From assembly GCF_009467825.1 (NCBI RefSeq), contig NZ_WIOK01000026.1, positions 1 to 64,000 on the forward strand: 64,000 nucleotides of DNA, read 5' to 3'. Numbering within the stretch: position 1 is the first letter of the stretch; each line of letters begins with the position of its first letter. A model generated the notes under the pieces. That model was not told the DNA's origin, ran no database searches, and was given only the letters and a program-made list of their open reading frames with translations. Made by a program: the position numbers and the translations under genes. Source of the DNA: Cyclobacterium xiamenense. GTDB lineage: Bacteria > Bacteroidota > Bacteroidia > Cytophagales > Cyclobacteriaceae. Of the stretch, positions 1 to 64,000 are shown one piece after another.

Positions 1-200
1 AACTTGGCCATAGTTGCTTTTTTGTACAACTCCAAAATACCATTTTTGGAGAAAAAAAACAACTAAATTAGAGGCTGCCCGACTTTTCGGACAGCCTCAT
101 TTTCTTTACCTCATCAAATGAATTGCTCCCGGCCAATATGCAACTGGAATGTAAGCTACCGACGGTTGGTGACGCCTCATTTTTTCTTTACGGAGGGTGT
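1..200. other. Non-coding flank left of the IS21 element
   Basis: I see no convincing coding region here. The stretch contains the terminator at 71-103 and a second, imperfect copy of its 3' arm around 171-190. The IS21 terminal repeat begins around position 201. Confidence 0.6.
71..103 (+). terminator. Intrinsic terminator of an off-window gene
   Basis: A stem of about ten base pairs (gaggctgccc paired with ggacagcctc, one mismatch, hexanucleotide loop) is followed by attttcttt on the plus strand. It would end a plus-strand gene lying left of the window. The 3' arm and its T-rich tail recur imperfectly at 171-190, which may be a remnant of a duplication. Confidence 0.55.
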
Positions 201-210
201 ACCTGGATAT

Positions 211-251
211 TCCGGTGATGTTGACCCCCTTCCGGGCATACTGACCCCCCT
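211..251. repeat. Left IS21 end repeats L1 and L2
   Basis: Two copies of a motif of about 20 bp occur in tandem: tccggtgatgttgaccccc (from 211) and tccgggcatactgacccccc (from 231). They match, in inverse orientation, the repeats at the right end. In the IS21 family such arrays are transposase binding sites; that role is inferred here. Confidence 0.7.
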
Positions 252-293
252 AAAAATGACTGGTTTTTTGAAGAACGCTATATACTGACAATT

Positions 294-1013
294 TTACTGT
301 TTTTTTCTGAGACTTTCCCCTTTTATTTCTATTCTATAAGATCCATGCACGAGACGGTCCAAAACCGCATCTGCAATCGTCTCCTCTGTAAACACATCAT
401 ACCAGCTCCCAACCGGTAACTGACTTACTATAATTGTTGAGCGTTTGCCATGTCGGTCCTCTATCATTTCCATAAAATCCATTTCCTGTTGCTTATCCAG
501 GTGTGTCAGCCCAAAGTCATCCAGGATCAATAGATCCGCTTTCGCCAGTTTATCAAAAAACCTGATACTGGAGCCTTCCAGACGTACCAGCTTGGCCTTC
601 AACATGAGCTTCTGCGTATTAAAATATGCTACTTTATACCCCTGTAGACATGCCTGGTGACCAAGTGCCGAAGAGAGGAAACTTTTTCCGCATCCAGTGG
701 AACCGGAGATCAGTACCGCTGTTCCCTGCGCGATATATTCACCGGTTGCCAGGGTGGTAATCAGGTTTTTATCCACTCCCCTGGAAGGATCCAGCCTGAG
801 TTCTTCGATTGAAGCCCTGTACCTGAACCCGGCGTTTGCCGATAGTCTTTTGAACCTTCTGTTAGTCCTTTCCTCTTCCTCGGCCTGGAGCAGGATCTCC
901 ATCCCTTCCTGCAGGTTGAGTTCATGCAGTCTCCGTGTTTCTTTTAGGGCTTCCCAGGTACGGGACATCCCGTGGAGCCTCAGGTTACCCATTTTTGTTT
1001 CGATCTGATTCAT
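294..1013 (-). CDS. istB: IS21 helper ATPase IstB
   Basis: This 239-residue protein is the AAA+ ATPase that assists the IstA transposase in target selection and strand transfer. A P-loop (GSTGCGKS, residues 104-111) and a Walker B motif (LLILDD, 161-166) are visible, and the length is typical of IstB. It starts at ATG 1013 inside the 3' end of istA, a 29-nt overlap that suggests coupled translation. The protein shows no truncation. The IS21 family is identified from motifs and gene order; no closest relative can be named without a search. Confidence 0.95.
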   Translation of the reverse strand: MNQIETKMGNLRLHGMSRTWEALKETRRLHELNLQEGMEILLQAEEEERTNRRFKRLSANAGFRYRASIEELRLDPSRGVDKNLITTLATGEYIAQGTAVLISGSTGCGKSFLSSALGHQACLQGYKVAYFNTQKLMLKAKLVRLEGSSIRFFDKLAKADLLILDDFGLTHLDKQQEMDFMEMIEDRHGKRSTIIVSQLPVGSWYDVFTEETIADAVLDRLVHGSYRIEIKGESLRKKQ

Positions 1014-2604
1014 TGTTCTGTTGTTTGTTAAATTTAAGTTGAGTTTGGTAATGTTCTTTTCCCCTTACGTTTTTGTGGTCGGGAAGCTTCTTTTGAACCG
1101 GTTCCCGGTACTGTCCGGTCATATTGTTTTCCAGGATGTTTTTAACAAAAGAATAGGAGTAAACTTCGTTGTCTATGGCCATTTGGCAGGCAAGCCTGAA
1201 TTTTTCCGCATCCGATTTCCTTGACAGTGCCAGAAGGCCATCACAGGTATTATAAAGTTGTTCCGGATAACGGTCCTGACTGAAAATATATTCAACAAGC
1301 CTGCTTAATATATCCGAATGCCCGGAGGCGAGTTTCTTATAATATTCAGGGCTTCTGTCCCTGTAGTGCCTGTGCTGGGAACATAAGTGGTCGGCAGTTG
1401 TCGTGTATTTGCCATCCTTGGAGCCGCTCCGGATATGTACGGCAACCTGCTCCCCCTCATGGTAGATGTATACCATGGAACGGGTATAGAGCACCTTCAT
1501 TTTTAAACCTATAAGCCTGTAAGGGACACTGTAATAATGGTTGTCCTCGGTCAGATAGATATGGTTGTTTTTGGCGGCCTTGAGTTCACAGTAACTCTTG
1601 AGTACGAACGGATCATCGGGAAGTGCGGACATATGCTTTTTTTCCTCTGCCAGATACTGTTCCTCTCTGCAGTAGGGTTTCTGTTGCATCCTGGTCTGGT
1701 TGTGGGCCTTTACCTTACATTTAACCGCTTCATTGAGCGAATGGAGGTCAAAAAACTGCTGGTTCCTCAGTTTGGCATATACCCTGGAATAAACCAGTTT
1801 CACCTGGTTCTCAACCAAAGCTTTATCTTTTGGTTTTTTCACTCTTGTGGGCAGTACGGCTGCCCCGTAATGGGTGGCAAAATCTTCCATGGCCCTGTTG
1901 ATGTGGGGCTCATATTTGCTGGCTTTGATGACTGCGGATTTCAGGTTATCGGGAATCAAAACCTTTGGGACAGCCCCAAGAAAGGCTAGACAACAGGAAA
2001 GGGCATAAAGAAAGTCGGATACGGACTGGCTTGGAACAGCCAGTACGAAGGCATAATCGGAAAAGGGCATACAGGCCACAAAAACCGGACATTCAATTGC
2101 TTCCCCGGTTTCCCTGTCATAATAGGTGAGCTTTTTGCCTGCAAAATCAATGTAAAGCTTATCCCCCGGAACATGCTGCAATACGGCAGAAGGTTTGGAG
2201 GCTTCCTTTTGCTGCTGGAGATGGAAACAGAACTGGGAGTATCCATAGCCATCCGGATTGGATTCCCTGTACTCTTCCCACAACAGCCTTTTATTGACCC
2301 CTGTACGCTCAAGCTCTTTCAAATAGTAGTCGATGTGGGTTTTAAGGTGCTCGTATCTTTCTTCTTTATAAGCAGGGTTTCCCGGGTGGAACTTGGCCTC
2401 AAGTTCGGGGGATTCCAGCTTCAGAAGACTTTCCGTACTGTTCTTTACACCCTGCGAGACAAGGGCATCATGCTTTGCAAGATAGGCTTTTACGGTGTTT
2501 TTGCTGATACCAAGGCTGCGGGCAATGGTCTTGATGCCCTTGCCCTGCTGGTGTAAAATCAATAATTGTTTTATCTGACTCATCGGTTTTGGTTTTCCTG
2601 CCAT
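985..2604 (-). CDS. istA: IS21 transposase IstA
   Basis: A 539-residue DDE transposase that cuts and joins the element ends. The N-terminus carries a helix-turn-helix (about residues 23-42, with ARSLGISKNTVKAYL). The integrase core shows D153 in the YIDFAG segment, D219 in the IPDNLKSA segment and E265 in the ALVENQ segment, giving the expected DDE triad with 45 residues between the last two. A C-terminal domain of more than 200 residues follows. The gene is full length and lies upstream of istB in the same transcript. I see no frameshift, so the element appears intact. Confidence 0.95.
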   Translation of the reverse strand: MAGKPKPMSQIKQLLILHQQGKGIKTIARSLGISKNTVKAYLAKHDALVSQGVKNSTESLLKLESPELEAKFHPGNPAYKEERYEHLKTHIDYYLKELERTGVNKRLLWEEYRESNPDGYGYSQFCFHLQQQKEASKPSAVLQHVPGDKLYIDFAGKKLTYYDRETGEAIECPVFVACMPFSDYAFVLAVPSQSVSDFLYALSCCLAFLGAVPKVLIPDNLKSAVIKASKYEPHINRAMEDFATHYGAAVLPTRVKKPKDKALVENQVKLVYSRVYAKLRNQQFFDLHSLNEAVKCKVKAHNQTRMQQKPYCREEQYLAEEKKHMSALPDDPFVLKSYCELKAAKNNHIYLTEDNHYYSVPYRLIGLKMKVLYTRSMVYIYHEGEQVAVHIRSGSKDGKYTTTADHLCSQHRHYRDRSPEYYKKLASGHSDILSRLVEYIFSQDRYPEQLYNTCDGLLALSRKSDAEKFRLACQMAIDNEVYSYSFVKNILENNMTGQYREPVQKKLPDHKNVRGKEHYQTQLKFNKQQNNESDRNKNG

Positions 2605-3019
2605 AGCTTATCTAAATCGGTAAGTTAATTTTACCGCAAGAAACCAAAATCATCTTTAGGGGGTCAATCCCGATGCTCGGGACAGGCTATGCTCCGGAAT
2701 AGTCCGAAAGAGGGGTCAACATGCTCCGGATTTTTTCACTCAGGGAGTGTGAAAGAGGGGTCAACATCTGCCGGAATGGCAGCCGTTTAAAGCATTTAAA
2801 GACACCCTAACCTTCCGGATAAGGGCATCATTTGGGGGGTCAATTTACTCCGGTATATCCAGGTGTACCTGGATAACCAAACAAATGTAGCTGTCAGAAG
2901 TGAACGGAGAGGCCGCAAAAAAAACCGTTGCGAAGCTGCCTTATTCGGAAGCGTGTGTTGGTGGTAGCCAAAATGCACCAACAGGGATAGAAAAAGAATC
3001 ACCGGAATTCATCCGGACG
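2605..3019. other. IS21 right end and spacer to the polysaccharide locus
   Basis: Positions 2605-2875 hold the right-end repeats of the IS21 element. From 2876 to 3019 there is about 145 bp of ordinary-looking sequence with no recognisable gene or terminator before the stop codon of the last glycosyltransferase gene. A near-palindrome (2856-2875) straddles the element boundary. Confidence 0.5.
2658..2857. repeat. Right IS21 end repeats R1 to R4
   Basis: Four copies of a motif ggggtcaacatnntccgga lie at about 2658-2683 (most divergent), 2710-2730, 2754-2776 and 2833-2857. They are inverse copies of the left repeats. The spacing is irregular, about 25-80 bp. The distal copy is followed directly by the terminal inverted repeat. 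Confidence 0.7.
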
Positions 3020-4168
3020 TCAAGCGAGCAAGGCTCTTAGAATACCGAGGTAATCCTCCGTGACGCGCTTTCTCGAAAACGCATCCAATTTACCCTCATC
3101 TTTAAAATGTTGCACCGAGGCCGTGTATGCTTCGTTGTTTTCGTACACCTGCTTCAATGCATCGGATATTTCTTTCACCGAGCGACTGTCAACCTTTACG
3201 CCCACCTTTCTGTACTCCTCAAAAAAACCGTCCACACCGGCGTTTTTAGCATAGATGATGGGAAGACCCGAATTAAGGGCTTCAATAAAAACCAGACCAA
3301 AGGTTTCCGGATTACTTGGGAGTACCAGACCCAGGTATTTGGGGTACACGTGAACCAGCTGCTCATTGGGTACCGAACCGAGGAGGTTAAAACGAGAGGG
3401 GTACTTGCAGGAATCAATGTACTTTTGAATTACTTTTTTTGATTTTTCGGTACCCGGTCCAATAATATCCAACCCAACGGAAGGGATCGACGCATGGAGC
3501 GCGTCCATTGCCTTGATGACGCGTTTAATGTTTTTCCTTTTATAGGAATCCAGTTTAAAAACCGAAACGAACTTGTTGTTTTTGGTATGGCCGGTTGTGC
3601 TTACCTGCCTGCTTGGCTCAATAATATTTGGGATCAGTACTGCTTTTTCCTGAAAGGGTATAGCGGGAAAATAGTGCTCCAATTGATACCTTGTCCACGG
3701 AGTAAGGAATAGAATTTTAGATGCCCCGCCCAAAATCTTCCCATACAATGGGCGTGCCCACCACTTGGCCCGAATCACTTTGAGGTCGGAGTCACCGCGA
3801 ATGGTAACAATATACGGAATACCCAATCTCTCTGCCAGCGAAAAAGCAATGATCCCCTCAAAGGTAAGTTTGTGGGCATGGATCATATCAAAATCCACCG
3901 AATTGTTACGGAGGGTTTTCAGGATTCGCCTGCCAGCGAAACGCATGCAGGGCGTGAGAAAAATACCAAAGGGCAACCCAAATACCCTCATGCCAAAACC
4001 ATAATCCGTCTTGACCACCCGGTAATCGGAAAAAGGATTTGCCGAACGTTTCATAGAGAACACCAAATTGTCAAACTCGTTTTGTGCATCTATGAGGTTC
4101 TTGACAGCTTTTGTCTTATCCTTGTGTAGAAAGCCCGGGTAATCAAAAGACAGGTGCAGTATCGACAT
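3020..4168 (-). CDS. Glycosyltransferase family 4 (GT-B)
   Basis: A 382-residue GT-B glycosyltransferase, likely adding one sugar to the lipid-linked repeat unit of the polysaccharide at the inner face of the membrane. The C-terminal half carries the GT4 EX7E motif (E288 and E296 in the ETFGLVFIE segment). The N-terminal half has the acceptor-side fold with HAHKLTFEG and IPYIVTIRGD segments, like other retaining GT4 enzymes. It is the last gene of the polysaccharide locus, 29 nt downstream of the next glycosyltransferase gene. The donor and acceptor sugars cannot be read from the sequence. Confidence 0.88.
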   Translation of the reverse strand: MSILHLSFDYPGFLHKDKTKAVKNLIDAQNEFDNLVFSMKRSANPFSDYRVVKTDYGFGMRVFGLPFGIFLTPCMRFAGRRILKTLRNNSVDFDMIHAHKLTFEGIIAFSLAERLGIPYIVTIRGDSDLKVIRAKWWARPLYGKILGGASKILFLTPWTRYQLEHYFPAIPFQEKAVLIPNIIEPSRQVSTTGHTKNNKFVSVFKLDSYKRKNIKRVIKAMDALHASIPSVGLDIIGPGTEKSKKVIQKYIDSCKYPSRFNLLGSVPNEQLVHVYPKYLGLVLPSNPETFGLVFIEALNSGLPIIYAKNAGVDGFFEEYRKVGVKVDSRSVKEISDALKQVYENNEAYTASVQHFKDEGKLDAFSRKRVTEDYLGILRALLA

Positions 4169-4197
4169 GGGTTACAACGTTGATTCGAAAAATGCCA

Positions 4198-5304
4198 TTA
4201 TATTGCTTTTCTAAATATTTCAGCCATCTCCTGACCAAATACTCCTGAATGATACCGGGTATGGTACAATTGTCGGGCATTTTTCTCCATAAGATCAAAA
4301 CTACCCGAAAGGCCAAACATCCTATTCAAGGCAGTCTCCCAGCCTTTCACCGTGTTGTCTTTTACCCACAGTCCGATATTCTCCTTCTCTATATCAATAT
4401 CGATGTAGGGGTGGTATGTCATTAAAACTGGCTTTCCCATGGCGATGCAATCGTTTAATACAGTAAGTCCAAAGGTATTTCCCCTGTTCTTGATATCATC
4501 CCGAATGGGAATGATCACAAAACTGGATGCCCGGTATTCCTCCATCAAAACAGGGTAAGGTACCCAGGAATTGTCCACAAAAACGTTCGAAGGCAATTCT
4601 TTAGAGGAAGAAACCCCCTTTTCCGTGCAAAAAATCCTCAACTGCTCCCCCACGTTAGAGAAAGCCGCAATCAACATATCGTAATCCCTATCTACTGTGC
4701 CGGCACAAACAGCAAATGGCCGATCGTTTGGAGACGTTTTGGTAGCTGACAGGCGCTGATAAAACTTCCTGTCCGGCCCCCAATGGACGTAATGAAAACG
4801 CTCTCTTGCAGAATCACTGGAAAAATCCAAATCGATTTGGGTTTTCTCTAGTAATTTTCTACTGAAAAACGCATAATGATCAAACTGCTGATACCCCTTT
4901 TTTAGAAGTCGGTTAAAAAACGTGTCTTTGTCATCGTAGTACTGAAAACCTTGATGTCCAAGTACTACAATAGGTATAGGAAGCAGTTTCATCCACTTCA
5001 ATAGCGATAATAGCCGACTATTGGCAAGCGGGTAGGGCAGGTAGAGAAGGTCGTAGCGGTTGACCGACAAAAGCGTCCTAACCTGTTGGTCCAGGAAGGG
5101 AATACGAAGTAGGCTCCCCAGTCGATTTAACCAACGGTATTTTTCGTGCTTTAGAATATCTACAACAAAATCCCCGGACTCTTCCAATTCAATTTTCCCC
5201 ATAAGAAAATGGCTGGGATTTTCCCCCTTTGACCAATTGGCAAAAATCGTATCGAATGAGTAGGAATTGATGAGGAGTACTCTAATCTTTCGTTGCGTTA
5301 CCAT
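4198..5304 (-). CDS. Glycosyltransferase, paralogue of the 7455-8549 gene
   Basis: A 368-residue putative GT-B glycosyltransferase. Its N-terminus (LLINSYSFDTIF, then GKIELEESGDF, HEKYRWLNRLG and LDQQVRTLLS) aligns block by block with the product of 7455-8549, so the two are clear paralogues within one locus. Other shared segments include QWGPD/HWGPD and a C-terminal GKPVLMTYHPYIDID region like the donor-binding half of GT-B enzymes. No classical EX7E motif stands out. The start at 5304 overlaps the end of the upstream gene by 23 nt. The sugar specificity is unknown. Confidence 0.8.
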   Translation of the reverse strand: MVTQRKIRVLLINSYSFDTIFANWSKGENPSHFLMGKIELEESGDFVVDILKHEKYRWLNRLGSLLRIPFLDQQVRTLLSVNRYDLLYLPYPLANSRLLSLLKWMKLLPIPIVVLGHQGFQYYDDKDTFFNRLLKKGYQQFDHYAFFSRKLLEKTQIDLDFSSDSARERFHYVHWGPDRKFYQRLSATKTSPNDRPFAVCAGTVDRDYDMLIAAFSNVGEQLRIFCTEKGVSSSKELPSNVFVDNSWVPYPVLMEEYRASSFVIIPIRDDIKNRGNTFGLTVLNDCIAMGKPVLMTYHPYIDIDIEKENIGLWVKDNTVKGWETALNRMFGLSGSFDLMEKNARQLYHTRYHSGVFGQEMAEIFRKAI

Positions 5305-6298
5305 TTTCTGCGTTTAAAAGACCAGCAATTCGTTCGCTTACATACCGTGCAGTAGCGCTTTCCGAGCATCGATTCTCCCACCATTCAATCATCTGTTTTT
5401 GGATACGCTGCATTTGCTCGGGATTCGCTAAGAGTTTCTTTACAATAGCGATTCCTTCGCCCCAATCGTCTATTTCCAGTATCGGAGATCCCCGGTAAAA
5501 CTCGGTATTCGGCAACCGTTCGGAAAGTATCACACAGCCGGCACGCATTCCTTCAAAATGCCTGAAGCATTCTGTCATATCGTATCCTTTTGGACAAAGC
5601 ACGATTTTACTTTCAGAAAGAATCTCTCCATATTTTTCCAACGTGTAACCCGATTTAAACGAACTGTTAAACATGAGAATGGAATCCGGGAATTTGCTAC
5701 TAAAATCAACTTTCGTTTTTAGTAACAAATTGCGGTACAGTTCGCCCCTAAAAAATCGCTGTGCCGGGAACAGCCATTTCAAGCCCGATATATTTCGGAA
5801 AAAATCGATTCGGTTTTTATTTAAGTTTCCGCGGAAAAACACGTTGTATTTTCGATTCTCGATTGGCTTTATCGGTCGAAAGACCGGTACGTCCTTCACA
5901 TAGCCAATCTGTATGGGAAAGACGTTCCCCGTAGACCCATATCTATCTCCAATATACGCCTTAAAAATAGCAAAATAATGCTGTGAATAGGGTCTCGGAT
6001 CCTTTCCCAATTCGTCCGAAAAATAAAGCAGAATTTTCTTTTTGCTGCTTTTCACCTGTATACTTTCCGGGAGAACCTTCTTTTTGTGGTTGGAGAAAAT
6101 AAAAAACTCGAAGTCAAAAAAAGTCTCCTTCATCAAACGTTGGAGCTCCTCAAAAACCCGGGAAATAAATACCCCTTCGTTCAGATCCTCAAATCTATAA
6201 TCTGAGTTTTTATCATAATGTACATTGGGGTATTCAAACAAATCTCCACCAACTATTTTTTTACTACTCACATCTACCCTTTTAATCTTTAAACACAT
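5282..6298 (-). CDS. Exostosin-like glycosyltransferase
   Basis: A 338-residue soluble protein. The C-terminal part (SKIVLCPKGYDMTECFRHFEGMRAG, then CVILSERLPNTEFY) resembles the nucleotide-sugar binding region of exostosin-type (GT47-like) or related family 1 glycosyltransferases, where a Pro-x-Gly followed by an acidic and aromatic stretch is typical. The N-terminal half is poorly recognisable. It lies within the glycosyltransferase run and overlaps the next gene by 23 nt, which supports a role in the same repeat unit. The family call is moderate; the substrate is unknown. Confidence 0.65.
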   Translation of the reverse strand: MCLKIKRVDVSSKKIVGGDLFEYPNVHYDKNSDYRFEDLNEGVFISRVFEELQRLMKETFFDFEFFIFSNHKKKVLPESIQVKSSKKKILLYFSDELGKDPRPYSQHYFAIFKAYIGDRYGSTGNVFPIQIGYVKDVPVFRPIKPIENRKYNVFFRGNLNKNRIDFFRNISGLKWLFPAQRFFRGELYRNLLLKTKVDFSSKFPDSILMFNSSFKSGYTLEKYGEILSESKIVLCPKGYDMTECFRHFEGMRAGCVILSERLPNTEFYRGSPILEIDDWGEGIAIVKKLLANPEQMQRIQKQMIEWWENRCSESATARYVSERIAGLLNAENGNATKD

Positions 6299-6434
6299 CC
6301 TGCATCAAAACTTTCCTAGATGGTCTATCGCATTGCTCGCAAACGGTTAACTATTTTAAAAAGCTAAGACTGCGCCTGCTTAAAAATACGAACAATCACC
6401 AATAAAATACGTCTTTACGAACCACAAATCTCAA

Positions 6435-6914
6435 TCACAACTGACTGATGTAGTCTTCCAGAAAATCTATTATTTGTTGCTTTTGCGAAACATACGGAGC
6501 CGGTTCGAAATCTTCGACCCTATTGAGCAAATCGATCAAACTATCCTCTTCACGCCAGGCAATCAAATACCCCAATCGCTCAAATTCGCGGAGAATCTCA
6601 AGCTGATGATCATCTACGTGCTCGCCGTATTTTGCCAGCCGGGGAATGGCAATCACTTTCTTGCCAAGCTTCACGGCTTTCAGGATCGATCCGGATCCCG
6701 CATGCGTGATAATGAGACGTGCCTTTTTATATAAGCCCAACAGATCATCGGCCGACATAAAGGGTTTCACTGTAAGATAATTCGAATCAACTTCTGTATG
6801 TCCAGACTGAACGATTATTTCTTCGTTCAATAATCCTTCCTTGCAGAGTCTGTCCAACTCAACAAGAGGCCTTTTAAACTGGATAGGAAATGTTCCCAAT
6901 AACACTAAAATCAT
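6435..6914 (-). CDS. PssE/Alg13-like glycosyltransferase subunit
   Basis: A 159-residue protein corresponding to the C-terminal, nucleotide-sugar-binding half of a family 28 glycosyltransferase (as in MurG, Alg13 or PssE). It starts with the typical MILVLLGTFP strand and carries ITHAGSGSILKAVKLGKKVIA, the donor-binding segment of the family. I chose ATG 6914 because it places the family's N-terminal strand first; an in-frame ATG at 7004 would add 30 unrelated residues and overlap the upstream gene. With the PssD-like protein just upstream it should form a two-chain enzyme at the membrane. Confidence 0.85.
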   Translation of the reverse strand: MILVLLGTFPIQFKRPLVELDRLCKEGLLNEEIIVQSGHTEVDSNYLTVKPFMSADDLLGLYKKARLIITHAGSGSILKAVKLGKKVIAIPRLAKYGEHVDDHQLEILREFERLGYLIAWREEDSLIDLLNRVEDFEPAPYVSQKQQIIDFLEDYISQL

Positions 6915-6946
6915 ATTCGTAGGGTTGGATTTATACGCTATATTAA

Positions 6947-7432
6947 TCAATAGATTCCTCCTAAATGTATTCCTTTTTTGTAAAACCGTTGAGGACCCGG
7001 CCATTGCAAAATAAACTTATCCGCAATGGGGTAAATAAGATCCGCAGAAAACGCCCTTGAATCGATCCTTGCGAAGGACAAAATCCAGATAATCTTTCTA
7101 CCCAACAATTTCCCCAGAATACACATCGGAACTGCTGTATGGCTTCCAGTCGTAATGATCGCTTTTGGAAAATGACTAAATAAAATCTTAATCGTAAGAA
7201 AAAAATTAACCAATATATTGATAAAAAACCCCACACTTCGACTTTTCCCATTTGACCTGCCCCTTAGATACTTAATATTATATTGGTCTTGATAGGCCAT
7301 GGTGGAAGGAGCCATCTCTGTAACCAAAAGATAGTCATAGTTGGTAAACCAATCCCGCAATTCAAGTATCTGCGCCAGGTGCCCCCCATCCGAACAAATC
7401 AAAATAATCTTTTTTTTCTTCATCTTCCTCAT
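6947..7432 (-). CDS. PssD/Alg14-like membrane subunit
   Basis: A 161-residue protein equivalent to the N-terminal half of a family 28 glycosyltransferase. The start has the CSDGGHLAQILEL segment and further on ITTGSHTAVPMCILGKLLG, both typical of Alg14/PssD, which anchors the catalytic partner to the membrane. A hydrophobic stretch (about residues 68-85) fits membrane association. The PssE-like partner follows 32 nt downstream. In known systems the pair transfers a sugar onto a lipid-linked intermediate; the sugar here is unknown. Translation may start at the second ATG (7423). Confidence 0.85.
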   Translation of the reverse strand: MRKMKKKKIILICSDGGHLAQILELRDWFTNYDYLLVTEMAPSTMAYQDQYNIKYLRGRSNGKSRSVGFFINILVNFFLTIKILFSHFPKAIITTGSHTAVPMCILGKLLGRKIIWILSFARIDSRAFSADLIYPIADKFILQWPGPQRFYKKGIHLGGIY

Positions 7433-7454
7433 GATTTTATAAAACAGTTAGGAA

Positions 7455-8549
7455 TTACTTATCTCTTTCTTTCCAAAATTGGGTAAAAACCGTTTTCAGT
7501 TGATTGGCAAAAATATCCGCATTGAACTTCTTGCGATAGACCGACAACGCATTTTCACTCATTTGTTTCATTTTTGTTTTGTCATTCATTAGCGTTTTCA
7601 CCGCATTCACCCACCCATCAACATCCCCCATTTCTACAAAGATACCGAACCCTTCTTTCTCGGCATCGAGATTTAAGGTTATATTTTTGGTGATAATCGT
7701 AGGTTTTCCCAGTGCAACTACGTCTTGAATACTGGTCATCCCCTGACAACCTTCCTGAATGCGATCGTATTTTAGCGGAATTAGGATCGCTTGTGCATTT
7801 ATATAATGTTCCATCAACTCTATATAGGGAATAAATTCAGAATGAATGGAGACATTCGCTGGAAGCTCGGCTATCTTCGGCATTGACCTTGGCGTACAAA
7901 AAATCTTTAATTTATAATCCAGGCGCCTAAATGCTTCAATCAACGTCTCGTAATCTCTCGCCGTATGTCCCGCACTAATCAGATAGGATTCTGTCGCTCC
8001 CGCAGAGAATTTCGAGTTTGCATAAAAATTAAGATCTGGCCCCCACTGAGCCGTATACAGTTTATTGGCAATCGCATCCGTATCGATCTTTAATTTTTCA
8101 ATGGCCTGAGCCAGCAAGGCTTCACTTAAATAAATGCTGGCATCGTAGGTCATCAAAAGCTTTTTGGTAATCTTCCTAACCAGGTAAGAGCTGGAATTGG
8201 TTCCGATAAAGGGCTGGTGAATCGTAACGACCACCGGTTTGCGGTAAATTTTTAAAAACTTAAGAAATAATAACAACTTTGTGTTCTTCGTATTGTAGGG
8301 CGCATACAATACGTCGTAGCTCCCCGGCGAAAACAATATCCGTATTTGTTGATCCAAGTGTGTGACCCCAACTTTCCCGCCGATTCGGTTCAACCATTTG
8401 TACTTTTCGTGGGGAAAAATAATCATCTTAAAATCGCTGATGCGCTCCAATTCAATCTTACCCCAAACATGGTGAGACCCGCTTTTTCCCTCGCTCCAAA
8501 GCTGGTAAGCGTTTTCCATGGAATAACTATTGATCAACAAGATCCTCAT
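7455..8549 (-). CDS. Glycosyltransferase, paralogue of the 4198-5304 gene
   Basis: A 364-residue putative GT-B enzyme starting MRILLINSYSMENAY. It shares conserved blocks with the product of 4198-5304 (LLINSYS, GKIELER, HEKYKWLNR, LDQQIRILFS, QWGPDLNFY). The C-terminal half has a GKPTIITKNITLNLDAEKEG donor-side segment. I chose ATG 8549 over an upstream in-frame start at 8600 because it aligns with the paralogue. The gene ends 22 nt before the PssD-like gene. The two paralogues are separated by three other genes, so the duplication is not simply tandem. Confidence 0.82.
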   Translation of the reverse strand: MRILLINSYSMENAYQLWSEGKSGSHHVWGKIELERISDFKMIIFPHEKYKWLNRIGGKVGVTHLDQQIRILFSPGSYDVLYAPYNTKNTKLLLFLKFLKIYRKPVVVTIHQPFIGTNSSSYLVRKITKKLLMTYDASIYLSEALLAQAIEKLKIDTDAIANKLYTAQWGPDLNFYANSKFSAGATESYLISAGHTARDYETLIEAFRRLDYKLKIFCTPRSMPKIAELPANVSIHSEFIPYIELMEHYINAQAILIPLKYDRIQEGCQGMTSIQDVVALGKPTIITKNITLNLDAEKEGFGIFVEMGDVDGWVNAVKTLMNDKTKMKQMSENALSVYRKKFNADIFANQLKTVFTQFWKERDK

Positions 8550-8743
8550 TTCAGTAACAGAAAATAACTGGAACAAACAAATGTATCCGGAACCTAACAA
8601 GAAGGAACCCTATGCCGCACTACCGGCTAGCGAACCAACACCCATGAACTTAATCCTAAATGACCCGTGAAAGCAGCGACTACTCAATGTATAAACGTTA
8701 TAATGCCCCCGCTAACGGGTGTAGAGATGACGTGCATCCCGCG

Positions 8744-8773
8744 CGAGCCAAAGGAACAGGGACCCTTGGCTCG
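8744..8773 (-). other. Hairpin in the 3' region of the aldo-keto-reductase-like gene
   Basis: An inverted repeat (cgagccaaagg and cccttggctcg, 10 of 11 positions) with an eight-base loop lies 17-46 nt past the stop codon of the 8790-9647 gene. There is no U-run on either side, so it is not a standard terminator. It could be an attenuating or stabilising RNA structure within the operon. Confidence 0.45.
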
Positions 8774-8789
8774 GCGGAAAAACACCCGA

Positions 8790-9647
8790 TCAAACGCGGC
8801 TATATGTATCAATTAAGGTTTTCGTCTGATGTATGTTCGCTCTTGACGAAGCACCGAACAATATGGATTCAACTCCGTCCAGGGAACAAACGTATTCCAG
8901 GGCTTCCGCCGGAGGCAGTGCCCCTGCAGCAAGTACTTGCATGGCGACCAACTTGCATCGTTTTTGGGCGATTACCTCTTCATACTTTTCTTTCCCGCCA
9001 GACATTCGAAACCCGATTTTATTGATCGATGCGCAGACTGTAGGATTCTCAATACCTGCTTTCTCGAGCGTATCCAGTAACAACGGTAGATTCATCGTAA
9101 TGAAGCCCGGTTCCGCTTGGTGCTTTTCTTTTACGTGCCGATAAAACGTGACCAAAAACTCGGTCATTCCCAGACCTAACAGCAAGTCCGTGATGACATT
9201 CTGAACCCAAATCACGGGGGTTTTTATGCCCTTAAACATTTTCAATTCGGCATCAATCATCAACTCCGCCAGGGAAGAAAAATCCTTTTTCACAAAAGCC
9301 AGCCCCCCCTTTGCAAACGTATTGAAGATGTTCCCGGGAACAAACTGTTTGATGGTCCCCAAATAGCCCAACTCGGTCACCGCATTTGCATATTTATGCG
9401 CGTAGGGCATACAGGGAAAAATTTGAAAACCGTTGTATTTATCGTTTGTTCTGATGACCTCGCAAATATTGGCAATACGATCATGCGTCGTGCACATAAA
9501 GGTATTAATCCCTTCATCAATCGCGGTATCCAACACTTTCAGGATGGCCTCGTCTTTTTGAAATTTCATCGTCTGAGCCCTGGATTTTTCATCAGAACTG
9601 TGGTTTACACCAAAAAACTGATTATCTCCAAATAATACTCTATCCAT
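8790..9647 (-). CDS. Uncharacterised aldo-keto-reductase-like TIM-barrel protein
   Basis: A 285-residue protein. Its last 25 residues (GVESILFGASSRANIHQTKTLID region) resemble the C-terminal helix-strand signature of aldo-keto reductases (Ser-rich loop, then a helix), and the N-terminal FGDNQFFGVNH plus the run of alternating strands and helices fits a TIM barrel. The classical D-Y-K-H tetrad is not evident. I chose ATG 9647, four nt after the upstream stop; the start at 9671 would be TTG. It is directly downstream of a Gfo/Idh oxidoreductase, so the two probably act on one sugar. The function is inferred from fold and context only. Confidence 0.6.
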   Translation of the reverse strand: MDRVLFGDNQFFGVNHSSDEKSRAQTMKFQKDEAILKVLDTAIDEGINTFMCTTHDRIANICEVIRTNDKYNGFQIFPCMPYAHKYANAVTELGYLGTIKQFVPGNIFNTFAKGGLAFVKKDFSSLAELMIDAELKMFKGIKTPVIWVQNVITDLLLGLGMTEFLVTFYRHVKEKHQAEPGFITMNLPLLLDTLEKAGIENPTVCASINKIGFRMSGGKEKYEEVIAQKRCKLVAMQVLAAGALPPAEALEYVCSLDGVESILFGASSRANIHQTKTLIDTYSRV

Positions 9648-9651
9648 TTTC

Positions 9652-10665
9652 TTATTGTTTAGCGTTTTCAAGTAATTTTGATATTGTCTGATCCGTCACT
9701 GTCGCGTTCTTGAAACTACTTTTATTCTGAACTCCCTTATTGAGAATACAGGAAATAAAGTGATCCAACTGCGAGCTATATTCCTCTCCCCTCAGGTAAA
9801 AGTCCACGGATTCAGTAAGGTCTGTTAAGTACTTTATCGTCCAGCCCTTTTCAAGTCCCTCTTGTAAATTTGCTTCTTTCAGAAAAATCTTTACTTCTGT
9901 AGCATCAGCGATTAATTTCCCCTTCTTTCCCATGACGGTGATTTGAGTCGTCATTTTTCTATGCGTCTCGTCGCTCCAGTTCACGGACAATTGGCCACTC
10001 AACCCATTTTCCAATTCCATACTGCTGTAAACAGCATCTTCCACGCCCCGGGAGAAAATACTTTTAAGCATCGTCCCCGAGACTGCCGTTGGCTTACCCA
10101 GAAGAAAATATACCAGATCGATGGTATGAGACGCATAGTCATAAAGACAGCCTCCTCCCTGATTCTTTTCAGACCTCCAGGTTCCCCCTTTTTCTCGCAA
10201 TACTACAGGTCCGTAGGATTCCGCCAAAAAATGGTACATCTCTCCCAGTATCCCTTTTTCGAGCAACCTTCTTACTTCCTCGAATGTCCCTAAAAATCGA
10301 TTGTGGTACCCTACTTGATTTACTAATCCTTTTGCATCCGCTTTTTCTGACAGGCGAATCCCATCCTCCGCGTTGAGGACAAAAGGCTTTTCGCAGAACA
10401 CGTGAATATTTCGCTCTAATCCATAGTCCACCATTTCAGCGTGAAACTTGGTCGGAGATGCAATGAGCAAGGCATCCAGGTTTGCCTGATCGATCATCTT
10501 CTTATAATCCGTATAACACGGAAACGACGAATATTTCTTGAACCCGTCGATTACCAAACCAGAGGTGTCACATACACCTGCTACCTCTACTTCCGGATGC
10601 GCGCCTAAGATCGAACAATGTGATAAACCCATTTTCCCAAGGCCTATAATCCCTACTCTAATCAT
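9652..10665 (-). CDS. Gfo/Idh/MocA-family oxidoreductase
   Basis: A 337-residue NAD(P)-dependent sugar dehydrogenase. It has the N-terminal Rossmann motif (GIIGLGKMGLSH, residues 5-16) and the family signature EKPFVL after about residue 90, which includes the catalytic lysine. The remaining two thirds form the substrate-binding domain. Enzymes of this family oxidise or reduce nucleotide sugars or inositols. Given its place in the polysaccharide locus, a role in modifying a nucleotide sugar is likely. The four-nt gap to the aldo-keto-reductase-like gene indicates co-translation. Confidence 0.9.
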   Translation of the reverse strand: MIRVGIIGLGKMGLSHCSILGAHPEVEVAGVCDTSGLVIDGFKKYSSFPCYTDYKKMIDQANLDALLIASPTKFHAEMVDYGLERNIHVFCEKPFVLNAEDGIRLSEKADAKGLVNQVGYHNRFLGTFEEVRRLLEKGILGEMYHFLAESYGPVVLREKGGTWRSEKNQGGGCLYDYASHTIDLVYFLLGKPTAVSGTMLKSIFSRGVEDAVYSSMELENGLSGQLSVNWSDETHRKMTTQITVMGKKGKLIADATEVKIFLKEANLQEGLEKGWTIKYLTDLTESVDFYLRGEEYSSQLDHFISCILNKGVQNKSSFKNATVTDQTISKLLENAKQ

Positions 10666-10729
10666 TTTTAATTCAGTTTAAAATATATGTTAATAGTGCA
10701 GTATAATATTTCAAAAACCAGAACATCAC

Positions 10730-11737
10730 TTACAAATCTGCAAGCACCCGATCTACTTTGTCTATAAACCTTTCCCAATTATTCTCCTTAAAAAAAACGT
10801 CCCTTTCCGACCTCAGCTGATCGGATGTTGTACCCGTGAAACGACTACATTCAACGATATCCCCAAAATTCTCGTAGGTTTTCACAAAACTCAGGTTGCT
10901 CAAATCTTTGAATGCCCCATGATTTGGACCCAGTATGGCGCTTCCCATGCGTATGGAATCAATCAACGAACCCGAACTTATAACCGTGTCGGAATTATAG
11001 GTAAACAAAATAAATTTTGCTTCCTGTGCAATCCGATAAATTTCCTCCAATTCCAGAATTTCATTAGTAAACATAATATCTTCGTTTACATAAGAGGTGA
11101 TTTCCTTCAGATAGGCTTTATCAAAACATTTTCCAACAATTCTTACTTTAAAACGGTGTTCCTCGGATATTGTAGCGAGGAAATTTAAAAACTTATCAAT
11201 CCCTTTGTACCTGTGAACGCTGCCCCAAATCAAAAAATCGATGGTTTTTTCCGCATCAATAATCGGAAACAGTTCGCTAATGGGATGCAGAATCACCACA
11301 ACTTTGGCTGCTTGTTCGGGGTACGTTTCCTCAACAAAAGACTTACCTGATTCGGAGTGGGTGATAATCTTATCAGATCTTCGCATCATTAACCTAAAAA
11401 CTTTATCCGCCTGTTGATTGTCTCGTTGATGGTGTGAACCTTTGTTATGCAGTACCCAAACAATTTTCTTTTTGAATATACGCACCAGCCAAAGGAAAAA
11501 GACAAACCCAGCTACTTGAAGGCGGCCAAACTTCTTTTCCGGCAGGTTTTCGATCCAATTAAAAAGAAAAACTTCCGATTGGAAAAAGTAGACAAATAAA
11601 TTCAAAGTACCTATATTTGGCGCATTTTTGTTTACAACCCGATGCTTTTTAGCAAGTTCCCGGTGGAAATCAAAGATATAGGGATTTGGAGATCCATAAA
11701 ACCGATCGTGCTTGGGATATAAAAAAATATTTTTCAT
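10730..11737 (-). CDS. Glycosyltransferase (GT-B-like)
   Basis: A 335-residue protein that looks like a GT-B glycosyltransferase. It has a possible membrane-associated hydrophobic helix (AGFVFFLWLVRIF, near residue 80), a central VVVILHPISELFP segment and a C-terminal domain with IWGSVHRYKGIDKFLNFL, typical of the donor-binding domain of GT4-like enzymes. The canonical EX7E motif is not obvious; an ISSGSLIDSIRMGSAIL segment occupies its place. It is in the middle of the locus and about 65 nt upstream of the Gfo/Idh gene. Specificity is unknown. Confidence 0.75.
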   Translation of the reverse strand: MKNIFLYPKHDRFYGSPNPYIFDFHRELAKKHRVVNKNAPNIGTLNLFVYFFQSEVFLFNWIENLPEKKFGRLQVAGFVFFLWLVRIFKKKIVWVLHNKGSHHQRDNQQADKVFRLMMRRSDKIITHSESGKSFVEETYPEQAAKVVVILHPISELFPIIDAEKTIDFLIWGSVHRYKGIDKFLNFLATISEEHRFKVRIVGKCFDKAYLKEITSYVNEDIMFTNEILELEEIYRIAQEAKFILFTYNSDTVISSGSLIDSIRMGSAILGPNHGAFKDLSNLSFVKTYENFGDIVECSRFTGTTSDQLRSERDVFFKENNWERFIDKVDRVLADL

Positions 11738-11817
11738 CTGTTTATAATTGTCTTTTTGTGGTCACATAATCTGTCCGGATCACTTAATAATCATCCCTCT
11801 GTGTGACGGTACCTCAT

Positions 11818-11840
11818 GCCTGCCTGTCCGGTAGGCGGGC
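11818..11840. other. Short hairpin (gcctgcct / aggcgggc)
   Basis: Eight base pairs (one G-T wobble) around a seven-base loop, between two glycosyltransferase genes. A matching tgcctgcctgt core also appears at 24541-24551, without the second arm. It may be a dispersed short palindromic repeat; with two occurrences the case is weak. Confidence 0.35.
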
Positions 11841-11859
11841 ACGATTTCATCACGTATAA

Positions 11860-13170
11860 TCAGGCCAAAACTGAATTCAAGGCCTGTCTAAAATCATCTC
11901 GCACCTTTTTGCCCTCGTGTCGCTCTTTTGCTATCGCTATAGCCGCTTTTCCAAACGCTTCTCTTTCGCCGGAATTTGTCAGCAGTCCCTCCACTGCTTC
12001 CACTAATACGTCTATCTTATTTTCGGTGACCACTTTAGCCCATTGGTACTTTTTCGCATAGTCTACGAGCGCCGTCTCCTCCGGTGCAAAGATCAGGATT
12101 GGTGTTCCGCTTACCATGTATTCCGATGCTTTCGTTGGCATGGAATACTTGATAAACTTGACTGCGCTTTGAGAAAAATCATAGGGCAGGTACAATATAT
12201 CCGCTTCCCCAAATTTTAGTGGAAGCTGTTCATAAGGCACCGGCTCCCGGTGTTTTACGCAGGAATACTTTTCCATCCAGGCCCTTTTTGTAGCTACTTG
12301 TATGACAAACTCTATTGAACTCCCCGATTTGGAATTAATTCGTGTCACCGCCTCCGCCATATTTTCTAACGACTCCTCGATTCCCAACCCGACACGTCCT
12401 GCATACAAAATCGTGGGGTTTTCAGCCTGCAATTCCCAGGTCGTTTTTTGGCCCGTTTTCCAAAAATCAATATCAATCGGATTGTGGAAAGGTTTGAAGT
12501 CCATGCCATATCTCCTTCGGTATTCATCATCCATCAACTCACTTATCCCCAAATGAAGATCGGATATCTTTAGCAGGTGCCGAAATTCTTTATCAACGAC
12601 TTTTTCCCAGGATTTACCGAATACGCTCTCATCGCGCGCATAACTGGGCCAATCGTCCATCATATGAAAAACCATTGGCTTTTTCGAATACTCCTTTACC
12701 CGCGAACAAAATCGAACCCTGTTTCTCCCATGTGCCTGGGCGTAGATAATATCCGGATTAAAATCATCAAGCCAGCGTGTAAATTCATCGGACATCTTCA
12801 ACTCGTACAACAATTCCATCACCCCCAACCACTTTAGTGCGGGCTCAACGTAGTCAATTGAAATCCGAGAACGTAACCGGGATTTTTTCGGGACAATTTC
12901 CTTTACCTGTCGCTTTTTGAAGTCCAGTAGTCCCGATGGATACCTCCGTTTTATCTTATTAAAGGGAAACTTCCAGATCGTCTCTTTCTCTCCTAACTGA
13001 TAGTACGTATCACAGATAGCAGTATTAATATGGGTACTAACCAATGCCGGTAAACTCGCTACCGCTAGTTTATCTTTTGGCCAGCCGTAAAATAGATTGG
13101 TCAGCGTAATACCTCCTCCGGTATTGTTGTTAAACGGTTGGATTAATATAAGAACCTTGGGATGCTTCAT
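11860..13170 (-). CDS. Glycosyltransferase family 4-like
   Basis: A 436-residue probable GT-B glycosyltransferase. It has a possible glycine-rich nucleotide/acceptor loop (NNNTGGGITLTN) near the N-terminus, as in GT4 enzymes, and a C-terminal ILYAGRVGLGIEESLENM segment followed by a SEYMVSGTPILIFAPEET region, which corresponds to the donor site. I chose ATG 13170, 20 nt after the preceding stop; an in-frame ATG at 13260 would overlap the polymerase gene by 71 nt and adds no family-like residues. The gene sits directly downstream of wzy, consistent with repeat-unit assembly. Confidence 0.82.
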   Translation of the reverse strand: MKHPKVLILIQPFNNNTGGGITLTNLFYGWPKDKLAVASLPALVSTHINTAICDTYYQLGEKETIWKFPFNKIKRRYPSGLLDFKKRQVKEIVPKKSRLRSRISIDYVEPALKWLGVMELLYELKMSDEFTRWLDDFNPDIIYAQAHGRNRVRFCSRVKEYSKKPMVFHMMDDWPSYARDESVFGKSWEKVVDKEFRHLLKISDLHLGISELMDDEYRRRYGMDFKPFHNPIDIDFWKTGQKTTWELQAENPTILYAGRVGLGIEESLENMAEAVTRINSKSGSSIEFVIQVATKRAWMEKYSCVKHREPVPYEQLPLKFGEADILYLPYDFSQSAVKFIKYSMPTKASEYMVSGTPILIFAPEETALVDYAKKYQWAKVVTENKIDVLVEAVEGLLTNSGEREAFGKAAIAIAKERHEGKKVRDDFRQALNSVLA

Positions 13171-13189
13171 GTTACCAACTAAAAATAAC

Positions 13190-14443
13190 CTATTGTTTAA
13201 ATGCCTCTTTGATCGTTTCGTCCGATAAATACCGAATATCCCTCGAATACCCGATTCCAACAGCTATCCAAAAAATCATGTAGTTTACCGAAAATATAAA
13301 CACATTCATTGGATACAAACTTAAGATCCATAAAATTATCCAAATACCGGCTGCTTTGGACAAAAGGTTTTTCGAATAAAAAAACGCTTTAAAAGCAGCA
13401 GGAATTGAAATTACTAAAATCAGCACAAGTAAAATAGAGCCCCCTTTTAAAATCATGTTTAGGTAATCTGTCTCTATCATCCTCCGATACCCTGTCGTAT
13501 CATTCACGTCAATATTCGGACACCAATAGGTCCCGTTAATTCCCCGGCCAATAATCCAATCCTGCAATTCGAAATCGCGATAAAACGCAAGTTCTACGTA
13601 TTCACGCGTGTTTTCGGTACTCCGCTCCTCAATTTTCTCGAAAAAAGTAAACCGAAGTTTTTGATAGATCTGTCCGGCAAAAGCAGAAGCGACTAGTAAA
13701 AATACACCGAAAAGCATGGCCATCAAAACTTTTCGATTTGAATAAAGGTAGAGTATCACGAGAAAAATCAATAGGTAAACAACGCCTACAACCATAATGG
13801 ATCGCCTTGCTCGATAGGCAGCCACGCCTACCATAAAAAGTACACCCAGTAATACCGTTAAATTTTTTGTTTTACTATGATATATATACGTGAAGAGAAG
13901 AAATCCCAATGGGATACCAAAATTTCTGGTAAATCCTTCGAAAATAAATTTCTCGTTGACGTTCGTCTCATAGTGCGTGGTAACCTCTTCGAAAAAGAGT
14001 AAGTTGTATACGATATACGCAATAGCCAGCACAAAAATGACCGAAAAAAGCTTCTTGTAAAAAAATAGATTTCTGGGAAAGAAAAGAAGAAGTGGAAATA
14101 AATACTTAAAGACACCCCCAAAAATAACAGACTTGGTACTCTGATACGTATACTCGAACCCATAAAAGGTAATAAAAATCACCCATATAAAGTAAATAAC
14201 CAATAGTATGCTGATCACTTTATTGGGCGAGCGGAATTGCACGATATGATAGGTAGAATAAAAAATTCCGAGCAGCGCGATCATCTGAAAAAATTGCTCA
14301 ATCTTATACAAACTTTCGATAAAGGTATTTCCTAGCCCTCCACTTATGCTGTATAGCAGTACAGATGCCCAAAACACCTTATAGTTAAAATTAAGTTCGT
14401 TTACGTACTTTTGATAGTTGATTGAGTATTCAATGGTATTCAT
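13190..14443 (-). CDS. wzy: Wzy-like O-antigen/polysaccharide polymerase
   Basis: A 417-residue integral membrane protein with at least ten hydrophobic segments, a large periplasmic-type loop in the second half (about residues 270-330, including GRGINGTYW) and a basic cytoplasmic patch ([11 protein letters not shown]). This layout is that of Wzy polymerases, which join lipid-linked repeat units in the periplasm. Sequence conservation in the family is low, so the call rests on topology and on neighbours: it lies between the flippase/acyltransferase genes and a glycosyltransferase. The start overlaps the acyltransferase stop by four nt (ATGA). Confidence 0.8.
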
Positions 14444-15105
14444 GCTTCTTGAATTTGCTTTATAAATCCCTCAACATCGAAAAACATTTCCTCTACCTTC
14501 TGTAGGGAAGCATCATCGCCTTCCCACCATTTTGACCTTAATAAACCATCGATGATTTCATTGCTAAAGCGGTATTTGATTATGCGTATCGGACAACCTA
14601 CTGCAACCGCATAGGGGGGGATGTCTTTACTAACCACCGCACCCGCACCGATCACGGCCCCATCACCGATGGTAACCCCGTCCAAAATGATCACATTGGC
14701 CCCGATAAAGACGTCATTCCCAATCTTGATGGGTATTAGCTCTTGAACTTTGGTTTCTTTACAAAAGGTAAATCCAGCCTGCGCATTTGCTGAGTAAAAT
14801 GCAGGAGAAGTAGAGATGCCATTGATGGGATGCATCCCCCAACCACATACCAAATTAGGGCCAATTGAGCAAAACTTCCCGATCGTTGTGTTGTATATCC
14901 GCGCATTGAGTGAAATGTACGTTCCCTTATCTACTTCTGTGTTACTCAGCACGTAGTACTTAAACACTCTTGCCTGTGGATGAACTTTACTGTTGATCAG
15001 ATTTCCTCCAAGGATTTCCCAGTAAACACTCTCCTTTTTTGCCGATACCTTGAGCAGTATAAACGTATTTATGAAAAAATTCCGTATGTAATTGAAAACC
15101 CTCAT
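14440..15105 (-). CDS. Hexapeptide-repeat acyltransferase (CatB-like)
   Basis: A 221-residue protein with left-handed beta-helix hexapeptide repeats, for example [31 protein letters not shown] near residues 130-160, and a catalytic-type histidine in the GMHPINGIS segment. It resembles CatB/xenobiotic acyltransferases found in polysaccharide loci, which O-acetylate sugars or sugar nucleotides. I chose ATG 15105, which overlaps the flippase stop by four nt; a TTG start at 15114 is possible. The acyl donor is presumably acetyl-CoA, which is an inference. Confidence 0.88.
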
Positions 15106-16484
15106 TGATTCCAAATATTTTTCGCTGATTTATTCAATATCTTTCGGGTTTGAATAAAGAACACCAAACCCTGTACCCCAAAAATGATGGTACTGGTAAG
15201 CGTGATTCCGACCAAACCAAACAACCCCCCTAAATAAATGGCCATCGGTATATTCAGCACCGCCGCAATAGAAACCATGTACAGCTGCAGCTTGATTTTA
15301 CCGATCCCGTTTAAGAAAAAAACATGAATCGTCTGCCAGATTGAAACCACCACATACACGCACATTGCCACCGAAAGGCTAAAAGGTACCTGCACTTTGT
15401 CCCCTACCCAAATATCGTATAAAAACGGTGATGCAAACAAGATGGCGACCGCTGCAAGAATGGACAACAGCCATATTTTTCTCATTTTAGCCAGGGTATT
15501 TTTTATCCAGGTGTATTCCTCACGTACATATGCATCCGTAAATGCACTCCAAAGTGGGGTTGCGACAATCCCAAAACCCATCGTCACAATATTAAATAAT
15601 TTGAAGGCTATATTGAATGGCGTGACTTCCGTCGGGCCAAACAGCTGCGTAATAATGATATTATTCGTGCTGAACAACACGAGTGCGCCAATCTGAATGA
15701 TAAAAAACTTCCCCCCTAATGTCATTAAATCCCGTGCCAGGCTAAAGTCTACTTGCTTTAACGAGGGTGCGTATCGCTTGTATTCGTGATTGTAAAACCA
15801 AACACTTGAAAAAATCAAAACCAATACGGGTGTAAAACTCAGTGCCGTTCCCAAATAAATTAAGTTTCCCTCTGTCGTTAACGTCAGGATATAAATCACA
15901 ATCAGCGAAAAAAGACTCCCCAGAAAATTAAAAAAGGAAGCTTTCGCAGGTTCCTGATTCGCAGTAAGTACGGTTGTAATTAACTTTAAAACAAATTGAA
16001 GGCAAAAGAACGTGAAAACGATCAAGGCCAAAATCCGTAATTCTCCAGCCATTTCAACCGGCGAATTCAGAATATTTGACCAATTCAAAAAAGGTGTAAT
16101 ACCGGCAAATACCAGTAACACGACACCAATAATCAAGCTTAAAACTACATAGGTGGTACTGATGTATTTTCTCGCCAAATCGTATTCACCCCTGGCAATA
16201 CTTTCGGCGAATTTGTTTCGCAGCCCATGCCCAAAACCGATGTCAAAGAAACTAAACCAACCAACGATAGAACTCAACGTCAACCAAATACCGTAGCTTG
16301 TCGCGTTAACGTAATTGATAGTCAAAGGAACCAGTACCAAGCTAATCGCGATACTTCCGCCCTTTATCACCAGGGAGGCAAGGATGTTCTTTTTGGCTTT
16401 TACACTTCTTTTGTGCCCTTTATTGATCGCCTTACTTAAAACGAAATAAAGAGAGGAAACTTGACTTCTCATACAGAAAAACAT
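15102..16484 (-). CDS. wzx: Wzx-like polysaccharide flippase
   Basis: A 460-residue protein with about twelve to fourteen transmembrane helices and the MATE/MOP-fold features of Wzx: a charged N-terminal stretch, an [18 protein letters not shown] segment near residue 80, and a C-terminal helix ending in a basic tail. It would flip the undecaprenyl-linked repeat unit to the periplasm. Two ATG codons (16484 and 16472) could start it. It is 32 nt downstream of wzc and overlaps the acyltransferase by four nt. Confidence rests on topology and on its place in the locus. Confidence 0.87.
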
Positions 16485-16516
16485 TCACTAACACCTCAAC
16501 CTAAAAAAATGCAAGG

Positions 16517-18892
16517 CTATACTTTTTTCACCATCTTTTTATACACCTCGCGTTTCTTCTTCTTAATATCTGCCTTCTGATAGTAATCGTAACCGTAACT
16601 CATCTTGGTTTTGGCATCATTTAAAACAATCACAGGATTTTTTAATTTCTTTTCTCTTTTTTGCTCGTTAATGAACGTAATTGCCTGTGATTCAGAAAAG
16701 TTGTACCTCATGATATAGGTGGTGATATCCGAGAACCGCGAAAGTGAAAACGCGTCGGCCACCTGACCGACAGGAGCTGAATCAATGATGATCACGTCGT
16801 ATATCTCCTGAAGCTTATCGATAAAATACCCCACTTTGGGCAATAGCATCAATTCCGACGGGTCATCTGGGAGCGTTCCACAACCAATCAAATCCAATCC
16901 ATCCGGCAACCGGTCATTCTTGACAATTAAATCTGCTATCGTCAACGAATCGTTCTGTAGGTAATCGGAAATTCCCCGCTTCTCCTCCATTCCCAGGTAT
17001 TCCAATAGTAGGGGCTTTCTTAGGTCAAATTCAAGAATGACAACTTTTTTATCCGCCAAACTCATGCTCACTCCCAGATTCAGGGAAAAAAATGTTTTTC
17101 CCTCCCCACTCGTAGTAGAAGTAACCAGAATCACTTTCTTATCCTTATTGGGCAGCGCAAACTGAAGGTTGGTCCGAATAAGGCGAAACTGTTCGGCCAC
17201 GGGCGTCCGTACCCCTCTGGATATGGCTATCGGCACCTTTTCATCGTGGTGGGAGACTTCTCCCAGAATGGAAATATTGGTCCTTGATGTAACGTCTCGT
17301 TTCACTTTTATCTTGGTATTCAACTGATAAAAGACGAATACAAACCCGAGACTCCCGCCCAATCCGGCAAAAAATGCGAAGCCAAGGATCAATAGTTTAT
17401 TAGGTTTGCTCGGTTTACTGCCGGCCATTGCTGGATCAATGATTCTGGAATTACTCACCGTTGTGGCGGCAAGAGACATCGATGCCTCTTCTCTCTTTTT
17501 CACCAGGTATTGATAATGGTCCTGCTTGATGGCTTGTTGGCGATTTATTTCCAATAGCTTTCGCTCGATTTCAGGAACTTTCCCGCTCTGTATCTCCACT
17601 TCGGTCGTCCGGGCCAGGAGATTATTTCTTGCAATTTCCACACTGGATTTAATGCTCTGGATATTTCCCAGTATGTTTTGACGAGCAGAACTCAACTGCT
17701 GGTTCTTCTCCAGTATCAGCGGATTACCCGGTTGGGTGGTACGAACCATGCGCTCTCTGTCCCGCAGTAACTCATTAAACTTGTCGATACTAGCCGACAA
17801 CGTTGGATCAGGAATATTGAGCGATCCCGAAATAACCTGAAAATCGTCCTCCTGCCCCTGCAGTGACTCCTCGATCGAATTCAACACATCCAATTGAATG
17901 GAATATTCTGCCAGTTGTTCTTTCCCTTGGTTAAACCGCTCGGCATACTGCAGGGCATCGGAACTCAGTTCGGTGATTTTATTTTCTGACTTGTATTCTT
18001 CCACCATCGCTTCAATTTCCCGTAAATCATTGGTGACCGAATCAAGCTGTTTATTAATAAAATCAATGGTATTTTTAGCTGTTTGGTTTTTGTTCAGCAT
18101 CGCCTCCCTGTTGTAGGCTTCAATTAGCTTATTCAAGACTAACATGCCCTTTTGGGGTACCGGATCCGTAAAACCAAGCCGCAATACGCTGGCTAGCTTG
18201 TTTACGATCATCACTTCCAACTTATTGCTATACCTTCCCGGTAGCGCATACGGGTTGTTGAATTGGATAATGATCGTGCTGGGGTATTCCTCCAACTCCT
18301 GCAATAGGTCAATGGTAAACTCCCCAAACGGGAAGGCCAACTCTTCCCCAAAACGGTGGTTAGAACTATTTTCCTCTTCATCCTCCAATTGAAACGTTTC
18401 CGGTCCCTGCACGTGGACCTTGAATACGGTCAACAAGTCTTCGTCAAAAAATGCGGCGGAATCGTACCGATCCAGGTTAACCCGTATGGGTACCTGAGGT
18501 CCAAAAATCTCTTTGTTTCGAAATAAATTATCTTCTACAAAGTAGGACACATTTAGATCCAATTCCCGAACTGCCTGCCTCATCAAGCTAAATGACTGCA
18601 ACACTTCAGACTCATTTTCTACCAATTTGATCGACTGATACGTTTCCAATTCCGAGTATACGGCATTTTGAGAAAAATCCGAACTCTTGTTACTATTGAT
18701 CAAAATAGTCGCCTCAATAGGGTATTCCGGGGTAGCATACTGCAAATAAAGAAATGCCAATCCCAAGCATCCTACAAGTCCGATCACATACAAATACCAA
18801 AACTTCAGGTATTTCATGATCAAGTACTTGTAATCCGTGTTTTCCACCTCCTTGGGTTGGAAATCATCCATTAACATATCCGACATTTTCAT
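16517..18892 (-). CDS. wzc: Wzc-like co-polymerase and BY-type tyrosine kinase
   Basis: A 791-residue inner-membrane protein that sets chain length and drives export. A transmembrane helix near residues 33-52 opens the Wzz domain; a long coiled-coil region follows, then a second helix at about 500-522 and a cytoplasmic BY-kinase domain. Walker A (TSGEGKTFF, about residues 588-596), Walker A' (VVILEFDLRKP, about 617) and Walker B (VIIIDSAP, about 700) are visible. The C-terminus has a tyrosine cluster (YGYDYY) for autophosphorylation. No phosphatase gene (Wzb) is present in the window. It lies 12 nt downstream of wza. Confidence 0.93.
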   Translation of the reverse strand: MKMSDMLMDDFQPKEVENTDYKYLIMKYLKFWYLYVIGLVGCLGLAFLYLQYATPEYPIEATILINSNKSSDFSQNAVYSELETYQSIKLVENESEVLQSFSLMRQAVRELDLNVSYFVEDNLFRNKEIFGPQVPIRVNLDRYDSAAFFDEDLLTVFKVHVQGPETFQLEDEEENSSNHRFGEELAFPFGEFTIDLLQELEEYPSTIIIQFNNPYALPGRYSNKLEVMIVNKLASVLRLGFTDPVPQKGMLVLNKLIEAYNREAMLNKNQTAKNTIDFINKQLDSVTNDLREIEAMVEEYKSENKITELSSDALQYAERFNQGKEQLAEYSIQLDVLNSIEESLQGQEDDFQVISGSLNIPDPTLSASIDKFNELLRDRERMVRTTQPGNPLILEKNQQLSSARQNILGNIQSIKSSVEIARNNLLARTTEVEIQSGKVPEIERKLLEINRQQAIKQDHYQYLVKKREEASMSLAATTVSNSRIIDPAMAGSKPSKPNKLLILGFAFFAGLGGSLGFVFVFYQLNTKIKVKRDVTSRTNISILGEVSHHDEKVPIAISRGVRTPVAEQFRLIRTNLQFALPNKDKKVILVTSTTSGEGKTFFSLNLGVSMSLADKKVVILEFDLRKPLLLEYLGMEEKRGISDYLQNDSLTIADLIVKNDRLPDGLDLIGCGTLPDDPSELMLLPKVGYFIDKLQEIYDVIIIDSAPVGQVADAFSLSRFSDITTYIMRYNFSESQAITFINEQKREKKLKNPVIVLNDAKTKMSYGYDYYQKADIKKKKREVYKKMVKKV

Positions 18893-18904
18893 AATCCCGT
18901 ATTC

Positions 18905-19702
18905 TTATTCGAAATAGAAGCGTAAGTTGAACAATACCGCGATGCCAAGTGAGGCCAAAATACCAAAAATGGTGATAGCCCGCTGATTTGTACTGGCCTG
19001 AATCGCTTTCATTTTATCTGGTTCTACGTATACCACGTCATTTTGGTGCAACATGAAATACGGAGAATTTAAAATTTCTCGATTATTTAGATTTAACCTG
19101 ACTGCCTTTCGAACGCCATCTTCATCCCTGATTACCAATACATTCTCTCTCTTTCCAAATTCCGTCATGTCGCCTGCTAAACCCAAGGCTTCAAGTATGG
19201 TAATCCGGTCGGTTTCCAAGGTGAAAGTATTGGGTTTGGAAACTTCTCCGATCACGGTGATTTTAAAGTTCAGGTATTGAACGTTTACAATGGGGTCTTT
19301 CACGTACTCTTCCAAACGCTGTGCCATTTTCTCAATCGCTTCTTCCTTCGTCAGACCTTCCAGCACCACCATCCCCAAAACCGGGAAATTTACCTGCCCG
19401 TCTTTGTCCACCAGGTAACCCTCATTGATCGGAACTGCCGCATTCATCACCCGCCCGTCTTCAGAAGACGACATCACGCCCGCATTAAACAGCAGATTTG
19501 ACTCCGGATTAAGACTGCTTACGGTAATTTTTAACAAATCCCCTTTTTGAATGGTCGGCTCAGGAAACTTGGTAATCTGGGTTGAAAAATCTGCTCCGGA
19601 TTCAATATCGCTGAAATAGACCAAATTCCTCTTCGCACAACCAAAAATGCCGGACAGAAGGAAAATAAAAACCAAGCTGTTTACTAATGTACTTTTTCTC
19701 AT
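18905..19702 (-). CDS. wza: Wza-like polysaccharide export lipoprotein
   Basis: A 265-residue outer-membrane export protein. The N-terminal lipobox (LSGIFGC, Cys22) marks it as a lipoprotein. Polysaccharide export (PES) and SLBB-like domains follow, for example the IQKGDLLKITVSSLNPESN and VNVQYLNFKITVIGEVSKPNTF segments. A C-terminal hydrophobic segment (TIFGILASLGIAVLF) replaces the longer amphipathic helix of E. coli Wza, as is common in Bacteroidota. It is followed 12 nt later by wzc. The length is shorter than enterobacterial Wza (about 380). Confidence 0.92.
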   Translation of the reverse strand: MRKSTLVNSLVFIFLLSGIFGCAKRNLVYFSDIESGADFSTQITKFPEPTIQKGDLLKITVSSLNPESNLLFNAGVMSSSEDGRVMNAAVPINEGYLVDKDGQVNFPVLGMVVLEGLTKEEAIEKMAQRLEEYVKDPIVNVQYLNFKITVIGEVSKPNTFTLETDRITILEALGLAGDMTEFGKRENVLVIRDEDGVRKAVRLNLNNREILNSPYFMLHQNDVVYVEPDKMKAIQASTNQRAITIFGILASLGIAVLFNLRFYFE

Positions 19703-20148
19703 AAAATCTAAAGACTGTTACGTCGTTTTTACTCACCGAACTCGTTCATCTCGGTGAAAAAGTGAAACAATAATCTGCTAAAACATGCAACCAATAAAGA
19801 CGTCGCAAAATACTTAATTATCAGAACAATAAGAACTGTGCCAGAATATTTTCATTCGTTTTAGCTATATTTACCCGGATACCTATCGACAAACGTTCCA
19901 TTTCTTCTCGTTCCAAGACCGAACAAACCTGTAATCACGAATGTCGGTTGACCCTTTGCTCGTCAAAAGGATCGACTCGGTCTACGTAACTTAAGGAAGC
20001 CAGCCAAGGCCCGAGTATTCGGTAGCAAAACCGACCGTTTGTTATAATGGGTTATATCGGACACAAGCAACATCTGGAAAGCTGTTATCAATCAGAAAAA
20101 TTTGTGCCCTTTTGTGTTTATCGCTGTTTATTTCGACGCGCTATGGTG
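19703..20148. other. Upstream region of the wza operon
   Basis: This 446-bp stretch holds no coding region I can support. It must contain the promoter of wza and downstream genes or be transcribed through from the sugar transferase genes. I find no full match to TTG-N20-TAnnTTTG; the closest -7-like sequence (tattttg on the minus strand, near 19805) has one base less. A hairpin occupies 19733-19757. Confidence 0.5.
19733..19757 (-). other. Hairpin in the wza leader
   Basis: A perfect seven-base-pair stem (tcaccga / tcggtga) with an eleven-base loop lies 31-55 nt upstream of the wza start codon. There is no U-run. If transcribed it would lie in the 5' untranslated region, where it could affect translation or attenuation. 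Confidence 0.4.
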
Positions 20149-20856
20149 TTAATATGCTTTTTCGTTTTTTGTCAAAAGAGAAACAACCGTTTCAATGACA
20201 ATTTTAATATCAAATAGCAGGCACCATTTCCGCACATAGAAGAAGTCCAACCGAAACCGGGAATGTAGTTCCTGGAAATTAATGATTTCACCACGATACC
20301 CCTTGCACTGCGCCAGGCCGGTAATGCCCGGCTTCACGCGGTGTCGTTGCATGAAACCGCCGATTTCTTTCGCAAATTCCAGGTTCATCGGTACGGCGTG
20401 GGGCCTTGGACCAACGATCGACATGTCTCCAAGAAGCACGTTCAGTATCTGCGGAAGTTCATCCAAACTGGATTTCCGAAGAAATTTCCCAACCCGGGTG
20501 ATTCGCGAATCATTCTGCGTCGCTTGCCGGGTGTCTGCTTCGTTGTTTTTGATCATCGTTCGGAATTTGTAGCAATAAAATACCTTGTTGCCTCTTCCAT
20601 GCCGCTGCTGCTTGAAGAGGACAGGTCCCTTGGAATCCAGTTTGATCAAGATTCCAATCAATGGAAACAACCAGGACAATACGAACACGGTAGTAAATAC
20701 CGATACGGTCAAATCAAAAACCCGCTTGATGAGACGCTTCTGATAGCTATCGCTTTTACCGTACAGTACCCTGATTTTTGCCTCCTGCTGCCCTTTTACA
20801 AAATTTCCCTTCCTGAGGGATTGGCCAAATTTTCTTTCTACTAAAACATTTTCCAT
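20149..20856 (-). CDS. Priming sugar transferase (polyprenyl-phosphate glycosyl-1-phosphate transferase) 1
   Basis: A 235-residue monotopic membrane enzyme that transfers a sugar-1-phosphate from a nucleotide sugar to undecaprenyl phosphate, the first step of repeat-unit synthesis. It has one hydrophobic segment (FTTVFVLSWLFPLIGILI, about residues 48-65) and the catalytic core with KFRTM, SSLDELPQ and VGPRPH, which carries the Asp-Glu pair and the conserved Pro-rich loop of the family. It is a short form lacking the N-terminal membrane bundle of WcaJ. I chose ATG 20856; the start at 20865 would be TTG. A second copy lies upstream at 21177-21869. Confidence 0.92.
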   Translation of the reverse strand: MENVLVERKFGQSLRKGNFVKGQQEAKIRVLYGKSDSYQKRLIKRVFDLTVSVFTTVFVLSWLFPLIGILIKLDSKGPVLFKQQRHGRGNKVFYCYKFRTMIKNNEADTRQATQNDSRITRVGKFLRKSSLDELPQILNVLLGDMSIVGPRPHAVPMNLEFAKEIGGFMQRHRVKPGITGLAQCKGYRGEIINFQELHSRFRLDFFYVRKWCLLFDIKIVIETVVSLLTKNEKAY

Positions 20857-21176
20857 CGCTAACAATCGTTACTTACCTCCCTATTCCTTACCTATTGTTT
20901 AAAAAACATTTTTATATATCTGAAATACATTTTTACAAATATATAGGGACTTTCTGTTCTTTGCAAGCTTTTGGAAAATTAATTTTAATTAAAATCCGTT
21001 TTTTTGTATTTAAAATTCATTTTTATAGTTTTAAAAATTAGTTCTCGGCAATGAATCGGTCATAAACGTAAAAAAATCTGCTTGGAATCGACCAGATGGG
21101 GACTGGGGATTAATTATTTTCCAAGGCCATCGTCTGACAACTGCCAAGCCAAATTCATGCCCATTTAACAAAAAAA
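20857..21176. other. AT-rich spacer between two priming transferases
   Basis: A 320-bp AT-rich stretch with no gene. It holds the promoter of the 20149-20856 gene at 20936-20966. No terminator for the upstream sugar transferase gene is evident, so read-through is possible. Confidence 0.5.
20936..20966 (-). promoter_or_regulatory. Bacteroidota promoter of the first priming transferase
   Basis: On the minus strand a -33 TTG (20964-20966) is followed after 20 nt by a -7 element TATATTTG (20936-20943), matching the Bacteroidota consensus TTG-N19 to 21-TAnnTTTG. The -7 element ends about 80 nt before the ATG. A nearly identical arrangement precedes the paralogous gene at 21869. Confidence 0.7.
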
Positions 21177-21869
21177 TCAATAGACGTTGGCATTCTTTAA
21201 AAATACAGCAGAAATCGTCCAAACCAGGATCTTTGCGTCCAGGAGTAAGGACCAATTTTTGATATAAAAATGATCCAGCCGCACCCGACCATAAATATCA
21301 TAGAAGCGCAGGATTTCCCCCCGGTACCCTTTTACCTGAGCCAATCCGGTAATCCCAGGTTTGACAGAATGGCGAAACATGTAATTATTTATTTCGTTGG
21401 AAAACAAGTGGTTCATTGGCACGGCATGAGGTCTGGGCCCAATAACAGACATGTCACCAAGCAAAACATTGAAAAACTGTGGTGTTTCATCCAGACTGGT
21501 TTTCCTTAGGAATTTCCCCATTCGGGTAACCCGCCGGTCGTGCCTAGACGCCTGCCGGGTGTCAGCCTCATCGTTTCGCTTCATCGTTCGGAACTTATAG
21601 CACCAGAAGGCGGTATTCCCTTTGCCGTGCCGCAACTGCTTGAAAAGAACAGGGCCGGAAGAGTCCAGTTTAATCAACACTGCAACCAAAGGAAACAACC
21701 AGGATAGAATAAAAATCAAGAAAAGAAATGAAAAAACCAGGTCCACAAGTCGCTTCACAAAAACCTTCCTAGGATCCGTAAGGTAAACCACCCCACCCGG
21801 CCCAATATACCCGGAGAGCTTTTTCGATAAATATTCCGACTGATCCTGCTTGTGTAAAAACTTTTCCAT
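21177..21869 (-). CDS. Priming sugar transferase (polyprenyl-phosphate glycosyl-1-phosphate transferase) 2
   Basis: A 230-residue paralogue of the 20149-20856 product, with the same short architecture: one hydrophobic segment (FLFLIFILSWLFPLVAVLI) and the core motifs KFRTM, TSLDETPQ and IGPRPH. Large parts of the catalytic core are identical or conservatively replaced in the two copies (for example DMS-VGPRPHAVPMN). Both appear intact. I chose ATG 21869; the start at 21881 would be TTG. The two may use different sugars or act under different conditions; this cannot be told from the sequence. Confidence 0.92.
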   Translation of the reverse strand: MEKFLHKQDQSEYLSKKLSGYIGPGGVVYLTDPRKVFVKRLVDLVFSFLFLIFILSWLFPLVAVLIKLDSSGPVLFKQLRHGKGNTAFWCYKFRTMKRNDEADTRQASRHDRRVTRMGKFLRKTSLDETPQFFNVLLGDMSVIGPRPHAVPMNHLFSNEINNYMFRHSVKPGITGLAQVKGYRGEILRFYDIYGRVRLDHFYIKNWSLLLDAKILVWTISAVFLKNANVY

Positions 21870-22111
21870 TGCCGAAATCAATGAACCCTAACAAAAAACT
21901 ATACCTCGTTTTAATGTATTTGAAATACATTTTAACAAATATATTCAGCTATTTTGAGATTACCAAATATACGGGCGGTATTTATGATCCAGAAAATTAC
22001 AGTTTCAAAATGAAAAAAATTACTAAAAAAGTTATTTTTATTTATATAATTAGAACAAACACATCTAATTGTATTGTATCCTCATTGAAATATTTTACTT
22101 ATTTAAACAAT
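21870..22111. other. AT-rich spacer upstream of the second priming transferase
   Basis: A 242-bp AT-rich spacer between the sugar transferase gene and the end of hemE. It contains the promoter at 21936-21966. A plus-strand reading frame from 21869 is low-complexity and is not supported. Confidence 0.5.
21936..21966 (-). promoter_or_regulatory. Bacteroidota promoter of the second priming transferase
   Basis: On the minus strand a TTG (21964-21966) and a TATATTTG (21936-21943) are separated by exactly 20 nt. The bases after the -7 element (ttaaaatgtatttcaaa) are almost the same as those at the other promoter (taaaaatgtatttcaga). The promoter and early leader were therefore duplicated together with the gene. 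Confidence 0.72.
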
Positions 22112-23140
22112 TTAGGGAGCAATTTCAAATTCTTTTACCGTTTGAACAAAAAGCTTCACTTTCTCTGGTGAGGTGTCCGGGTACACCCCGTGACCCAGGT
22201 TAGCAATGTGCCTGCTTCCTGCAAATTGGGTTAACATGCTGCGCGTCTGAGCAACGAGTGTCTCGTCTGGAGCATACAGGGCCGCCGGATCGAGGTTTCC
22301 TTGCAGGGCTTTTTTCCCATCCACAAGTTGCTTTACCTCTCCTATATCCATGTTCCAGTCCAAGCCCACGGTGGCACAGGCCATGCGTGAAAAATCTTTC
22401 ATGGCAAAATAAGCCCCTTTGGCAAAGACCGTGACCGGTACTTCCGTAACCGCTTCACAGATCCTCTCCAGATAGGGCAATGAAAACGCCCGGTATTGAT
22501 CGGGAGGCAAGATGCCAGCCCAACTATCAAAAATCTGTACCAGGTTTGCTCCTGCACCTACCTGTGCTTGCAAGTACTTAATGGTCGTTTTGGTAATTAG
22601 GTCCAAAAGTTTGTGCGCCAAATCCGGGTTTTGGTACAACATGGCCCTGGCTTTGGAAAAGGTCTTCGACCCAGAGCCTTCTACCATGTAGGCAAAAATC
22701 GTCCAGGGTGCTCCTGCAAAGCCTATCAGCGGCACCCTGCCGTTGAGCCCCTTCTTCGTGAGCCGAATGGCTTCCAAAACGTAGTGAAGATCGGTTTGGG
22801 GATCGGCTACCCTTAATTTCTTTAAATCGGCGGCACTCCCGATCGTTTTCGGAAACCAGGGACCTCGCTTCTCTACCATCTCGTAGGGAAGCCCCATCGC
22901 CTCCGGAACAACCAAAATATCTGAAAAAATGATGGCAGCGTCCACACCAAGGAGATCTACAGGCTGTATCGTCACCTCTGCAGCCAATTCAGGCGTTTGC
23001 GCCAGTTCAATAAAACCACGCACACTTGCTCTGACTGCCCTGTACTCGGGTAAAATTCGCCCAGCCTGCCGCATCAACCAAACTGGAGTCCTTTCTACTG
23101 CCTCTCCTTTAATTACACGTAAAAGTAAATCGTTCTTCAT
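22112..23140 (-). CDS. hemE: Uroporphyrinogen decarboxylase HemE
   Basis: A 342-residue cytoplasmic enzyme that removes four carboxyl groups from uroporphyrinogen III in heme synthesis. The family signature [12 protein letters not shown] lies near the N-terminus, followed by a conserved aspartate in the [14 protein letters not shown] segment. The C-terminal [13 protein letters not shown] segment is also typical. I chose ATG 23140 because it gives the usual MKNDLLLR start; the longer frame to 23239 would run through the putative promoter. hemC lies elsewhere in the window (40784), so the heme genes are scattered. Confidence 0.95.
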
Positions 23141-23150
23141 TTGCATGCCG

Positions 23151-23158
23151 CAAATATA
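23151..23158 (-). promoter_or_regulatory. Candidate -7 element just upstream of hemE
   Basis: TATATTTG on the minus strand ends only a few nt before the hemE start codon. No TTG stands at the expected distance, so the -33 box is weak or absent. If functional, the transcript would start at or very near the start codon. Confidence 0.35.
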
Positions 23159-23195
23159 AATCAAGTTGCGCCAAAAACGAAAAAAGGGACTGTAT

Positions 23196-23231
23196 AGAAA
23201 AAGCTTCCCTAAATTCCGGAAAGCTTTTTCT
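23196..23231 (-). terminator. Bidirectional-looking terminator after the collagen-like lipoprotein gene
   Basis: The stem agaaaaagctt / aagctttttct has eleven perfect base pairs around a 14-nt loop. On the minus strand the 3' arm carries the U-run, so it should end transcription of the 23261-23818 gene and insulate hemE. Confidence 0.75.
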
Positions 23232-23260
23232 ACCTGCAATTATCGAAGTTCCTCTCTTGA

Positions 23261-23818
23261 TTAGTTGAGCGTTATTGGCACGATATCCGATTCGTCCTTC
23301 CCGATCAGGGACATCACGGCATCAAAGTCACTGAAATCAATTCGCGCAGCTTCTTCCTCTACAAAAAACCCAGGGAGCAATACAATACGAATGCGCTGGT
23401 TATCTGTCCACTCGGCTTCCAACTGCGTAAGATCAAAATTCGCCTGCATGAAGACATTGAAAAAAGAAGCGGTGTATTGGTAATTGTACGTCAATGTCGC
23501 TCCCTCTGCAAAAAACACCGTTTGGGGCAATAACCGCCACAACGTCTCCCCTTCTACCTGCGCCCATTCCAGGTAGACGAGCAAATTATCCCCCGGACCG
23601 ATCTCCAGACCGGAACCGATCGCAAATTCGTTCTCCTCAGAAAACGTTACCTGCCCTTCAAAGACCAGGTTCAGAACTTCAATGCCATCTTCCCCATCTT
23701 CTCCATCCACTCCATCTCTTCCATCCAGACCCGGAGGGCCTTGAGGTCCTTCCGGACCCTCACATGCAGGCAATGCCATTATTGCTGCAAGTACTACCAA
23801 GTATAAAATCTGCTTCAT
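23261..23818 (-). CDS. Lipoprotein with short collagen-like stalk, copy 2
   Basis: A 185-residue predicted outer-surface lipoprotein. The signal peptide ends in a lipobox (ALPAC, Cys19). It is followed directly by collagen-like Gly-x-y triplets (residues 19-45, GPEGPQGPPGLDGRDG and then acidic GED triplets). A globular domain of about 140 residues follows, with alternating beta strands and LWRLLPQTVFF and YNYQYT segments. It shares this layout and the segment W-RL-PQ-VF with the neighbour at 23962-24510. No enzyme motif is visible, and I do not recognise the globular domain. Confidence 0.8.
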   Translation of the reverse strand: MKQILYLVVLAAIMALPACEGPEGPQGPPGLDGRDGVDGEDGEDGIEVLNLVFEGQVTFSEENEFAIGSGLEIGPGDNLLVYLEWAQVEGETLWRLLPQTVFFAEGATLTYNYQYTASFFNVFMQANFDLTQLEAEWTDNQRIRIVLLPGFFVEEEAARIDFSDFDAVMSLIGKDESDIVPITLN

Positions 23819-23901
23819 AAGTTTTTGTTTACTACGTATAATGAATTAGGTGCGTTATTTGAAAGATAGCCGGTAATTTTTGCATATCCAATACCAACCA
23901 A

Positions 23902-23939
23902 AAAAAAGACAGCCTGCCACACGCGCAAACTGTCTTTTT
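23902..23939 (-). terminator. Terminator after the first collagen-like lipoprotein gene
   Basis: A ten-base-pair stem (aaaaagacag / ctgtcttttt) with a 17-nt loop ends in a U-run on the minus strand. It lies 23 nt past the stop codon of the 23962-24510 gene, so the two paralogous genes are transcribed separately or only partly together. Confidence 0.75.
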
Positions 23940-23961
23940 ACGAAAATCACATCATTTCGGC

Positions 23962-24510
23962 TTAATTTCCTACCGGATACCGCCGGATATCCTCTTCGTC
24001 TACCCCAAGCAAGTTCAAAACAGCCTGGTGGTTTAAAAAATCCATCCGTAGATCAATTCGGTCAGCAGGAACGATCAATACCCGAAAAACCTGCTCGTTT
24101 CTAAACCCAGGCTCCAATGTATTGAGGTCAAAATCACCGGTTAAAAAAATCGAATAATCGTAGAAGGTGAAATCGTAATCGTAGGTAAAAATACCGTTTT
24201 GATGAAATACAACCTGCGGGATTAACCGCCAAATATCATTGCCTTCCTGATCCACACCACCCAGGCGGTAGATCAAGACCTTGTCCGACTCCACCAAATC
24301 AAAGCCGTACTCACCGCGGATGCCAAAATTACCTGACTGTGTAAAGTCGCCGATTATTTCGAAAACCTCTCCCACGATGGTGACACCATCAAGTCCGTCC
24401 TGTCCCGGAGGGCCCTGCGGACCTATCGGTCCTTCACAACTCCACAAAACCCCTGCGGTGATAAGAAGGAACAGCTTACTTACGAGTACTGATTGATTGC
24501 TTTTTTTCAT
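23962..24510 (-). CDS. Lipoprotein with short collagen-like stalk, copy 1
   Basis: A 182-residue lipoprotein and paralogue of the 23261-23818 product. The lipobox Cys is residue 25 (VLWSC). Four to five Gly-x-y triplets follow (GPIGPQGPPGQDGLDG), a shorter stalk than in the neighbour. The globular part includes a hydrophobic, beta-rich pattern with IWRLIPQVVFHQNG and YDYDFTFYDYS, aligned with the neighbour's LWRLLPQTVFF and YNYQYT. The two genes are about 140 nt apart with a terminator between them. Cell-surface exposure is likely; the function is unknown. Confidence 0.8.
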   Translation of the reverse strand: MKKSNQSVLVSKLFLLITAGVLWSCEGPIGPQGPPGQDGLDGVTIVGEVFEIIGDFTQSGNFGIRGEYGFDLVESDKVLIYRLGGVDQEGNDIWRLIPQVVFHQNGIFTYDYDFTFYDYSIFLTGDFDLNTLEPGFRNEQVFRVLIVPADRIDLRMDFLNHQAVLNLLGVDEEDIRRYPVGN

Positions 24511-24827
24511 ACGCTTTTAATTTACTTTGTAAAGGCCATATGCCTGCCTGTATGCTAAGGAATACCCAATGTATCACCCGATACCGCTAGGTGGATCCCC
24601 GTGTGTGACTTTTGCGTCATGCCCGTTTACATCAGGCAGGCTCCATTTCATATGCTTATGCGAAATACTAGATACGTTGGTTTCCCTTTTCCAAAACCGT
24701 ACCAGTTTTGGTAATTCCCCCGAAAAACCCGTACCTCGCCCAATTTTTCACCAACAGCCCAAATGCCCATTCCTGATCGCCCGTTTGAATCAAACAGAAA
24801 ATCCGTTCGGTTGCCCGTATCGCACTA
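24511..24827. other. Non-coding stretch between hypothetical genes
   Basis: A 317-bp stretch with no supported gene. It contains tgcctgcctgt at 24541-24551, also found at 11818. No terminator or complete promoter is obvious. Confidence 0.4.
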
Positions 24828-25349
24828 CTATTCTCGAACCGGGGCCCACACCTCCACATGATTCCTTCCGATAATCTTATCAATAAAGACCCCCTGCAAC
24901 ATTCGTCCCCGGGCAGAAGCAAAATCCTCCATCTTTTTCTTTGTTTGTTGCGGCCCAGGCATCACCCACCGGTGCATCTGCATGCTGGCTTTTACTGCCT
25001 CGCTGCAATCAAATGAGCGTTCCGCCCAACTAGTGGGCAACCGGTCAGGTCCTTCACCAGAAGCCATTCCCACAAACACATGCAATGTATCCCGTTTTCC
25101 CGAAGGCTCCTCGAAATAAATGGTGTAAAGCGGAGCTTCCCCCCTATTCGCCTCTACCTCCTGAAAATATTGCCCCAGTCGCTCTTCTTGGGGAGTACCC
25201 CTGTATTCCAATCCGACCAGATCCAGAGTCTGGCACGAAACCAACTCCACTTTTGTCTCACTCGCTCCACCCAAATACAGGTACCCGGCGGCAGCTACAA
25301 GTAGTAGCACTACCACTACTCCCAGTATTCGTCTGCTTTTGCTTGTCAT
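24828..25349 (-). CDS. Membrane-anchored protein with a possible GyrI-like domain
   Basis: A 173-residue protein. An N-terminal hydrophobic segment (VVVVLLLVAAAGYLYLG, residues 11-27) should anchor it. The remaining part has a strand-helix pattern like GyrI-like small-molecule-binding domains: LVGLEYRGTPQEERLGQYFQE near the N-terminal half, DTLHVFVGMASG in the middle and HVEVWAPVRE at the end. The start overlaps the upstream barrel gene by four nt (ATGA), so the two are co-translated. The GyrI assignment is a pattern-based guess; ligand and function are unknown. Confidence 0.65.
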   Translation of the reverse strand: MTSKSRRILGVVVVLLLVAAAGYLYLGGASETKVELVSCQTLDLVGLEYRGTPQEERLGQYFQEVEANRGEAPLYTIYFEEPSGKRDTLHVFVGMASGEGPDRLPTSWAERSFDCSEAVKASMQMHRWVMPGPQQTKKKMEDFASARGRMLQGVFIDKIIGRNHVEVWAPVRE

Positions 25350-25939
25350 TTTCCAAATACATACCTGGCGCCAATGGCTCCCTGAACTTTCAGATGGCCA
25401 AATCGGTCCAGAAGTTCCATAAACAGCCCCAACTCCGCAAAAATCCCTAAGGGCACATCCTCAAAATAATAGGCCGAACCGATAAACCCCTCCGGACCAA
25501 CGTCTGCATTCCTCCGGGATTCGCTACGGGACGCACCCGCCTCGCCGGCAGCAGGTGTGCGGTAAAAATAGGTGACCGTAGTACTTCTAACCTGTACACC
25601 GGCGCCCGCATAGCCGACTAAATTTCCTTCCGCTATATCAAATTCGGCATTGAGTGATTGTTCGTAGGCCACCCGTGCTTGTGCCGAAAAAGCACCTGCC
25701 ACTTGTTGCCCTTCGTAGATGGCTGAACTCAACGGCGGGTTGTTTTCAAACGACCTACGGTAATAACTCCCACTGTTTGGACTCCCCCGTCCAATGATTG
25801 CCTCCAGGGAATAGTCATCAAATAAGGCTGTTTTAAACGTGATCCCGTACGGTTCACCCAACCGCAATCCCAGCTCGTATTCCTGGGCAAAAGCTGAGAA
25901 TCCAGTAAAAGCGATCAAACAAACTAATAAATATTTCAT
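25346..25939 (-). CDS. Probable outer-membrane beta-barrel protein
   Basis: A 197-residue secreted protein with a signal peptide (MKYLLVCLIAFTGFSAFAQ) and a mature part of alternating polar and hydrophobic residues typical of small outer-membrane barrels, ending with AIGARYVFGK, which fits the C-terminal beta strand. There is no family-specific motif. It is followed by the gene at 24828-25349 with a four-nt overlap. I found no consensus promoter directly upstream. Confidence 0.65.
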   Translation of the reverse strand: MKYLLVCLIAFTGFSAFAQEYELGLRLGEPYGITFKTALFDDYSLEAIIGRGSPNSGSYYRRSFENNPPLSSAIYEGQQVAGAFSAQARVAYEQSLNAEFDIAEGNLVGYAGAGVQVRSTTVTYFYRTPAAGEAGASRSESRRNADVGPEGFIGSAYYFEDVPLGIFAELGLFMELLDRFGHLKVQGAIGARYVFGK

Positions 25940-26041
25940 GCATCAAAAACGATAAGAAGCGTCAAATTCATTGCTTTTCAAACGACAGAGCCATCCGGTA
26001 AGTTACGGGCAATCGCCAAACTTTTTCCCTACTTGCACCAG

Positions 26042-27817
26042 TCAACTAACCGCCATGGACTTGAGCTGCATTTGATGCAACTGGGAATAGTACCCTCCAT
26101 GCTTCAATAGTGCCTCGTGGGTCCCTTCCTCTACGATTTCTCCTTTGTTAAGCACAATTATTTTACTGGCCTTTTGAATGGTAGAAAGTCGGTGGGCGAT
26201 GATAATTGATGTTCTTCCTTCCATCATTTTTTCTATCGCCTCCTGTATCAGCTCCTCGGTTTCGGTATCTACTGATGACGTGGCCTCGTCCAAAATGATG
26301 ATCTCGGGATCGTATACCATAGCCCTGACAAATGAAATCAACTGCCTTTGACCCACCGATAGCGTGCCCCCTCTTTCCCTTACATCGTAATCCAACCCTC
26401 CGGGCAGTCGTTCAATAAACTTACGCGCACCCACCAATTCTGCTGCATGCATCACCTGTTCGCGACTGATCTCCGGATTCCCCAGGGTAATGTTTTGGAG
26501 AATGGTGTCCGAAAAGAGAAATACATCCTGCAGTACCACCCCAACGTGCTTGCGAAGTGTAGGTAATTCGTAGGAAGAAACGGATGTTCCGTCAATTTTT
26601 ATCGCTCCTTTGTTGATGTCATAAAACCGGCTGATCAGGTTGATGATGGACGATTTGCCGGCACCTGTTGCTCCGACCAATGCTACCGTTTCGCCATGCC
26701 TGACGTTCAAATTGATGTCTTTCAATACCCAATCCTCCTGATCGTACGCAAACCAAACCTTTTCGAATGAAATGTTACCCTTAATTTTTTCAGGGGCATG
26801 GTTCCCTTCGTTTGGTATCTGCTCGCTGTTTTCAAGAATGGTGAAAATCCGGGAAGAACTCACCACTCCCATCTGAAGGGTATTAAACCGATCGGCAATC
26901 ATTCGGATGGGACGGAAAAATAATTGCAGGTACATGATAAAGGAGATCAGCACCCCTACCTTTATCTGCAGGTCAAATACGCCGGTAGCTCCATACCAAA
27001 CTACCAGACCAATCCCGATGGCCTGGATGATTTCCGCAACGGGATAATAGACGGAATAATACAAAACCGACTTTAGGTGCGCCCGGCGGTGCTCCTCGTT
27101 GATGGCTTTGAATTTTTCGTATTCGCGTTCCTCCCTGTTAAACACCTGAATGATATTCATGCCCGTGATATGCTCTTGCAAAAAAGAATTCAGGTTGGAT
27201 ACAGCGTTTCGGACATCGTTGAAGGAAACTTTGACTTTTTCTTTGAAGACATAGGTGGAAACGACGAGCAGCGGCAGGGTACACAGACTTACCAGTGTCA
27301 ACTTCCAATCCACATAAAACATCACCGCAAGAATGGATACCAACTGTAGCAAGTCACCGATTATTTCCGCCAGACCTTGGCTAAATACATCCGAAAGCGT
27401 CTCCACGTCAGAAATATTCCGGGTCACCAGTCGGCCAATCGGCGTTTTGTCAAAATATTTGAGCCGCATCTTCAGCAGATGTCGGTACAGCTTAATCCGG
27501 ATGTCCCGGATGATCACCTGTCCTAACCAACCGGAAAGGTAGGTGTGCCCAAACTGAACCAGCGCATGCAGTACCAATAGTCCAAGCAAAAAATACATGA
27601 TTCGGAGCAATCCCTCGGCATCACCCATCGCGACGTAATCGTCCACCGCGATCTGTATCAATAACGGTCTACTAGGTGCCAGCACAGCCAACAACAAGGT
27701 TAGCAAAACCAAAAAGTAAAACCGCGGCTTATACGGGGTAACAAATTGGTAAAGCTTTTTCAACACCTTGGTGTCGATGATATCCCCGCTTTTTACATTT
27801 TCTTTTTCCAGTCCCAA
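26042..27817 (-). CDS. MsbA-like ABC exporter (half-transporter) 1
   Basis: A 591-residue fused permease-ATPase half-transporter. About six transmembrane helices fill the N-terminal 320 residues. The ATPase domain has Walker A (GATGAGKS, about residue 384), the signature LSVGQRQ (about 486, with V instead of the usual G at the third position) and Walker B (IIILDEATS, about 508). Such exporters act as homo- or heterodimers on lipids or drugs. The only in-frame start is TTG (27817), 12 nt after the truA stop and in the same frame; the first internal ATG comes well inside the membrane domain. Confidence 0.9.
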   Translation of the reverse strand: MGLEKENVKSGDIIDTKVLKKLYQFVTPYKPRFYFLVLLTLLLAVLAPSRPLLIQIAVDDYVAMGDAEGLLRIMYFLLGLLVLHALVQFGHTYLSGWLGQVIIRDIRIKLYRHLLKMRLKYFDKTPIGRLVTRNISDVETLSDVFSQGLAEIIGDLLQLVSILAVMFYVDWKLTLVSLCTLPLLVVSTYVFKEKVKVSFNDVRNAVSNLNSFLQEHITGMNIIQVFNREEREYEKFKAINEEHRRAHLKSVLYYSVYYPVAEIIQAIGIGLVVWYGATGVFDLQIKVGVLISFIMYLQLFFRPIRMIADRFNTLQMGVVSSSRIFTILENSEQIPNEGNHAPEKIKGNISFEKVWFAYDQEDWVLKDINLNVRHGETVALVGATGAGKSSIINLISRFYDINKGAIKIDGTSVSSYELPTLRKHVGVVLQDVFLFSDTILQNITLGNPEISREQVMHAAELVGARKFIERLPGGLDYDVRERGGTLSVGQRQLISFVRAMVYDPEIIILDEATSSVDTETEELIQEAIEKMMEGRTSIIIAHRLSTIQKASKIIVLNKGEIVEEGTHEALLKHGGYYSQLHQMQLKSMAVS

Positions 27818-27829
27818 TTGGTCAGTAGT

Positions 27830-28585
27830 TTACATAAAAATTTTTGCCGGATACCGTACCCCGGTTAGGTAAAGACCCTGAGCGGGTGCCGCACTCCCCG
27901 CCTGTTTCCGATCCTTGCTTCTAATGATCTCGGTAAATCCCGCCAAATCCAGTTGCTTTCGTCCGATTTGTAGTAGGGTACCAACGATCGCCCGAACCAT
28001 CCCACGCAAAAATCGATTGGCCTCTATATGAAATACCAAACCATGGGCGGTTTGTTCCCAGCCGACCCGTTTTATTTTACAATCAAAACTTTTAACATCG
28101 GTCTTTGTTTTGCTAAAGCACTGAAAGTCGGTATGGCTCAAGAGTAATTCCGCCGCCGCCGCCATTGCTTCTGCATCCAACGCATAATAGCAGTGCCAGG
28201 CTTTCCCAAGCAGAAAGGGGTCTTTGCGAAAGGTAATGTGGTATTCGTAGCTGCGCCACAAGGCATCAAAGCGGGCATGGGCATTCGATTGCACCGGTAA
28301 CAAATCATGAACGGCAATATCTGATGGCAACATGCCATTGACCCGCTTTAAAAACTCTACCTTTGGTATCTCCTCCGGCACCTCGAAATGGGCAAATTGC
28401 TGGCGCGCATGTACGCCAGTATCCGTCCGGCCACTCCCCATGATGGAAACAGCTGTTCGAAATAAGACCGACAGTACTTCCTGAATCGCCTGCTGCACGG
28501 AAGGAGCATTTTTCTGCATTTGCCAGCCATGATAGGCAGAACCGTCGTAGGCAATCTCAATAAAATACCGGTGACCTTTGCTCAT
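27830..28585 (-). CDS. truA: tRNA pseudouridine(38-40) synthase TruA
   Basis: A 251-residue enzyme that converts uridines 38, 39 and 40 of tRNAs to pseudouridine. The catalytic aspartate is D55 in the SGRTDTGVHA motif. The N-terminal YDGSAYHGWQMQ segment and the C-terminal RFLRGMVRAIVGTL segment are characteristic. The length is typical. It is followed after 12 nt by the ABC exporter. A divergent gene (DUF4293) lies 101 nt away on the other strand, with both promoters in between. Confidence 0.95.
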   Translation of the reverse strand: MSKGHRYFIEIAYDGSAYHGWQMQKNAPSVQQAIQEVLSVLFRTAVSIMGSGRTDTGVHARQQFAHFEVPEEIPKVEFLKRVNGMLPSDIAVHDLLPVQSNAHARFDALWRSYEYHITFRKDPFLLGKAWHCYYALDAEAMAAAAELLLSHTDFQCFSKTKTDVKSFDCKIKRVGWEQTAHGLVFHIEANRFLRGMVRAIVGTLLQIGRKQLDLAGFTEIIRSKDRKQAGSAAPAQGLYLTGVRYPAKIFM

Positions 28586-28593
28586 TTCAAGTG

Positions 28594-28621
28594 CAAAGAT
28601 AAAAATATACCCCTATTTCAA
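28594..28621 (-). promoter_or_regulatory. Candidate truA promoter
   Basis: The minus strand has a -7 element TATCTTTG (28594-28601) and a TTG (28619-28621) 17 nt upstream. The spacer is somewhat short. The -7 element ends only nine nt before the ATG. Confidence 0.45.
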
Positions 28622-28640
28622 AGCGGATTTGACGTATTCC

Positions 28641-28671
28641 TTGCGAAAATTCAAATAACCCTTTTTCTTTG
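28641..28671 (+). promoter_or_regulatory. Candidate promoter of the DUF4293 gene
   Basis: A TTG at 28641-28643 and a TTTCTTTG at 28664-28671, separated by 20 nt, fit the Bacteroidota promoter with one mismatch in the -7 box. It lies right before ATG 28687 and covers an upstream in-frame ATG at 28669, which argues for 28687 as the true start. Confidence 0.5.
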
Positions 28672-28686
28672 TCAAAAGACTTTGAC

Positions 28687-29166
28687 ATGATCCAACGAAT
28701 CCAATCGCTTTTCCTTTTTCTGGTTGCCATTTCCATGATTACCGTAACGCTCACGCCAATTTGGCTTCAGGTGAGTCCTTCCCAAGACCAACGCATGGAA
28801 ATGACCGCCTGGCATACACGCATCCTGGAATTGCCCCAGGAAACCATTGTCTCTGAAAGCAATAACATGTACATCGGGATTTTGGCTGTATTGGCTGCAG
28901 CACTGGCCATCTATAGCCTGCTACAATTCAAAAACCGGAAAAGGCAACTCATGCTGAACATGATCAATGCCCTGCTAATGGGCTTCACGCTAGGGCTTGC
29001 TGTCTATAGCAGTTATACATCAAACGAGACGTTCAATCCTGCAGTCGGTGGTGCCTTTGTGCTCGGCTTTTACAGCATTATTTTTGCGTTAATTGTAAAC
29101 CTTATCGCCAACCGATTTATCAGAAAGGACGAGATGCTGATCCGTTCTGTGGACCGAATACGGTAG
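28687..29166 (+). CDS. DUF4293-family membrane protein
   Basis: A 159-residue membrane protein with four hydrophobic segments: about residues 7-22, 60-75, 88-105 and 118-138. The start MIQRIQSLFLFL is typical of the DUF4293 family, which is restricted to Bacteroidota. The protein ends in a basic tail (FIRKDEMLIRSVDRIR). I chose ATG 28687 because it gives the usual start and lies behind the candidate promoter. It is unrelated in sequence to its neighbours, and the function is unknown. Confidence 0.8.
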   Translation: MIQRIQSLFLFLVAISMITVTLTPIWLQVSPSQDQRMEMTAWHTRILELPQETIVSESNNMYIGILAVLAAALAIYSLLQFKNRKRQLMLNMINALLMGFTLGLAVYSSYTSNETFNPAVGGAFVLGFYSIIFALIVNLIANRFIRKDEMLIRSVDRIR

Positions 29167-29223
29167 ACGCCCGCGAAACCCTGGTAGGGCTTTTGCCGGT
29201 GAAGTACCTAACCCCCTACTCCA

Positions 29224-30333
29224 ATGAAAACAGAAACCATCGCCATCCATGGAGGAAACAACGTCACCGACGCACTAAAACCTGTAATCCAACCGATTAC
29301 GCTCTCCACTACCTTTGAACACCGGGACAACAGCATGCTGTACGGCCGGCTGGAAAATCCGAACAGAAAATCGCTGGAGCAAGTCATGGCTGCCCTGGAA
29401 AAAGGCGTGGATGCTGCTGCATTTTCCTCGGGAAATGCAGCCGCTAACGCCGTATTTCAGGCGCTTCCTGCGGGAGCGCATGTGATTGCCCCCGATGATA
29501 TGTACCACGGTTTGAGATCCTTGTTGGAAACCGTTTTTTTTGATAAAATCCACGTGGATTTCGTGGACATGACCCAGCCCGAACAGGTTGCGGCTGCGAT
29601 TAAGCCCCCCACGCACCTGTTGTGGATCGAAAGTCCTTCCAATCCGCTACTGAAAATATCGGCTATCAAAACACTATGCCACCTGGCTCACGAAAACGAC
29701 GTTACCGTGGTTTGTGACAACACCTTTGCCAGCCCAATTTTTCAGCAACCCCTGGAGGAAGGAGCAGATTTGGTCATGCACAGCAATACCAAATACATTG
29801 GTGGACACAGCGATGTCATCGGCGGGGTACTGATCACCGGAAAAAAAACCGACTTTTGGGACAAAATCCGCTCCGTACAACAACTGGCTGGAGCCGTTCC
29901 TTCCCCTTTTGATACGTATTTCCTCACACGCAGCATCAAGACGCTACCCTATCGCATGAAGGCGCATGCCGCTAATGCCAGCCAAATAGCTCGATTTTTG
30001 AGCAAACATCCCCTTATCGAAAAGGTATACTATCCCGGGCTGGAAACACACCCGGGCCACAAAAACGCCCGGGCCCAAATGCAGGGCTATGGAGGCATGC
30101 TTTCGGTAGTGATTAAAGGCAATGCGCGGGATGCGGATCGTTTTGTCGATGAATTAACCTATTTCTCCAATGCTACCAGCCTGGGAGGGGTGGAAAGCCT
30201 AATTGAACGAAGATCCCGCGTGCAGGGAGTGACGGAGGGCGTGCCGGAACAGCTTATCCGGATCTCTGCAGGCCTTGAGAATACGGAAGACCTGTTGGAA
30301 GACCTTGAAAAAGGACTTAAGGTATTGCGGTAG
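29224..30333 (+). CDS. Trans-sulfuration PLP enzyme (cystathionine gamma-synthase/beta- or gamma-lyase)
   Basis: A 369-residue Cys/Met-metabolism PLP enzyme. The pyridoxal lysine is K190 in the HSNTKYIGGHSD motif. Other family features are YGRLENPNRKSLE near the N-terminus and the C-terminal SLGGVESLIERRSRVQGV segment. These enzymes catalyse cystathionine formation or cleavage in methionine/cysteine metabolism; the three activities cannot be separated from motifs alone. It is a single plus-strand gene, eight nt from the convergent bactofilin gene, and about 60 nt after the DUF4293 gene, so the two may be cotranscribed. Confidence 0.9.
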   Translation: MKTETIAIHGGNNVTDALKPVIQPITLSTTFEHRDNSMLYGRLENPNRKSLEQVMAALEKGVDAAAFSSGNAAANAVFQALPAGAHVIAPDDMYHGLRSLLETVFFDKIHVDFVDMTQPEQVAAAIKPPTHLLWIESPSNPLLKISAIKTLCHLAHENDVTVVCDNTFASPIFQQPLEEGADLVMHSNTKYIGGHSDVIGGVLITGKKTDFWDKIRSVQQLAGAVPSPFDTYFLTRSIKTLPYRMKAHAANASQIARFLSKHPLIEKVYYPGLETHPGHKNARAQMQGYGGMLSVVIKGNARDADRFVDELTYFSNATSLGGVESLIERRSRVQGVTEGVPEQLIRISAGLENTEDLLEDLEKGLKVLR

Positions 30334-30340
30334 AGGGCGA

Positions 30341-30793
30341 CTAATCCATTTTCATTAATTCCTCCACAGGCCGCCTGGGGGTATTTGGATCATTGCCTTT
30401 CTGCGATTTGGCGGATCGCTCCGTCGCGCCGGCTTTATTGAACTTAGACACGGTCAATTCCACGTCTGCACCGGCTTCGATCCCAATTTTTTCGGAACAA
30501 ACCGTACCCTTCATTGTAGCTTCCGCCGTAAAACGTGCCAGGCCCTGGATGTACAAATCTCCAAGAACTTCACCCATGACGCAGATTTCGGAGGCGTGAA
30601 TATCTCCCTTTACTTTTCCCGAAACACCTACAATTACCTTTTTCTTGGTCACGACATTGCCACAAATATCTCCTTCGATCCGGATATCACTCGTGGCCTC
30701 TATATCTCCTATGATCGATAATCCTGGAGCAAAAACCGATGTTGCACTAGCCATTTCCATTTCTTCCTGAATTTTTCTTTCCTTGGTCCACAT
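30341..30793 (-). CDS. Bactofilin-family cytoskeletal protein 1
   Basis: A 150-residue bactofilin (DUF583 family). The central right-handed beta-helix core is seen in the run of short strands (GLSIIGDIEATSDIRIEGDI, VVTKKKVIVGVSGKVKGDI, ASEICVMGEVLGDLYIQG), with a disordered C-terminal tail. Bactofilins polymerise without nucleotide into filaments used for cell shape and envelope organisation. A second, longer copy is encoded at 45050-45616. This copy is on its own, convergent with the trans-sulfuration gene and separated from yifB by 141 nt that contain a possible -7 element (30873-30880). Confidence 0.88.
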   Translation of the reverse strand: MWTKERKIQEEMEMASATSVFAPGLSIIGDIEATSDIRIEGDICGNVVTKKKVIVGVSGKVKGDIHASEICVMGEVLGDLYIQGLARFTAEATMKGTVCSEKIGIEAGADVELTVSKFNKAGATERSAKSQKGNDPNTPRRPVEELMKMD

Positions 30794-30872
30794 AAAATCA
30801 ACTACTGTTAATACCGCTTGTTTCTATTTGCTAACGAGGTTTTTCTGGGCGACAACCCTACAGGCTACCAAG

Positions 30873-30880
30873 CAAATATA
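30873..30880 (-). promoter_or_regulatory. Candidate -7 element of the bactofilin 1 gene
   Basis: TATATTTG on the minus strand lies 80 nt upstream of the start codon. No TTG is at the expected distance. A bactofilin promoter is expected here because the gene upstream, yifB, ends 141 nt away. Confidence 0.3.
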
Positions 30881-30934
30881 ACAAATTGAGGACCGAAAAT
30901 CCTAACCAGCGAGGGGAAATGAAGCCGCCGGGTC

Positions 30935-32473
30935 TTATCCTGCCCACCCCTCCCTATCCAGGCTTCGGTATTGGATGGCTTCGGCCAGGTGTTCCACCCG
31001 TATTTCCTCAGCTCCAGCCAGATCAGCGATGGTTCTGGAGACCTTCAGGATACGGTCATAGGCCCGGGCGGACAGACCCAATCGTTCCATGGCCGTTTTT
31101 AACAAGACCTTGCCAGCCTGATTGATTTTACACAACTCCTTGACGGTATGGGAAGGCATCATGGCGTTGCAATGGACGTCCGGGCTGTCCCCAAACCTGG
31201 TATGCTGTCTTTCTCTGGCCAGGGAAACACGCTCCCGGATGGACTTGCTGGACTCGGACTTCCCCTCTGAAGTCATTTCTTCAAAATTAACCGGAGTCAC
31301 CTCCACGTGTAAGTCTATGCGATCCAACAGGGGACCACTTACCTTGTTCAGGTACTTTTGGACGACTCCGGGACCACAAACACATTCTTTTTCGGGGTGA
31401 TTGTAATAACCACAGGGGCAGGGGTTCATACTGGCCACCAGCATGAAGTTGGCAGGAAAATCTACCGAAACTTTTGCTCTGGAGATGGTCACTTTTCGCT
31501 CCTCCAGAGGCTGACGGAGCACTTCCAGTACCGTTCGCTTAAACTCCGGCAATTCGTCCAAAAACAAAACACCATTGTGGGACAGGGATATTTCCCCGGG
31601 CTGAGGGTTTCCTCCCCCGCCCACCAAAGCCACATCGCTGATGGTATGGTGGGGTGAACGAAAGGGACGTTGGGCCACCAACGATGCCTCTACGCCAAGC
31701 TTACCGGCCACCGAATGGATCTTCGTCGTTTCCAGCGCCTCCTGCAAACTAAGTGGCGGGAGAATGGACGGAAGTCTTTTTGCCAACATGGTCTTTCCCG
31801 CGCCCGGCGGGCCAATCATGATCACGTTGTGCCCGCCAGCAGCGGCGATTTCCATGGCGCGTTTGATATTTTCTTGGCCCTGTACGTCTGCAAAATCAAA
31901 GGCATAATCCTCCAATGAGTTAAAAAACACATTGCGTGTATCCGTGACCAGCGGGGCAATTTCCTGTGTCCCTTCCAGAAAATGAATGGCTTCCTGTAGG
32001 GTTTCTACGCCGATGATATCCAATTTATTAACAATAGCGGCCTCTTGGGCATTTTCTTTGGGCAGGATAAATCCCTTAAACCCGCGCTTTCTAGCCTCAA
32101 TCGCAATAGGTAGAACTCCTTTTATGGTTCGGAGCTTTCCGTCCAGTGACAGTTCGCCCATGATCAGGTATTCCTCCAGCTCGGGAAAAAACACCTGCTC
32201 GGAAGCTTGGAGTATCCCCATAGCAATGGGCAAATCGTAGGATGATCCTTCCTTTCGAAGATCGGCTGGCGCCAGGTTGATGACCACTTTTTGTCGGGGC
32301 ATGCGGTAGCCATAGTACTTCAATGCAGATTCCACCCGCTGCTGGCTTTCCTTTACCGCACTATCGGGAAGTCCTACCATATAAAAACTGGTCCCCTGAC
32401 CTACATTTACTTCGATGGTGATGAGCTTTGCGTCTACACCGGAGACTGCACTGCCAAAAGTTTTAGCTACCAT
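30935..32473 (-). CDS. yifB: YifB/ComM-family Mg-chelatase-like AAA+ protein
   Basis: A 512-residue AAA+ ATPase of the YifB/ComM type. An N-terminal Lon-protease-like S5 domain (to about 180) precedes the ATPase with Walker A (IGPPGAGKT, about residue 216) and a C-terminal domain with a Cys cluster (NPCPCGYYNHPEKECVCGPG). ComM is a branch-migration helicase in natural transformation in some bacteria; in Bacteroidota the role is not established. The length is typical and the frame is intact. It is the gene before bactofilin 1. Confidence 0.9.
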   Translation of the reverse strand: MVAKTFGSAVSGVDAKLITIEVNVGQGTSFYMVGLPDSAVKESQQRVESALKYYGYRMPRQKVVINLAPADLRKEGSSYDLPIAMGILQASEQVFFPELEEYLIMGELSLDGKLRTIKGVLPIAIEARKRGFKGFILPKENAQEAAIVNKLDIIGVETLQEAIHFLEGTQEIAPLVTDTRNVFFNSLEDYAFDFADVQGQENIKRAMEIAAAGGHNVIMIGPPGAGKTMLAKRLPSILPPLSLQEALETTKIHSVAGKLGVEASLVAQRPFRSPHHTISDVALVGGGGNPQPGEISLSHNGVLFLDELPEFKRTVLEVLRQPLEERKVTISRAKVSVDFPANFMLVASMNPCPCGYYNHPEKECVCGPGVVQKYLNKVSGPLLDRIDLHVEVTPVNFEEMTSEGKSESSKSIRERVSLARERQHTRFGDSPDVHCNAMMPSHTVKELCKINQAGKVLLKTAMERLGLSARAYDRILKVSRTIADLAGAEEIRVEHLAEAIQYRSLDREGWAG

Positions 32474-32524
32474 ACCTAACCTGTGAGTGAAAAGCGGAAC
32501 GGCGTACTTTCGCGATCCGTTCTG

Positions 32525-32878
32525 CTATTTAAAATTTTCTCTGGGCTTAATGGAGGAACCTTCTTTGTCATCGGGTTGATCCTCGATTTTTTTGTCCAGT
32601 TTTTCAATTTTAACGCCCCTTTCCAGGTCGAAAACCATGGCTTTCAATTCCTTTTTCTCCTGCTCTGTTTTTTTAATTTTACTTTGTAAGTTGCTCGTGT
32701 GGGCCCAGCCGGCTCCCCAGGTAATCAGGTACGACACCAGGCCTGCGAGTAACCAGGACACCACCTCCCCTGCCTCCGGACTCCCTCCCCACATTCGTTC
32801 GTAGGTAAGAAAATACACCAGTCCGATGCCAAAAAACAAAGCGGTTACTAGTTGAAAGATATTCGTCAATTTTTTCAT
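32525..32878 (-). CDS. Small membrane protein with C-terminal coiled coil
   Basis: A 117-residue protein. Two hydrophobic segments (about residues 9-25 and 41-58) are followed by a charged, coiled-coil-like tail (SNLQSKIKKTEQEKKELKAMVFDLERG). This layout resembles LapA-like or other envelope proteins but no specific family is identified. It sits between yifB and the second ABC exporter, all on the minus strand. Confidence 0.6.
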   Translation of the reverse strand: MKKLTNIFQLVTALFFGIGLVYFLTYERMWGGSPEAGEVVSWLLAGLVSYLITWGAGWAHTSNLQSKIKKTEQEKKELKAMVFDLERGVKIEKLDKKIEDQPDDKEGSSIKPRENFK

Positions 32879-32912
32879 AAGGGTCTATCTTAGGGAATGC
32901 TACCACAATATA

Positions 32913-34745
32913 CTAAACTGACTGCATTTGGGAAAGTTTCTTGTACAATCCGTTCATTTCCATTAAATCGGTATGTGTGCCGCGTTCAGCAATCCTGCCT
33001 CCTTCGATGACCAGGATTTCATCCGCATGCTGAATGGTACTCAGTCTATGTGCAATGACCAGGGAGGTGCGATTGGCCATCAGGTTGGCCAGTGCTTCCT
33101 GCACCAGTCGCTCTGAAGCCGAGTCCAATGCCGACGTAGCTTCGTCCAGAATGAGAATGGCAGGGTTTTTTAAAACAGCCCGTGCGATACTCAGGCGCTG
33201 CCGCTGTCCTCCGGACAATTTGGTACCTCGTTCGCCAATATTGGTCTGGTATCCCTCCTCCAGTTTTGTAATAAATTCATGGGCATTGGCAATTCTGGCC
33301 GCTTTTTCTACCGCTTCCTGCGAAGCCCCCTCCATGCCAAAGGCGATGTTATGATACACGGTGTCGTTGAAAAGAATGGATTCCTGGGTGACAATTCCCA
33401 TGAGTTGCCGCAGGTCAGCGATCTTCAGGGTTTTGATATCATGGCCATCAATTGTGATCAGCCCCTCTGTCGGGTCGTAAAACCGGGGCAATAGATCGGC
33501 AAGGGTGGACTTCCCCCCTCCGGACGGACCTACCAGGGCGATGGTCTTTCCTTTGGTTAGTTCAAAATTGATCCCTTCCAGTACGGGAGTTTCCTCGTAG
33601 GCAAAGCCTACATTCGCAAAAACCACCCGATCCGTAAACTGTGGCAGGCGACGCGGCTGACCGATTTCCTGAATCAGGGGTTTGGCATCTACCACTTCGA
33701 AAATCCTGCGCGCGGAGGCCAATCCCCGTTGAATGCTGCTGACTGCGCGGGAAATTTCCTTGGCCGGGTTCAACACTTGGGTAAACAAAATGATGTACGC
33801 GATAAATTCACTGGCACTGAGACTGGAGGTATTGGTTAAGACCAAGTTTCCCCCGTAGAGAAGAATCCCGGCGACGACGGTAACACCGAGGAATTGGCTG
33901 ATCGGCGAGGCCAGTTCGTATTTTCTTGCCATGGATACATTCACCCGGGCATAATAATCGGTCTCTTCTGCAAATTTATCCTGTACAAATTTCCGCCCCC
34001 CAAAGGCCTTCACCACCCGCATGCCCCCAATGGTTTCATCCAGAATGGTAACGATCCTTCCCAGGGATTCCTGGCTTTGCTCTGCCGTCTTCTTTAGTCG
34101 CTTGGTCACGTAGCCGATGATTGCACCCGACACCGGTATGAGCAAAATGGTAAAAAGTGTGAGCTGTACCGACATAAAAAACAACACCGCAAAATACAGG
34201 ATCACCGTCACCGGTTCTTTAAAAATCACCCGAAGGGACTGCACGATGCTGTTTTCTACTTCCTGTATATCGTTGGTCATCTTGGATATTAAATCCCCCT
34301 TTCGTTCGGTAGAAAAGTACCCCAAATGCATGCTGCTGACTGCATTAAAAATCCGAATACGCATTCCCTGAATGATATCCGCACGTACCTTGGCTAAAAC
34401 TACCCCGGATAAATACGCAAACAGATTACTCAAAAAGACCGAAATGACAATAATGACACACACGTATACCAGGGTTCCAAATTTCCCATAGGCCGTGGCA
34501 ATCTCGAGAAAATAATGGTTAAAAAGGTTCAGGAAATAGTTTACCGTGAACGAAAATTCGGGTGCTTCGCGGTAGGCTTCCAATTCCTCGGGGCCCACCT
34601 GCTCGAAAATCACATCAAAAAGTGGCTTCAGCAAGGTGAAGTTCAACAATCCGAAAACGATAGCCAGAAAGGCAAACAACACGTATTGAGGGAAATACCT
34701 TCGGTAAGGCCGGGCATAGGCAAGTATACGCAGATACGTTTCCAT
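32913..34745 (-). CDS. MsbA-like ABC exporter (half-transporter) 2
   Basis: A 610-residue fused permease-ATPase half-transporter. Six transmembrane helices span the first 350 residues. The ATPase domain has Walker A (GPSGGGKST, about residue 410), signature LSGGQRQ (about 513) and Walker B (LILDEATSALD, about 533). It resembles lipid-A flippase MsbA. It is the second such exporter in the window; unlike the first it has the canonical LSGGQ. The next gene downstream, 34 nt away, is a small membrane protein. Confidence 0.92.
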   Translation of the reverse strand: METYLRILAYARPYRRYFPQYVLFAFLAIVFGLLNFTLLKPLFDVIFEQVGPEELEAYREAPEFSFTVNYFLNLFNHYFLEIATAYGKFGTLVYVCVIIVISVFLSNLFAYLSGVVLAKVRADIIQGMRIRIFNAVSSMHLGYFSTERKGDLISKMTNDIQEVENSIVQSLRVIFKEPVTVILYFAVLFFMSVQLTLFTILLIPVSGAIIGYVTKRLKKTAEQSQESLGRIVTILDETIGGMRVVKAFGGRKFVQDKFAEETDYYARVNVSMARKYELASPISQFLGVTVVAGILLYGGNLVLTNTSSLSASEFIAYIILFTQVLNPAKEISRAVSSIQRGLASARRIFEVVDAKPLIQEIGQPRRLPQFTDRVVFANVGFAYEETPVLEGINFELTKGKTIALVGPSGGGKSTLADLLPRFYDPTEGLITIDGHDIKTLKIADLRQLMGIVTQESILFNDTVYHNIAFGMEGASQEAVEKAARIANAHEFITKLEEGYQTNIGERGTKLSGGQRQRLSIARAVLKNPAILILDEATSALDSASERLVQEALANLMANRTSLVIAHRLSTIQHADEILVIEGGRIAERGTHTDLMEMNGLYKKLSQMQSV

Positions 34746-34817
34746 AGGGTTTGGCTGATTCAGGGCTGTAATTTACAATTTTTTCGGGCGAATCACGGTT
34801 CCCCGAAGCTGTTCCGG

Positions 34818-36488
34818 TCAAAAGTGCGGATCAAACCAGGCGGTGTTCAGCCGCAAGCCCGCCTGAGAAAAGGCTTTGGTTCGGGTCGAAACTGCTTCTC
34901 CAGAATCCCTGCGTAACGTTTGGGAAAAATCAAGAAACACATTATGGTGGAGCATGTAGGATGCACGAATCGTCCCCATGTAGACCTGTGTTTTTTCCCC
35001 CTGTCCGATAAAATTACCAAACAGCGACGTGCTGTTTTCCACCCGGTTCTTTAAAATATCTCCTCCGAAGTTAGCCGAGGAGACCGGGTCCTTTCCGTGC
35101 ATTTGGTAGAGTGCGGTCGCATGCAGCGTTAGTTTCGGTAGGGGTTGAAACCGACTTTGAACAAGGAGTTCCCGAAAATTGGCGCCACGAGGATGGGTAA
35201 GCGGGATGCGGTAATTGGTGTAGGATTGGTAATCGAACTTTTCCTGAAAGGTGTAGGGGCGTGCATGGTTGTACTCCACCTGCACATCCAGGTTCGGAAT
35301 GCCCGCGACTTCCACATGATGTATGCCAAGTTGAAAACCGTGTTTGTTACGGCTCGATCCTTTACCGGAAATCCCAAAAAACTCATTGAATACAAACTCA
35401 TCCAATACAAATTGCCCGTAGACCTGTAGGCCCTTTAGGGGGTGCCACTTGAAATCGGTTCCCAGCATGACTTTATCGGGCGTACCTAATTGATGCTCTA
35501 CCCAGCGATAAAACACGAGGGGATTGAGGTAGTTCCAGTCCATGCGGTTTGCCATCACCGACTCGTACAGTCCCAGATTGAATCGTTTTCCCAGGTTTAC
35601 ACCCAGCCGGTGAAAGGAAAACCATTTTTGCGGATACCGTCCATCTGTAGGAACGCCGCGGTCTGTCAGGATATCTGCGGTGAGCTGCCCCCATAGGTTG
35701 GTAAAGTTTACCGGCCCAATCCGGGTATTTATTTTCACAAATACAAAGGGGTTGGAAAAATCAGACAGCACGAAGGACCGAATCCCCTGCCCGATAAAGT
35801 GACTATCGTGACCGAATTGCATCTGAATATGCCGTGTAGCCCGAAAGTTGATATGGCCGCGGGCAGAAAAGAAACTGTATCCATTGTCTCCGTATCGCTT
35901 CCAAAAACCCTGGCCGGGTATCGCTCCGTGCTGTTGGACGTAGCCATTGATCCAGGAGGGAAAAACCAGGTCCGTAGTCGAAAGCAGCGTATAAAACCCA
36001 ATTTTATTATCAATGCTGCCTCGCAGGGTAAGTCCCCGGGTATTCCGAAAACGCAGGTCTGCTTCGTCGGTTTCCACCCCTCCCTGAAAATGCAGTACCG
36101 GATTGACGTGAACGTCCCATACCTCATCCTTGTACGCATAAAAATCCGCGGGATGCTGGTAAAACCGTCGTCTTTTTTGCTGCGGCAGCAGCTCCAAGGT
36201 GTCGGTAGTGTGTTCCCAACTGTCTCGCAGCAGGTAATTCAGATTGAAAGCGTCGGATTGGGAAAGGGATGGATGGGCTTCTTTGTATCCGTCCAGAAAC
36301 CGGACGACAGCTTTTCTACCAAACGGCTTGACCCCGGTATGAAAGGATTCGGTAAAAAACCCTTGACGGATCTCTAGCCGTTCGATGAGTTGGAAATACT
36401 CCCTGTCGTATACCAACTGGGGGCTTTGTGCCCACGTTGCGGGGACTTGAAAAAGTAGTACAAGAAAATAAAAAAAAAGCGACCTCAT
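34818..36488 (-). CDS. Wzi-like capsule-assembly outer-membrane protein
   Basis: A 556-residue protein with a signal peptide (VLLFQVPATWAQ) and a beta-barrel pattern throughout, ending with an aromatic residue (WFDPHF). The segment GHDSHFIGQGIRSFVLSDFSNPF in the middle is characteristic of the Wzi/RemB family, which binds and organises capsule at the outer membrane. It is not next to the polysaccharide locus, but this is common for the family. The call is made from the length and motif; the ligand is unknown. The gene precedes ABC exporter 2 on the same strand, about 70 nt away. Confidence 0.72.
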   Translation of the reverse strand: MRSLFFYFLVLLFQVPATWAQSPQLVYDREYFQLIERLEIRQGFFTESFHTGVKPFGRKAVVRFLDGYKEAHPSLSQSDAFNLNYLLRDSWEHTTDTLELLPQQKRRRFYQHPADFYAYKDEVWDVHVNPVLHFQGGVETDEADLRFRNTRGLTLRGSIDNKIGFYTLLSTTDLVFPSWINGYVQQHGAIPGQGFWKRYGDNGYSFFSARGHINFRATRHIQMQFGHDSHFIGQGIRSFVLSDFSNPFVFVKINTRIGPVNFTNLWGQLTADILTDRGVPTDGRYPQKWFSFHRLGVNLGKRFNLGLYESVMANRMDWNYLNPLVFYRWVEHQLGTPDKVMLGTDFKWHPLKGLQVYGQFVLDEFVFNEFFGISGKGSSRNKHGFQLGIHHVEVAGIPNLDVQVEYNHARPYTFQEKFDYQSYTNYRIPLTHPRGANFRELLVQSRFQPLPKLTLHATALYQMHGKDPVSSANFGGDILKNRVENSTSLFGNFIGQGEKTQVYMGTIRASYMLHHNVFLDFSQTLRRDSGEAVSTRTKAFSQAGLRLNTAWFDPHF

Positions 36489-36627
36489 AGGAAAAATTGT
36501 TTTGTTAGCTGCCCGCTTTTGGCGGAGTTACCCTTTCAACCAAGGTTTCTGAAACCCGACAGCCGGGACTTACCGTTCAGATGCGCCTTAAAATTAAGGA
36601 AGTATTTTATATTTGAAAGGGAATGTT

Positions 36628-36658
36628 TTGGAGAAAATTATAAAAAAGGGTAAATTTG
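36628..36658 (+). promoter_or_regulatory. Bacteroidota promoter of rpmE
   Basis: TTG at 36628-36630, exactly 20 nt of spacer, and TAAATTTG at 36651-36658 match the consensus fully. The start codon is at 36698, giving a leader of about 33 nt. A second -7-like TATATTTG at 36608-36615 has no -33 box. Confidence 0.78.
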
Positions 36659-36697
36659 TGCCTCTATTTGAAGACGAAGAAAATAACAGGCCATACA

Positions 36698-36943
36698 ATG
36701 AAAAAAGAAATTCATCCCAATTACAGAGAAGTGGTATTCTTAGACACTTCCAGCGAGCATAAATTCATGACCAAATCCACCATAGAGACCAGCGATACCA
36801 TTACATGGGAAGATGGCAAGGATTATCCTTTGGTAAAAGTGGAAGTAAGTTCCGCTTCACATCCTTTCTACACAGGTAAGAAAATGCTACTCGACACCGC
36901 AGGACGCGTGGAGAAGTTCAACAGAAGGTACAAGAAAAAATAA
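36698..36943 (+). CDS. rpmE2: 50S ribosomal protein L31, type B
   Basis: An 81-residue ribosomal protein of the zinc-free type: [16 protein letters not shown] at the start and FNRRYKKK at the end, with no Cys residues (the C-minus form). I chose ATG 36698; the longer in-frame start at 36656 lies inside the promoter. A terminator follows at 36969. The gene is a single transcription unit with its own promoter. Confidence 0.93.
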
Positions 36944-36968
36944 TTATTTCAGGATATCGCCTGAGATT

Positions 36969-37004
36969 AAGTCTACCGGGAGGTGTATTCCGGTAGACTT
37001 TTTT
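36969..37004 (+). terminator. Intrinsic terminator of rpmE
   Basis: A perfect eleven-base-pair stem (aagtctaccgg / ccggtagactt) with a ten-nt loop is followed by at least four Ts on the plus strand. It lies 26 nt after the rpmE stop codon. Confidence 0.88.
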
Positions 37005-37011
37005 ATTTTTG
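37004..37011 (+). promoter_or_regulatory. Candidate -7 element at the start of the GlmU-like gene
   Basis: TATTTTTG overlaps the end of the rpmE terminator and ends four nt before the ATG at 37016. It has no TTG at the right distance. If active, the transcript would begin at or near the start codon. Confidence 0.35.
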
Positions 37012-37015
37012 TGAC

Positions 37016-38218
37016 ATGGACCAGCTCATGATGTTCGATGACCCCCGGATTCGGGGCAACCTTTTGCCTTTTACGTTTACCCGTCCGGTGGCAGCGATTC
37101 GAATCGGTATCCTCACGATCGGTGAAAAGTGGCAGGAGCATTTGCAGGCAAGCCAGGTCGGCTACCTGACGCAGGAATACCTGCAGGGCAAGTTTCCCCC
37201 AGTACCGGGCCCTTCCTTGTACATCAACGGGGCGCTTTGTCCCACCGGGGAATTGTTGGAAGCGGTGGGGGCGCTGAAGGAGAACGAATCCCTTTGGCAT
37301 CAGGAAACGCTGTTGGCCACCTTTTTGGAAAAGCCGGAGCAATTCCAACCCGACCACCTTCCTAGTAAAAAAAAGGTCGTTTTCGAAAAAGATATTCGTA
37401 TTCTCGGTAGAAACTGGCAGATATTTCAATGGAATGGAAACGAAATTCGGCAGGATTTTGATTTATTGACCAGACGAAGGGTTTCCTGGGGTACCGACGA
37501 TCCCCACACCCACCTGTACCGGGAACCGGATATTTTCATCGAAAAGGGAGCTAAAATCAGGGCGGCGGTATTGAATGCGACGAACGGCCCAATCTACATT
37601 GGGAAAAACACGGAGATCATGGAAGGATCCCTGGTGAGGGGGCCCTTTGCCCTGTGTGAGGGCGCGACGCTTGCCATGGGAGCGAAGATTAGGGAAAACA
37701 CGACCATTGGCCCCGGGTGCAAAGTTGGGGGAGAAGTTTCCAATGTGGTATTCATGGGAAACAGCAATAAGGCGCACGACGGCTACATGGGCAACAGTGT
37801 GGTGGGAGAATGGTGTAACTTTGGAGCAAATACGGTGGTTTCCAACCTCAAGAACAATCACATGCCGGTCAAAGTCTGGGACTATACCAAAGGCGGATTC
37901 AGCGACACGGGACTTCAGTTTTGCGGATCCATGATCGCAGATCATGTAAAGCTAGGAATCGGTACTACCCTGAATACCGGAACGGTAATCGGTGTGGGCT
38001 CCAATTTGTTTGGTGAGGGATTTCCCAGAAAGTTTGTTTCTTCGTTTGCCTGGGGTGGGGCAGCGGGATTCAGCACCTTCAAGCTGATGCGGTTTGAAGA
38101 AACCGCCCAGAAAGCCATGGCCTTCAAAGGCAAAGAGTTTGACGACAAGGAGCGGGCCATACTTCAACGCGTATTTGAACTCACCCGCCCATACCGGATT
38201 TGGGACAAGGAATTTTAA
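37016..38218 (+). CDS. GlmU-like sugar-phosphate nucleotidyltransferase
   Basis: A 400-residue two-domain protein. The N-terminal part is a degenerate nucleotidyltransferase-like domain (DDPRIRGNLLPFTFTRPVAAIRIGILT). The C-terminal half is a left-handed beta-helix of hexapeptide repeats (AKIRENTTIGPGCKVGGEV, SVVGEWCNFGANTVVSNLKNNHM). It resembles the alternative Bacteroidota GlmU, which makes UDP-GlcNAc from glucosamine-1-phosphate through acetylation and uridylylation. The lysine-arginine-rich GxGTRM loop of the standard GlmU is not present. I chose ATG 37016 because it gives the family's N-terminal start. Confidence 0.82.
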   Translation: MDQLMMFDDPRIRGNLLPFTFTRPVAAIRIGILTIGEKWQEHLQASQVGYLTQEYLQGKFPPVPGPSLYINGALCPTGELLEAVGALKENESLWHQETLLATFLEKPEQFQPDHLPSKKKVVFEKDIRILGRNWQIFQWNGNEIRQDFDLLTRRRVSWGTDDPHTHLYREPDIFIEKGAKIRAAVLNATNGPIYIGKNTEIMEGSLVRGPFALCEGATLAMGAKIRENTTIGPGCKVGGEVSNVVFMGNSNKAHDGYMGNSVVGEWCNFGANTVVSNLKNNHMPVKVWDYTKGGFSDTGLQFCGSMIADHVKLGIGTTLNTGTVIGVGSNLFGEGFPRKFVSSFAWGGAAGFSTFKLMRFEETAQKAMAFKGKEFDDKERAILQRVFELTRPYRIWDKEF

Positions 38219-38229
38219 ACGAAAAAAAC

Positions 38230-39375
38230 ATGCTTTTTTCATCCATTCCAGGGCTTGAGGAAACCAAGGGAAAACTAGTCAATGCCATAAAAAAGGACCA
38301 CCTGGCGCATGCGCTCCTTTTTCATGGAAAAGAGGGTAGTCCTACCCTTTCCCTGGCTCTCGCATTGGCCACGTACGTGAACTGCACACAACCGGGCGAA
38401 TCTGATTCTTGTGGGACATGCCCCTCTTGTCTGAAAATGGAAAAATTGATTCACCCCGATCTCAATTTTGTCATGCCTCTTCCGGCGCCTCCCAAAAGCA
38501 AAGAAAAGGAAAAAGAGGCCGATGCGAACGAGGATAAAGTCGATCACCTTGCATCCTGGCGTTCGTTTGTTCGAGAAAAAACCTACGGCAATTTCCCGGA
38601 TTGGAATGCACATTTGGGTAGCAAAAAGCCACTCAGCATTTCCAAAAATGCCGCCCGACAAATCGTAAAAACCCTCTCGCTAAAATCGTTTGAAGGGGGG
38701 TATAAAATGATGCTGATCTGGGCACCGGAAACGATGCACCCCTCCGCAGCCAATGCCTTGCTGAAGATTCTGGAGGAACCTCCGGCCAAAACCCTCTTTT
38801 TGATGGTAAGTCAGCACCCCGAAACCCTGCTGACCACCATATTGTCTCGCACACAAAAAATCCATGTGAGAAGTTTCTCGGACGAAGAGGTGCAAAACTA
38901 CCTGATCCGATCCGGCCTTTCCAGCACAGTGGCTGCCCAGCAAATTGCTCCGCTGGCTGACGGAAATCTACGGGAAGCCATCCAGCTTTCTCAGAACGTG
39001 GCCGATAAAAACACCCTTCTTTTCAGAGATTGGCTACGCGATTGCTATGCCGTGGATATCCCGGCCTTGCTTCGTTTTTCCGAGCAGCTAAGTTTTACCG
39101 GCAAGGAGGCGCAAAAATCCTTGCTTTTGACCGGAGTCAATGTAATCCGGGAATCCCTTTTGAATCGTGCGCAGGTGCCAGAGCTCATGCGGACCGATGA
39201 AGCAGACCGGGAGTTTATCGTCAAATTTTCCAGTTCGGTACTTACCGATGAGAAGCTTTCCAAACTATATACACTCTTGAACGAAGCACATTACCACATT
39301 GAACGGAATGCCAATGCGAAAATTCTTTTTCTGGATTTGGCATTCTCACTAGCCCGAATTATTAAAGCGGGTTGA
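38230..39375 (+). CDS. holB: DNA polymerase III delta-prime-like subunit
   Basis: A 381-residue clamp-loader subunit. It has the AAA+ fold with a degenerate P-loop (FHGKEGSPTLS), as in delta-prime, which does not hydrolyse ATP. A zinc-binding cluster (CGTCPSCLKMEKLIHPDL) lies near residues 60-80. Sensor segment SRTQKIH is followed by the C-terminal collar domain. I chose ATG 38230 because it gives the expected start FSSIPGLEETK; the frame extends to 38200 but overlaps the previous gene. The gap to the GlmU-like gene is 11 nt, suggesting an operon. Confidence 0.88.
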   Translation: MLFSSIPGLEETKGKLVNAIKKDHLAHALLFHGKEGSPTLSLALALATYVNCTQPGESDSCGTCPSCLKMEKLIHPDLNFVMPLPAPPKSKEKEKEADANEDKVDHLASWRSFVREKTYGNFPDWNAHLGSKKPLSISKNAARQIVKTLSLKSFEGGYKMMLIWAPETMHPSAANALLKILEEPPAKTLFLMVSQHPETLLTTILSRTQKIHVRSFSDEEVQNYLIRSGLSSTVAAQQIAPLADGNLREAIQLSQNVADKNTLLFRDWLRDCYAVDIPALLRFSEQLSFTGKEAQKSLLLTGVNVIRESLLNRAQVPELMRTDEADREFIVKFSSSVLTDEKLSKLYTLLNEAHYHIERNANAKILFLDLAFSLARIIKAG

Positions 39376-39419
39376 TGTAGAATCCTCGGATCCCGGGCTT
39401 TATTACGACGGGAAAAACT

Positions 39420-39427
39420 TACCTTTG
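39420..39427 (+). promoter_or_regulatory. Candidate -7 element at the start of the RimB-like gene
   Basis: TACCTTTG ends five nt before the ATG at 39433. No TTG is at the expected -33 distance. The transcript may start at the start codon. Confidence 0.35.
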
Positions 39428-39432
39428 AAACG

Positions 39433-39879
39433 ATGGAAAAATCTACAATAGGTAGAAAAGAACTAGTAGCGTTACCCGGTTGGTCGATTGAAAAAATCAT
39501 TGCCAAAGTAGACACGGGTGCGTATAACTGCGCCATTCATGTGGATTCAGTGGTCGAGCAGGTGGATCAGGGACAGCCTATCCTAGAATTTGTTTTGCTT
39601 TCTCCGTCTGATCCGGCCTATTCAGGAAATAAAATTCGTACCGCCAATTATCGTGTAAAGAATGTACGAAACTCATTTGGGCAAATGGAAAAGCGGTTTT
39701 TGGTGCACACCCGGCTGACACTTGGAAGACAATCGATCCCGGTCGCATTTACGTTATCGGAACGGTCAAAAATGAAACATGCGGTTTTATTGGGCAGAAA
39801 GATGCTGAAAAACCGCTTCTTAGTAGATGTAGCAAAAATGTATCTGGCGGGGGAACCTATAATTAACAATCAACCATGA
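39433..39879 (+). CDS. RimB-like retropepsin-family protease (ATP-dependent zinc protease family)
   Basis: A 148-residue protein of the PF05618 family. The N-terminal [12 protein letters not shown] and [14 protein letters not shown] segments contain an Asp-Thr-Gly-Ala motif, as in retropepsin-like aspartic proteases. Such proteins are often encoded beside rimK ATP-grasp ligases and can trim glutamate tails added to ribosomal protein S6. Here the stop codon overlaps the rimK start by four nt (ATGA), so the two are co-translated. The partner role is inferred from this coupling. Confidence 0.82.
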
Positions 39880-40784
39880 AAATAGCAGTTCTATCAAGAA
39901 ACCCCCATTTGTATTCAACCAAGCGATTGGTGCAAGCAATTCGGGAAGCGGGACACCAACCCATGGTGATTGATCACTCCACCTGTGATCTGATCATCGA
40001 ACAAAATGGTCCCTATATCCTCTATAAAGGAGAAAAACTTATTGGAATCGACGCCATAATCCCCCGGATAGGCGCTTCGGTCACTTTCTACGGCACGGCG
40101 GTGGTGCGTCAATTTGAGTTGATGGGTGTGTTTTCTGCTGTAGAATCTCAAGCGATCGTGCGTAGCAGGGATAAGCTGAGATCGTTACAGATTCTTTCCC
40201 GGGAAGGGCTCGGCATGCCAAAGACGGCTTTCACAAACTTTTCGAAAGGAGGCGAAAAGCAACTGGTGGAAATGATCGGCGGAGCACCCCTCATTATCAA
40301 ACTCCTGGAAGGTACCCAAGGGTTAGGGGTCGTGCTTGCAGAGACCAAAAAGGCAGGACAGTCCGTCATAGAGGCCTTTCACGGCTTGAAGGCACGAATC
40401 ATTGTACAGGAATTTATCAAGGAAGCCAGGGGTGCGGATATCCGGGCGTTTATCGTGAATAACCGCGTGGTGGGAGCGATGAAGCGGCAAGGGGCCGAAG
40501 GAGAGTTCCGATCCAACCTGCATCGGGGTGGAAAGGCCGAAGTAATCCGGCTGAGCAAACTGGAAAAATCGGCCGCACTGAATGCTGCCAAAGCGCTCGG
40601 ACTATCCGTTGCCGGTGTGGACATGCTCCAGTCGGACAGAGGGCCGCTGATCCTGGAAGTAAACAGTTCCCCGGGATTGGAAGGCATTGAAAAAGCTACC
40701 GGAATAGATATTGCCGGCAAGATCGTGTCTTTCATTGAGACTTCCGTCGACAAAAAGACCAACAAACGAAAATCAGACCAATAA
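39876..40784 (+). CDS. rimK: RimK-like ATP-grasp ligase
   Basis: A 302-residue ATP-grasp enzyme that adds glutamate to ribosomal protein S6 or to related targets. The ATP-grasp core includes [17 protein letters not shown] and the metal-binding [18 protein letters not shown] segment. A pre-ATP-grasp domain comprises the first 110 residues ([13 protein letters not shown]). The gene overlaps the RimB-like gene by four nt and hemC by one nt. The substrate is inferred, since several ligases share this fold. Confidence 0.9.
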
Positions 40785-41722
40785 TGAAACCCATACGAAT
40801 AGGAACGAGGGGAAGCAAACTGGCATTGTTTCAGGCGCACCATGTAGCCGCACTGCTTCATGCCAGGGGCCTGGCAACCGAAATCGTAATTATAGCAACC
40901 AAAGGAGATCAGGTCCTGGATGTGGCCATATCCAAAATCGGCAGCAAGGGAGTATTTACGGAAGAATTGGAAAACCAACTAGCCGAAAGGAACGTGGATA
41001 TCGCCGTACATAGCGCAAAAGATCTACCCTCGCGGCTGCCTGAGGGTTTTGACATCATCGCATTTACAGAACGAGAAAAAGTAAACGATGTGATCATTAG
41101 CCACAAAAAGGATTTTCCAGCCCTGGAAACGACCAAAAAGCCCCTACTGCTAGGCACCTCCTCTACCCGGAGAATCGCTACCCTTGCCTACTATTACCCA
41201 CAGGTACGCACCACCGATATTCGGGGAAACCTACAGACACGCATCGCCAAAATGGAACGAGGGGTTTGTGATGGGCTATTATTGGCTTATGCGGGAGTTC
41301 ACCGCATGGGCTACGACACCTTGATCCGAAAGGAGCTGTCCCTGGAAGAATTCATTCCGGCGGTAGGGCAGGGTTGCATCGGTGTGGAGGCACACAGCAG
41401 CCTGGCCGGCCCCCTAAAAGAGGCCATTCAGCAGGCAGTCAACGATCCTGCCACGGCCGTTTGCCTGGAAGCCGAACGGAGTTTTCTGCGGGTACTGGAA
41501 GGGGGCTGCAGCATTCCCGCCTTTGCCCTGGCCGAGTGGAAAGGAGATGTCGTTCACTTACGCGGTGGCTTGATGCAGCTAGAGGGTAAAGAAAGGCTGT
41601 ACGACTCTTTTCAGGGAAACGAAAAAGAAGCCCATTCCCTGGGGATCAAGTTAGCCGAAAGCATCCTAAAAAAGGGTGGAGATAGATTATTAAAGGAAAT
41701 CAAACAAAGCATTGATGAGTAA
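40784..41722 (+). CDS. hemC: Hydroxymethylbilane synthase HemC
   Basis: A 312-residue enzyme that joins four porphobilinogens into hydroxymethylbilane. The dipyrromethane-cofactor cysteine is C242 in the LEGGCSIPAFA segment. The conserved RGSKLALFQA and HSAKDLPSRLP segments are present. ATG 40784 shares its first base with the rimK stop. The next gene (cyclophilin) starts inside its last eight nt. Confidence 0.95.
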   Translation: MKPIRIGTRGSKLALFQAHHVAALLHARGLATEIVIIATKGDQVLDVAISKIGSKGVFTEELENQLAERNVDIAVHSAKDLPSRLPEGFDIIAFTEREKVNDVIISHKKDFPALETTKKPLLLGTSSTRRIATLAYYYPQVRTTDIRGNLQTRIAKMERGVCDGLLLAYAGVHRMGYDTLIRKELSLEEFIPAVGQGCIGVEAHSSLAGPLKEAIQQAVNDPATAVCLEAERSFLRVLEGGCSIPAFALAEWKGDVVHLRGGLMQLEGKERLYDSFQGNEKEAHSLGIKLAESILKKGGDRLLKEIKQSIDE

Positions 41723-42566
41723 GCTGTCGACTAGTACTGGAATTTTTCTGATCGGTGTGCTGCTACTCGGCAGTTCCTGTGCCAGTGAAAAAGATCACCT
41801 GGTCACCCTGTCTACGGAGCACGGCACCATGTACGCCATCCTATACGAAGAGACTCCGGCTCACAAAGAAAATTTTATCAGGTTGGCTGAATCCGGAAGG
41901 TACGATTCCACGGAATTTCACCGGATTATCCCTGATTTCATGATACAGGGAGGTGACGTGTTCAGCAAAGAAGACTTACCACAGGAGGAATGGTATACGC
42001 TACCGGCAGAGTTTCACCCGGACCTCATCCACGAAAGGGGAAGCCTGGCGGCAGCGCGGCAAGGAGATCAGATGAATCCGGAAAGAAGATCCAGTGGTTG
42101 CCAGTTTTACGTCGTCGAGGGGCGGGTTTACGAAGAGGCCCCATTGACCACCGATATGAACAAACTTCAACAGGTATTTTTCCAATACATGCAACTGGAA
42201 AGCAACGTGGGATTAAAGGAAACCTACCGTAGATTATACGCAAAACAGGAAATTGACAGTTTAAATGCCCTAATGCTTTCAAAAAAAGTAGTGCTGGAAC
42301 AATTTTTTAATGTAAATTTGGGATTAAGCAGAAGGGAAAACCAAATTCAGGCCTATACTACGGTGGGAGGAACTCCGCATTTGGACGATACCTACACGGT
42401 TTTTGGCAGGGTAATACACGGTCTGGAAGTAATCGAGAAAATTTCCCGTTTGGAAACGGACCAAAATAACAAACCTATTACTCCTGTTTACATACATGTA
42501 GATGTCGAATTAGTTGCTAAGAAGAAAATTACGGAAGAATATGGATATACATATCCTGAAGAGTGA
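41715..42566 (+). CDS. Cyclophilin-type peptidyl-prolyl isomerase lipoprotein with insertion
   Basis: A 283-residue lipoprotein of the periplasm or outer membrane. The lipobox ends at Cys22 (LLLGSSC). The cyclophilin fold is split: the first part has EFHRIIPDFMIQGGDVFS and SSGCQFYVVEG, and the last part has HLDDTYTVFGRVIHGLEVIEKI. Between them lies an insertion of roughly 80 residues rich in helical residues. Trp/His-type active-site residues are altered compared with the typical enzyme, as usual in bacterial lipoprotein forms. I chose ATG 41715 because the start at 41712 is TTG. It overlaps hemC by eight nt. Confidence 0.82.
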   Translation: MSKLSTSTGIFLIGVLLLGSSCASEKDHLVTLSTEHGTMYAILYEETPAHKENFIRLAESGRYDSTEFHRIIPDFMIQGGDVFSKEDLPQEEWYTLPAEFHPDLIHERGSLAAARQGDQMNPERRSSGCQFYVVEGRVYEEAPLTTDMNKLQQVFFQYMQLESNVGLKETYRRLYAKQEIDSLNALMLSKKVVLEQFFNVNLGLSRRENQIQAYTTVGGTPHLDDTYTVFGRVIHGLEVIEKISRLETDQNNKPITPVYIHVDVELVAKKKITEEYGYTYPEE

Positions 42567-43488
42567 AAGGCCAAAAGTACTAATCACGGGAGCGAATGGA
42601 TTGTTGGGCCAGAAAATAGTTAAAAAAATCCTTATTGACGGGAAATACGATGCCATTGCCACCGGCAGGGGTGCCTGCAGACTCCCTGGAGAGTGGGAAG
42701 GATACGATTTCGAACAAATGGACATTACCAACGAAAAGGAAGTAATGGACGTGTTTCGGGTATACGCACCCCAGGTAGTCATTCATGCCGCATCCATGAC
42801 GGATGTGGACCGCTGCGAAGTGAACCGGCACAGTTGTTTTGAACAAAACGTTACCGGCACCCAAAACATTCTAAAGGGCAGCAAGGCTTGTAAATCACAC
42901 CTGATATTTATATCAACCGACTTCATATTTGACGGAAAAAACGGTCCTTACGACGAGGAGGACCTTCCCAACCCACTAAATTACTACGGAAAAACCAAGC
43001 TGGACACGGAGAATCTCGTCCGGGAATACCCCTTTGATTGGTCCATCATTCGTACCAATCTGGTATACGGTACGGCTCATGACATGAGCCGTTCGAACAT
43101 CATTCTTTGGGTAAAAAAAGGACTGGAACAGCAGAAGGAACTGGAATTGGTCGATGACCAATTCCGAACGCCTACCCTTGCGGAGGATTTGGCTGAAGGC
43201 TGCCTACTGGTAGCCGATAAGATGGCGACGGGCGTCTTCAATATTTCAGGAGAAGAACTGTTGACACCCTACGACATGGCCATGATGACGGCAAAATTCT
43301 TCGGACTGGACAGCAAAGGGATTAAAAAGACCGATTCGCGTCACTTTGGGCAGGTGGCCGCTAGACCCCTGCGAACGGGACTTATCATTACCAAAGCGAA
43401 GGAAACTTTAGGATTTCAGCCGAAAAGTTTTGAAGAAGGAATTGGTATTTTAGCAAAACAAATTAAATTAGCCGATTACAAAGCCTAA
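42541..43488 (+). CDS. RmlD-like SDR sugar-nucleotide reductase
   Basis: A 315-residue extended SDR protein related to dTDP-4-dehydrorhamnose reductase. The NAD(P)-binding TGANGLLGQKIV motif begins at about residue 15, and a YYGKTK segment contains the catalytic Tyr and Lys. An ISTDFIFDG segment and a C-terminal PLRTGL segment are also typical. ATG 42541 overlaps the cyclophilin gene by 26 nt. Rhamnose synthesis genes RmlA, B and C are not present nearby, so the exact substrate is uncertain. Confidence 0.82.
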   Translation: MDIHILKSERPKVLITGANGLLGQKIVKKILIDGKYDAIATGRGACRLPGEWEGYDFEQMDITNEKEVMDVFRVYAPQVVIHAASMTDVDRCEVNRHSCFEQNVTGTQNILKGSKACKSHLIFISTDFIFDGKNGPYDEEDLPNPLNYYGKTKLDTENLVREYPFDWSIIRTNLVYGTAHDMSRSNIILWVKKGLEQQKELELVDDQFRTPTLAEDLAEGCLLVADKMATGVFNISGEELLTPYDMAMMTAKFFGLDSKGIKKTDSRHFGQVAARPLRTGLIITKAKETLGFQPKSFEEGIGILAKQIKLADYKA

Positions 43489-43528
43489 CAAATTCTTTAA
43501 TTAATCACCAATCAACGCAACCACCAGT

Positions 43529-44920
43529 ATGCAAAAATCTGTCAGTCGCTCCGCTAGAGGGCAATGGGGATCCACCTTTGGTTTTATTATGGCTGCGGGC
43601 GGCTCGGCCGTAGGACTGGGCAACATATGGCGCTTTCCTTACATTACCGGTCAAAATGGCGGTGGAGCATTCGTCTTTGTTTACGTTCTCTGTGTTTTGC
43701 TCATTGGTCTCCCGTTACTACTCAATGAAATTGCCCTGGGCAGGAAATCAGGAAAAAACCCAGTGGGTGCAATCAAAGAAACCGGAGGTAACCATTTCTG
43801 GCAGTCTGCAGGTGTGCTTTGCGTGATGGTTTGTTTTGCAGTATTGAGTTATTACTCGGTCATCGCAGGCTGGACCATCGGTTATATATTTACCGAACTG
43901 ATAAATATCCCGGTGGATTTTGAGGATTTTGTCCAGACCCCCGCATACGTCATTCCCCTTTGCATGCTCTTTATTCTACTGACCATTTTTGTCGTATTGG
44001 GAGGCATATCGGGAGGCATTGAGAAAGCAGCCAAGTTTCTGATGCCGGTTTTATTTCTGATCATTTTGCTCATTGCGGCGCGCTCGGTAACACTCCCTGG
44101 GGCCGGGGCGGGCATCGAATACTACCTGTCCCCTGATTTTTCGAAGATCAATGGCAAAGTAATTCTATCCGCATTGGGGCAAGCTTTTTTTAGTCTGTCG
44201 GTCGGCTGGGGACTGATGATTACCTTTGGATCTTACCTACCCCGGGACAGTAACGTCATACAATCTTCTGGGTGGATTGCTGGAATGGATAGCATGGTAG
44301 CCCTGATGGGGGGCTTGATGATTTTCCCGGCTTTGTTTGCACTGCTCCCCGGCGTAAGCCCGGACGAGGGGCCTGCCTTGGTTTTTAACGTCTTGCCCCG
44401 GGTTTTTGATCAGATCGAACCCTTCGGAAACATCATTGGTGGCTTATTTTTTCTGCTTTTGCTCGTCGCAGCGCTCACCTCTAGTATTTCCATGTTGGAA
44501 GTCCCGGTAGCCTATTTCATTGACGAAAGAAAATGGTCCCGAAAAAAAGCCACCTGGACCATCGGGCTGGCCGCCATGGTATTGAGTATTCCCTCTTCCT
44601 TGGCCGCTGTTAAGGGAAATTTCTTTAACAACCTGGGATTCAATTTTTTTGGGAGACAAATTGCCGGTTTTTTCGACATGATGGATTTCTTCTTTGGAAC
44701 CCTTGCTATCGTAGTCATTTGCCTCATGCTTAGTCTGTACACCGGATGGATCAAAAACGTAAAAGAATATGCATCGGAATTGGCAATGGGATCGAGTTCA
44801 TTCAACGGATTCCCAAAAAAAGCCTGGATATTCTTTATCCGGTGGATTTGCCCGGTGGTAATCCTGCTGGTGCTACTAAATATGATCGGTATATTTGGTG
44901 AACCGGGAGAAGGTGGGTAA
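43529..44920 (+). CDS. Sodium-dependent transporter, NSS (SNF) family
   Basis: A 463-residue membrane protein with about eleven or twelve helices and the NSS signature GSAVGLGNIWRFPYITGQNGGGAFV near the N-terminus. These transporters import amino acids or related compounds using the sodium gradient. The conserved GLMITFGSYLPRDS and SSISMLEVPVAYF segments are also present. The substrate cannot be read off. The gene ends before the strong palindromic terminator and is convergent with the bactofilin-actin operon. Confidence 0.9.
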   Translation: MQKSVSRSARGQWGSTFGFIMAAGGSAVGLGNIWRFPYITGQNGGGAFVFVYVLCVLLIGLPLLLNEIALGRKSGKNPVGAIKETGGNHFWQSAGVLCVMVCFAVLSYYSVIAGWTIGYIFTELINIPVDFEDFVQTPAYVIPLCMLFILLTIFVVLGGISGGIEKAAKFLMPVLFLIILLIAARSVTLPGAGAGIEYYLSPDFSKINGKVILSALGQAFFSLSVGWGLMITFGSYLPRDSNVIQSSGWIAGMDSMVALMGGLMIFPALFALLPGVSPDEGPALVFNVLPRVFDQIEPFGNIIGGLFFLLLLVAALTSSISMLEVPVAYFIDERKWSRKKATWTIGLAAMVLSIPSSLAAVKGNFFNNLGFNFFGRQIAGFFDMMDFFFGTLAIVVICLMLSLYTGWIKNVKEYASELAMGSSSFNGFPKKAWIFFIRWICPVVILLVLLNMIGIFGEPGEGG

Positions 44921-44951
44921 CTCCGCAGGAAGGGATCAGCCCCTTGTTACC

Positions 44952-44993
44952 AAAAAGCGGCAGCCAAACTCGAGTTTGGCTGCCGCTTTTTTT
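44952..44993. terminator. Bidirectional terminator between NSS and bactofilin 2 genes
   Basis: A perfect palindrome of 40 nt, centred between 44971 and 44972, with A-tracts on the left and T-tracts on the right. The stem is 20 bp long in DNA and forms a strong hairpin with U-runs in both directions. It lies 31 nt after the symporter stop and 58 nt after the bactofilin stop. Confidence 0.92.
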
Positions 44994-45049
44994 CTGTTCG
45001 GTAGTGTTTTTGCTTTCGTATCGACTCGCCGAGAAGACTGGATGCGTCT

Positions 45050-45616
45050 TTACCAGGACCTGGGGAAATCCAGTGGGTCATTGTTGTCGCCGGATTCCGT
45101 GGAACTACTTTCCTTAAACGAACGAAGCTCCGCCTTGGAAATGGGCTTTACCGGGACATCCTTCTTTTTAGACGTTCGATCATCCAGCATGGAATACAAT
45201 TCTTCCCTACTAACAGAGTTGATTTTACTGGATTTTGAAGCCTCTTCTACTGCTTTGGGATCGACCACCTGGATTCCACTGTTGATCTGCGCTCCTTTGT
45301 GAATAAAAATAGAGCTGGTAATGATGTTTCCGGAAACCTTTGCGTCTGCGTAGATGGTGGTTTCTCCTTTGATATACAAATCACCGACTACTTCACCGCT
45401 GATGCTGATTTCCTCGGCAATAATATCCCCGGTAATCGAAGCCTTTTCTCCAACGACTACCTTTTTGTCTGTTCGAATGCTACCTACAAGAATGCCGTCC
45501 GCCCGGATGTCACTTTTAGAGATGATATCGCCCGTGAGTTCAAAGCCAAGGGACAGTACCGTTACCTTGCCTGCATGGGGTTCTTCATTTTGTTGTTTGT
45601 TGGATCCAAATTTCAT
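45050..45616 (-). CDS. Bactofilin-family cytoskeletal protein 2 (operon with actin-like protein)
   Basis: A 188-residue bactofilin. The beta-helix core covers about residues 20-110 (GFELTGDIISKSDIRADGIL, TDKKVVVGEKASITGDIIAE, GDLYIKGETTIYADAKVSGN). A longer, charged C-terminal tail of about 70 residues (EASKSSKINSVSREELYS and beyond) is absent from copy 1. I chose ATG 45616; the extended frame to 45763 runs into the actin-like gene and has no bactofilin-like residues. It starts four nt after the stop of the actin-like gene and is followed by a strong terminator, so the two genes form a closed operon. It is likely the partner filament. Confidence 0.9.
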   Translation of the reverse strand: MKFGSNKQQNEEPHAGKVTVLSLGFELTGDIISKSDIRADGILVGSIRTDKKVVVGEKASITGDIIAEEISISGEVVGDLYIKGETTIYADAKVSGNIITSSIFIHKGAQINSGIQVVDPKAVEEASKSSKINSVSREELYSMLDDRTSKKKDVPVKPISKAELRSFKESSSTESGDNNDPLDFPRSW

Positions 45617-45620
45617 AGGC

Positions 45621-46649
45621 TCAATCTTCTTTTTCTTGTTTGAACGTAGTGAGAATAGTGGAGCTGTTACCCAGGTCCAGTCCAACCGCCTTATCCTTGG
45701 CCCCGCCACTGATGGCCAGACTGTTGTAACAATAGCCGATCGACGCCATCTGCTCCGGTGCATCGGGTACGTGGACGTTTAATAATCCATCAAATTCATC
45801 CCGAAATAAGTTTACCAATTCGGCATAATTGGCACCGCCACCTGCCAGGTAAAGATCTGCGGACTTTGTAAAATCACTATCCGAAAACGCTTTTCGCAAA
45901 GATGGGGAAATCACGTCGTTGTAATACTGCGTGATAACCTGCTTTCGCAGCTCTCTTAAGTCCAAACGCTTTCGGTTTAAAATAATTGTTCCTTCGCTAA
46001 AATACTGGTCGATCTGATGCTCGGTTTTTAAATCCAGGTAATTGTCCTTTTGTAATTCCCGGGTGATCAGGTTAATGGCGTATCTCAACCCAAACGTAGA
46101 AACGCTTGACCGCTGTACCAAACCTCCCTCCGTACTTAGAATGGCCTCCATGGTGCCGTATCCAAGACTGATCATGAAGAAGCTTTTTGGCGAATCGCTG
46201 TACATCTGCCTGACGGCCATGCTACAACCCACTACTTCGGGAATCACCGCTACGCGATCCACTTCCACGGCCATTTTCTTTCGACCTCCCCCGCCAAATG
46301 TCTGCGTATCGTACTCAATGATGTGCTCGTTTTCAAGCAGGCGATAGGCATTTTCCTTAAACACCTGAAAGGTGGAAAACGGAAACCCGGTGGTAACAGT
46401 AATGGGGCTACCCAGCTTTTGGGAAGCCAACAAAAGCCCCGCCTTTAAAAAAATACGGTAATCAATTTCTTCTGGTGAACTGTTGATGTTTCTGTGTGGA
46501 GAAGTCCCTTCAGAAAGTGCCAAATCTCCAACCAGGTAGCCAATGTTATCGTGGTAAATCTTAAGTCCGGAAACCAAATCCCTCGCAACGTTTCTAAGCT
46601 CAAGATTACTACTTTCCAATACACTGGGGTACTTTATTACTTCTATCAT
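45621..46649 (-). CDS. Actin-like ATPase with C-terminal phosphate-1 loop (apparent circular permutation)
   Basis: A 342-residue protein related to ParM/StbA actin-like ATPases. In normal order the fold opens with phosphate-1 (DxGxxxT), then phosphate-2, then the adenosine GGG. Here the adenosine motif (LAGGGANYAEL, residues 268-278) is followed by the C-terminal segment PEQMASIGYCYNSLA and then by AVGLDLGNSSTILTTF (residues 321-336), which is a phosphate-1 hairpin. The N-terminus begins IKYPSVLESS, which matches the strand that follows phosphate-1 in relatives (IFPSRW type). The phosphate-2 site reads SLGYGT (161-166), with Ser in place of the usual Asp. Upstream of ATG 46649 the same frame reaches a stop after about 20 codons without any phosphate-1 motif. 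The bactofilin gene follows after four nt. Confidence 0.8.
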   Translation of the reverse strand: MIEVIKYPSVLESSNLELRNVARDLVSGLKIYHDNIGYLVGDLALSEGTSPHRNINSSPEEIDYRIFLKAGLLLASQKLGSPITVTTGFPFSTFQVFKENAYRLLENEHIIEYDTQTFGGGGRKKMAVEVDRVAVIPEVVGCSMAVRQMYSDSPKSFFMISLGYGTMEAILSTEGGLVQRSSVSTFGLRYAINLITRELQKDNYLDLKTEHQIDQYFSEGTIILNRKRLDLRELRKQVITQYYNDVISPSLRKAFSDSDFTKSADLYLAGGGANYAELVNLFRDEFDGLLNVHVPDAPEQMASIGYCYNSLAISGGAKDKAVGLDLGNSSTILTTFKQEKED

Positions 46650-46784
46650 GGATTTTTTTTTTATTCTTTTGTCCTTTTTAAAACAGTTTTCCGTTTTTCT
46701 AATTTTTCAATCCTAAAAACTAAAATGACCAAGAGAAAGTCTCCCTGTATGGATAAACGGGGCGTTTGCCGCCTGTTTATCTTA

Positions 46785-46792
46785 CAAACTTA
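46785..46792 (-). promoter_or_regulatory. Candidate -7 element of the actin-like/bactofilin operon
   Basis: TAAGTTTG matches TAnnTTTG and lies about 135 nt upstream of the actin-like start codon. There is no clear -33 TTG. A hairpin within the leader is possible. Confidence 0.3.
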
Positions 46793-47000
46793 ATTATTTT
46801 TATCAATATTTTACGGAGGCAAATGCCAAACCTTAGGTTTAAAGACAAATTAAAGGAACCTTGCCGAAATTACAAGCTACATCCCCAAGTTTGTGTATAA
46901 AATTTTGCATTTGATAGAAAACGAACCCCCTGTCTGGCGACTACCCCTCTTTCCATGCAAGGAATTTGCGAATTTGTAACCGTATCCTTTTGAATTTGTT

Positions 47001-47008
47001 TAGTTTTG
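47001..47008 (+). promoter_or_regulatory. Candidate -7 element of the outer-membrane barrel gene
   Basis: TAGTTTTG lies 24 nt before ATG 47033. A TTTG at 46973-46976 stands 24 nt upstream, slightly too far for the consensus. Confidence 0.35.
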
Positions 47009-47032
47009 TACCAAACCAATACCTTCAAGCGC

Positions 47033-47635
47033 ATGAGACAAGTAATCCATATAAGTCTTGCATTGCTCCTACTTTCCCTCATTTCTGGAGAGGTTCGGGC
47101 ACAGGAGTTTTCTATTGGTCCCAAGATAGGTATTTCGCAAGGCAATATATCCGTTACCGGTAGCACCTTCTCGAAAGGGAACGAAAAACTGGGATATCAT
47201 GCGGGAATTTTTGCCCGCCTAGGAGGGAACCGGATTTTCATCCAACCGGAAATTCTCTACAGCAATACCGGGGGAGAATTTGAGCACCTGCAATCCAACA
47301 ATCAGGTTACGTACACTGCCAGTTTTGACCGAATCGATGTGCCATTGATGGCTGGGTTTAAGTTTGCAAACTTTTTCCGCATACAGGCCGGACCCTCGCT
47401 AACCTTCATTCTCGACAACGAATTGAGCACACAGGATCCTTTGCTTACTATTGCTTCCGAACCAAACACGACCACATTGGGCTACCAGGCGGGAATTGGC
47501 CTGGATATCGCCAACATGATTCTCGATTTTAAGTACGAGGGAGCTTTGGCAAACCACGTCGATTCCATTGCCGGACTTCCTACCGACCAGCGACAAAACC
47601 AATTGATCCTTTCGTTGGGGATTCGCTTGTTTTGA
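47033..47635 (+). CDS. PorT-like outer-membrane beta-barrel protein
   Basis: A 200-residue secreted protein. The signal peptide (LALLLLSLISGEVRAQ) is followed by a barrel of alternating strands, with IGPKIGISQGNISV near the start and LILSLGIRLF at the C-terminus, which ends with the aromatic residue typical of outer-membrane proteins. It resembles the outer-membrane beta-barrel family PF13568. I chose ATG 47033 since the longer frame from 47006 starts within the -7 element. The gene stands alone and diverges from the actin-like operon. Confidence 0.75.
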   Translation: MRQVIHISLALLLLSLISGEVRAQEFSIGPKIGISQGNISVTGSTFSKGNEKLGYHAGIFARLGGNRIFIQPEILYSNTGGEFEHLQSNNQVTYTASFDRIDVPLMAGFKFANFFRIQAGPSLTFILDNELSTQDPLLTIASEPNTTTLGYQAGIGLDIANMILDFKYEGALANHVDSIAGLPTDQRQNQLILSLGIRLF

Positions 47636-47652
47636 TTGCGTCAGTGACGGCT

Positions 47653-48225
47653 TCAGCGGTCCCCAACCTGGTCCAAAAACTTGCGGGGCTTTTGGCTTAG
47701 TTTTCGAAATTGGCTGGGCGTCATGCCCGTATGTTTCTTAAACTGCGCCGAAAAATGTTGCATGCTGCTGTATCCCAATTTCCAGGCTGTCTCGGAGATA
47801 TTGTGGGATGCGTAGCTGAGGTACTCCTTTGCCTTTTCAATCTTCAATTCGATAAAATACTGCTCAATGGTAACCCCCTGAAGGCTGCTAAAAAGTTGGC
47901 TCAAGCGGGAATAGGAAATACCGGTTTTGTCGGCAAGAATTTGCGAAATCGTCCCATCCGGGCCGTCTGCGCCTTCCTCCAGTAATTGAATCAAGGTAAC
48001 CTTACAGGTCTCCACCCAAATCGTTTCCCTGGATTTTGCCACCGCAAAGCCCAGTGCATCTAGTCTTCGTTCAAATGTCTCTGTCTGCCAGCTGTCCGGG
48101 GGATCGGAAAAACGAACCAGACCCAATTCCACCTTTTCAAACGCAAGACCCATTTCCCGAAGAACCTCCTCTACTGCCATGACGCAACGGGGACAAACCA
48201 TATTTTTTATTCGGATTTCATGCAT
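47653..48225 (-). CDS. AraC-type regulator with N-terminal HMA-like domain
   Basis: A 191-residue protein with two parts. The N-terminus is a heavy-metal-associated-like domain with the M-x-C-x-x-C motif (MVCPRC, Cys11 and Cys14). After a hinge at about 75 comes a C-terminal AraC/XylS HTH with two helix-turn-helix units (ISYSRLSQLF and ISETAWKLGYSSMQHFSAQFKKHTG). I chose ATG 48225 because it starts exactly with the HMA fold; the frame to 48345 adds residues with no domain. The architecture suggests a metal-responsive or copper-linked regulator. No metal transport gene is adjacent. Confidence 0.85.
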   Translation of the reverse strand: MHEIRIKNMVCPRCVMAVEEVLREMGLAFEKVELGLVRFSDPPDSWQTETFERRLDALGFAVAKSRETIWVETCKVTLIQLLEEGADGPDGTISQILADKTGISYSRLSQLFSSLQGVTIEQYFIELKIEKAKEYLSYASHNISETAWKLGYSSMQHFSAQFKKHTGMTPSQFRKLSQKPRKFLDQVGDR

Positions 48226-48287
48226 GGATGGATAACAAATGGGACAAAAAATAAATTTCAAAAAAGCAAAAGCCCTGCTGTCAGCAA

Positions 48288-48322
48288 ACAAAAAAAGAGG
48301 CCATCCCAGGGACAGCCTCTTT
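48288..48322 (-). terminator. Terminator of the 48352-48933 gene
   Basis: An eight-base-pair stem (aaagaggc / gcctcttt) with a 13-nt loop is followed by a U-run on the minus strand. It lies 30 nt after the stop codon. Confidence 0.75.
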
Positions 48323-48351
48323 CCGTTTGTTAGTGGTTGATTCAATTTCTT

Positions 48352-48933
48352 TTATCGCGCAGAGAGGAAATTTCCAAATCCACTCTTGTCGGAAACTTTG
48401 ATGCTGATGTCGTTCAATGAAGCAACGTTTTCAAAGGAAAACTTTTTTCCAAAGGCCTCGTCGGTGATCGGAGCGTCGTAGACAAGCTGTCCCTTGTCGA
48501 AAATTTCGAGGTACTTTTCTGAACCGTCCAAATTTTTCAAGATAACCGCCAACGTCTGCTCATCTAATTTCGTAACTTTGGCAAAGTAGGTTTTTTCCAC
48601 ACTTTTTGGCCCCAGAAAAACATCGAAATCGGAAAGCTTACCAGATTCGGTGTTAAAAACTTCTACCTGATACGCTCCCAGGTCCAGCCGGTTCAAATCG
48701 TAATTCTTGAAAAACACCTTGTCGGAATCAATGACATCCCGAAAGATGATTCGGTTGGTTTCGTCTTTGATGGCTACGGTTACTTTACCCTCGGGAATTC
48801 CCAGGTACTTCAATTGAAATCGTTTCTCACCGATTTTTTCCAAGGTGACGATGGGAGGATTCTCCACTGGAGCCGTGGCAAAAACGGCCGTGTTGATAGT
48901 AAAAGCGAGTACTGTTGCAATAATTAATCTCAT
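48352..48933 (-). CDS. Secreted protein with two repeated beta-domains
   Basis: A 193-residue protein with a signal peptide (MRLIIATVLAFTINTAVFA). The mature part has two similar units. One (about residues 27-100) runs VTLEKIGEKRFQLKYLGIPEGKVT to GAYQVEVFNTESG; the other (about 115-190) runs AKVTKLDEQTLAVILKNLDG to LNDISIKVSD. Both look like short beta-sandwich units. No catalytic motif is seen. It has its own promoter with a full consensus and a terminator, so it is a single transcription unit. The function is unknown. Confidence 0.72.
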   Translation of the reverse strand: MRLIIATVLAFTINTAVFATAPVENPPIVTLEKIGEKRFQLKYLGIPEGKVTVAIKDETNRIIFRDVIDSDKVFFKNYDLNRLDLGAYQVEVFNTESGKLSDFDVFLGPKSVEKTYFAKVTKLDEQTLAVILKNLDGSEKYLEIFDKGQLVYDAPITDEAFGKKFSFENVASLNDISIKVSDKSGFGNFLSAR

Positions 48934-49315
48934 GGTGTTAAATTTTTAAAGGTTTAGAAACAGGTAAAACCTCTTCCCGGGTACTTCCCGAAAAATTTTT
49001 GTTTGAGGCTAATTATTTTGGGCAGGCAATTGAGTGACTTACGTAAGTATGACACAAATGTAATCAAGAGGATAGTACGTTACAAATTATTCAATGATAA
49101 TATTAAAAAATTAACTATTACATAATATTAACGCTAAATAATTATCTATTTAAAAATTGATAACAAGTATTTGATTCGTGGAGAAAATCCATTCAGGGTT
49201 TAAATCTAAACCCAAAATGGACTAAAAAACAAAATTAAATTTTTTTTAGAGTATTTTATTTACCAGATTTGGAATTATATTCTTTTGTTTGCTAGAAAAC
49301 AGCGCACACTGAGCG
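48934..49315. other. AT-rich leader and promoter region of the 48352-48933 gene
   Basis: This 382-bp stretch is AT-rich and holds no gene. It contains the promoter at 49055-49085 and a leader of about 110-120 nt. No terminator is visible for the neighbouring lipoprotein gene (49316). Confidence 0.5.
49055..49085 (-). promoter_or_regulatory. Bacteroidota promoter of the two-domain secreted protein
   Basis: On the minus strand TTG (49083-49085), a 20-nt spacer and TACATTTG (49055-49062) match the consensus completely. The leader of more than 100 nt is long for this window. Confidence 0.72.
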
Positions 49316-50488
49316 CTATTCCTTGAACTTCAACCGGTAAAACACATTGTAATCCCTTTCTACCGCCGGGTCCAGGTTATCGTTGACATAGATGTACCCA
49401 TTTTCGTCGGCAAAATCAAGTGCACCAGAGAGCGGTAACCCGTCCAGCACACCTACCTGCTTGCCTCCCGCTACCACCATATAATAGGGTTTGCTGTACG
49501 TAGCCATGGCTTCTTTGAAAAGGGGACTTTCGTACCGATACTCCGAAGCAGCCCGAAGCTGGGTGACGATGTCCTCGGGTATGCGTGTTTTGAACTCCAC
49601 CAAAAGTTTTTTTCCAACATACCGCAGGTCCGTAAAGGCCGGATAGCTGCTGTAATCCCCTACCTGCTCGGGCAGTCCTTCGGTACGGAACCGATGCCTG
49701 AGATCTACCTGGTATTTGAGCAGGGGCCTCCCACTGGCATAATCGTACACAAACAACTGATCGCCTATGGTAGGAAGCAATGCCAACTCCTGCCTACCCC
49801 GGTGGTAGGCCACAATGGGCGGACTCGGCCCAAGCATCTTCCCTTCTTTTCTGGGTTTCCATTCCTCCGGATAGGTTTCTAGCAACCGCAGCTTGCTGGA
49901 ATCCACCTCGTACGAAAACACTGTCTTTGCCCGATCGTAGTAAACAGCGGATTGCCTTTCTTCTTCGGTGAGGCTTCCGGGATCAAACAAATTTTGTTCC
50001 TGCCCCACCAGCATTCGCTTTCCATTCGTTGTGAAACCTCTAAAAAACGTCCGGTAACTGTACATGGACATGGAAAAAATATCCAAATGAATGGGGTCCA
50101 GCAGCTGCAGCTTATTTCCGGCCAGGTCGTAGACGTGGTAGCCATTAAAAAGCCCCTGAGCTACCCATTGATCGGCATTCAAAAACCCATAGCCAAATGC
50201 ACCTGAGCCCATGCCATTAGGACCATCGTGCAGCACGTCGAACACCTGCACAATCTCCCCTGTCTCCGCTACCAGGTGGGGCTTTCGGCTTTTATTTCCC
50301 CGCAGCAGAAATTTTCCGCTACCTTCCAGGTAATCGTCAATGACCAACGGTTCTAGTTCATTCACCACCAGGCTATCCACCAGTTCGAGGGTCAGCTTCG
50401 TTTGTGGATCTTGCCCATCGGTAGTAGGCGCCGGCTTGCAGGCAAAAGCCCCCGCAATCAGTAGAACCATTGGCTGAACGTATTTCAT
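49316..50488 (-). CDS. DUF4221-like lipoprotein (beta-propeller-like), copy 2
   Basis: A 390-residue lipoprotein. The lipobox ends at Cys17 (AGAFAC). The mature part consists of repeated beta-rich units of about 45-60 residues, consistent with a propeller; the C-terminus includes YIYVNDNLDPAVERDYNVFYRLKF. It is similar in size and layout to the protein at 53668-54819, and both flank the RND transporter gene on the same strand. The gap to the RND gene is 12 nt. Assignment to DUF4221 is from recollection of the family's features and should be checked. Confidence 0.65.
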   Translation of the reverse strand: MKYVQPMVLLIAGAFACKPAPTTDGQDPQTKLTLELVDSLVVNELEPLVIDDYLEGSGKFLLRGNKSRKPHLVAETGEIVQVFDVLHDGPNGMGSGAFGYGFLNADQWVAQGLFNGYHVYDLAGNKLQLLDPIHLDIFSMSMYSYRTFFRGFTTNGKRMLVGQEQNLFDPGSLTEEERQSAVYYDRAKTVFSYEVDSSKLRLLETYPEEWKPRKEGKMLGPSPPIVAYHRGRQELALLPTIGDQLFVYDYASGRPLLKYQVDLRHRFRTEGLPEQVGDYSSYPAFTDLRYVGKKLLVEFKTRIPEDIVTQLRAASEYRYESPLFKEAMATYSKPYYMVVAGGKQVGVLDGLPLSGALDFADENGYIYVNDNLDPAVERDYNVFYRLKFKE

Positions 50489-50500
50489 CTGTATCGATTG

Positions 50501-53500
50501 TTAGCGCGTATTAGCAACCTTCTTTTTTCTCCATAAAAAAACCGGCAAGGCAAGAAAAACCCCAACCATACTGAATGCCAATCCTCCGATGGTACCAATT
50601 GCCAAAGAAAACCAAAATATTTCATTTTGCCCTTCCATGACAAAAGGGATTAAGCCAAAACAGGTGGATAAAACCGTCAGCAAAATAGGCGTAGCTTTAC
50701 CTGCCGCCGCTTTGATTACCTGTCGATTATAGGATTGCCCCTGCCGGTTATTGAGATCGTTGACAATAAATATGGCGGCATTGACAGCCAGCCCCCCGAG
50801 CATGACAAACGCCGCATATCCACCTTGATCAAAATAGAAATCAAACAGCGAAAAAATCAAAAACAGCCCAATAAAGGAAACCGGAATGATAAAAATGATG
50901 TACAAGGGCTGCTTGAAATTTTCAAACAGGATGGAGCAAATAAAGAAGATCCCGACCACCAGCACCAGCAATAGGCTGTACTGCCGCTTGGCCTGATCGT
51001 AGTTCCAGGAGTAGGTCTGTCGGCTGGCAGAATACCCGATCGGCATGCTGGTTTTCATTTCTTCCAGTACTTCGTCGAGGTATTCTCCCCCAAACTTGGC
51101 CGAGCCCATGTAGTCAAAGGAAACCAATCGAATGTACTGCCGGTCTTCCTTGTGCAGGGCATTGGTGGTAAACTCTTTTTGCAAAGAACCTACGCCGGCC
51201 ACCTTTACAATCCGGTTTTCTGCCGAAATCAAACTGCTGTTTTCCAGATCAAATCGCGAAAACCGAGCGGACTCCTTTTCTCGCACCACCAACCCATACT
51301 GATCATTGGCTACTTCCAGAAACAGGGAGGGCTGCTCGTGCAAGGACCTGTTTTGAAGCGCATTTACGACCTCGTACTGGTTGGTGCCGGTCAGTGCCAG
51401 CCGTTGTTGATCAAACGCGAGCACATACTCTTCGGTTTTCTGCTCTCCCCAGGTTAGTCGTTCGTTCGTATTCACCTCCTGTATCCGCCGGTGCGAAAGA
51501 AGCTTTGTAGCCAAAATTTCTGCCTGCTTTTCCAGTTCGGTATAATTATACCCCCTCAACTCCGCCCGGAAAGAGGGGATTCCTTCTCCCCCGGGCCCGG
51601 TATAAAACCCCTGGCCCACGCCGTATATGTTCCATCGCACGCCACTCCAGTCCGTAGATTTCATCGCCAGCTTCCCTTTCAATTGGTAGGGCAAGGCCGA
51701 TGTTTCGTAGGCTTCCTTGAAGGTGATTTCGATACGGGCATTTTGCCCGGAATTGACGGTGGTCACGAATTTATCAATCCCCTCCACCCCTTTTAGGTAT
51801 GCCTCAAATTCACGAATGATAAAGTCCATTTGCTCCAAGGTATTGCCGAAGGGCAGATTGGCATTCACGATCAGCCGGGTGCGTTCGGCTTCCCGGTAGG
51901 ATGATTTTTCGAATACCCCTCTGACAAACATCCGCATGGAACCACCCAGCGCCTTGTCTACGTACGGCCGGATCGTTTCCTGGTAATAGGTGCTGCCAAC
52001 GGTGCTGTTGTACCATTCCTGACCCTCCCATTTTGCCGGAAGATAAAAAACCGGCAGGCCAAACAGCAGCACCAATGCCCAAACAAAGGCTTTACGGTAA
52101 CCGGCCAAAAATGCTACCGTTCGCGTATAAATCCGCATCGCTCCAGCCCGTCTCCGTAGCTGTCGGTACGTCATGATACGGCCGGCTTTCCCCTTTTTGC
52201 TCAGCAGTAGGGCATAGACGGCCGGAGTGAATAGCAGGGCGATCAGCAGGGAAACCCCCAACATCACCGACACCACCGTGGAAAAATCAGCCAGGTTTTT
52301 TCGGTCGTCTTCGGGAAGTAAAAATACCATCAGCAGCGCGACAATGGTGGTCAAAGATGCTGCCAGCAGTGCCAGAAATACTTTGCGGTTTTTGTGCTTG
52401 TGCAGGTGGTCGATCATGATGATGGCATTATCCACGATCAGACCAAAAGAAATGGTCAACCCAGCCAATGAATACATGTGGATGTCGACCTTTAACAGGT
52501 AAAGAATGATCACCGTAAGGCTTACATTGACCAGTATACCCAAAAACAAACTGATCAGGTAATTGAGGTTGCGGTTGATTAAAAATATAAAAAGAATCAG
52601 GATCAGAATGGAAAGCCCGGAGCGCTTGTAGATTTTCTGGAGTTCCTTTTCCAGGTAGGACGTGTCGTCAAACTCCAGCCGCACATCAAACCCTTCGGGC
52701 AATTGCCTCTGGGAGGCAGCCATGGTTTGCTTGATTTTTTCTGCCAGCAACACCTTGTTTACACCGTCCCGGCTAGTGATGGTCAGGCTTACCGAATTGT
52801 TGCCGTTGATGCGGTAAAAACGCTGGGGCGCTGCTTCCTCCAGGGTTAGACTGGCCACATCTTTTAAAAACAGCTCCTTTCCCTCCAGCCTTCCGATAAG
52901 CAGGTTCTCCAGGGATTGCAGGGATTGCAGGGAGCGGTCCACCTGCAAAAACAAGGACTCACCCGACGCATTCATGGCCAGCCCGGGATAATTCCTTCCA
53001 AAAGAACTGCGTATTTTACTCTCCAAAGCGGTTCTGGAAAGATCGAGGGTCTGCAATTTCTGAATGTCGTAGGTGACATACAGATACAAGTCGTTGGCGC
53101 CCCGCACCTCCATCTCCTCTACTTCTTCAAGTTGGTTTAGCGACGATACCAGGATGTCCTCGGTAATCTTCTTGATCTCAAAGGAGGCAAACGGACCGTT
53201 TATGCTGTAGGTCAGGATGGGCCGTTTCTCCCGAATATACCGTTGGGAGGACTGGGTGATTGTGGGATAGCTCACCTTGCTGTCCAACGACGGGTATACC
53301 TGCCGAATCAGGGCCGAGACTTCAAATTTTTTGTATTCCATATCGGTGCGCTTATCAAAACGCAACTGAATGGATCCCTGATTGTAGTTGGATACAGAGG
53401 TCGTTTTTTTCAATTCAGACAACTGAGAGAGCACCCCTTCCAGCGGTGAAGTTGCCAGTTTTTCGACCAACTCCGGAGAGGCGCTGCGCACGGAAAAGCC

Positions 53501-53617
53501 AATATTCAGTACCGGCTCCTTTTCTCTGGGGTTGAGATCCACGGATAATTCCGAGACCAGGGAAAATCCAATGATTGCCAAAACAAAAAAAACGATAACC
53601 AGCCGGAAAGGTGTCAT
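50501..53617 (-). CDS. RND-family transporter (atypical proton relay)
   Basis: A 1038-residue inner-membrane transporter of full RND length with twelve helices and two large periplasmic loops. In helix 4 the AcrB motif VDDAI reads VDNAI (D395-N396), so one of the two relay aspartates is replaced. In the helix 10 region, AcrB has LSAKNAILIVEF while this protein has LAVNAAIFIVND, so the relay lysine is replaced by Val. There is no adaptor (HlyD-like) or TolC-like gene beside it; instead two lipoproteins flank it. The gene is 50 nt after the first lipoprotein gene and 12 nt before the second. Confidence 0.9.
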   Translation of the reverse strand: MTPFRLVIVFFVLAIIGFSLVSELSVDLNPREKEPVLNIGFSVRSASPELVEKLATSPLEGVLSQLSELKKTTSVSNYNQGSIQLRFDKRTDMEYKKFEVSALIRQVYPSLDSKVSYPTITQSSQRYIREKRPILTYSINGPFASFEIKKITEDILVSSLNQLEEVEEMEVRGANDLYLYVTYDIQKLQTLDLSRTALESKIRSSFGRNYPGLAMNASGESLFLQVDRSLQSLQSLENLLIGRLEGKELFLKDVASLTLEEAAPQRFYRINGNNSVSLTITSRDGVNKVLLAEKIKQTMAASQRQLPEGFDVRLEFDDTSYLEKELQKIYKRSGLSILILILFIFLINRNLNYLISLFLGILVNVSLTVIILYLLKVDIHMYSLAGLTISFGLIVDNAIIMIDHLHKHKNRKVFLALLAASLTTIVALLMVFLLPEDDRKNLADFSTVVSVMLGVSLLIALLFTPAVYALLLSKKGKAGRIMTYRQLRRRAGAMRIYTRTVAFLAGYRKAFVWALVLLFGLPVFYLPAKWEGQEWYNSTVGSTYYQETIRPYVDKALGGSMRMFVRGVFEKSSYREAERTRLIVNANLPFGNTLEQMDFIIREFEAYLKGVEGIDKFVTTVNSGQNARIEITFKEAYETSALPYQLKGKLAMKSTDWSGVRWNIYGVGQGFYTGPGGEGIPSFRAELRGYNYTELEKQAEILATKLLSHRRIQEVNTNERLTWGEQKTEEYVLAFDQQRLALTGTNQYEVVNALQNRSLHEQPSLFLEVANDQYGLVVREKESARFSRFDLENSSLISAENRIVKVAGVGSLQKEFTTNALHKEDRQYIRLVSFDYMGSAKFGGEYLDEVLEEMKTSMPIGYSASRQTYSWNYDQAKRQYSLLLVLVVGIFFICSILFENFKQPLYIIFIIPVSFIGLFLIFSLFDFYFDQGGYAAFVMLGGLAVNAAIFIVNDLNNRQGQSYNRQVIKAAAGKATPILLTVLSTCFGLIPFVMEGQNEIFWFSLAIGTIGGLAFSMVGVFLALPVFLWRKKKVANTR

Positions 53618-53667
53618 GGGGTATGGATTAAGAAGGTGTAGTTGGCCTTATTCATGGTTTTAACTTT

Positions 53668-54819
53668 TCATTGGATCTCATAAAAATAGAAAAAAACCTG
53701 GTCCAATTCCGTTTCCACCCGTGGCAGGTGCAGGTTTCGATCCGCAAACAACCTCCCTCCCTTGTATCGGAAATCAATATCCAAATGTACCTCCCACACC
53801 TTCCTTCCCTCCTTTACGATCTGGTAGTAGGGGATTTTGTATTCCTTCTGCAGGGCAGAAAATGCCTCTCCCCCGACAACGTTCCTGGGCAAGGCATCGA
53901 CCTCTTCCTGGGGCGCTGCTCCCTGGTAGGCGGCCATTAGGTATCCGTTGGACCGAGACAAATGGACAAAACTGGAAGCCCCAAGTTCCTTGAAAAACCG
54001 GTCAAAGGGTTCGGCTTTGGGAGAAGCGGGATCAATCTGCACGTAAGCGTCTCCTGGGCTTAACTGTATGGTATCTTGCAATTCCAATTCGGGAAAGGTG
54101 TAGCGGTAAATCTCAGGCGAATACGAGAACAACAGGTAAATGGTCGCATCGTTCCTTATGGAAAACGGCGCCATCTCCCGGTATTGGCCAGGATTTTTCA
54201 GCATCTGTGAGGAGGCGGGAATGTACTGACGGGAAAGGATCGTATCCTGCTCCAGGTCATATACGGTCAGAAAAGGAAGCTGAGTAAGAAAATCCTCCTG
54301 CTCCAACACCTCCCCAGAAGGGTATTGCGGAAAGCTATTGGTAAACAGGATGCCCCCGGAAAGATCATTCACATGCCCTCCGTATACTGTATTGGTAAAA
54401 AAAGAAAATGGAAGTTCCCCGGATTGAATCAATTGCAGGTTCAAATCGTACCGAAATAATTTTTTATTTGTCAGAATGATAACTTCCTCCGATCCATGGT
54501 AATGTGCAGAAATAAAATACGAGCCATATCCATCCCGGGTATCACCGGTGAGGTTTTTAGCAAGCAAAATTTGTCCATTACTATCCACCCGGACCATTTC
54601 CTTCCGTTGATGATCAAACATCAAATACTCCGACCTGTCCGATTGGATATCCAGGATCGCGAGCCTACCGAGGTAATCAATCACCAAACTATCTGTGATC
54701 ACAAACCGGGGTTCAAAACCATCTCCCGACCTATTTTCCCGGCCGCTATTGGAACAAGAAAGGTGTAAACCAATCATCAATCCAATCGGGAGCAAGGGGC
54801 AAAGGATTTGGGGACGCAT
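53668..54819 (-). CDS. DUF4221-like lipoprotein (beta-propeller-like), copy 1
   Basis: A 383-residue lipoprotein with Cys22 at the lipobox (GLHLSC). It has repeated beta-rich units such as FRYDLNLQLIQSGELPF and IYRYTFPELELQDTIQL. It begins the operon with the RND gene and the second lipoprotein. Similarity to 49316-50488 is mainly in length and pattern (both contain TDG/LVID-type openings and a YYQIV or YYMVV segment before the C-terminus). A -7-like element (TATTTTTG, 54891-54898) lies about 70 nt upstream. Cell-surface or periplasmic location is inferred. Confidence 0.65.
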   Translation of the reverse strand: MRPQILCPLLPIGLMIGLHLSCSNSGRENRSGDGFEPRFVITDSLVIDYLGRLAILDIQSDRSEYLMFDHQRKEMVRVDSNGQILLAKNLTGDTRDGYGSYFISAHYHGSEEVIILTNKKLFRYDLNLQLIQSGELPFSFFTNTVYGGHVNDLSGGILFTNSFPQYPSGEVLEQEDFLTQLPFLTVYDLEQDTILSRQYIPASSQMLKNPGQYREMAPFSIRNDATIYLLFSYSPEIYRYTFPELELQDTIQLSPGDAYVQIDPASPKAEPFDRFFKELGASSFVHLSRSNGYLMAAYQGAAPQEEVDALPRNVVGGEAFSALQKEYKIPYYQIVKEGRKVWEVHLDIDFRYKGGRLFADRNLHLPRVETELDQVFFYFYEIQ

Positions 54820-54920
54820 ATTCAGGAATTAACCATTGGATAAAGCTATCGGTGGAGATCCGATTAAAACTAAAGAAATAATTTTTAAAACAAAAATATT
54901 TTTGCTTTTTTTCTGGAAAT

Positions 54921-54956
54921 AAAAAAAGGGCAGCCATCCCTTGCGGAACGCTACCC
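54921..54956 (-). terminator. Terminator of rny
   Basis: A seven-base-pair stem (gggcagc / gctaccc, one G-U pair) with a 15-nt loop ends in a seven-U run on the minus strand. It lies 36 nt after the rny stop codon. Confidence 0.75.
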
Positions 54957-54991
54957 TTCATGTACCTGTGGAATAGGGTGTTGATTACAAC

Positions 54992-56557
54992 CTATTTCGC
55001 GTAGTTTACCGATCGCATTTCCCGGATGACGGTAATTTTGATTTGCCCGGGGTACTGCATTTCCTTTTCGATCTTCTGGGAAATTTCGAAGGACAATTGA
55101 CTAGCCGTGGTGTCGTCTACATTGTCGGCATCCACCAGCACGCGCAACTCCCGACCGGCCTGCATGGCAAAGCACTTATTGACGCCATCAAAACTCAGGG
55201 CCAAATCTTCCAGGTCCTTGAGGCGTTTGATGTAACTGTCCATGATTTCCCTTCTCGCTCCGGGCCTGGAACCGGAAATAGCATCACAGGCCTGCACGAT
55301 GGGCGAAAGCATGGAGGTCATTTCGATCTCGTCATGGTGCGCTCCGATTGCATTGACCACTTCCGGATGTTCCTTGTGTTTTTTGGCGAGCTCCATACCC
55401 AAAATAGCGTGGGGGAGTTCTGCTTCTTCGGGATAAACCTTTCCGATATCGTGGAGCAATCCGGCTCGTTTGGCCAGTTTGGCATTGAACCCCATTTCTG
55501 CAGCCATGGTTGCACACAATTTGGCCACTTCTCTGGAGTGCTGCAGCAGGTTTTGCCCGTAGGAAGATCGAAAACGCATCCGACCTACCATTTTGATCAA
55601 TTCCGGATGCAATCCGTGAATGCCCAGGTCGATACAGGTTCGTTCTCCTATTTCTATGATTTCTTCGTCAATATTTTTCTCGGTTTTGGCCACCACTTCC
55701 TCGATCCGGGCCGGGTGAATCCTCCCGTCTTGCACCAGACGATGCAAGGACAAGCGGGCCACTTCCCTTCTCACCGGATCAAACCCGGAGATGATGATTG
55801 CTTCCGGAGTATCGTCTACCACGATCTCTACTCCGGTAGCTGCTTCCAACGCCCGGATATTTCTACCTTCTCTACCGATAATTTTACCCTTCACGTCATC
55901 GCTCTCGATATTGAAGACCGAGACACAGTTTTCGATCGCATGTTCCGTAGCCGTGCGTTGAATGGTATCCAATACAATCTTCTTGGCTTGTTTGGTGGCA
56001 CTGAGTTTGGCCTGATCCAAAATATCCTTGATATGGGAGGAAGCCTTGGTCGCCGCCTCGTCCTTGAGCATTTCGATCAATTGTTCGCGTGCCTCTTCCC
56101 GTGTGAGAAGGGCCACTTTTTCAAGATCAGTGATCCGCTGCTGGGTTACCTTATCCAATTCGTCTTTTCTAACCTGCACCGCATGCAACTGGGCGCTCAA
56201 GTTCTCTTTTCTACTATCCAGCTCGGCTTCCTTGCGCTTGAGCTGCTCCATTTCCTTGGAAAGGATTTGCTCGCGCTGCTTGAGCTTGTTTTCATTGGTA
56301 ATGAGGATGTTTTTCTTTTTGCCTACTTCCTCTTCAAAATCCGATTTCAAGCGTAGGTACTTTTCCTTTGCTTCGAGGATCTTGTCTTTCTTTAATCCCT
56401 CGGCGTTGATTTCTGCTTCACGGATGATACTTTTGGCTTTTTCCCTGGCTTCGGCTTCTAGCTTTTTACTGTTGTTCTTGATAAAAAACCCAGCCAGTAG
56501 CGCCCCCAGCAAAATGCCGATGGCTCCTGATAAAATGATGTATAGTGAGATTCCCAT
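54992..56557 (-). CDS. rny: Ribonuclease Y
   Basis: A 521-residue membrane-anchored endoribonuclease that starts mRNA turnover. An N-terminal hydrophobic helix ([19 protein letters not shown], residues 7-25) is followed by a long charged coiled coil (to about 200), a KH RNA-binding domain ([15 protein letters not shown] at about 215) and an HD domain (LLHDIGKV, His-Asp at about 367-368). The length and order are typical. Downstream is a terminator; upstream, 70 nt away, is zapA. Confidence 0.95.
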
Positions 56558-56627
56558 AGATGTAGTTGAGTTATATCTACCGGAAAAAAATTCAATGCCG
56601 CTGCGTCGGGACGTTATGCATGCTATA

Positions 56628-56912
56628 TTAAAGTAAAGACTCCAGGCGTTGGTTGACCTGTTCGACCATCGTTCGAACCTGCTCGTCTTCCTGCCCTTGT
56701 GTTTCGTTCAGTTCGATGGATTCCACCATGCAATCAAACGCCACCATGGCCAGCAGGTCTTGCCGGTCTTCCAGACCAAACTCTTCCCTGTACTTTTTAA
56801 TTTTATCGTTGATCAATTTACCCACCCGTCTGATTCTGGCCTCTTCGTCGGCCTTAACTTTCATCGGATATTCTCGGTCTCCAATTTTTATTCTGATCGA
56901 AAGTGTATCCAT
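56628..56912 (-). CDS. zapA: Cell division protein ZapA
   Basis: A 94-residue ZapA-like protein that bundles FtsZ filaments. It has the N-terminal strand region ([16 protein letters not shown]) and a helical C-terminus ([21 protein letters not shown]). Length and pattern match the family. It follows one base after the coiled-coil gene and precedes rny, a common arrangement in Bacteroidota. Confidence 0.88.
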
Positions 56913-56913
56913 A

Positions 56914-57201
56914 TTAGTCAGACAGGTACGTGATAATCTTGTCGATTTCTTTTATATAGTCATCAATTCTCCCCTTCAATTCAGCAGACGCTTTATTTTC
57001 TACCGGTATGTTTCTTACAATTTTACTAATTTTAATTTGATTTTTAAAATCTTCCAGGGCCGCTCCTTGATCCGAAAGTTGCTTTTGATAAATTAAAAGT
57101 TGGTTTTTGAGGGCAGTATTTTCCTCTTCAAGCAGCCTGACCTTCTCTTCGACCCGTTCTGCTAGCCTTTCCAACTTTTGAAGCGCCCCGTAATCCTTCA
57201 T
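56914..57201 (-). CDS. Coiled-coil protein between pheT and zapA
   Basis: A 95-residue protein that is almost entirely helical coiled coil (ERLAERVEEKVRLLEEENTALKNQLLIYQKQL in heptads). Such genes next to zapA in Bacteroidota may act in cell division, in a ZapB-like way, but the sequence is too simple for assignment. It starts one base after the pheT stop and ends one base before zapA. Confidence 0.75.
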   Translation of the reverse strand: MKDYGALQKLERLAERVEEKVRLLEEENTALKNQLLIYQKQLSDQGAALEDFKNQIKISKIVRNIPVENKASAELKGRIDDYIKEIDKIITYLSD

Positions 57202-57202
57202 T

Positions 57203-59614
57203 TTATTTTCTGATCAATGCTCCTGCATTTTTTTCAAATGCGGTCATTAATTTGTGCATGGTCTTATCGATCAATTTATCCGTCAGGGTTTGTTGATCGT
57301 CCTGTAGGTAAAAACTCAGCGCATAGGCCTTTTGGTTGGGCGCTACCTTATCGCCGGTGTACACGTCGAACACGTTGATTCGCTTGAGTAGCTTTCCCCC
57401 GGCCTTGATCGCCAGCTGACGCAATTCTTCAAAACTCACCTGCTGGTCAATCACTAGCGAGAGATCCCTGCGCACCTCCGGAAATTTGGAGATTTCCCGG
57501 TATCTTTCCTGTTTTTTGGCCAATTTGACCAGCCTATCCCAGTCCAATTCAGCGAAATATACTTCTTGCTTCACTCCGGCCTGCCGGGTTACGGCGGTTT
57601 CCAACAGCCCAATGTCTCCCAACTCCTGCTGGTTTACCCGCAGCGTAAGCCCGTAAGTATACGGGGCGCGCTCCACCAGCTGCACGTCGGGAAGCGGTAT
57701 ATTTAACTTGGCTAGCAGTGCCTCGACTACTGCGTACAACTCCGGGAAGCCTGCTGGCTCCGATGCGTGCATCCAGTTTTCCCGGATGGAATTTCCCGTT
57801 AGAAACAACGAAAGGCGCTTCCCCTCTACGTAGCCCTTCTCGATCTTCGAATAGACCGAACCAAATTCAAATACCTTCAGGTCTTTTTGACGCCGGTTGA
57901 TGTTGTGTGCCAACACTTCCAGTCCCGTGTACAGCAGGGACTGCCGGAGCACCCCGAGTTCCTCACTCAATTTATTTAAAATTACCACGTCCTTTTCTAC
58001 ATCCAGGAAATTTGCTTCCGAAGAATAGGCAGCACTGCTAAGGGAATTGGTGATGATTTCGCTGTAGCCCATACCTGCCAGGGTCTCGGAAATCCGGTAT
58101 TGAAGCTTGTTCCCATCTTTTTCCGGGTGTTCTGCCAGGTATTCCGACTGATAATTGTCCTTTAGGGGTATCGCATCAAATCCGTAAATCCGTAAAATCT
58201 CTTCGATCACATCTGCTTCCCTGGTAACGTCTACCCGATAGGGAGGAACCCGTGCCAGAAATCCTTCGCTGGTTTCTTCCTCCACCCGGATGTCAAGGGA
58301 TTCCAAAATGGTTTTTATCTCCTTCCGATCAATCACTTCGCCAATCAGCCGGTCCACATGCCGGTACGCTACAGGTACCGGCAGATAGGTAGCAGGTGCC
58401 GGATAGTGATCGACTATCGCCGAGCTAATTTCTCCACCTGCGAGTTCGCGGATAAGCATCGCCGCCCGCTTCAAGGCAAATACCGGCATATTGGGGTCGG
58501 TGCCTCGCTCAAACCGGAAGGAAGCATCGGTTTTAATGCCGTGGTGCTGCGCCCCCTTGCGAATCACGTCCGCTCCAAAGCAGGCACTTTCCAAAAAGAT
58601 TGTCTGTGTATCGTCCGTAACTCCAGAGTCCTTTCCCCCCAGAACACCCGCCATGCAAAGCCCCCCTTTGCTATCACAAATCATGAGCTCCTCTCCTGTC
58701 AGGATTCTTTCTTTTCCTTCGAGGGTGGTAAATTTGGTACCCTTTGGGAGCCGCTTGACCTGTATTTCATTTCCGGTGATCACATCTGCATCAAAGGCAT
58801 GCAATGGTTGGCCCAGATCATGCAGGATGAAATTGGTAACGTCCACAATAACGTTGATGGGTTCCAGGTCGATTGCTCTGAGGTAATTTTGAAGCCATTG
58901 GGGAGAGGGTACGACCTTCACCCCACGGATGGTCAGTCCGGCATACCGGGGACAGTCGGTCGTATCGGCCACGGAAACCGCAAAAGTGGGGCCTTCCCTA
59001 TCTACGGCGAAGTCCGATACATCGGGCAGTACGAGTTCCTTCCGCAAAAGTGCTTTCAGATCGCGGGCGACGCCCAAATGAGAAGCTGCATCCGCGCGAT
59101 TGGGTGTCAGGCCGATTTCTAGCACGGCTGTTTCACTGCTTTCGATCAGGGAGCCCAGCGGAGTACCGTTTGGAAGGTCCGTATCCAAAACCAGGATGCC
59201 CTCGTGGCTGCTGCCCAGGCCCAATTCGTCCTCGGCACAAATCATTCCCTCGGATACTTCTCCGCGAATTTTGGCTTTTTTTATTGCAAAGGGTTCCCCC
59301 TCCGTGGGATACAAGGTAGCGCCTACAATAGCAACCGGGACCTTCTGCCCTTTTGCCACATTTGGAGCCCCGCACACGATGGGTAAAAGGCGTTCGCCTA
59401 TGTCCACACGCGTCAGGCTGAGTTTATCCGCATTTGGGTGCGGCTCGCAATGGATCACTTCGCCGATAACTACCCCTTTTAGGCCTCCTTTTATGGACTC
59501 ATAGGTGGAAATACCTTCCACCTCCAGCCCGGAAGCCGTGAGCAAATCAGCAATCTCTTCGGGACTTTGGTCAAAAGGTAGGTAATCTTTGAGTCTATTG
59601 ATCGAAATTTTCAT
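57203..59614 (-). CDS. pheT: Phenylalanine-tRNA ligase beta subunit
   Basis: An 803-residue subunit of phenylalanyl-tRNA synthetase. It shows an N-terminal tRNA-binding domain with CGAPNVAKGQKVPVA and a B3/B4 editing domain. The B5 DNA-binding-like domain and the C-terminal FDX-ACB domain ending in YALSFYLQDDQQTLTDKLID are also present. The length is typical. The pheS gene is not in the window. The coiled-coil gene follows one base later. Confidence 0.96.
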   Translation of the reverse strand: MKISINRLKDYLPFDQSPEEIADLLTASGLEVEGISTYESIKGGLKGVVIGEVIHCEPHPNADKLSLTRVDIGERLLPIVCGAPNVAKGQKVPVAIVGATLYPTEGEPFAIKKAKIRGEVSEGMICAEDELGLGSSHEGILVLDTDLPNGTPLGSLIESSETAVLEIGLTPNRADAASHLGVARDLKALLRKELVLPDVSDFAVDREGPTFAVSVADTTDCPRYAGLTIRGVKVVPSPQWLQNYLRAIDLEPINVIVDVTNFILHDLGQPLHAFDADVITGNEIQVKRLPKGTKFTTLEGKERILTGEELMICDSKGGLCMAGVLGGKDSGVTDDTQTIFLESACFGADVIRKGAQHHGIKTDASFRFERGTDPNMPVFALKRAAMLIRELAGGEISSAIVDHYPAPATYLPVPVAYRHVDRLIGEVIDRKEIKTILESLDIRVEEETSEGFLARVPPYRVDVTREADVIEEILRIYGFDAIPLKDNYQSEYLAEHPEKDGNKLQYRISETLAGMGYSEIITNSLSSAAYSSEANFLDVEKDVVILNKLSEELGVLRQSLLYTGLEVLAHNINRRQKDLKVFEFGSVYSKIEKGYVEGKRLSLFLTGNSIRENWMHASEPAGFPELYAVVEALLAKLNIPLPDVQLVERAPYTYGLTLRVNQQELGDIGLLETAVTRQAGVKQEVYFAELDWDRLVKLAKKQERYREISKFPEVRRDLSLVIDQQVSFEELRQLAIKAGGKLLKRINVFDVYTGDKVAPNQKAYALSFYLQDDQQTLTDKLIDKTMHKLMTAFEKNAGALIRK

Positions 59615-59636
59615 TGTTTCAGTTTTGACTAAGATA

Positions 59637-59644
59637 CAAATTTA
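59637..59644 (-). promoter_or_regulatory. Candidate -7 element of pheT
   Basis: TAAATTTG lies 22 nt upstream of the pheT start codon. There is no TTG at the usual distance. Confidence 0.35.
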
Positions 59645-59668
59645 CGATAATTGACCTCTACTGAAAGG

Positions 59669-60286
59669 TTATTTATCGTAATTTTTCTCCCCTGCCCGAA
59701 TAGGAATTTCAAGTATATTCTCTCGTGGAGGAATGGGGCAGGCATAATCCGGATTATAGGCGCAATACGGATTGTAAGCCAGGTTAAAGTCAATATTGAG
59801 GGAAGATTGCCCATCCTGCCGGAGGTTGAGGTAACGCCCGCCACCATAGGTTTCGTCCCCGGAGGTTTTATCTGCAAAAGCCAGGAAAAAATTCCTCCGG
59901 TCCGCTTCGTCCTCTGCCTGTAGCAAAAGTAACTTTATGGTCTGTCCCTGCAGTTCGAAAACGGCAAAGGAATGCCGGATGTATCGTTCCAGGCTGCCGT
60001 CGGTCATGGGGATTTCCAGGATCCTTCTGTCTGCTACCGGTTCCAGCCGCGCCCGTACCTTGTAGGCAGGGTCGACGGGATAGAAATCCAGGGAATCCAT
60101 GTCTTCCTTTTGCTCCGCCTTTAGCGGGGAATCCAGGTTGTATTTCAGGAATTTAAACTGACGCTCCCGTTCCGCTTCAATAGTAGTTCGGTAGAACTCC
60201 GGATCCTCGGTACCCGTGAAGGTATACAGTAGGGAAGCGGCGATTACCAGGGCCACAAATGCCCAAAATAGATTCTTTTTATTCAT
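59669..60286 (-). CDS. DUF1684-family protein
   Basis: A 205-residue protein with an N-terminal hydrophobic anchor (FWAFVALVIAASLLYTF). The mature part carries the characteristic DUF1684 end: GGRYLNL and then NPYCAYNPDYACPIPP, ending in basic residues. The family is widespread but its function is not known. It begins seven nt after radC on the same strand. Confidence 0.88.
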   Translation of the reverse strand: MNKKNLFWAFVALVIAASLLYTFTGTEDPEFYRTTIEAERERQFKFLKYNLDSPLKAEQKEDMDSLDFYPVDPAYKVRARLEPVADRRILEIPMTDGSLERYIRHSFAVFELQGQTIKLLLLQAEDEADRRNFFLAFADKTSGDETYGGGRYLNLRQDGQSSLNIDFNLAYNPYCAYNPDYACPIPPRENILEIPIRAGEKNYDK

Positions 60287-60292
60287 AGTGAT

Positions 60293-60988
60293 TCATATCA
60301 TGCCTTCATCTGCGAAGCTAAAATAGCCAACATCTGTGAAAATAACATGATCCAATACCGGAAGCTCCAGATTTTTGCCCACCAGACAGAGTTTCTTGGT
60401 GAGGGTAATGTCAGCGGTAGAGGGCTTGAGGTTGCCTGAGGGATGATTGTGAACCAAAATCAACGCATTGGCGAGTAATTCGATCCCATATTTAAATATC
60501 AACTTGGGATCTGCGATGGTGGCCGCAGTCCCTCCCTGACTGATCAACTGCTTTTTGATGACCAGGTTGCTACGATTGAGAAAAAGTACATAAAAGTACT
60601 CTACGGTTTCGTCCTGCAGTTCCTGCCGCATCAGCCGGTAAACATCCGCAGAGGAAGAAATTTTGTCTTTTTTATGGGGATCTCCGTCTTTTCTGCGCCT
60701 GCCCAATTCCAGCGCGCTGACGATGCTGATGGCTTTGGCCTCTCCGATGCCCTTGAATTTTTTCAAGTCATTGACCGAGAGTTTGGCCAATTGGGCGAGG
60801 TCATGGTCTACACTCTTGAGGATATGCCGGGAAAGGTCCACGGCACTCAGGTGCTGGGTTCCCGAACCTATCAAAATGGCGATCAATTCTGCATCAGAAA
60901 GGTGGGATTTTCCTCTCAGAAGTAATTTCTCCCGGGGACGGTCTTCTTCCGCTAGCGCGGAAATGCGTATCGACTGGTAATTTTCCAT
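60293..60988 (-). CDS. radC: RadC-family JAB1/MPN protein
   Basis: A 231-residue protein. A helix-hairpin-helix region (LKKFKGIGEAKAISIVSALELGRR, about residues 66-90) is followed by a JAB/MPN domain with the metal motif HNHPSGNLKPS (about residue 180). RadC proteins were once linked to DNA repair, but their role is uncertain. I chose ATG 60988, as it gives the usual start (ENYQSIRISAL); the longer frame from 61030 is not supported. It is followed by the DUF1684 gene. Confidence 0.92.
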   Translation of the reverse strand: MENYQSIRISALAEEDRPREKLLLRGKSHLSDAELIAILIGSGTQHLSAVDLSRHILKSVDHDLAQLAKLSVNDLKKFKGIGEAKAISIVSALELGRRRKDGDPHKKDKISSSADVYRLMRQELQDETVEYFYVLFLNRSNLVIKKQLISQGGTAATIADPKLIFKYGIELLANALILVHNHPSGNLKPSTADITLTKKLCLVGKNLELPVLDHVIFTDVGYFSFADEGMI

Positions 60989-61091
60989 GGCAAAAAAAGT
61001 AACTGGAACATGGCCATCCACCCCTCGCATCTAAACCCAACTTCCCCGAAAGCGGTAGATAACCCGATAAAATTAAAAAAATAATTGACAT

Positions 61092-61126
61092 AAAAAAACC
61101 CTTACCTGTTTTTGGAGAAGGGTTTT
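61092..61126 (-). terminator. Terminator of rpsT
   Basis: A nine-base-pair stem (aaaaccctt / aagggtttt) with a 14-nt loop ends in a U-run on the minus strand. It is 28 nt after the rpsT stop codon. Confidence 0.85.
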
Positions 61127-61153
61127 ATGATGCGTGTACAAGTACCTGCCTCG

Positions 61154-61405
61154 TTAAAGAGAATTCACCAATTTGGTCAATTTTGATTTTTTATTGGAGG
61201 CATTGTTCTTGTGAATGACGTTTTTCTTAGCCAGTCTATCCAGCATGGAAGTTACCTGCTTCAATAATTCCTGCGCCTCGGATTTGTCTTCGGTATTTCT
61301 CAATCTCTTGATGAAGGTCCTGGTGGTTTTGGCCTGATACCTGTTTCTCAATCTTTTGGCTTCATTTGCACGAATTCTCTTTAAAGCCGATTTGTGATTT
61401 GCCAT
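61154..61405 (-). CDS. rpsT: 30S ribosomal protein S20
   Basis: An 83-residue ribosomal protein. The start MANHKSALKRIRANEAKRLRNRYQ and the tail NNASNKKSKLTKLVNSL are characteristic. It has its own promoter and terminator. Confidence 0.96.
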   Translation of the reverse strand: MANHKSALKRIRANEAKRLRNRYQAKTTRTFIKRLRNTEDKSEAQELLKQVTSMLDRLAKKNVIHKNNASNKKSKLTKLVNSL

Positions 61406-61450
61406 ATGCTTGCTATACGATTAACTAGTTTCCTGATTCTTTATGGACCG

Positions 61451-61480
61451 CAAATTTAACCGTTTAATTTATAAATACAA
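61451..61480 (-). promoter_or_regulatory. Bacteroidota promoter of rpsT
   Basis: TTG (61478-61480), a 19-nt spacer and TAAATTTG (61451-61458) on the minus strand. The -7 element ends 45 nt before the ATG. The match to consensus is full. Confidence 0.75.
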
Positions 61481-61563
61481 AACATTTTTCCAAATATAGG
61501 AACCGTGGACGCTGCATATTTCCCCGATTTTAAGTACTTTAGATCGGGTTTTCGTCTTAATTT

Positions 61564-62622
61564 ATGCGATCGGTAGTTTTGGTAATCGTTTTTCTACTTT
61601 CTTCCACGCGGCTTCCGGCTTGGGGTTTTTATGCGCATAAACTCATCAACCAGCAAGCGATCTTTTCGCTGCCCCCGGAGCTGATGGTGTTTTTCAAGCC
61701 TCAGGCGTCCTTTCTCCGGGAAAAGGCCGTAAACCCTGATCGGCGACGGTACGCGGTAAAAGGTGAGGCGGAGAAGCACTTCATCGATCTGGACGTATAC
61801 GGGGACAGTGCGCTGCAGGTATTGCCCCGCTACTGGCCCGATGCCGTGGCCCTTATTGGCGAGGACAGCCTGCGAAAATCAGGGATCGCTCCCTGGAGCA
61901 CCTACCGAACGTTTTTACAACTGGTTCGGGCATTTGAACGAAAGGAAGGAGAAAACATTCTCCGCCTGGCCGCAGACCTGGGGCACTACCTGGGAGACAT
62001 CCACGTTCCCCTGCACACCACCAAGAATTACAACGGTCAATTCACCGGTCAATACGGAATTCACGGGTTTTGGGAATCCCGCCTCCCGGAACTTTATGCG
62101 GAAAGCTACAACTTCTTTGTCGGTAAAGCCGAATACGTCAAGGATCCACAGCAGGCTATCTGGCACACCGTCGGCCAATCGCATGCCGCGCTGGACTCCG
62201 TGCTGGGGTTTGAAGCTGTTTTAAATAAACGATTTGCCGAAGACAAAAAGTACAGCTTCGAGGAACGCGGCGGCATCAATACCCGCGTGTATTCACGGGC
62301 CTACAGCGAGGCCTATCACCAAATGCTGGCCGGGCAGGTGGAACGACAAATGCGGAAAACCATAAAACTTATTGCCGACTTTTGGTACACCGCCTGGATT
62401 CTTGCGGGACAGCCTGATCTCGACGGTAGCACGCCCAATCTGCCAGAAAACGAAGACGAACCCGGGGCTCCTGCCGATCCTACGCTAAAAATACGGGACC
62501 ACGAGACCTTTTTCAGGAATCCACCAGCACATCTTTCGAGGAGTTTAAGTACGTATGTATGCTCCGCGCCAGCCGCTCGAACGTATTTCGAAAGACGTCC
62601 TCGTTTTCTTCCAATAGGGTGA
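61564..62622 (+). CDS. Zinc-dependent phospholipase C/S1-P1-nuclease-like secreted protein
   Basis: A 352-residue secreted protein with a signal peptide (VVLVIVFLLSSTRLPAWG). The zinc-site pattern of the S1/P1 nuclease and phospholipase C fold is visible: WGFYAHKLI at the mature start and HYLGDIHVPLHTTKNYNGQFTG in the middle, then HGFWESRLPEL. It is likely a phosphodiesterase acting on lipids or nucleic acids. The last 37 codons lie antisense to the end of the aminotransferase gene, so the true C-terminus may be near residue 315. Either the overlap is real or a frameshift has removed the original stop. Confidence 0.8.
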   Translation: MRSVVLVIVFLLSSTRLPAWGFYAHKLINQQAIFSLPPELMVFFKPQASFLREKAVNPDRRRYAVKGEAEKHFIDLDVYGDSALQVLPRYWPDAVALIGEDSLRKSGIAPWSTYRTFLQLVRAFERKEGENILRLAADLGHYLGDIHVPLHTTKNYNGQFTGQYGIHGFWESRLPELYAESYNFFVGKAEYVKDPQQAIWHTVGQSHAALDSVLGFEAVLNKRFAEDKKYSFEERGGINTRVYSRAYSEAYHQMLAGQVERQMRKTIKLIADFWYTAWILAGQPDLDGSTPNLPENEDEPGAPADPTLKIRDHETFFRNPPAHLSRSLSTYVCSAPAARTYFERRPRFLPIG

Positions 62623-63847
62623 CCCGAAACCCGCGTAACTCCGAACAAAAGGAACTAACAGGCACCACACAGATCCGCTCGGCCGCCAGTAGGTGATACA
62701 CAAACCGTTTGTCATGCGGCATTTCTTTTTCCTGAAGCCATTGGTCCAGGTGCTTTTGGACGCGGGCATCTGGAATGGGTAAAAACTGATTTTCGTCCAA
62801 TACCCCTTCTTCAAATATGATGGTGTTGTAAAAAGCCCCTTTGGTTTTATTGAATTTGATCCCCCGGACCTGGCCGAGTACCTCCTCCATGATGCGACTG
62901 CGGATACCGATGGCTGCATTGGCCGTCTTCCGGTATTCCCGATAAGCAGGGTGGCTCATGATTTTCGGAATAGCAAGTTGAGGAAGGGTGGTGGAGCAAA
63001 CCTCTATCATTTTGGCGTTTTCCAGGGTCGTGCATAATTTGGTAAACTCCTCCGACGTATGCTGGTTGTAAAACTCCATCCAGCCGCAGCGCGATCCGGG
63101 CCAGGGAAATTCCTTGGAAATTCCTTTGAGCGAAATACCGGGCAGGTCATTGCCCAGTATCTCTGCCAGGCTAATGGCCTCGTATCCATTGTAGGTGATG
63201 TTTTGGTAGATTTCGTCGGCAATCAGCAACAAGTTAAATTCCCTGGCAATTTCCACAAACCGATCCAATACCTCCCGGGGATACACCATCCCGGTGGGAT
63301 TATCCGGATTGATGATCAGGATACCCACGATCGAGTCATTGTACTTTACCTTATTGTACAGATCCTCCATATCCGGGTACCAGTTATTGTCCGGATCCAG
63401 GTTGTAGGTTAGGGGCCGGGTATTGGCGTGGGCTGCCTCTGCGGAGCTATGTGTAGAATAAGCCGGAGAGGGACCGATTATCCGCGCCGTTGGAATCAAA
63501 AACTGATACAACTTGGCGATGCCGTCACCCAGACCATTGAAGAATAAAATGTCTTCGGGACCAATTTGTACCCCTCCCTTTTGGTTGGTAAGGTTCGCCA
63601 AAAATCTACGGGTAGCCATCATCCCTTTGCTGTCGGCATACCCGTAAGTTTGATCCTCCTGCACCAGGCTACTTACGATTTCTTTCATCCACTCGGGGAT
63701 GGTATTGTTTTTTTGGATAGGGTCTCCGATGTTTTCCCAGGTAATGGGGTAGCCCAACTCCTCGATCATCCGGGCTTTTTTTACAATGCCCCTTATCTCG
63801 TAATTCAATTCTCCAGCGCCCGGACGCAATAACAATTGTCTCATCAT
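62513..63847 (-). CDS. PLP-dependent class I/II aminotransferase
   Basis: A 444-residue aminotransferase of the AlaC/AspC-like fold. The segment ISLKGISKEFPWPGSRCGW carries the PLP lysine and the conserved RxGW. Another feature is ILIINPDNPTGMVYPREVLD, with NPxNPTG. It probably transfers amino groups between amino acids and 2-oxo acids; the substrates cannot be read off. I chose ATG 63847 rather than 63895 because it removes a hydrophobic N-terminal extension. Its 3' end overlaps the phospholipase-like gene by 110 nt, tail to tail. Confidence 0.9.
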   Translation of the reverse strand: MMRQLLLRPGAGELNYEIRGIVKKARMIEELGYPITWENIGDPIQKNNTIPEWMKEIVSSLVQEDQTYGYADSKGMMATRRFLANLTNQKGGVQIGPEDILFFNGLGDGIAKLYQFLIPTARIIGPSPAYSTHSSAEAAHANTRPLTYNLDPDNNWYPDMEDLYNKVKYNDSIVGILIINPDNPTGMVYPREVLDRFVEIAREFNLLLIADEIYQNITYNGYEAISLAEILGNDLPGISLKGISKEFPWPGSRCGWMEFYNQHTSEEFTKLCTTLENAKMIEVCSTTLPQLAIPKIMSHPAYREYRKTANAAIGIRSRIMEEVLGQVRGIKFNKTKGAFYNTIIFEEGVLDENQFLPIPDARVQKHLDQWLQEKEMPHDKRFVYHLLAAERICVVPVSSFCSELRGFRVTLLEENEDVFRNTFERLARSIHTYLNSSKDVLVDS

Positions 63848-63915
63848 AACTTTCCCGAAAAGGTACAAACCAGACACAAAGAAACAAAAAAGCAAAACAA
63901 CCTGTATCCCGATAC

Positions 63916-63957
63916 AAAAAAAAAGCGGATGGCCTCAAAGGGCTTACCGCTTTTTTT
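63916..63957. terminator. Bidirectional terminator near the window end
   Basis: An eleven-base-pair stem (aaaaaaagcgg / ccgcttttttt) with an 18-nt loop has A/T tracts on both sides. It would end a gene beyond the window's right edge (minus strand), upstream of the aminotransferase gene. Confidence 0.8.
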
Positions 63958-64000
63958 GGTAGCAAGATTCGGGGAACCCTCCGGGAAGCCTTTTTGCTGA

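Follow-up and report, generated by a model that had tools for sequence, protein, structure and literature searches.

The closest described relatives of the protein reported here are the ParM/ALP proteins, such as Dh-cParM1 (8x1i) and the ParM of C. botulinum (6izr, 6ixw), with which it shares the body of the fold, the order of the motifs that follow phosphate-1 (P1) and the GGG motif. In a sequence-profile search of the PDB the best match is 8x1i (E 3.3e-4), and with Foldseek the ParMs are matched at a TMq of 0.63-0.67. However, in contrast to ParM/ALP, the P1 hairpin lies at the C-terminus and phosphate-2 (P2) carries Ser instead of Asp, while the gene of this apparently permuted actin is chromosomal, stands beside a bactofilin gene and is absent from the plasmids searched. 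The archaeal actin homologue Ta0583 has the ordinary chain order, and its structures (2fsj, 2fsk) are the best Foldseek match to the permuted actin (6.6e-14). MreB has the actin fold in common with it (Foldseek match 4czg, TMq 0.56), but the same genome holds a separate MreB-type gene (421.6 bits), and the permuted actin falls below the MreB models.

A partnership between bactofilin and M23 peptidases is described in the accessible part of PMC10945521, and the present family resembles such operons in its bactofilin neighbour, with an M23 peptidase in the same gene run at two loci. My literature search, with most subscription papers outside its reach, found no description of an actin-like protein as the partner in a bactofilin operon and none of a permuted actin. 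Within that reach, this agrees with the first-pass annotation, which knew of no described permuted bacterial actin. The full text of the long paper PMC7203096 contains 'circularly permuted', MreB and ParM.

Gene and order of motifs

The window, i.e. the whole stretch of DNA analysed, comprises 64,000 nucleotides of a contig of Cyclobacterium xiamenense. The following features concern the order of motifs in the protein:

45621..46649, minus strand: gene of the actin-like protein, very probably circularly permuted (342 aa, ATG start, coordinates including the stop codon)
46614..46637, minus strand: N-terminal strand IKYPSVLE, residues 5-12, aligning with ALP_N from profile position 19
45642..45689, minus strand: displaced phosphate-1 unit, a C-terminal hairpin of residues 321-336 (strands as in the model; aligns with ALP positions 3-15)
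45657..45677, minus strand: P1 motif DLGNSST, residues 325-331 (D, G, N and T invariant, 33/33)

The protein matches Pfam ALP_N (PF17989) with 42.4 bits (1.1e-10), exceeding the curated cut-off of 26.3. The match begins at profile position 19, which corresponds to residue 5, so that the N-terminus lacks profile positions 1-18. IKYPSVLE (residues 5-12) aligns with PSVV of ordinary ALPs, the segment that comes after P1 in ordinary actins. The chain starts at the strand following P1 and ends, beyond the last helix and a short linker, with the P1 hairpin, an arrangement fixed throughout the family. Both ends had been noticed in the first-pass annotation, and the translated reading frame (DLGNSST at residues 325-331, C-terminal) and the opening of the ALP_N alignment (position 19, residue 5) bear this out; the roughly 20 upstream codons that it described as free of P1 are 19 codons from the preceding stop to the ATG, in which no P1 motif is present. 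Pfam MreB-like_C matches residues 163-275 at 1e-4, under its curated cut-off; the NCBIfam models gave insignificant matches only (10.5 bits for the MreB model, cut-off 293), and a PDB search with the single sequence of the permuted actin gave no match. The genome carries one copy of the gene. On the plus strand, at 47006-47635, lies a divergent gene for what, judged by eye, is a small outer-membrane beta-barrel-like protein, and this gene is kept upstream of the actin in Cyclobacterium, Pleomorphovibrio and Lunatimonas.

P1 is located near the C-terminus in all 66 distinct full-length open reading frames of the actin family, full-length denoting a profile match that ends at position 325 at least, a criterion which by itself favours tail-bearing proteins. 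A P1-like motif was observed in none of these 66 within the first 60 core residues or in upstream extensions, and in none of 41 loci within the three sense frames of the 400 bp upstream of the start. The homologues read thus share the permuted order, the point that the first-pass annotation had proposed to check, and a homologue with an additional N-terminal P1, named beforehand as an argument against permutation, was not encountered among the 66. In total, 68 reading frames of at least 60 aa passed the profile; the two that were set aside (L170 and L175) are fragments from the fragmented genome G953. Three further matches (genomes G877 and G1056) are contig-cut pieces of 53-55 aa, under the length limit, and eight matches from the host-family genome search, counted outside the 66, reach profile positions 339-340. 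D325, G327, N328 and T331 are each invariant in the family alignment A3 (33/33). Nine pairwise comparisons with relatives gave a pS of 0.77-0.90, too saturated for dS, and a pN of 0.02-0.08, and for the tail alone (residues 314-340) the pN in nine comparisons was again 0.02-0.08. Judged from these substitutions, the gene is under strong constraint, tail included.

When the last 24 residues are moved to the front, ALP_N is filled from position 1 to 148 and the score rises to 50.7 bits, compared to 42.4 in the native order, whereas three shuffled tails gave 42.3-43.1 bits and residues 201-224 placed in front gave 43.5 bits. However, the P2 segment placed in front also raised the ALP_N score, to 49.0 bits, and given the similarity of P1 and P2, this test discriminates weakly on its own. 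I also compared the family profile with ten ordinary ParM/ALP proteins. In the native order, positions 3-309 align to ALP 21-306 with a score of 142.5, and a second, weak alignment brings the tail, 320-332, to ALP 3-15 (score 21.2). The doubled family profile yields a single run of 320-651 to ALP 3-306 of 313 that crosses the C-N junction with a score of 153.2. The E-values are 1.2e-19 for the doubled, 1.1e-19 for the native and 3.1e-21 for the rotated profile, the first being no better than the second because of its doubled length. A rotation scan reaches its maximum at new starts 313-321 (153.1-153.3), and of five shuffles of the tail columns (142.4, 142.3, 142.3, 146.9 and 142.4) four fall to the unrotated score. 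When the family profile was compared with the PDB, matches in permuted order were obtained for several BiP chains, for instance 315-338 to 17-40 (1.6 bits), 97-179 to 146-236 (9.9) and 249-287 to 334-373 (4.6), each piece being weak. Taken together, the rotated, doubled, rotation-scan and PDB-chain tests show, as far as the sequence goes, a circular permutation, and the protein is very probably a naturally circularly permuted ParM/ALP-like actin; the corresponding reading in the first-pass annotation is supported by these profile tests and by the motif order of the homologues.

Bactofilin neighbour and active site

Four nucleotides after the stop of the actin gene, a second gene starts:

45050..45616, minus strand: bactofilin gene with a C-terminal Trp (Bactofilin Pfam, PF04519, 1.1e-20)

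A bactofilin gene is found downstream on the same strand in 48 of the 59 loci with distinct actin reading frames, in 43 cases within 250 nt (measured between the ends of open frames) and in five at 420-1209 nt. In the remaining 11 of the 59 loci, i.e. L039 (f1), three f51, three f79 and four f84 loci, no bactofilin is present within 1.2-1.5 kb, and when seven such genomes were searched in full, the single bactofilin detected was on another contig. At two f77 loci (L102 and L104), an M23 peptidase gene lies directly upstream of the actin, which is followed by a TPR gene and then the bactofilin; by eye, the genes after this run look like ATP synthase subunits. Elsewhere on the contig of the window, a second bactofilin gene (30458-30736, minus strand, L118; 71.7 bits) has no terminal Trp, and the genome shows five bactofilin matches in all.

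Most bactofilins that accompany the actin have Trp as their last residue. This holds for 39 of the 44 that are distinct, complete and located downstream; two others end in Trp-Ile and three in Phe. At L102 and L104, where one gene separates the bactofilin from the actin, the bactofilins end in RR and IK; they stand outside the 44 since loci with identical actins were merged, and their inclusion gives 39 of 46 with Trp. A terminal Trp is observed in none of 15 bactofilins not located beside a permuted actin, from the same genome and nine others (Fisher test, p 4e-10, a value too optimistic because related sequences are treated as independent). The tails do, however, differ strongly between families. 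In the f51 actins (L018, L019 and L020), which have no adjacent bactofilin, P1 is followed by a Pro- and Ala-rich extension of about 90 residues that ends in KFLKTGMW or KFLISGTW. The C-terminal Trp peptide of the operon bactofilins is a candidate docking signal, and the terminal Trp may be a docking peptide able to sit on either partner. A functional tie of the permuted actin to bactofilin seems fairly probable, and the actin would act together with its operon's bactofilin in the organisation of the cell envelope.

Three further features of the actin gene concern the nucleotide site:

46146..46169, minus strand: phosphate-2 loop SLGYGTME, residues 161-168, with Ser replacing Asp (S in 31, N in 1 and G in 1 of 33)
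46236..46238, minus strand: E138, invariant (Glu 33/33), where ALPs have a Gln/Glu following their IP motif
45834..45842, minus strand: GGG of the adenosine motif, residues 270-272 (33/33)

The phosphate-2 Asp is present in 10 of 10 ordinary ALPs (alignment A4) and in 0 of 33 members of the permuted family, while all 33 retain E138, E168, GGG and the glycines of P2. Neither this loss nor the bactofilin neighbour figures in the first-pass annotation. Work on actin and ParM ties this Asp to hydrolysis, and by extension from these proteins its loss should impair hydrolysis. With Ser in its place, the protein would bind nucleotide but hydrolyse it only slowly, if at all, and its polymers would be stable rather than dynamic. 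By analogy, reduced hydrolysis in the permuted actin is somewhat favoured.

Combining these observations, I lean towards a reading in which the circularly permuted actin is a slow- or non-hydrolysing scaffold coupled to bactofilin. Alternatively, the protein could be a pseudo-actin that does not polymerise and, locked to its nucleotide, serves as a platform linking bactofilin to membrane or wall enzymes, for which adaptors of the FtsA or PilM type provide the comparison. The loss of the P2 Asp in 33 of 33 would fit such an adaptor, as would the operon with bactofilin, which at two loci also includes genes for an M23 peptidase and a TPR protein. However, P1, E138 and GGG are invariant, and the polymerising ParMs and Ta0583 give the best matches in fold and in profile, so that I consider an adaptor of this kind rather unlikely. 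Tentative to a similar degree is a more specific form of the scaffold, in which the permuted, nucleotide-locked actin would co-assemble with bactofilin into a hybrid, the Trp peptide of the bactofilin docking and the actin of one lineage carrying the tail itself.

Predicted fold and the place of the hairpin

The structure was predicted with AlphaFold2 from the protein of the window, relatives from 14 of 16 loci and 14 of 21 ordinary viral ParMs; the latter inform the body of the fold, and their N-terminal P1 falls in gap columns of the window protein. The model (pLDDT 79.3, pTM 0.84) has a ParM/Ta0583-like fold, whereas an earlier model from 15 close sequences alone was poor (pLDDT 35.7, pTM 0.32). 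The last helix comprises residues 298-313 and is followed by strands 321-325 and 331-336, which form the hairpin, with block means of pLDDT 79; residues 15-27 and 118-120 have a pLDDT below 50. In the PDB, Foldseek ranks Ta0583 first (6.6e-14), then ParMs, then MreB and Hsp70, and in a viral library the best match is Gp506 of phage G. The predicted model thus has an actin fold (pTM 0.84; Foldseek E down to 6.6e-14), and as Foldseek aligns in sequence order, these matches leave the permutation itself unprobed.

A structural model with the C-terminal strands outside the P1 site had been named in the first-pass annotation as an argument against permutation. In the pTM 0.84 model the hairpin is formed, and its position in that site I infer from actin folds in general: both actin termini lie in the same subdomain, which is why the C-terminal hairpin would be expected to fold back into the P1 site of its own subunit, and with it in place the nucleotide cleft would be complete. 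Such an intramolecular insertion is likely. The hairpin could, however, be exchanged between subunits, completing the nucleotide site of a neighbour, and this strand donation would couple assembly to nucleotide binding. The hairpin does form a free end of the chain, reached through a short linker (the helix reaches to 313, the strand starts at 321), which would leave room for such donation, and the sequence tests do not distinguish insertion in cis from insertion in trans. Exchange nevertheless appears improbable, as the single-chain model reaches a pTM of 0.84 with a block mean pLDDT of 79 for the hairpin, and the linker measures only about seven residues.

Distribution and implications

A scan of species genomes detected 16 loci, 88-97% identical, including Cyclobacterium, Pleomorphovibrio, Lunatibacter and Lunatimonas. 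Whole genomes were also searched with either the single sequence or family profiles, in samples that overlap and with some of the matches being fragments. The permuted family was found in 4 of 295 genomes sampled from the class, in 44 of 295 from the host family and in 24 of 395 from the phylum, and in 24 of 195 and 5 of 197 genomes of a second and a third class. Full-length permuted actins come from ten families, and the genome counts point to a distribution that is wide but patchy. Three f96 genomes (G699, G743 and G945) contain two copies each, and those copies that were read are all permuted. With PF17989, a search of 198 genomes of the phylum, its sensitivity limited since the window's own gene was missed, gave matches in six, all starting at profile positions 16-21.

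The profile matches to ParM-type proteins could suggest that the actin is a plasmid-partition protein of an integrated element. However, a search of 72,556 plasmid records gave no match at E 0.01, and in viral contigs or phages no permuted relative was confirmed; the sole phage match is an ordinary ParM-like protein of 24% identity, from two records of one phage. The plasmid location of ParMRC is not found here, the gene lying on contigs of chromosomal size with a bactofilin neighbour, and this neighbour recurs across ten families. Together with the vertical-looking conservation within Cyclobacterium and its kin, this makes an origin in plasmid partition very improbable. Least credible of all is a truncation or frameshift of the gene model, in which an N-terminal P1 was lost or misplaced and the C-terminal motif arose by chance: the motif is short and nothing else speaks in favour, and I reject it in view of the C-terminal P1 in 66 of 66 reading frames, the 0 of 41 upstream regions with a P1-like motif, the invariant D, G, N and T (33/33), the one unbroken alignment across the junction and the low pN of the tail.

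The C-terminal P1 in all relatives read, combined with the usual bactofilin neighbour, suggests that the rearranged actin has been kept by evolution. A single fixed order of the chain is generally assumed for the actin fold, and a permuted form kept in many genera would mean that the P1 hairpin can come from the other chain end. As the first-pass annotation suggested, the new termini could change filament contacts. The permuted actin may serve as a natural experiment on the termini that filaments can tolerate, and it represents a family in which hydrolysis, with the P2 Asp, may be lost while the nucleotide contacts are kept. Finally, its operon tie suggests a direct link between actin and bactofilin in the control of bacterial shape.
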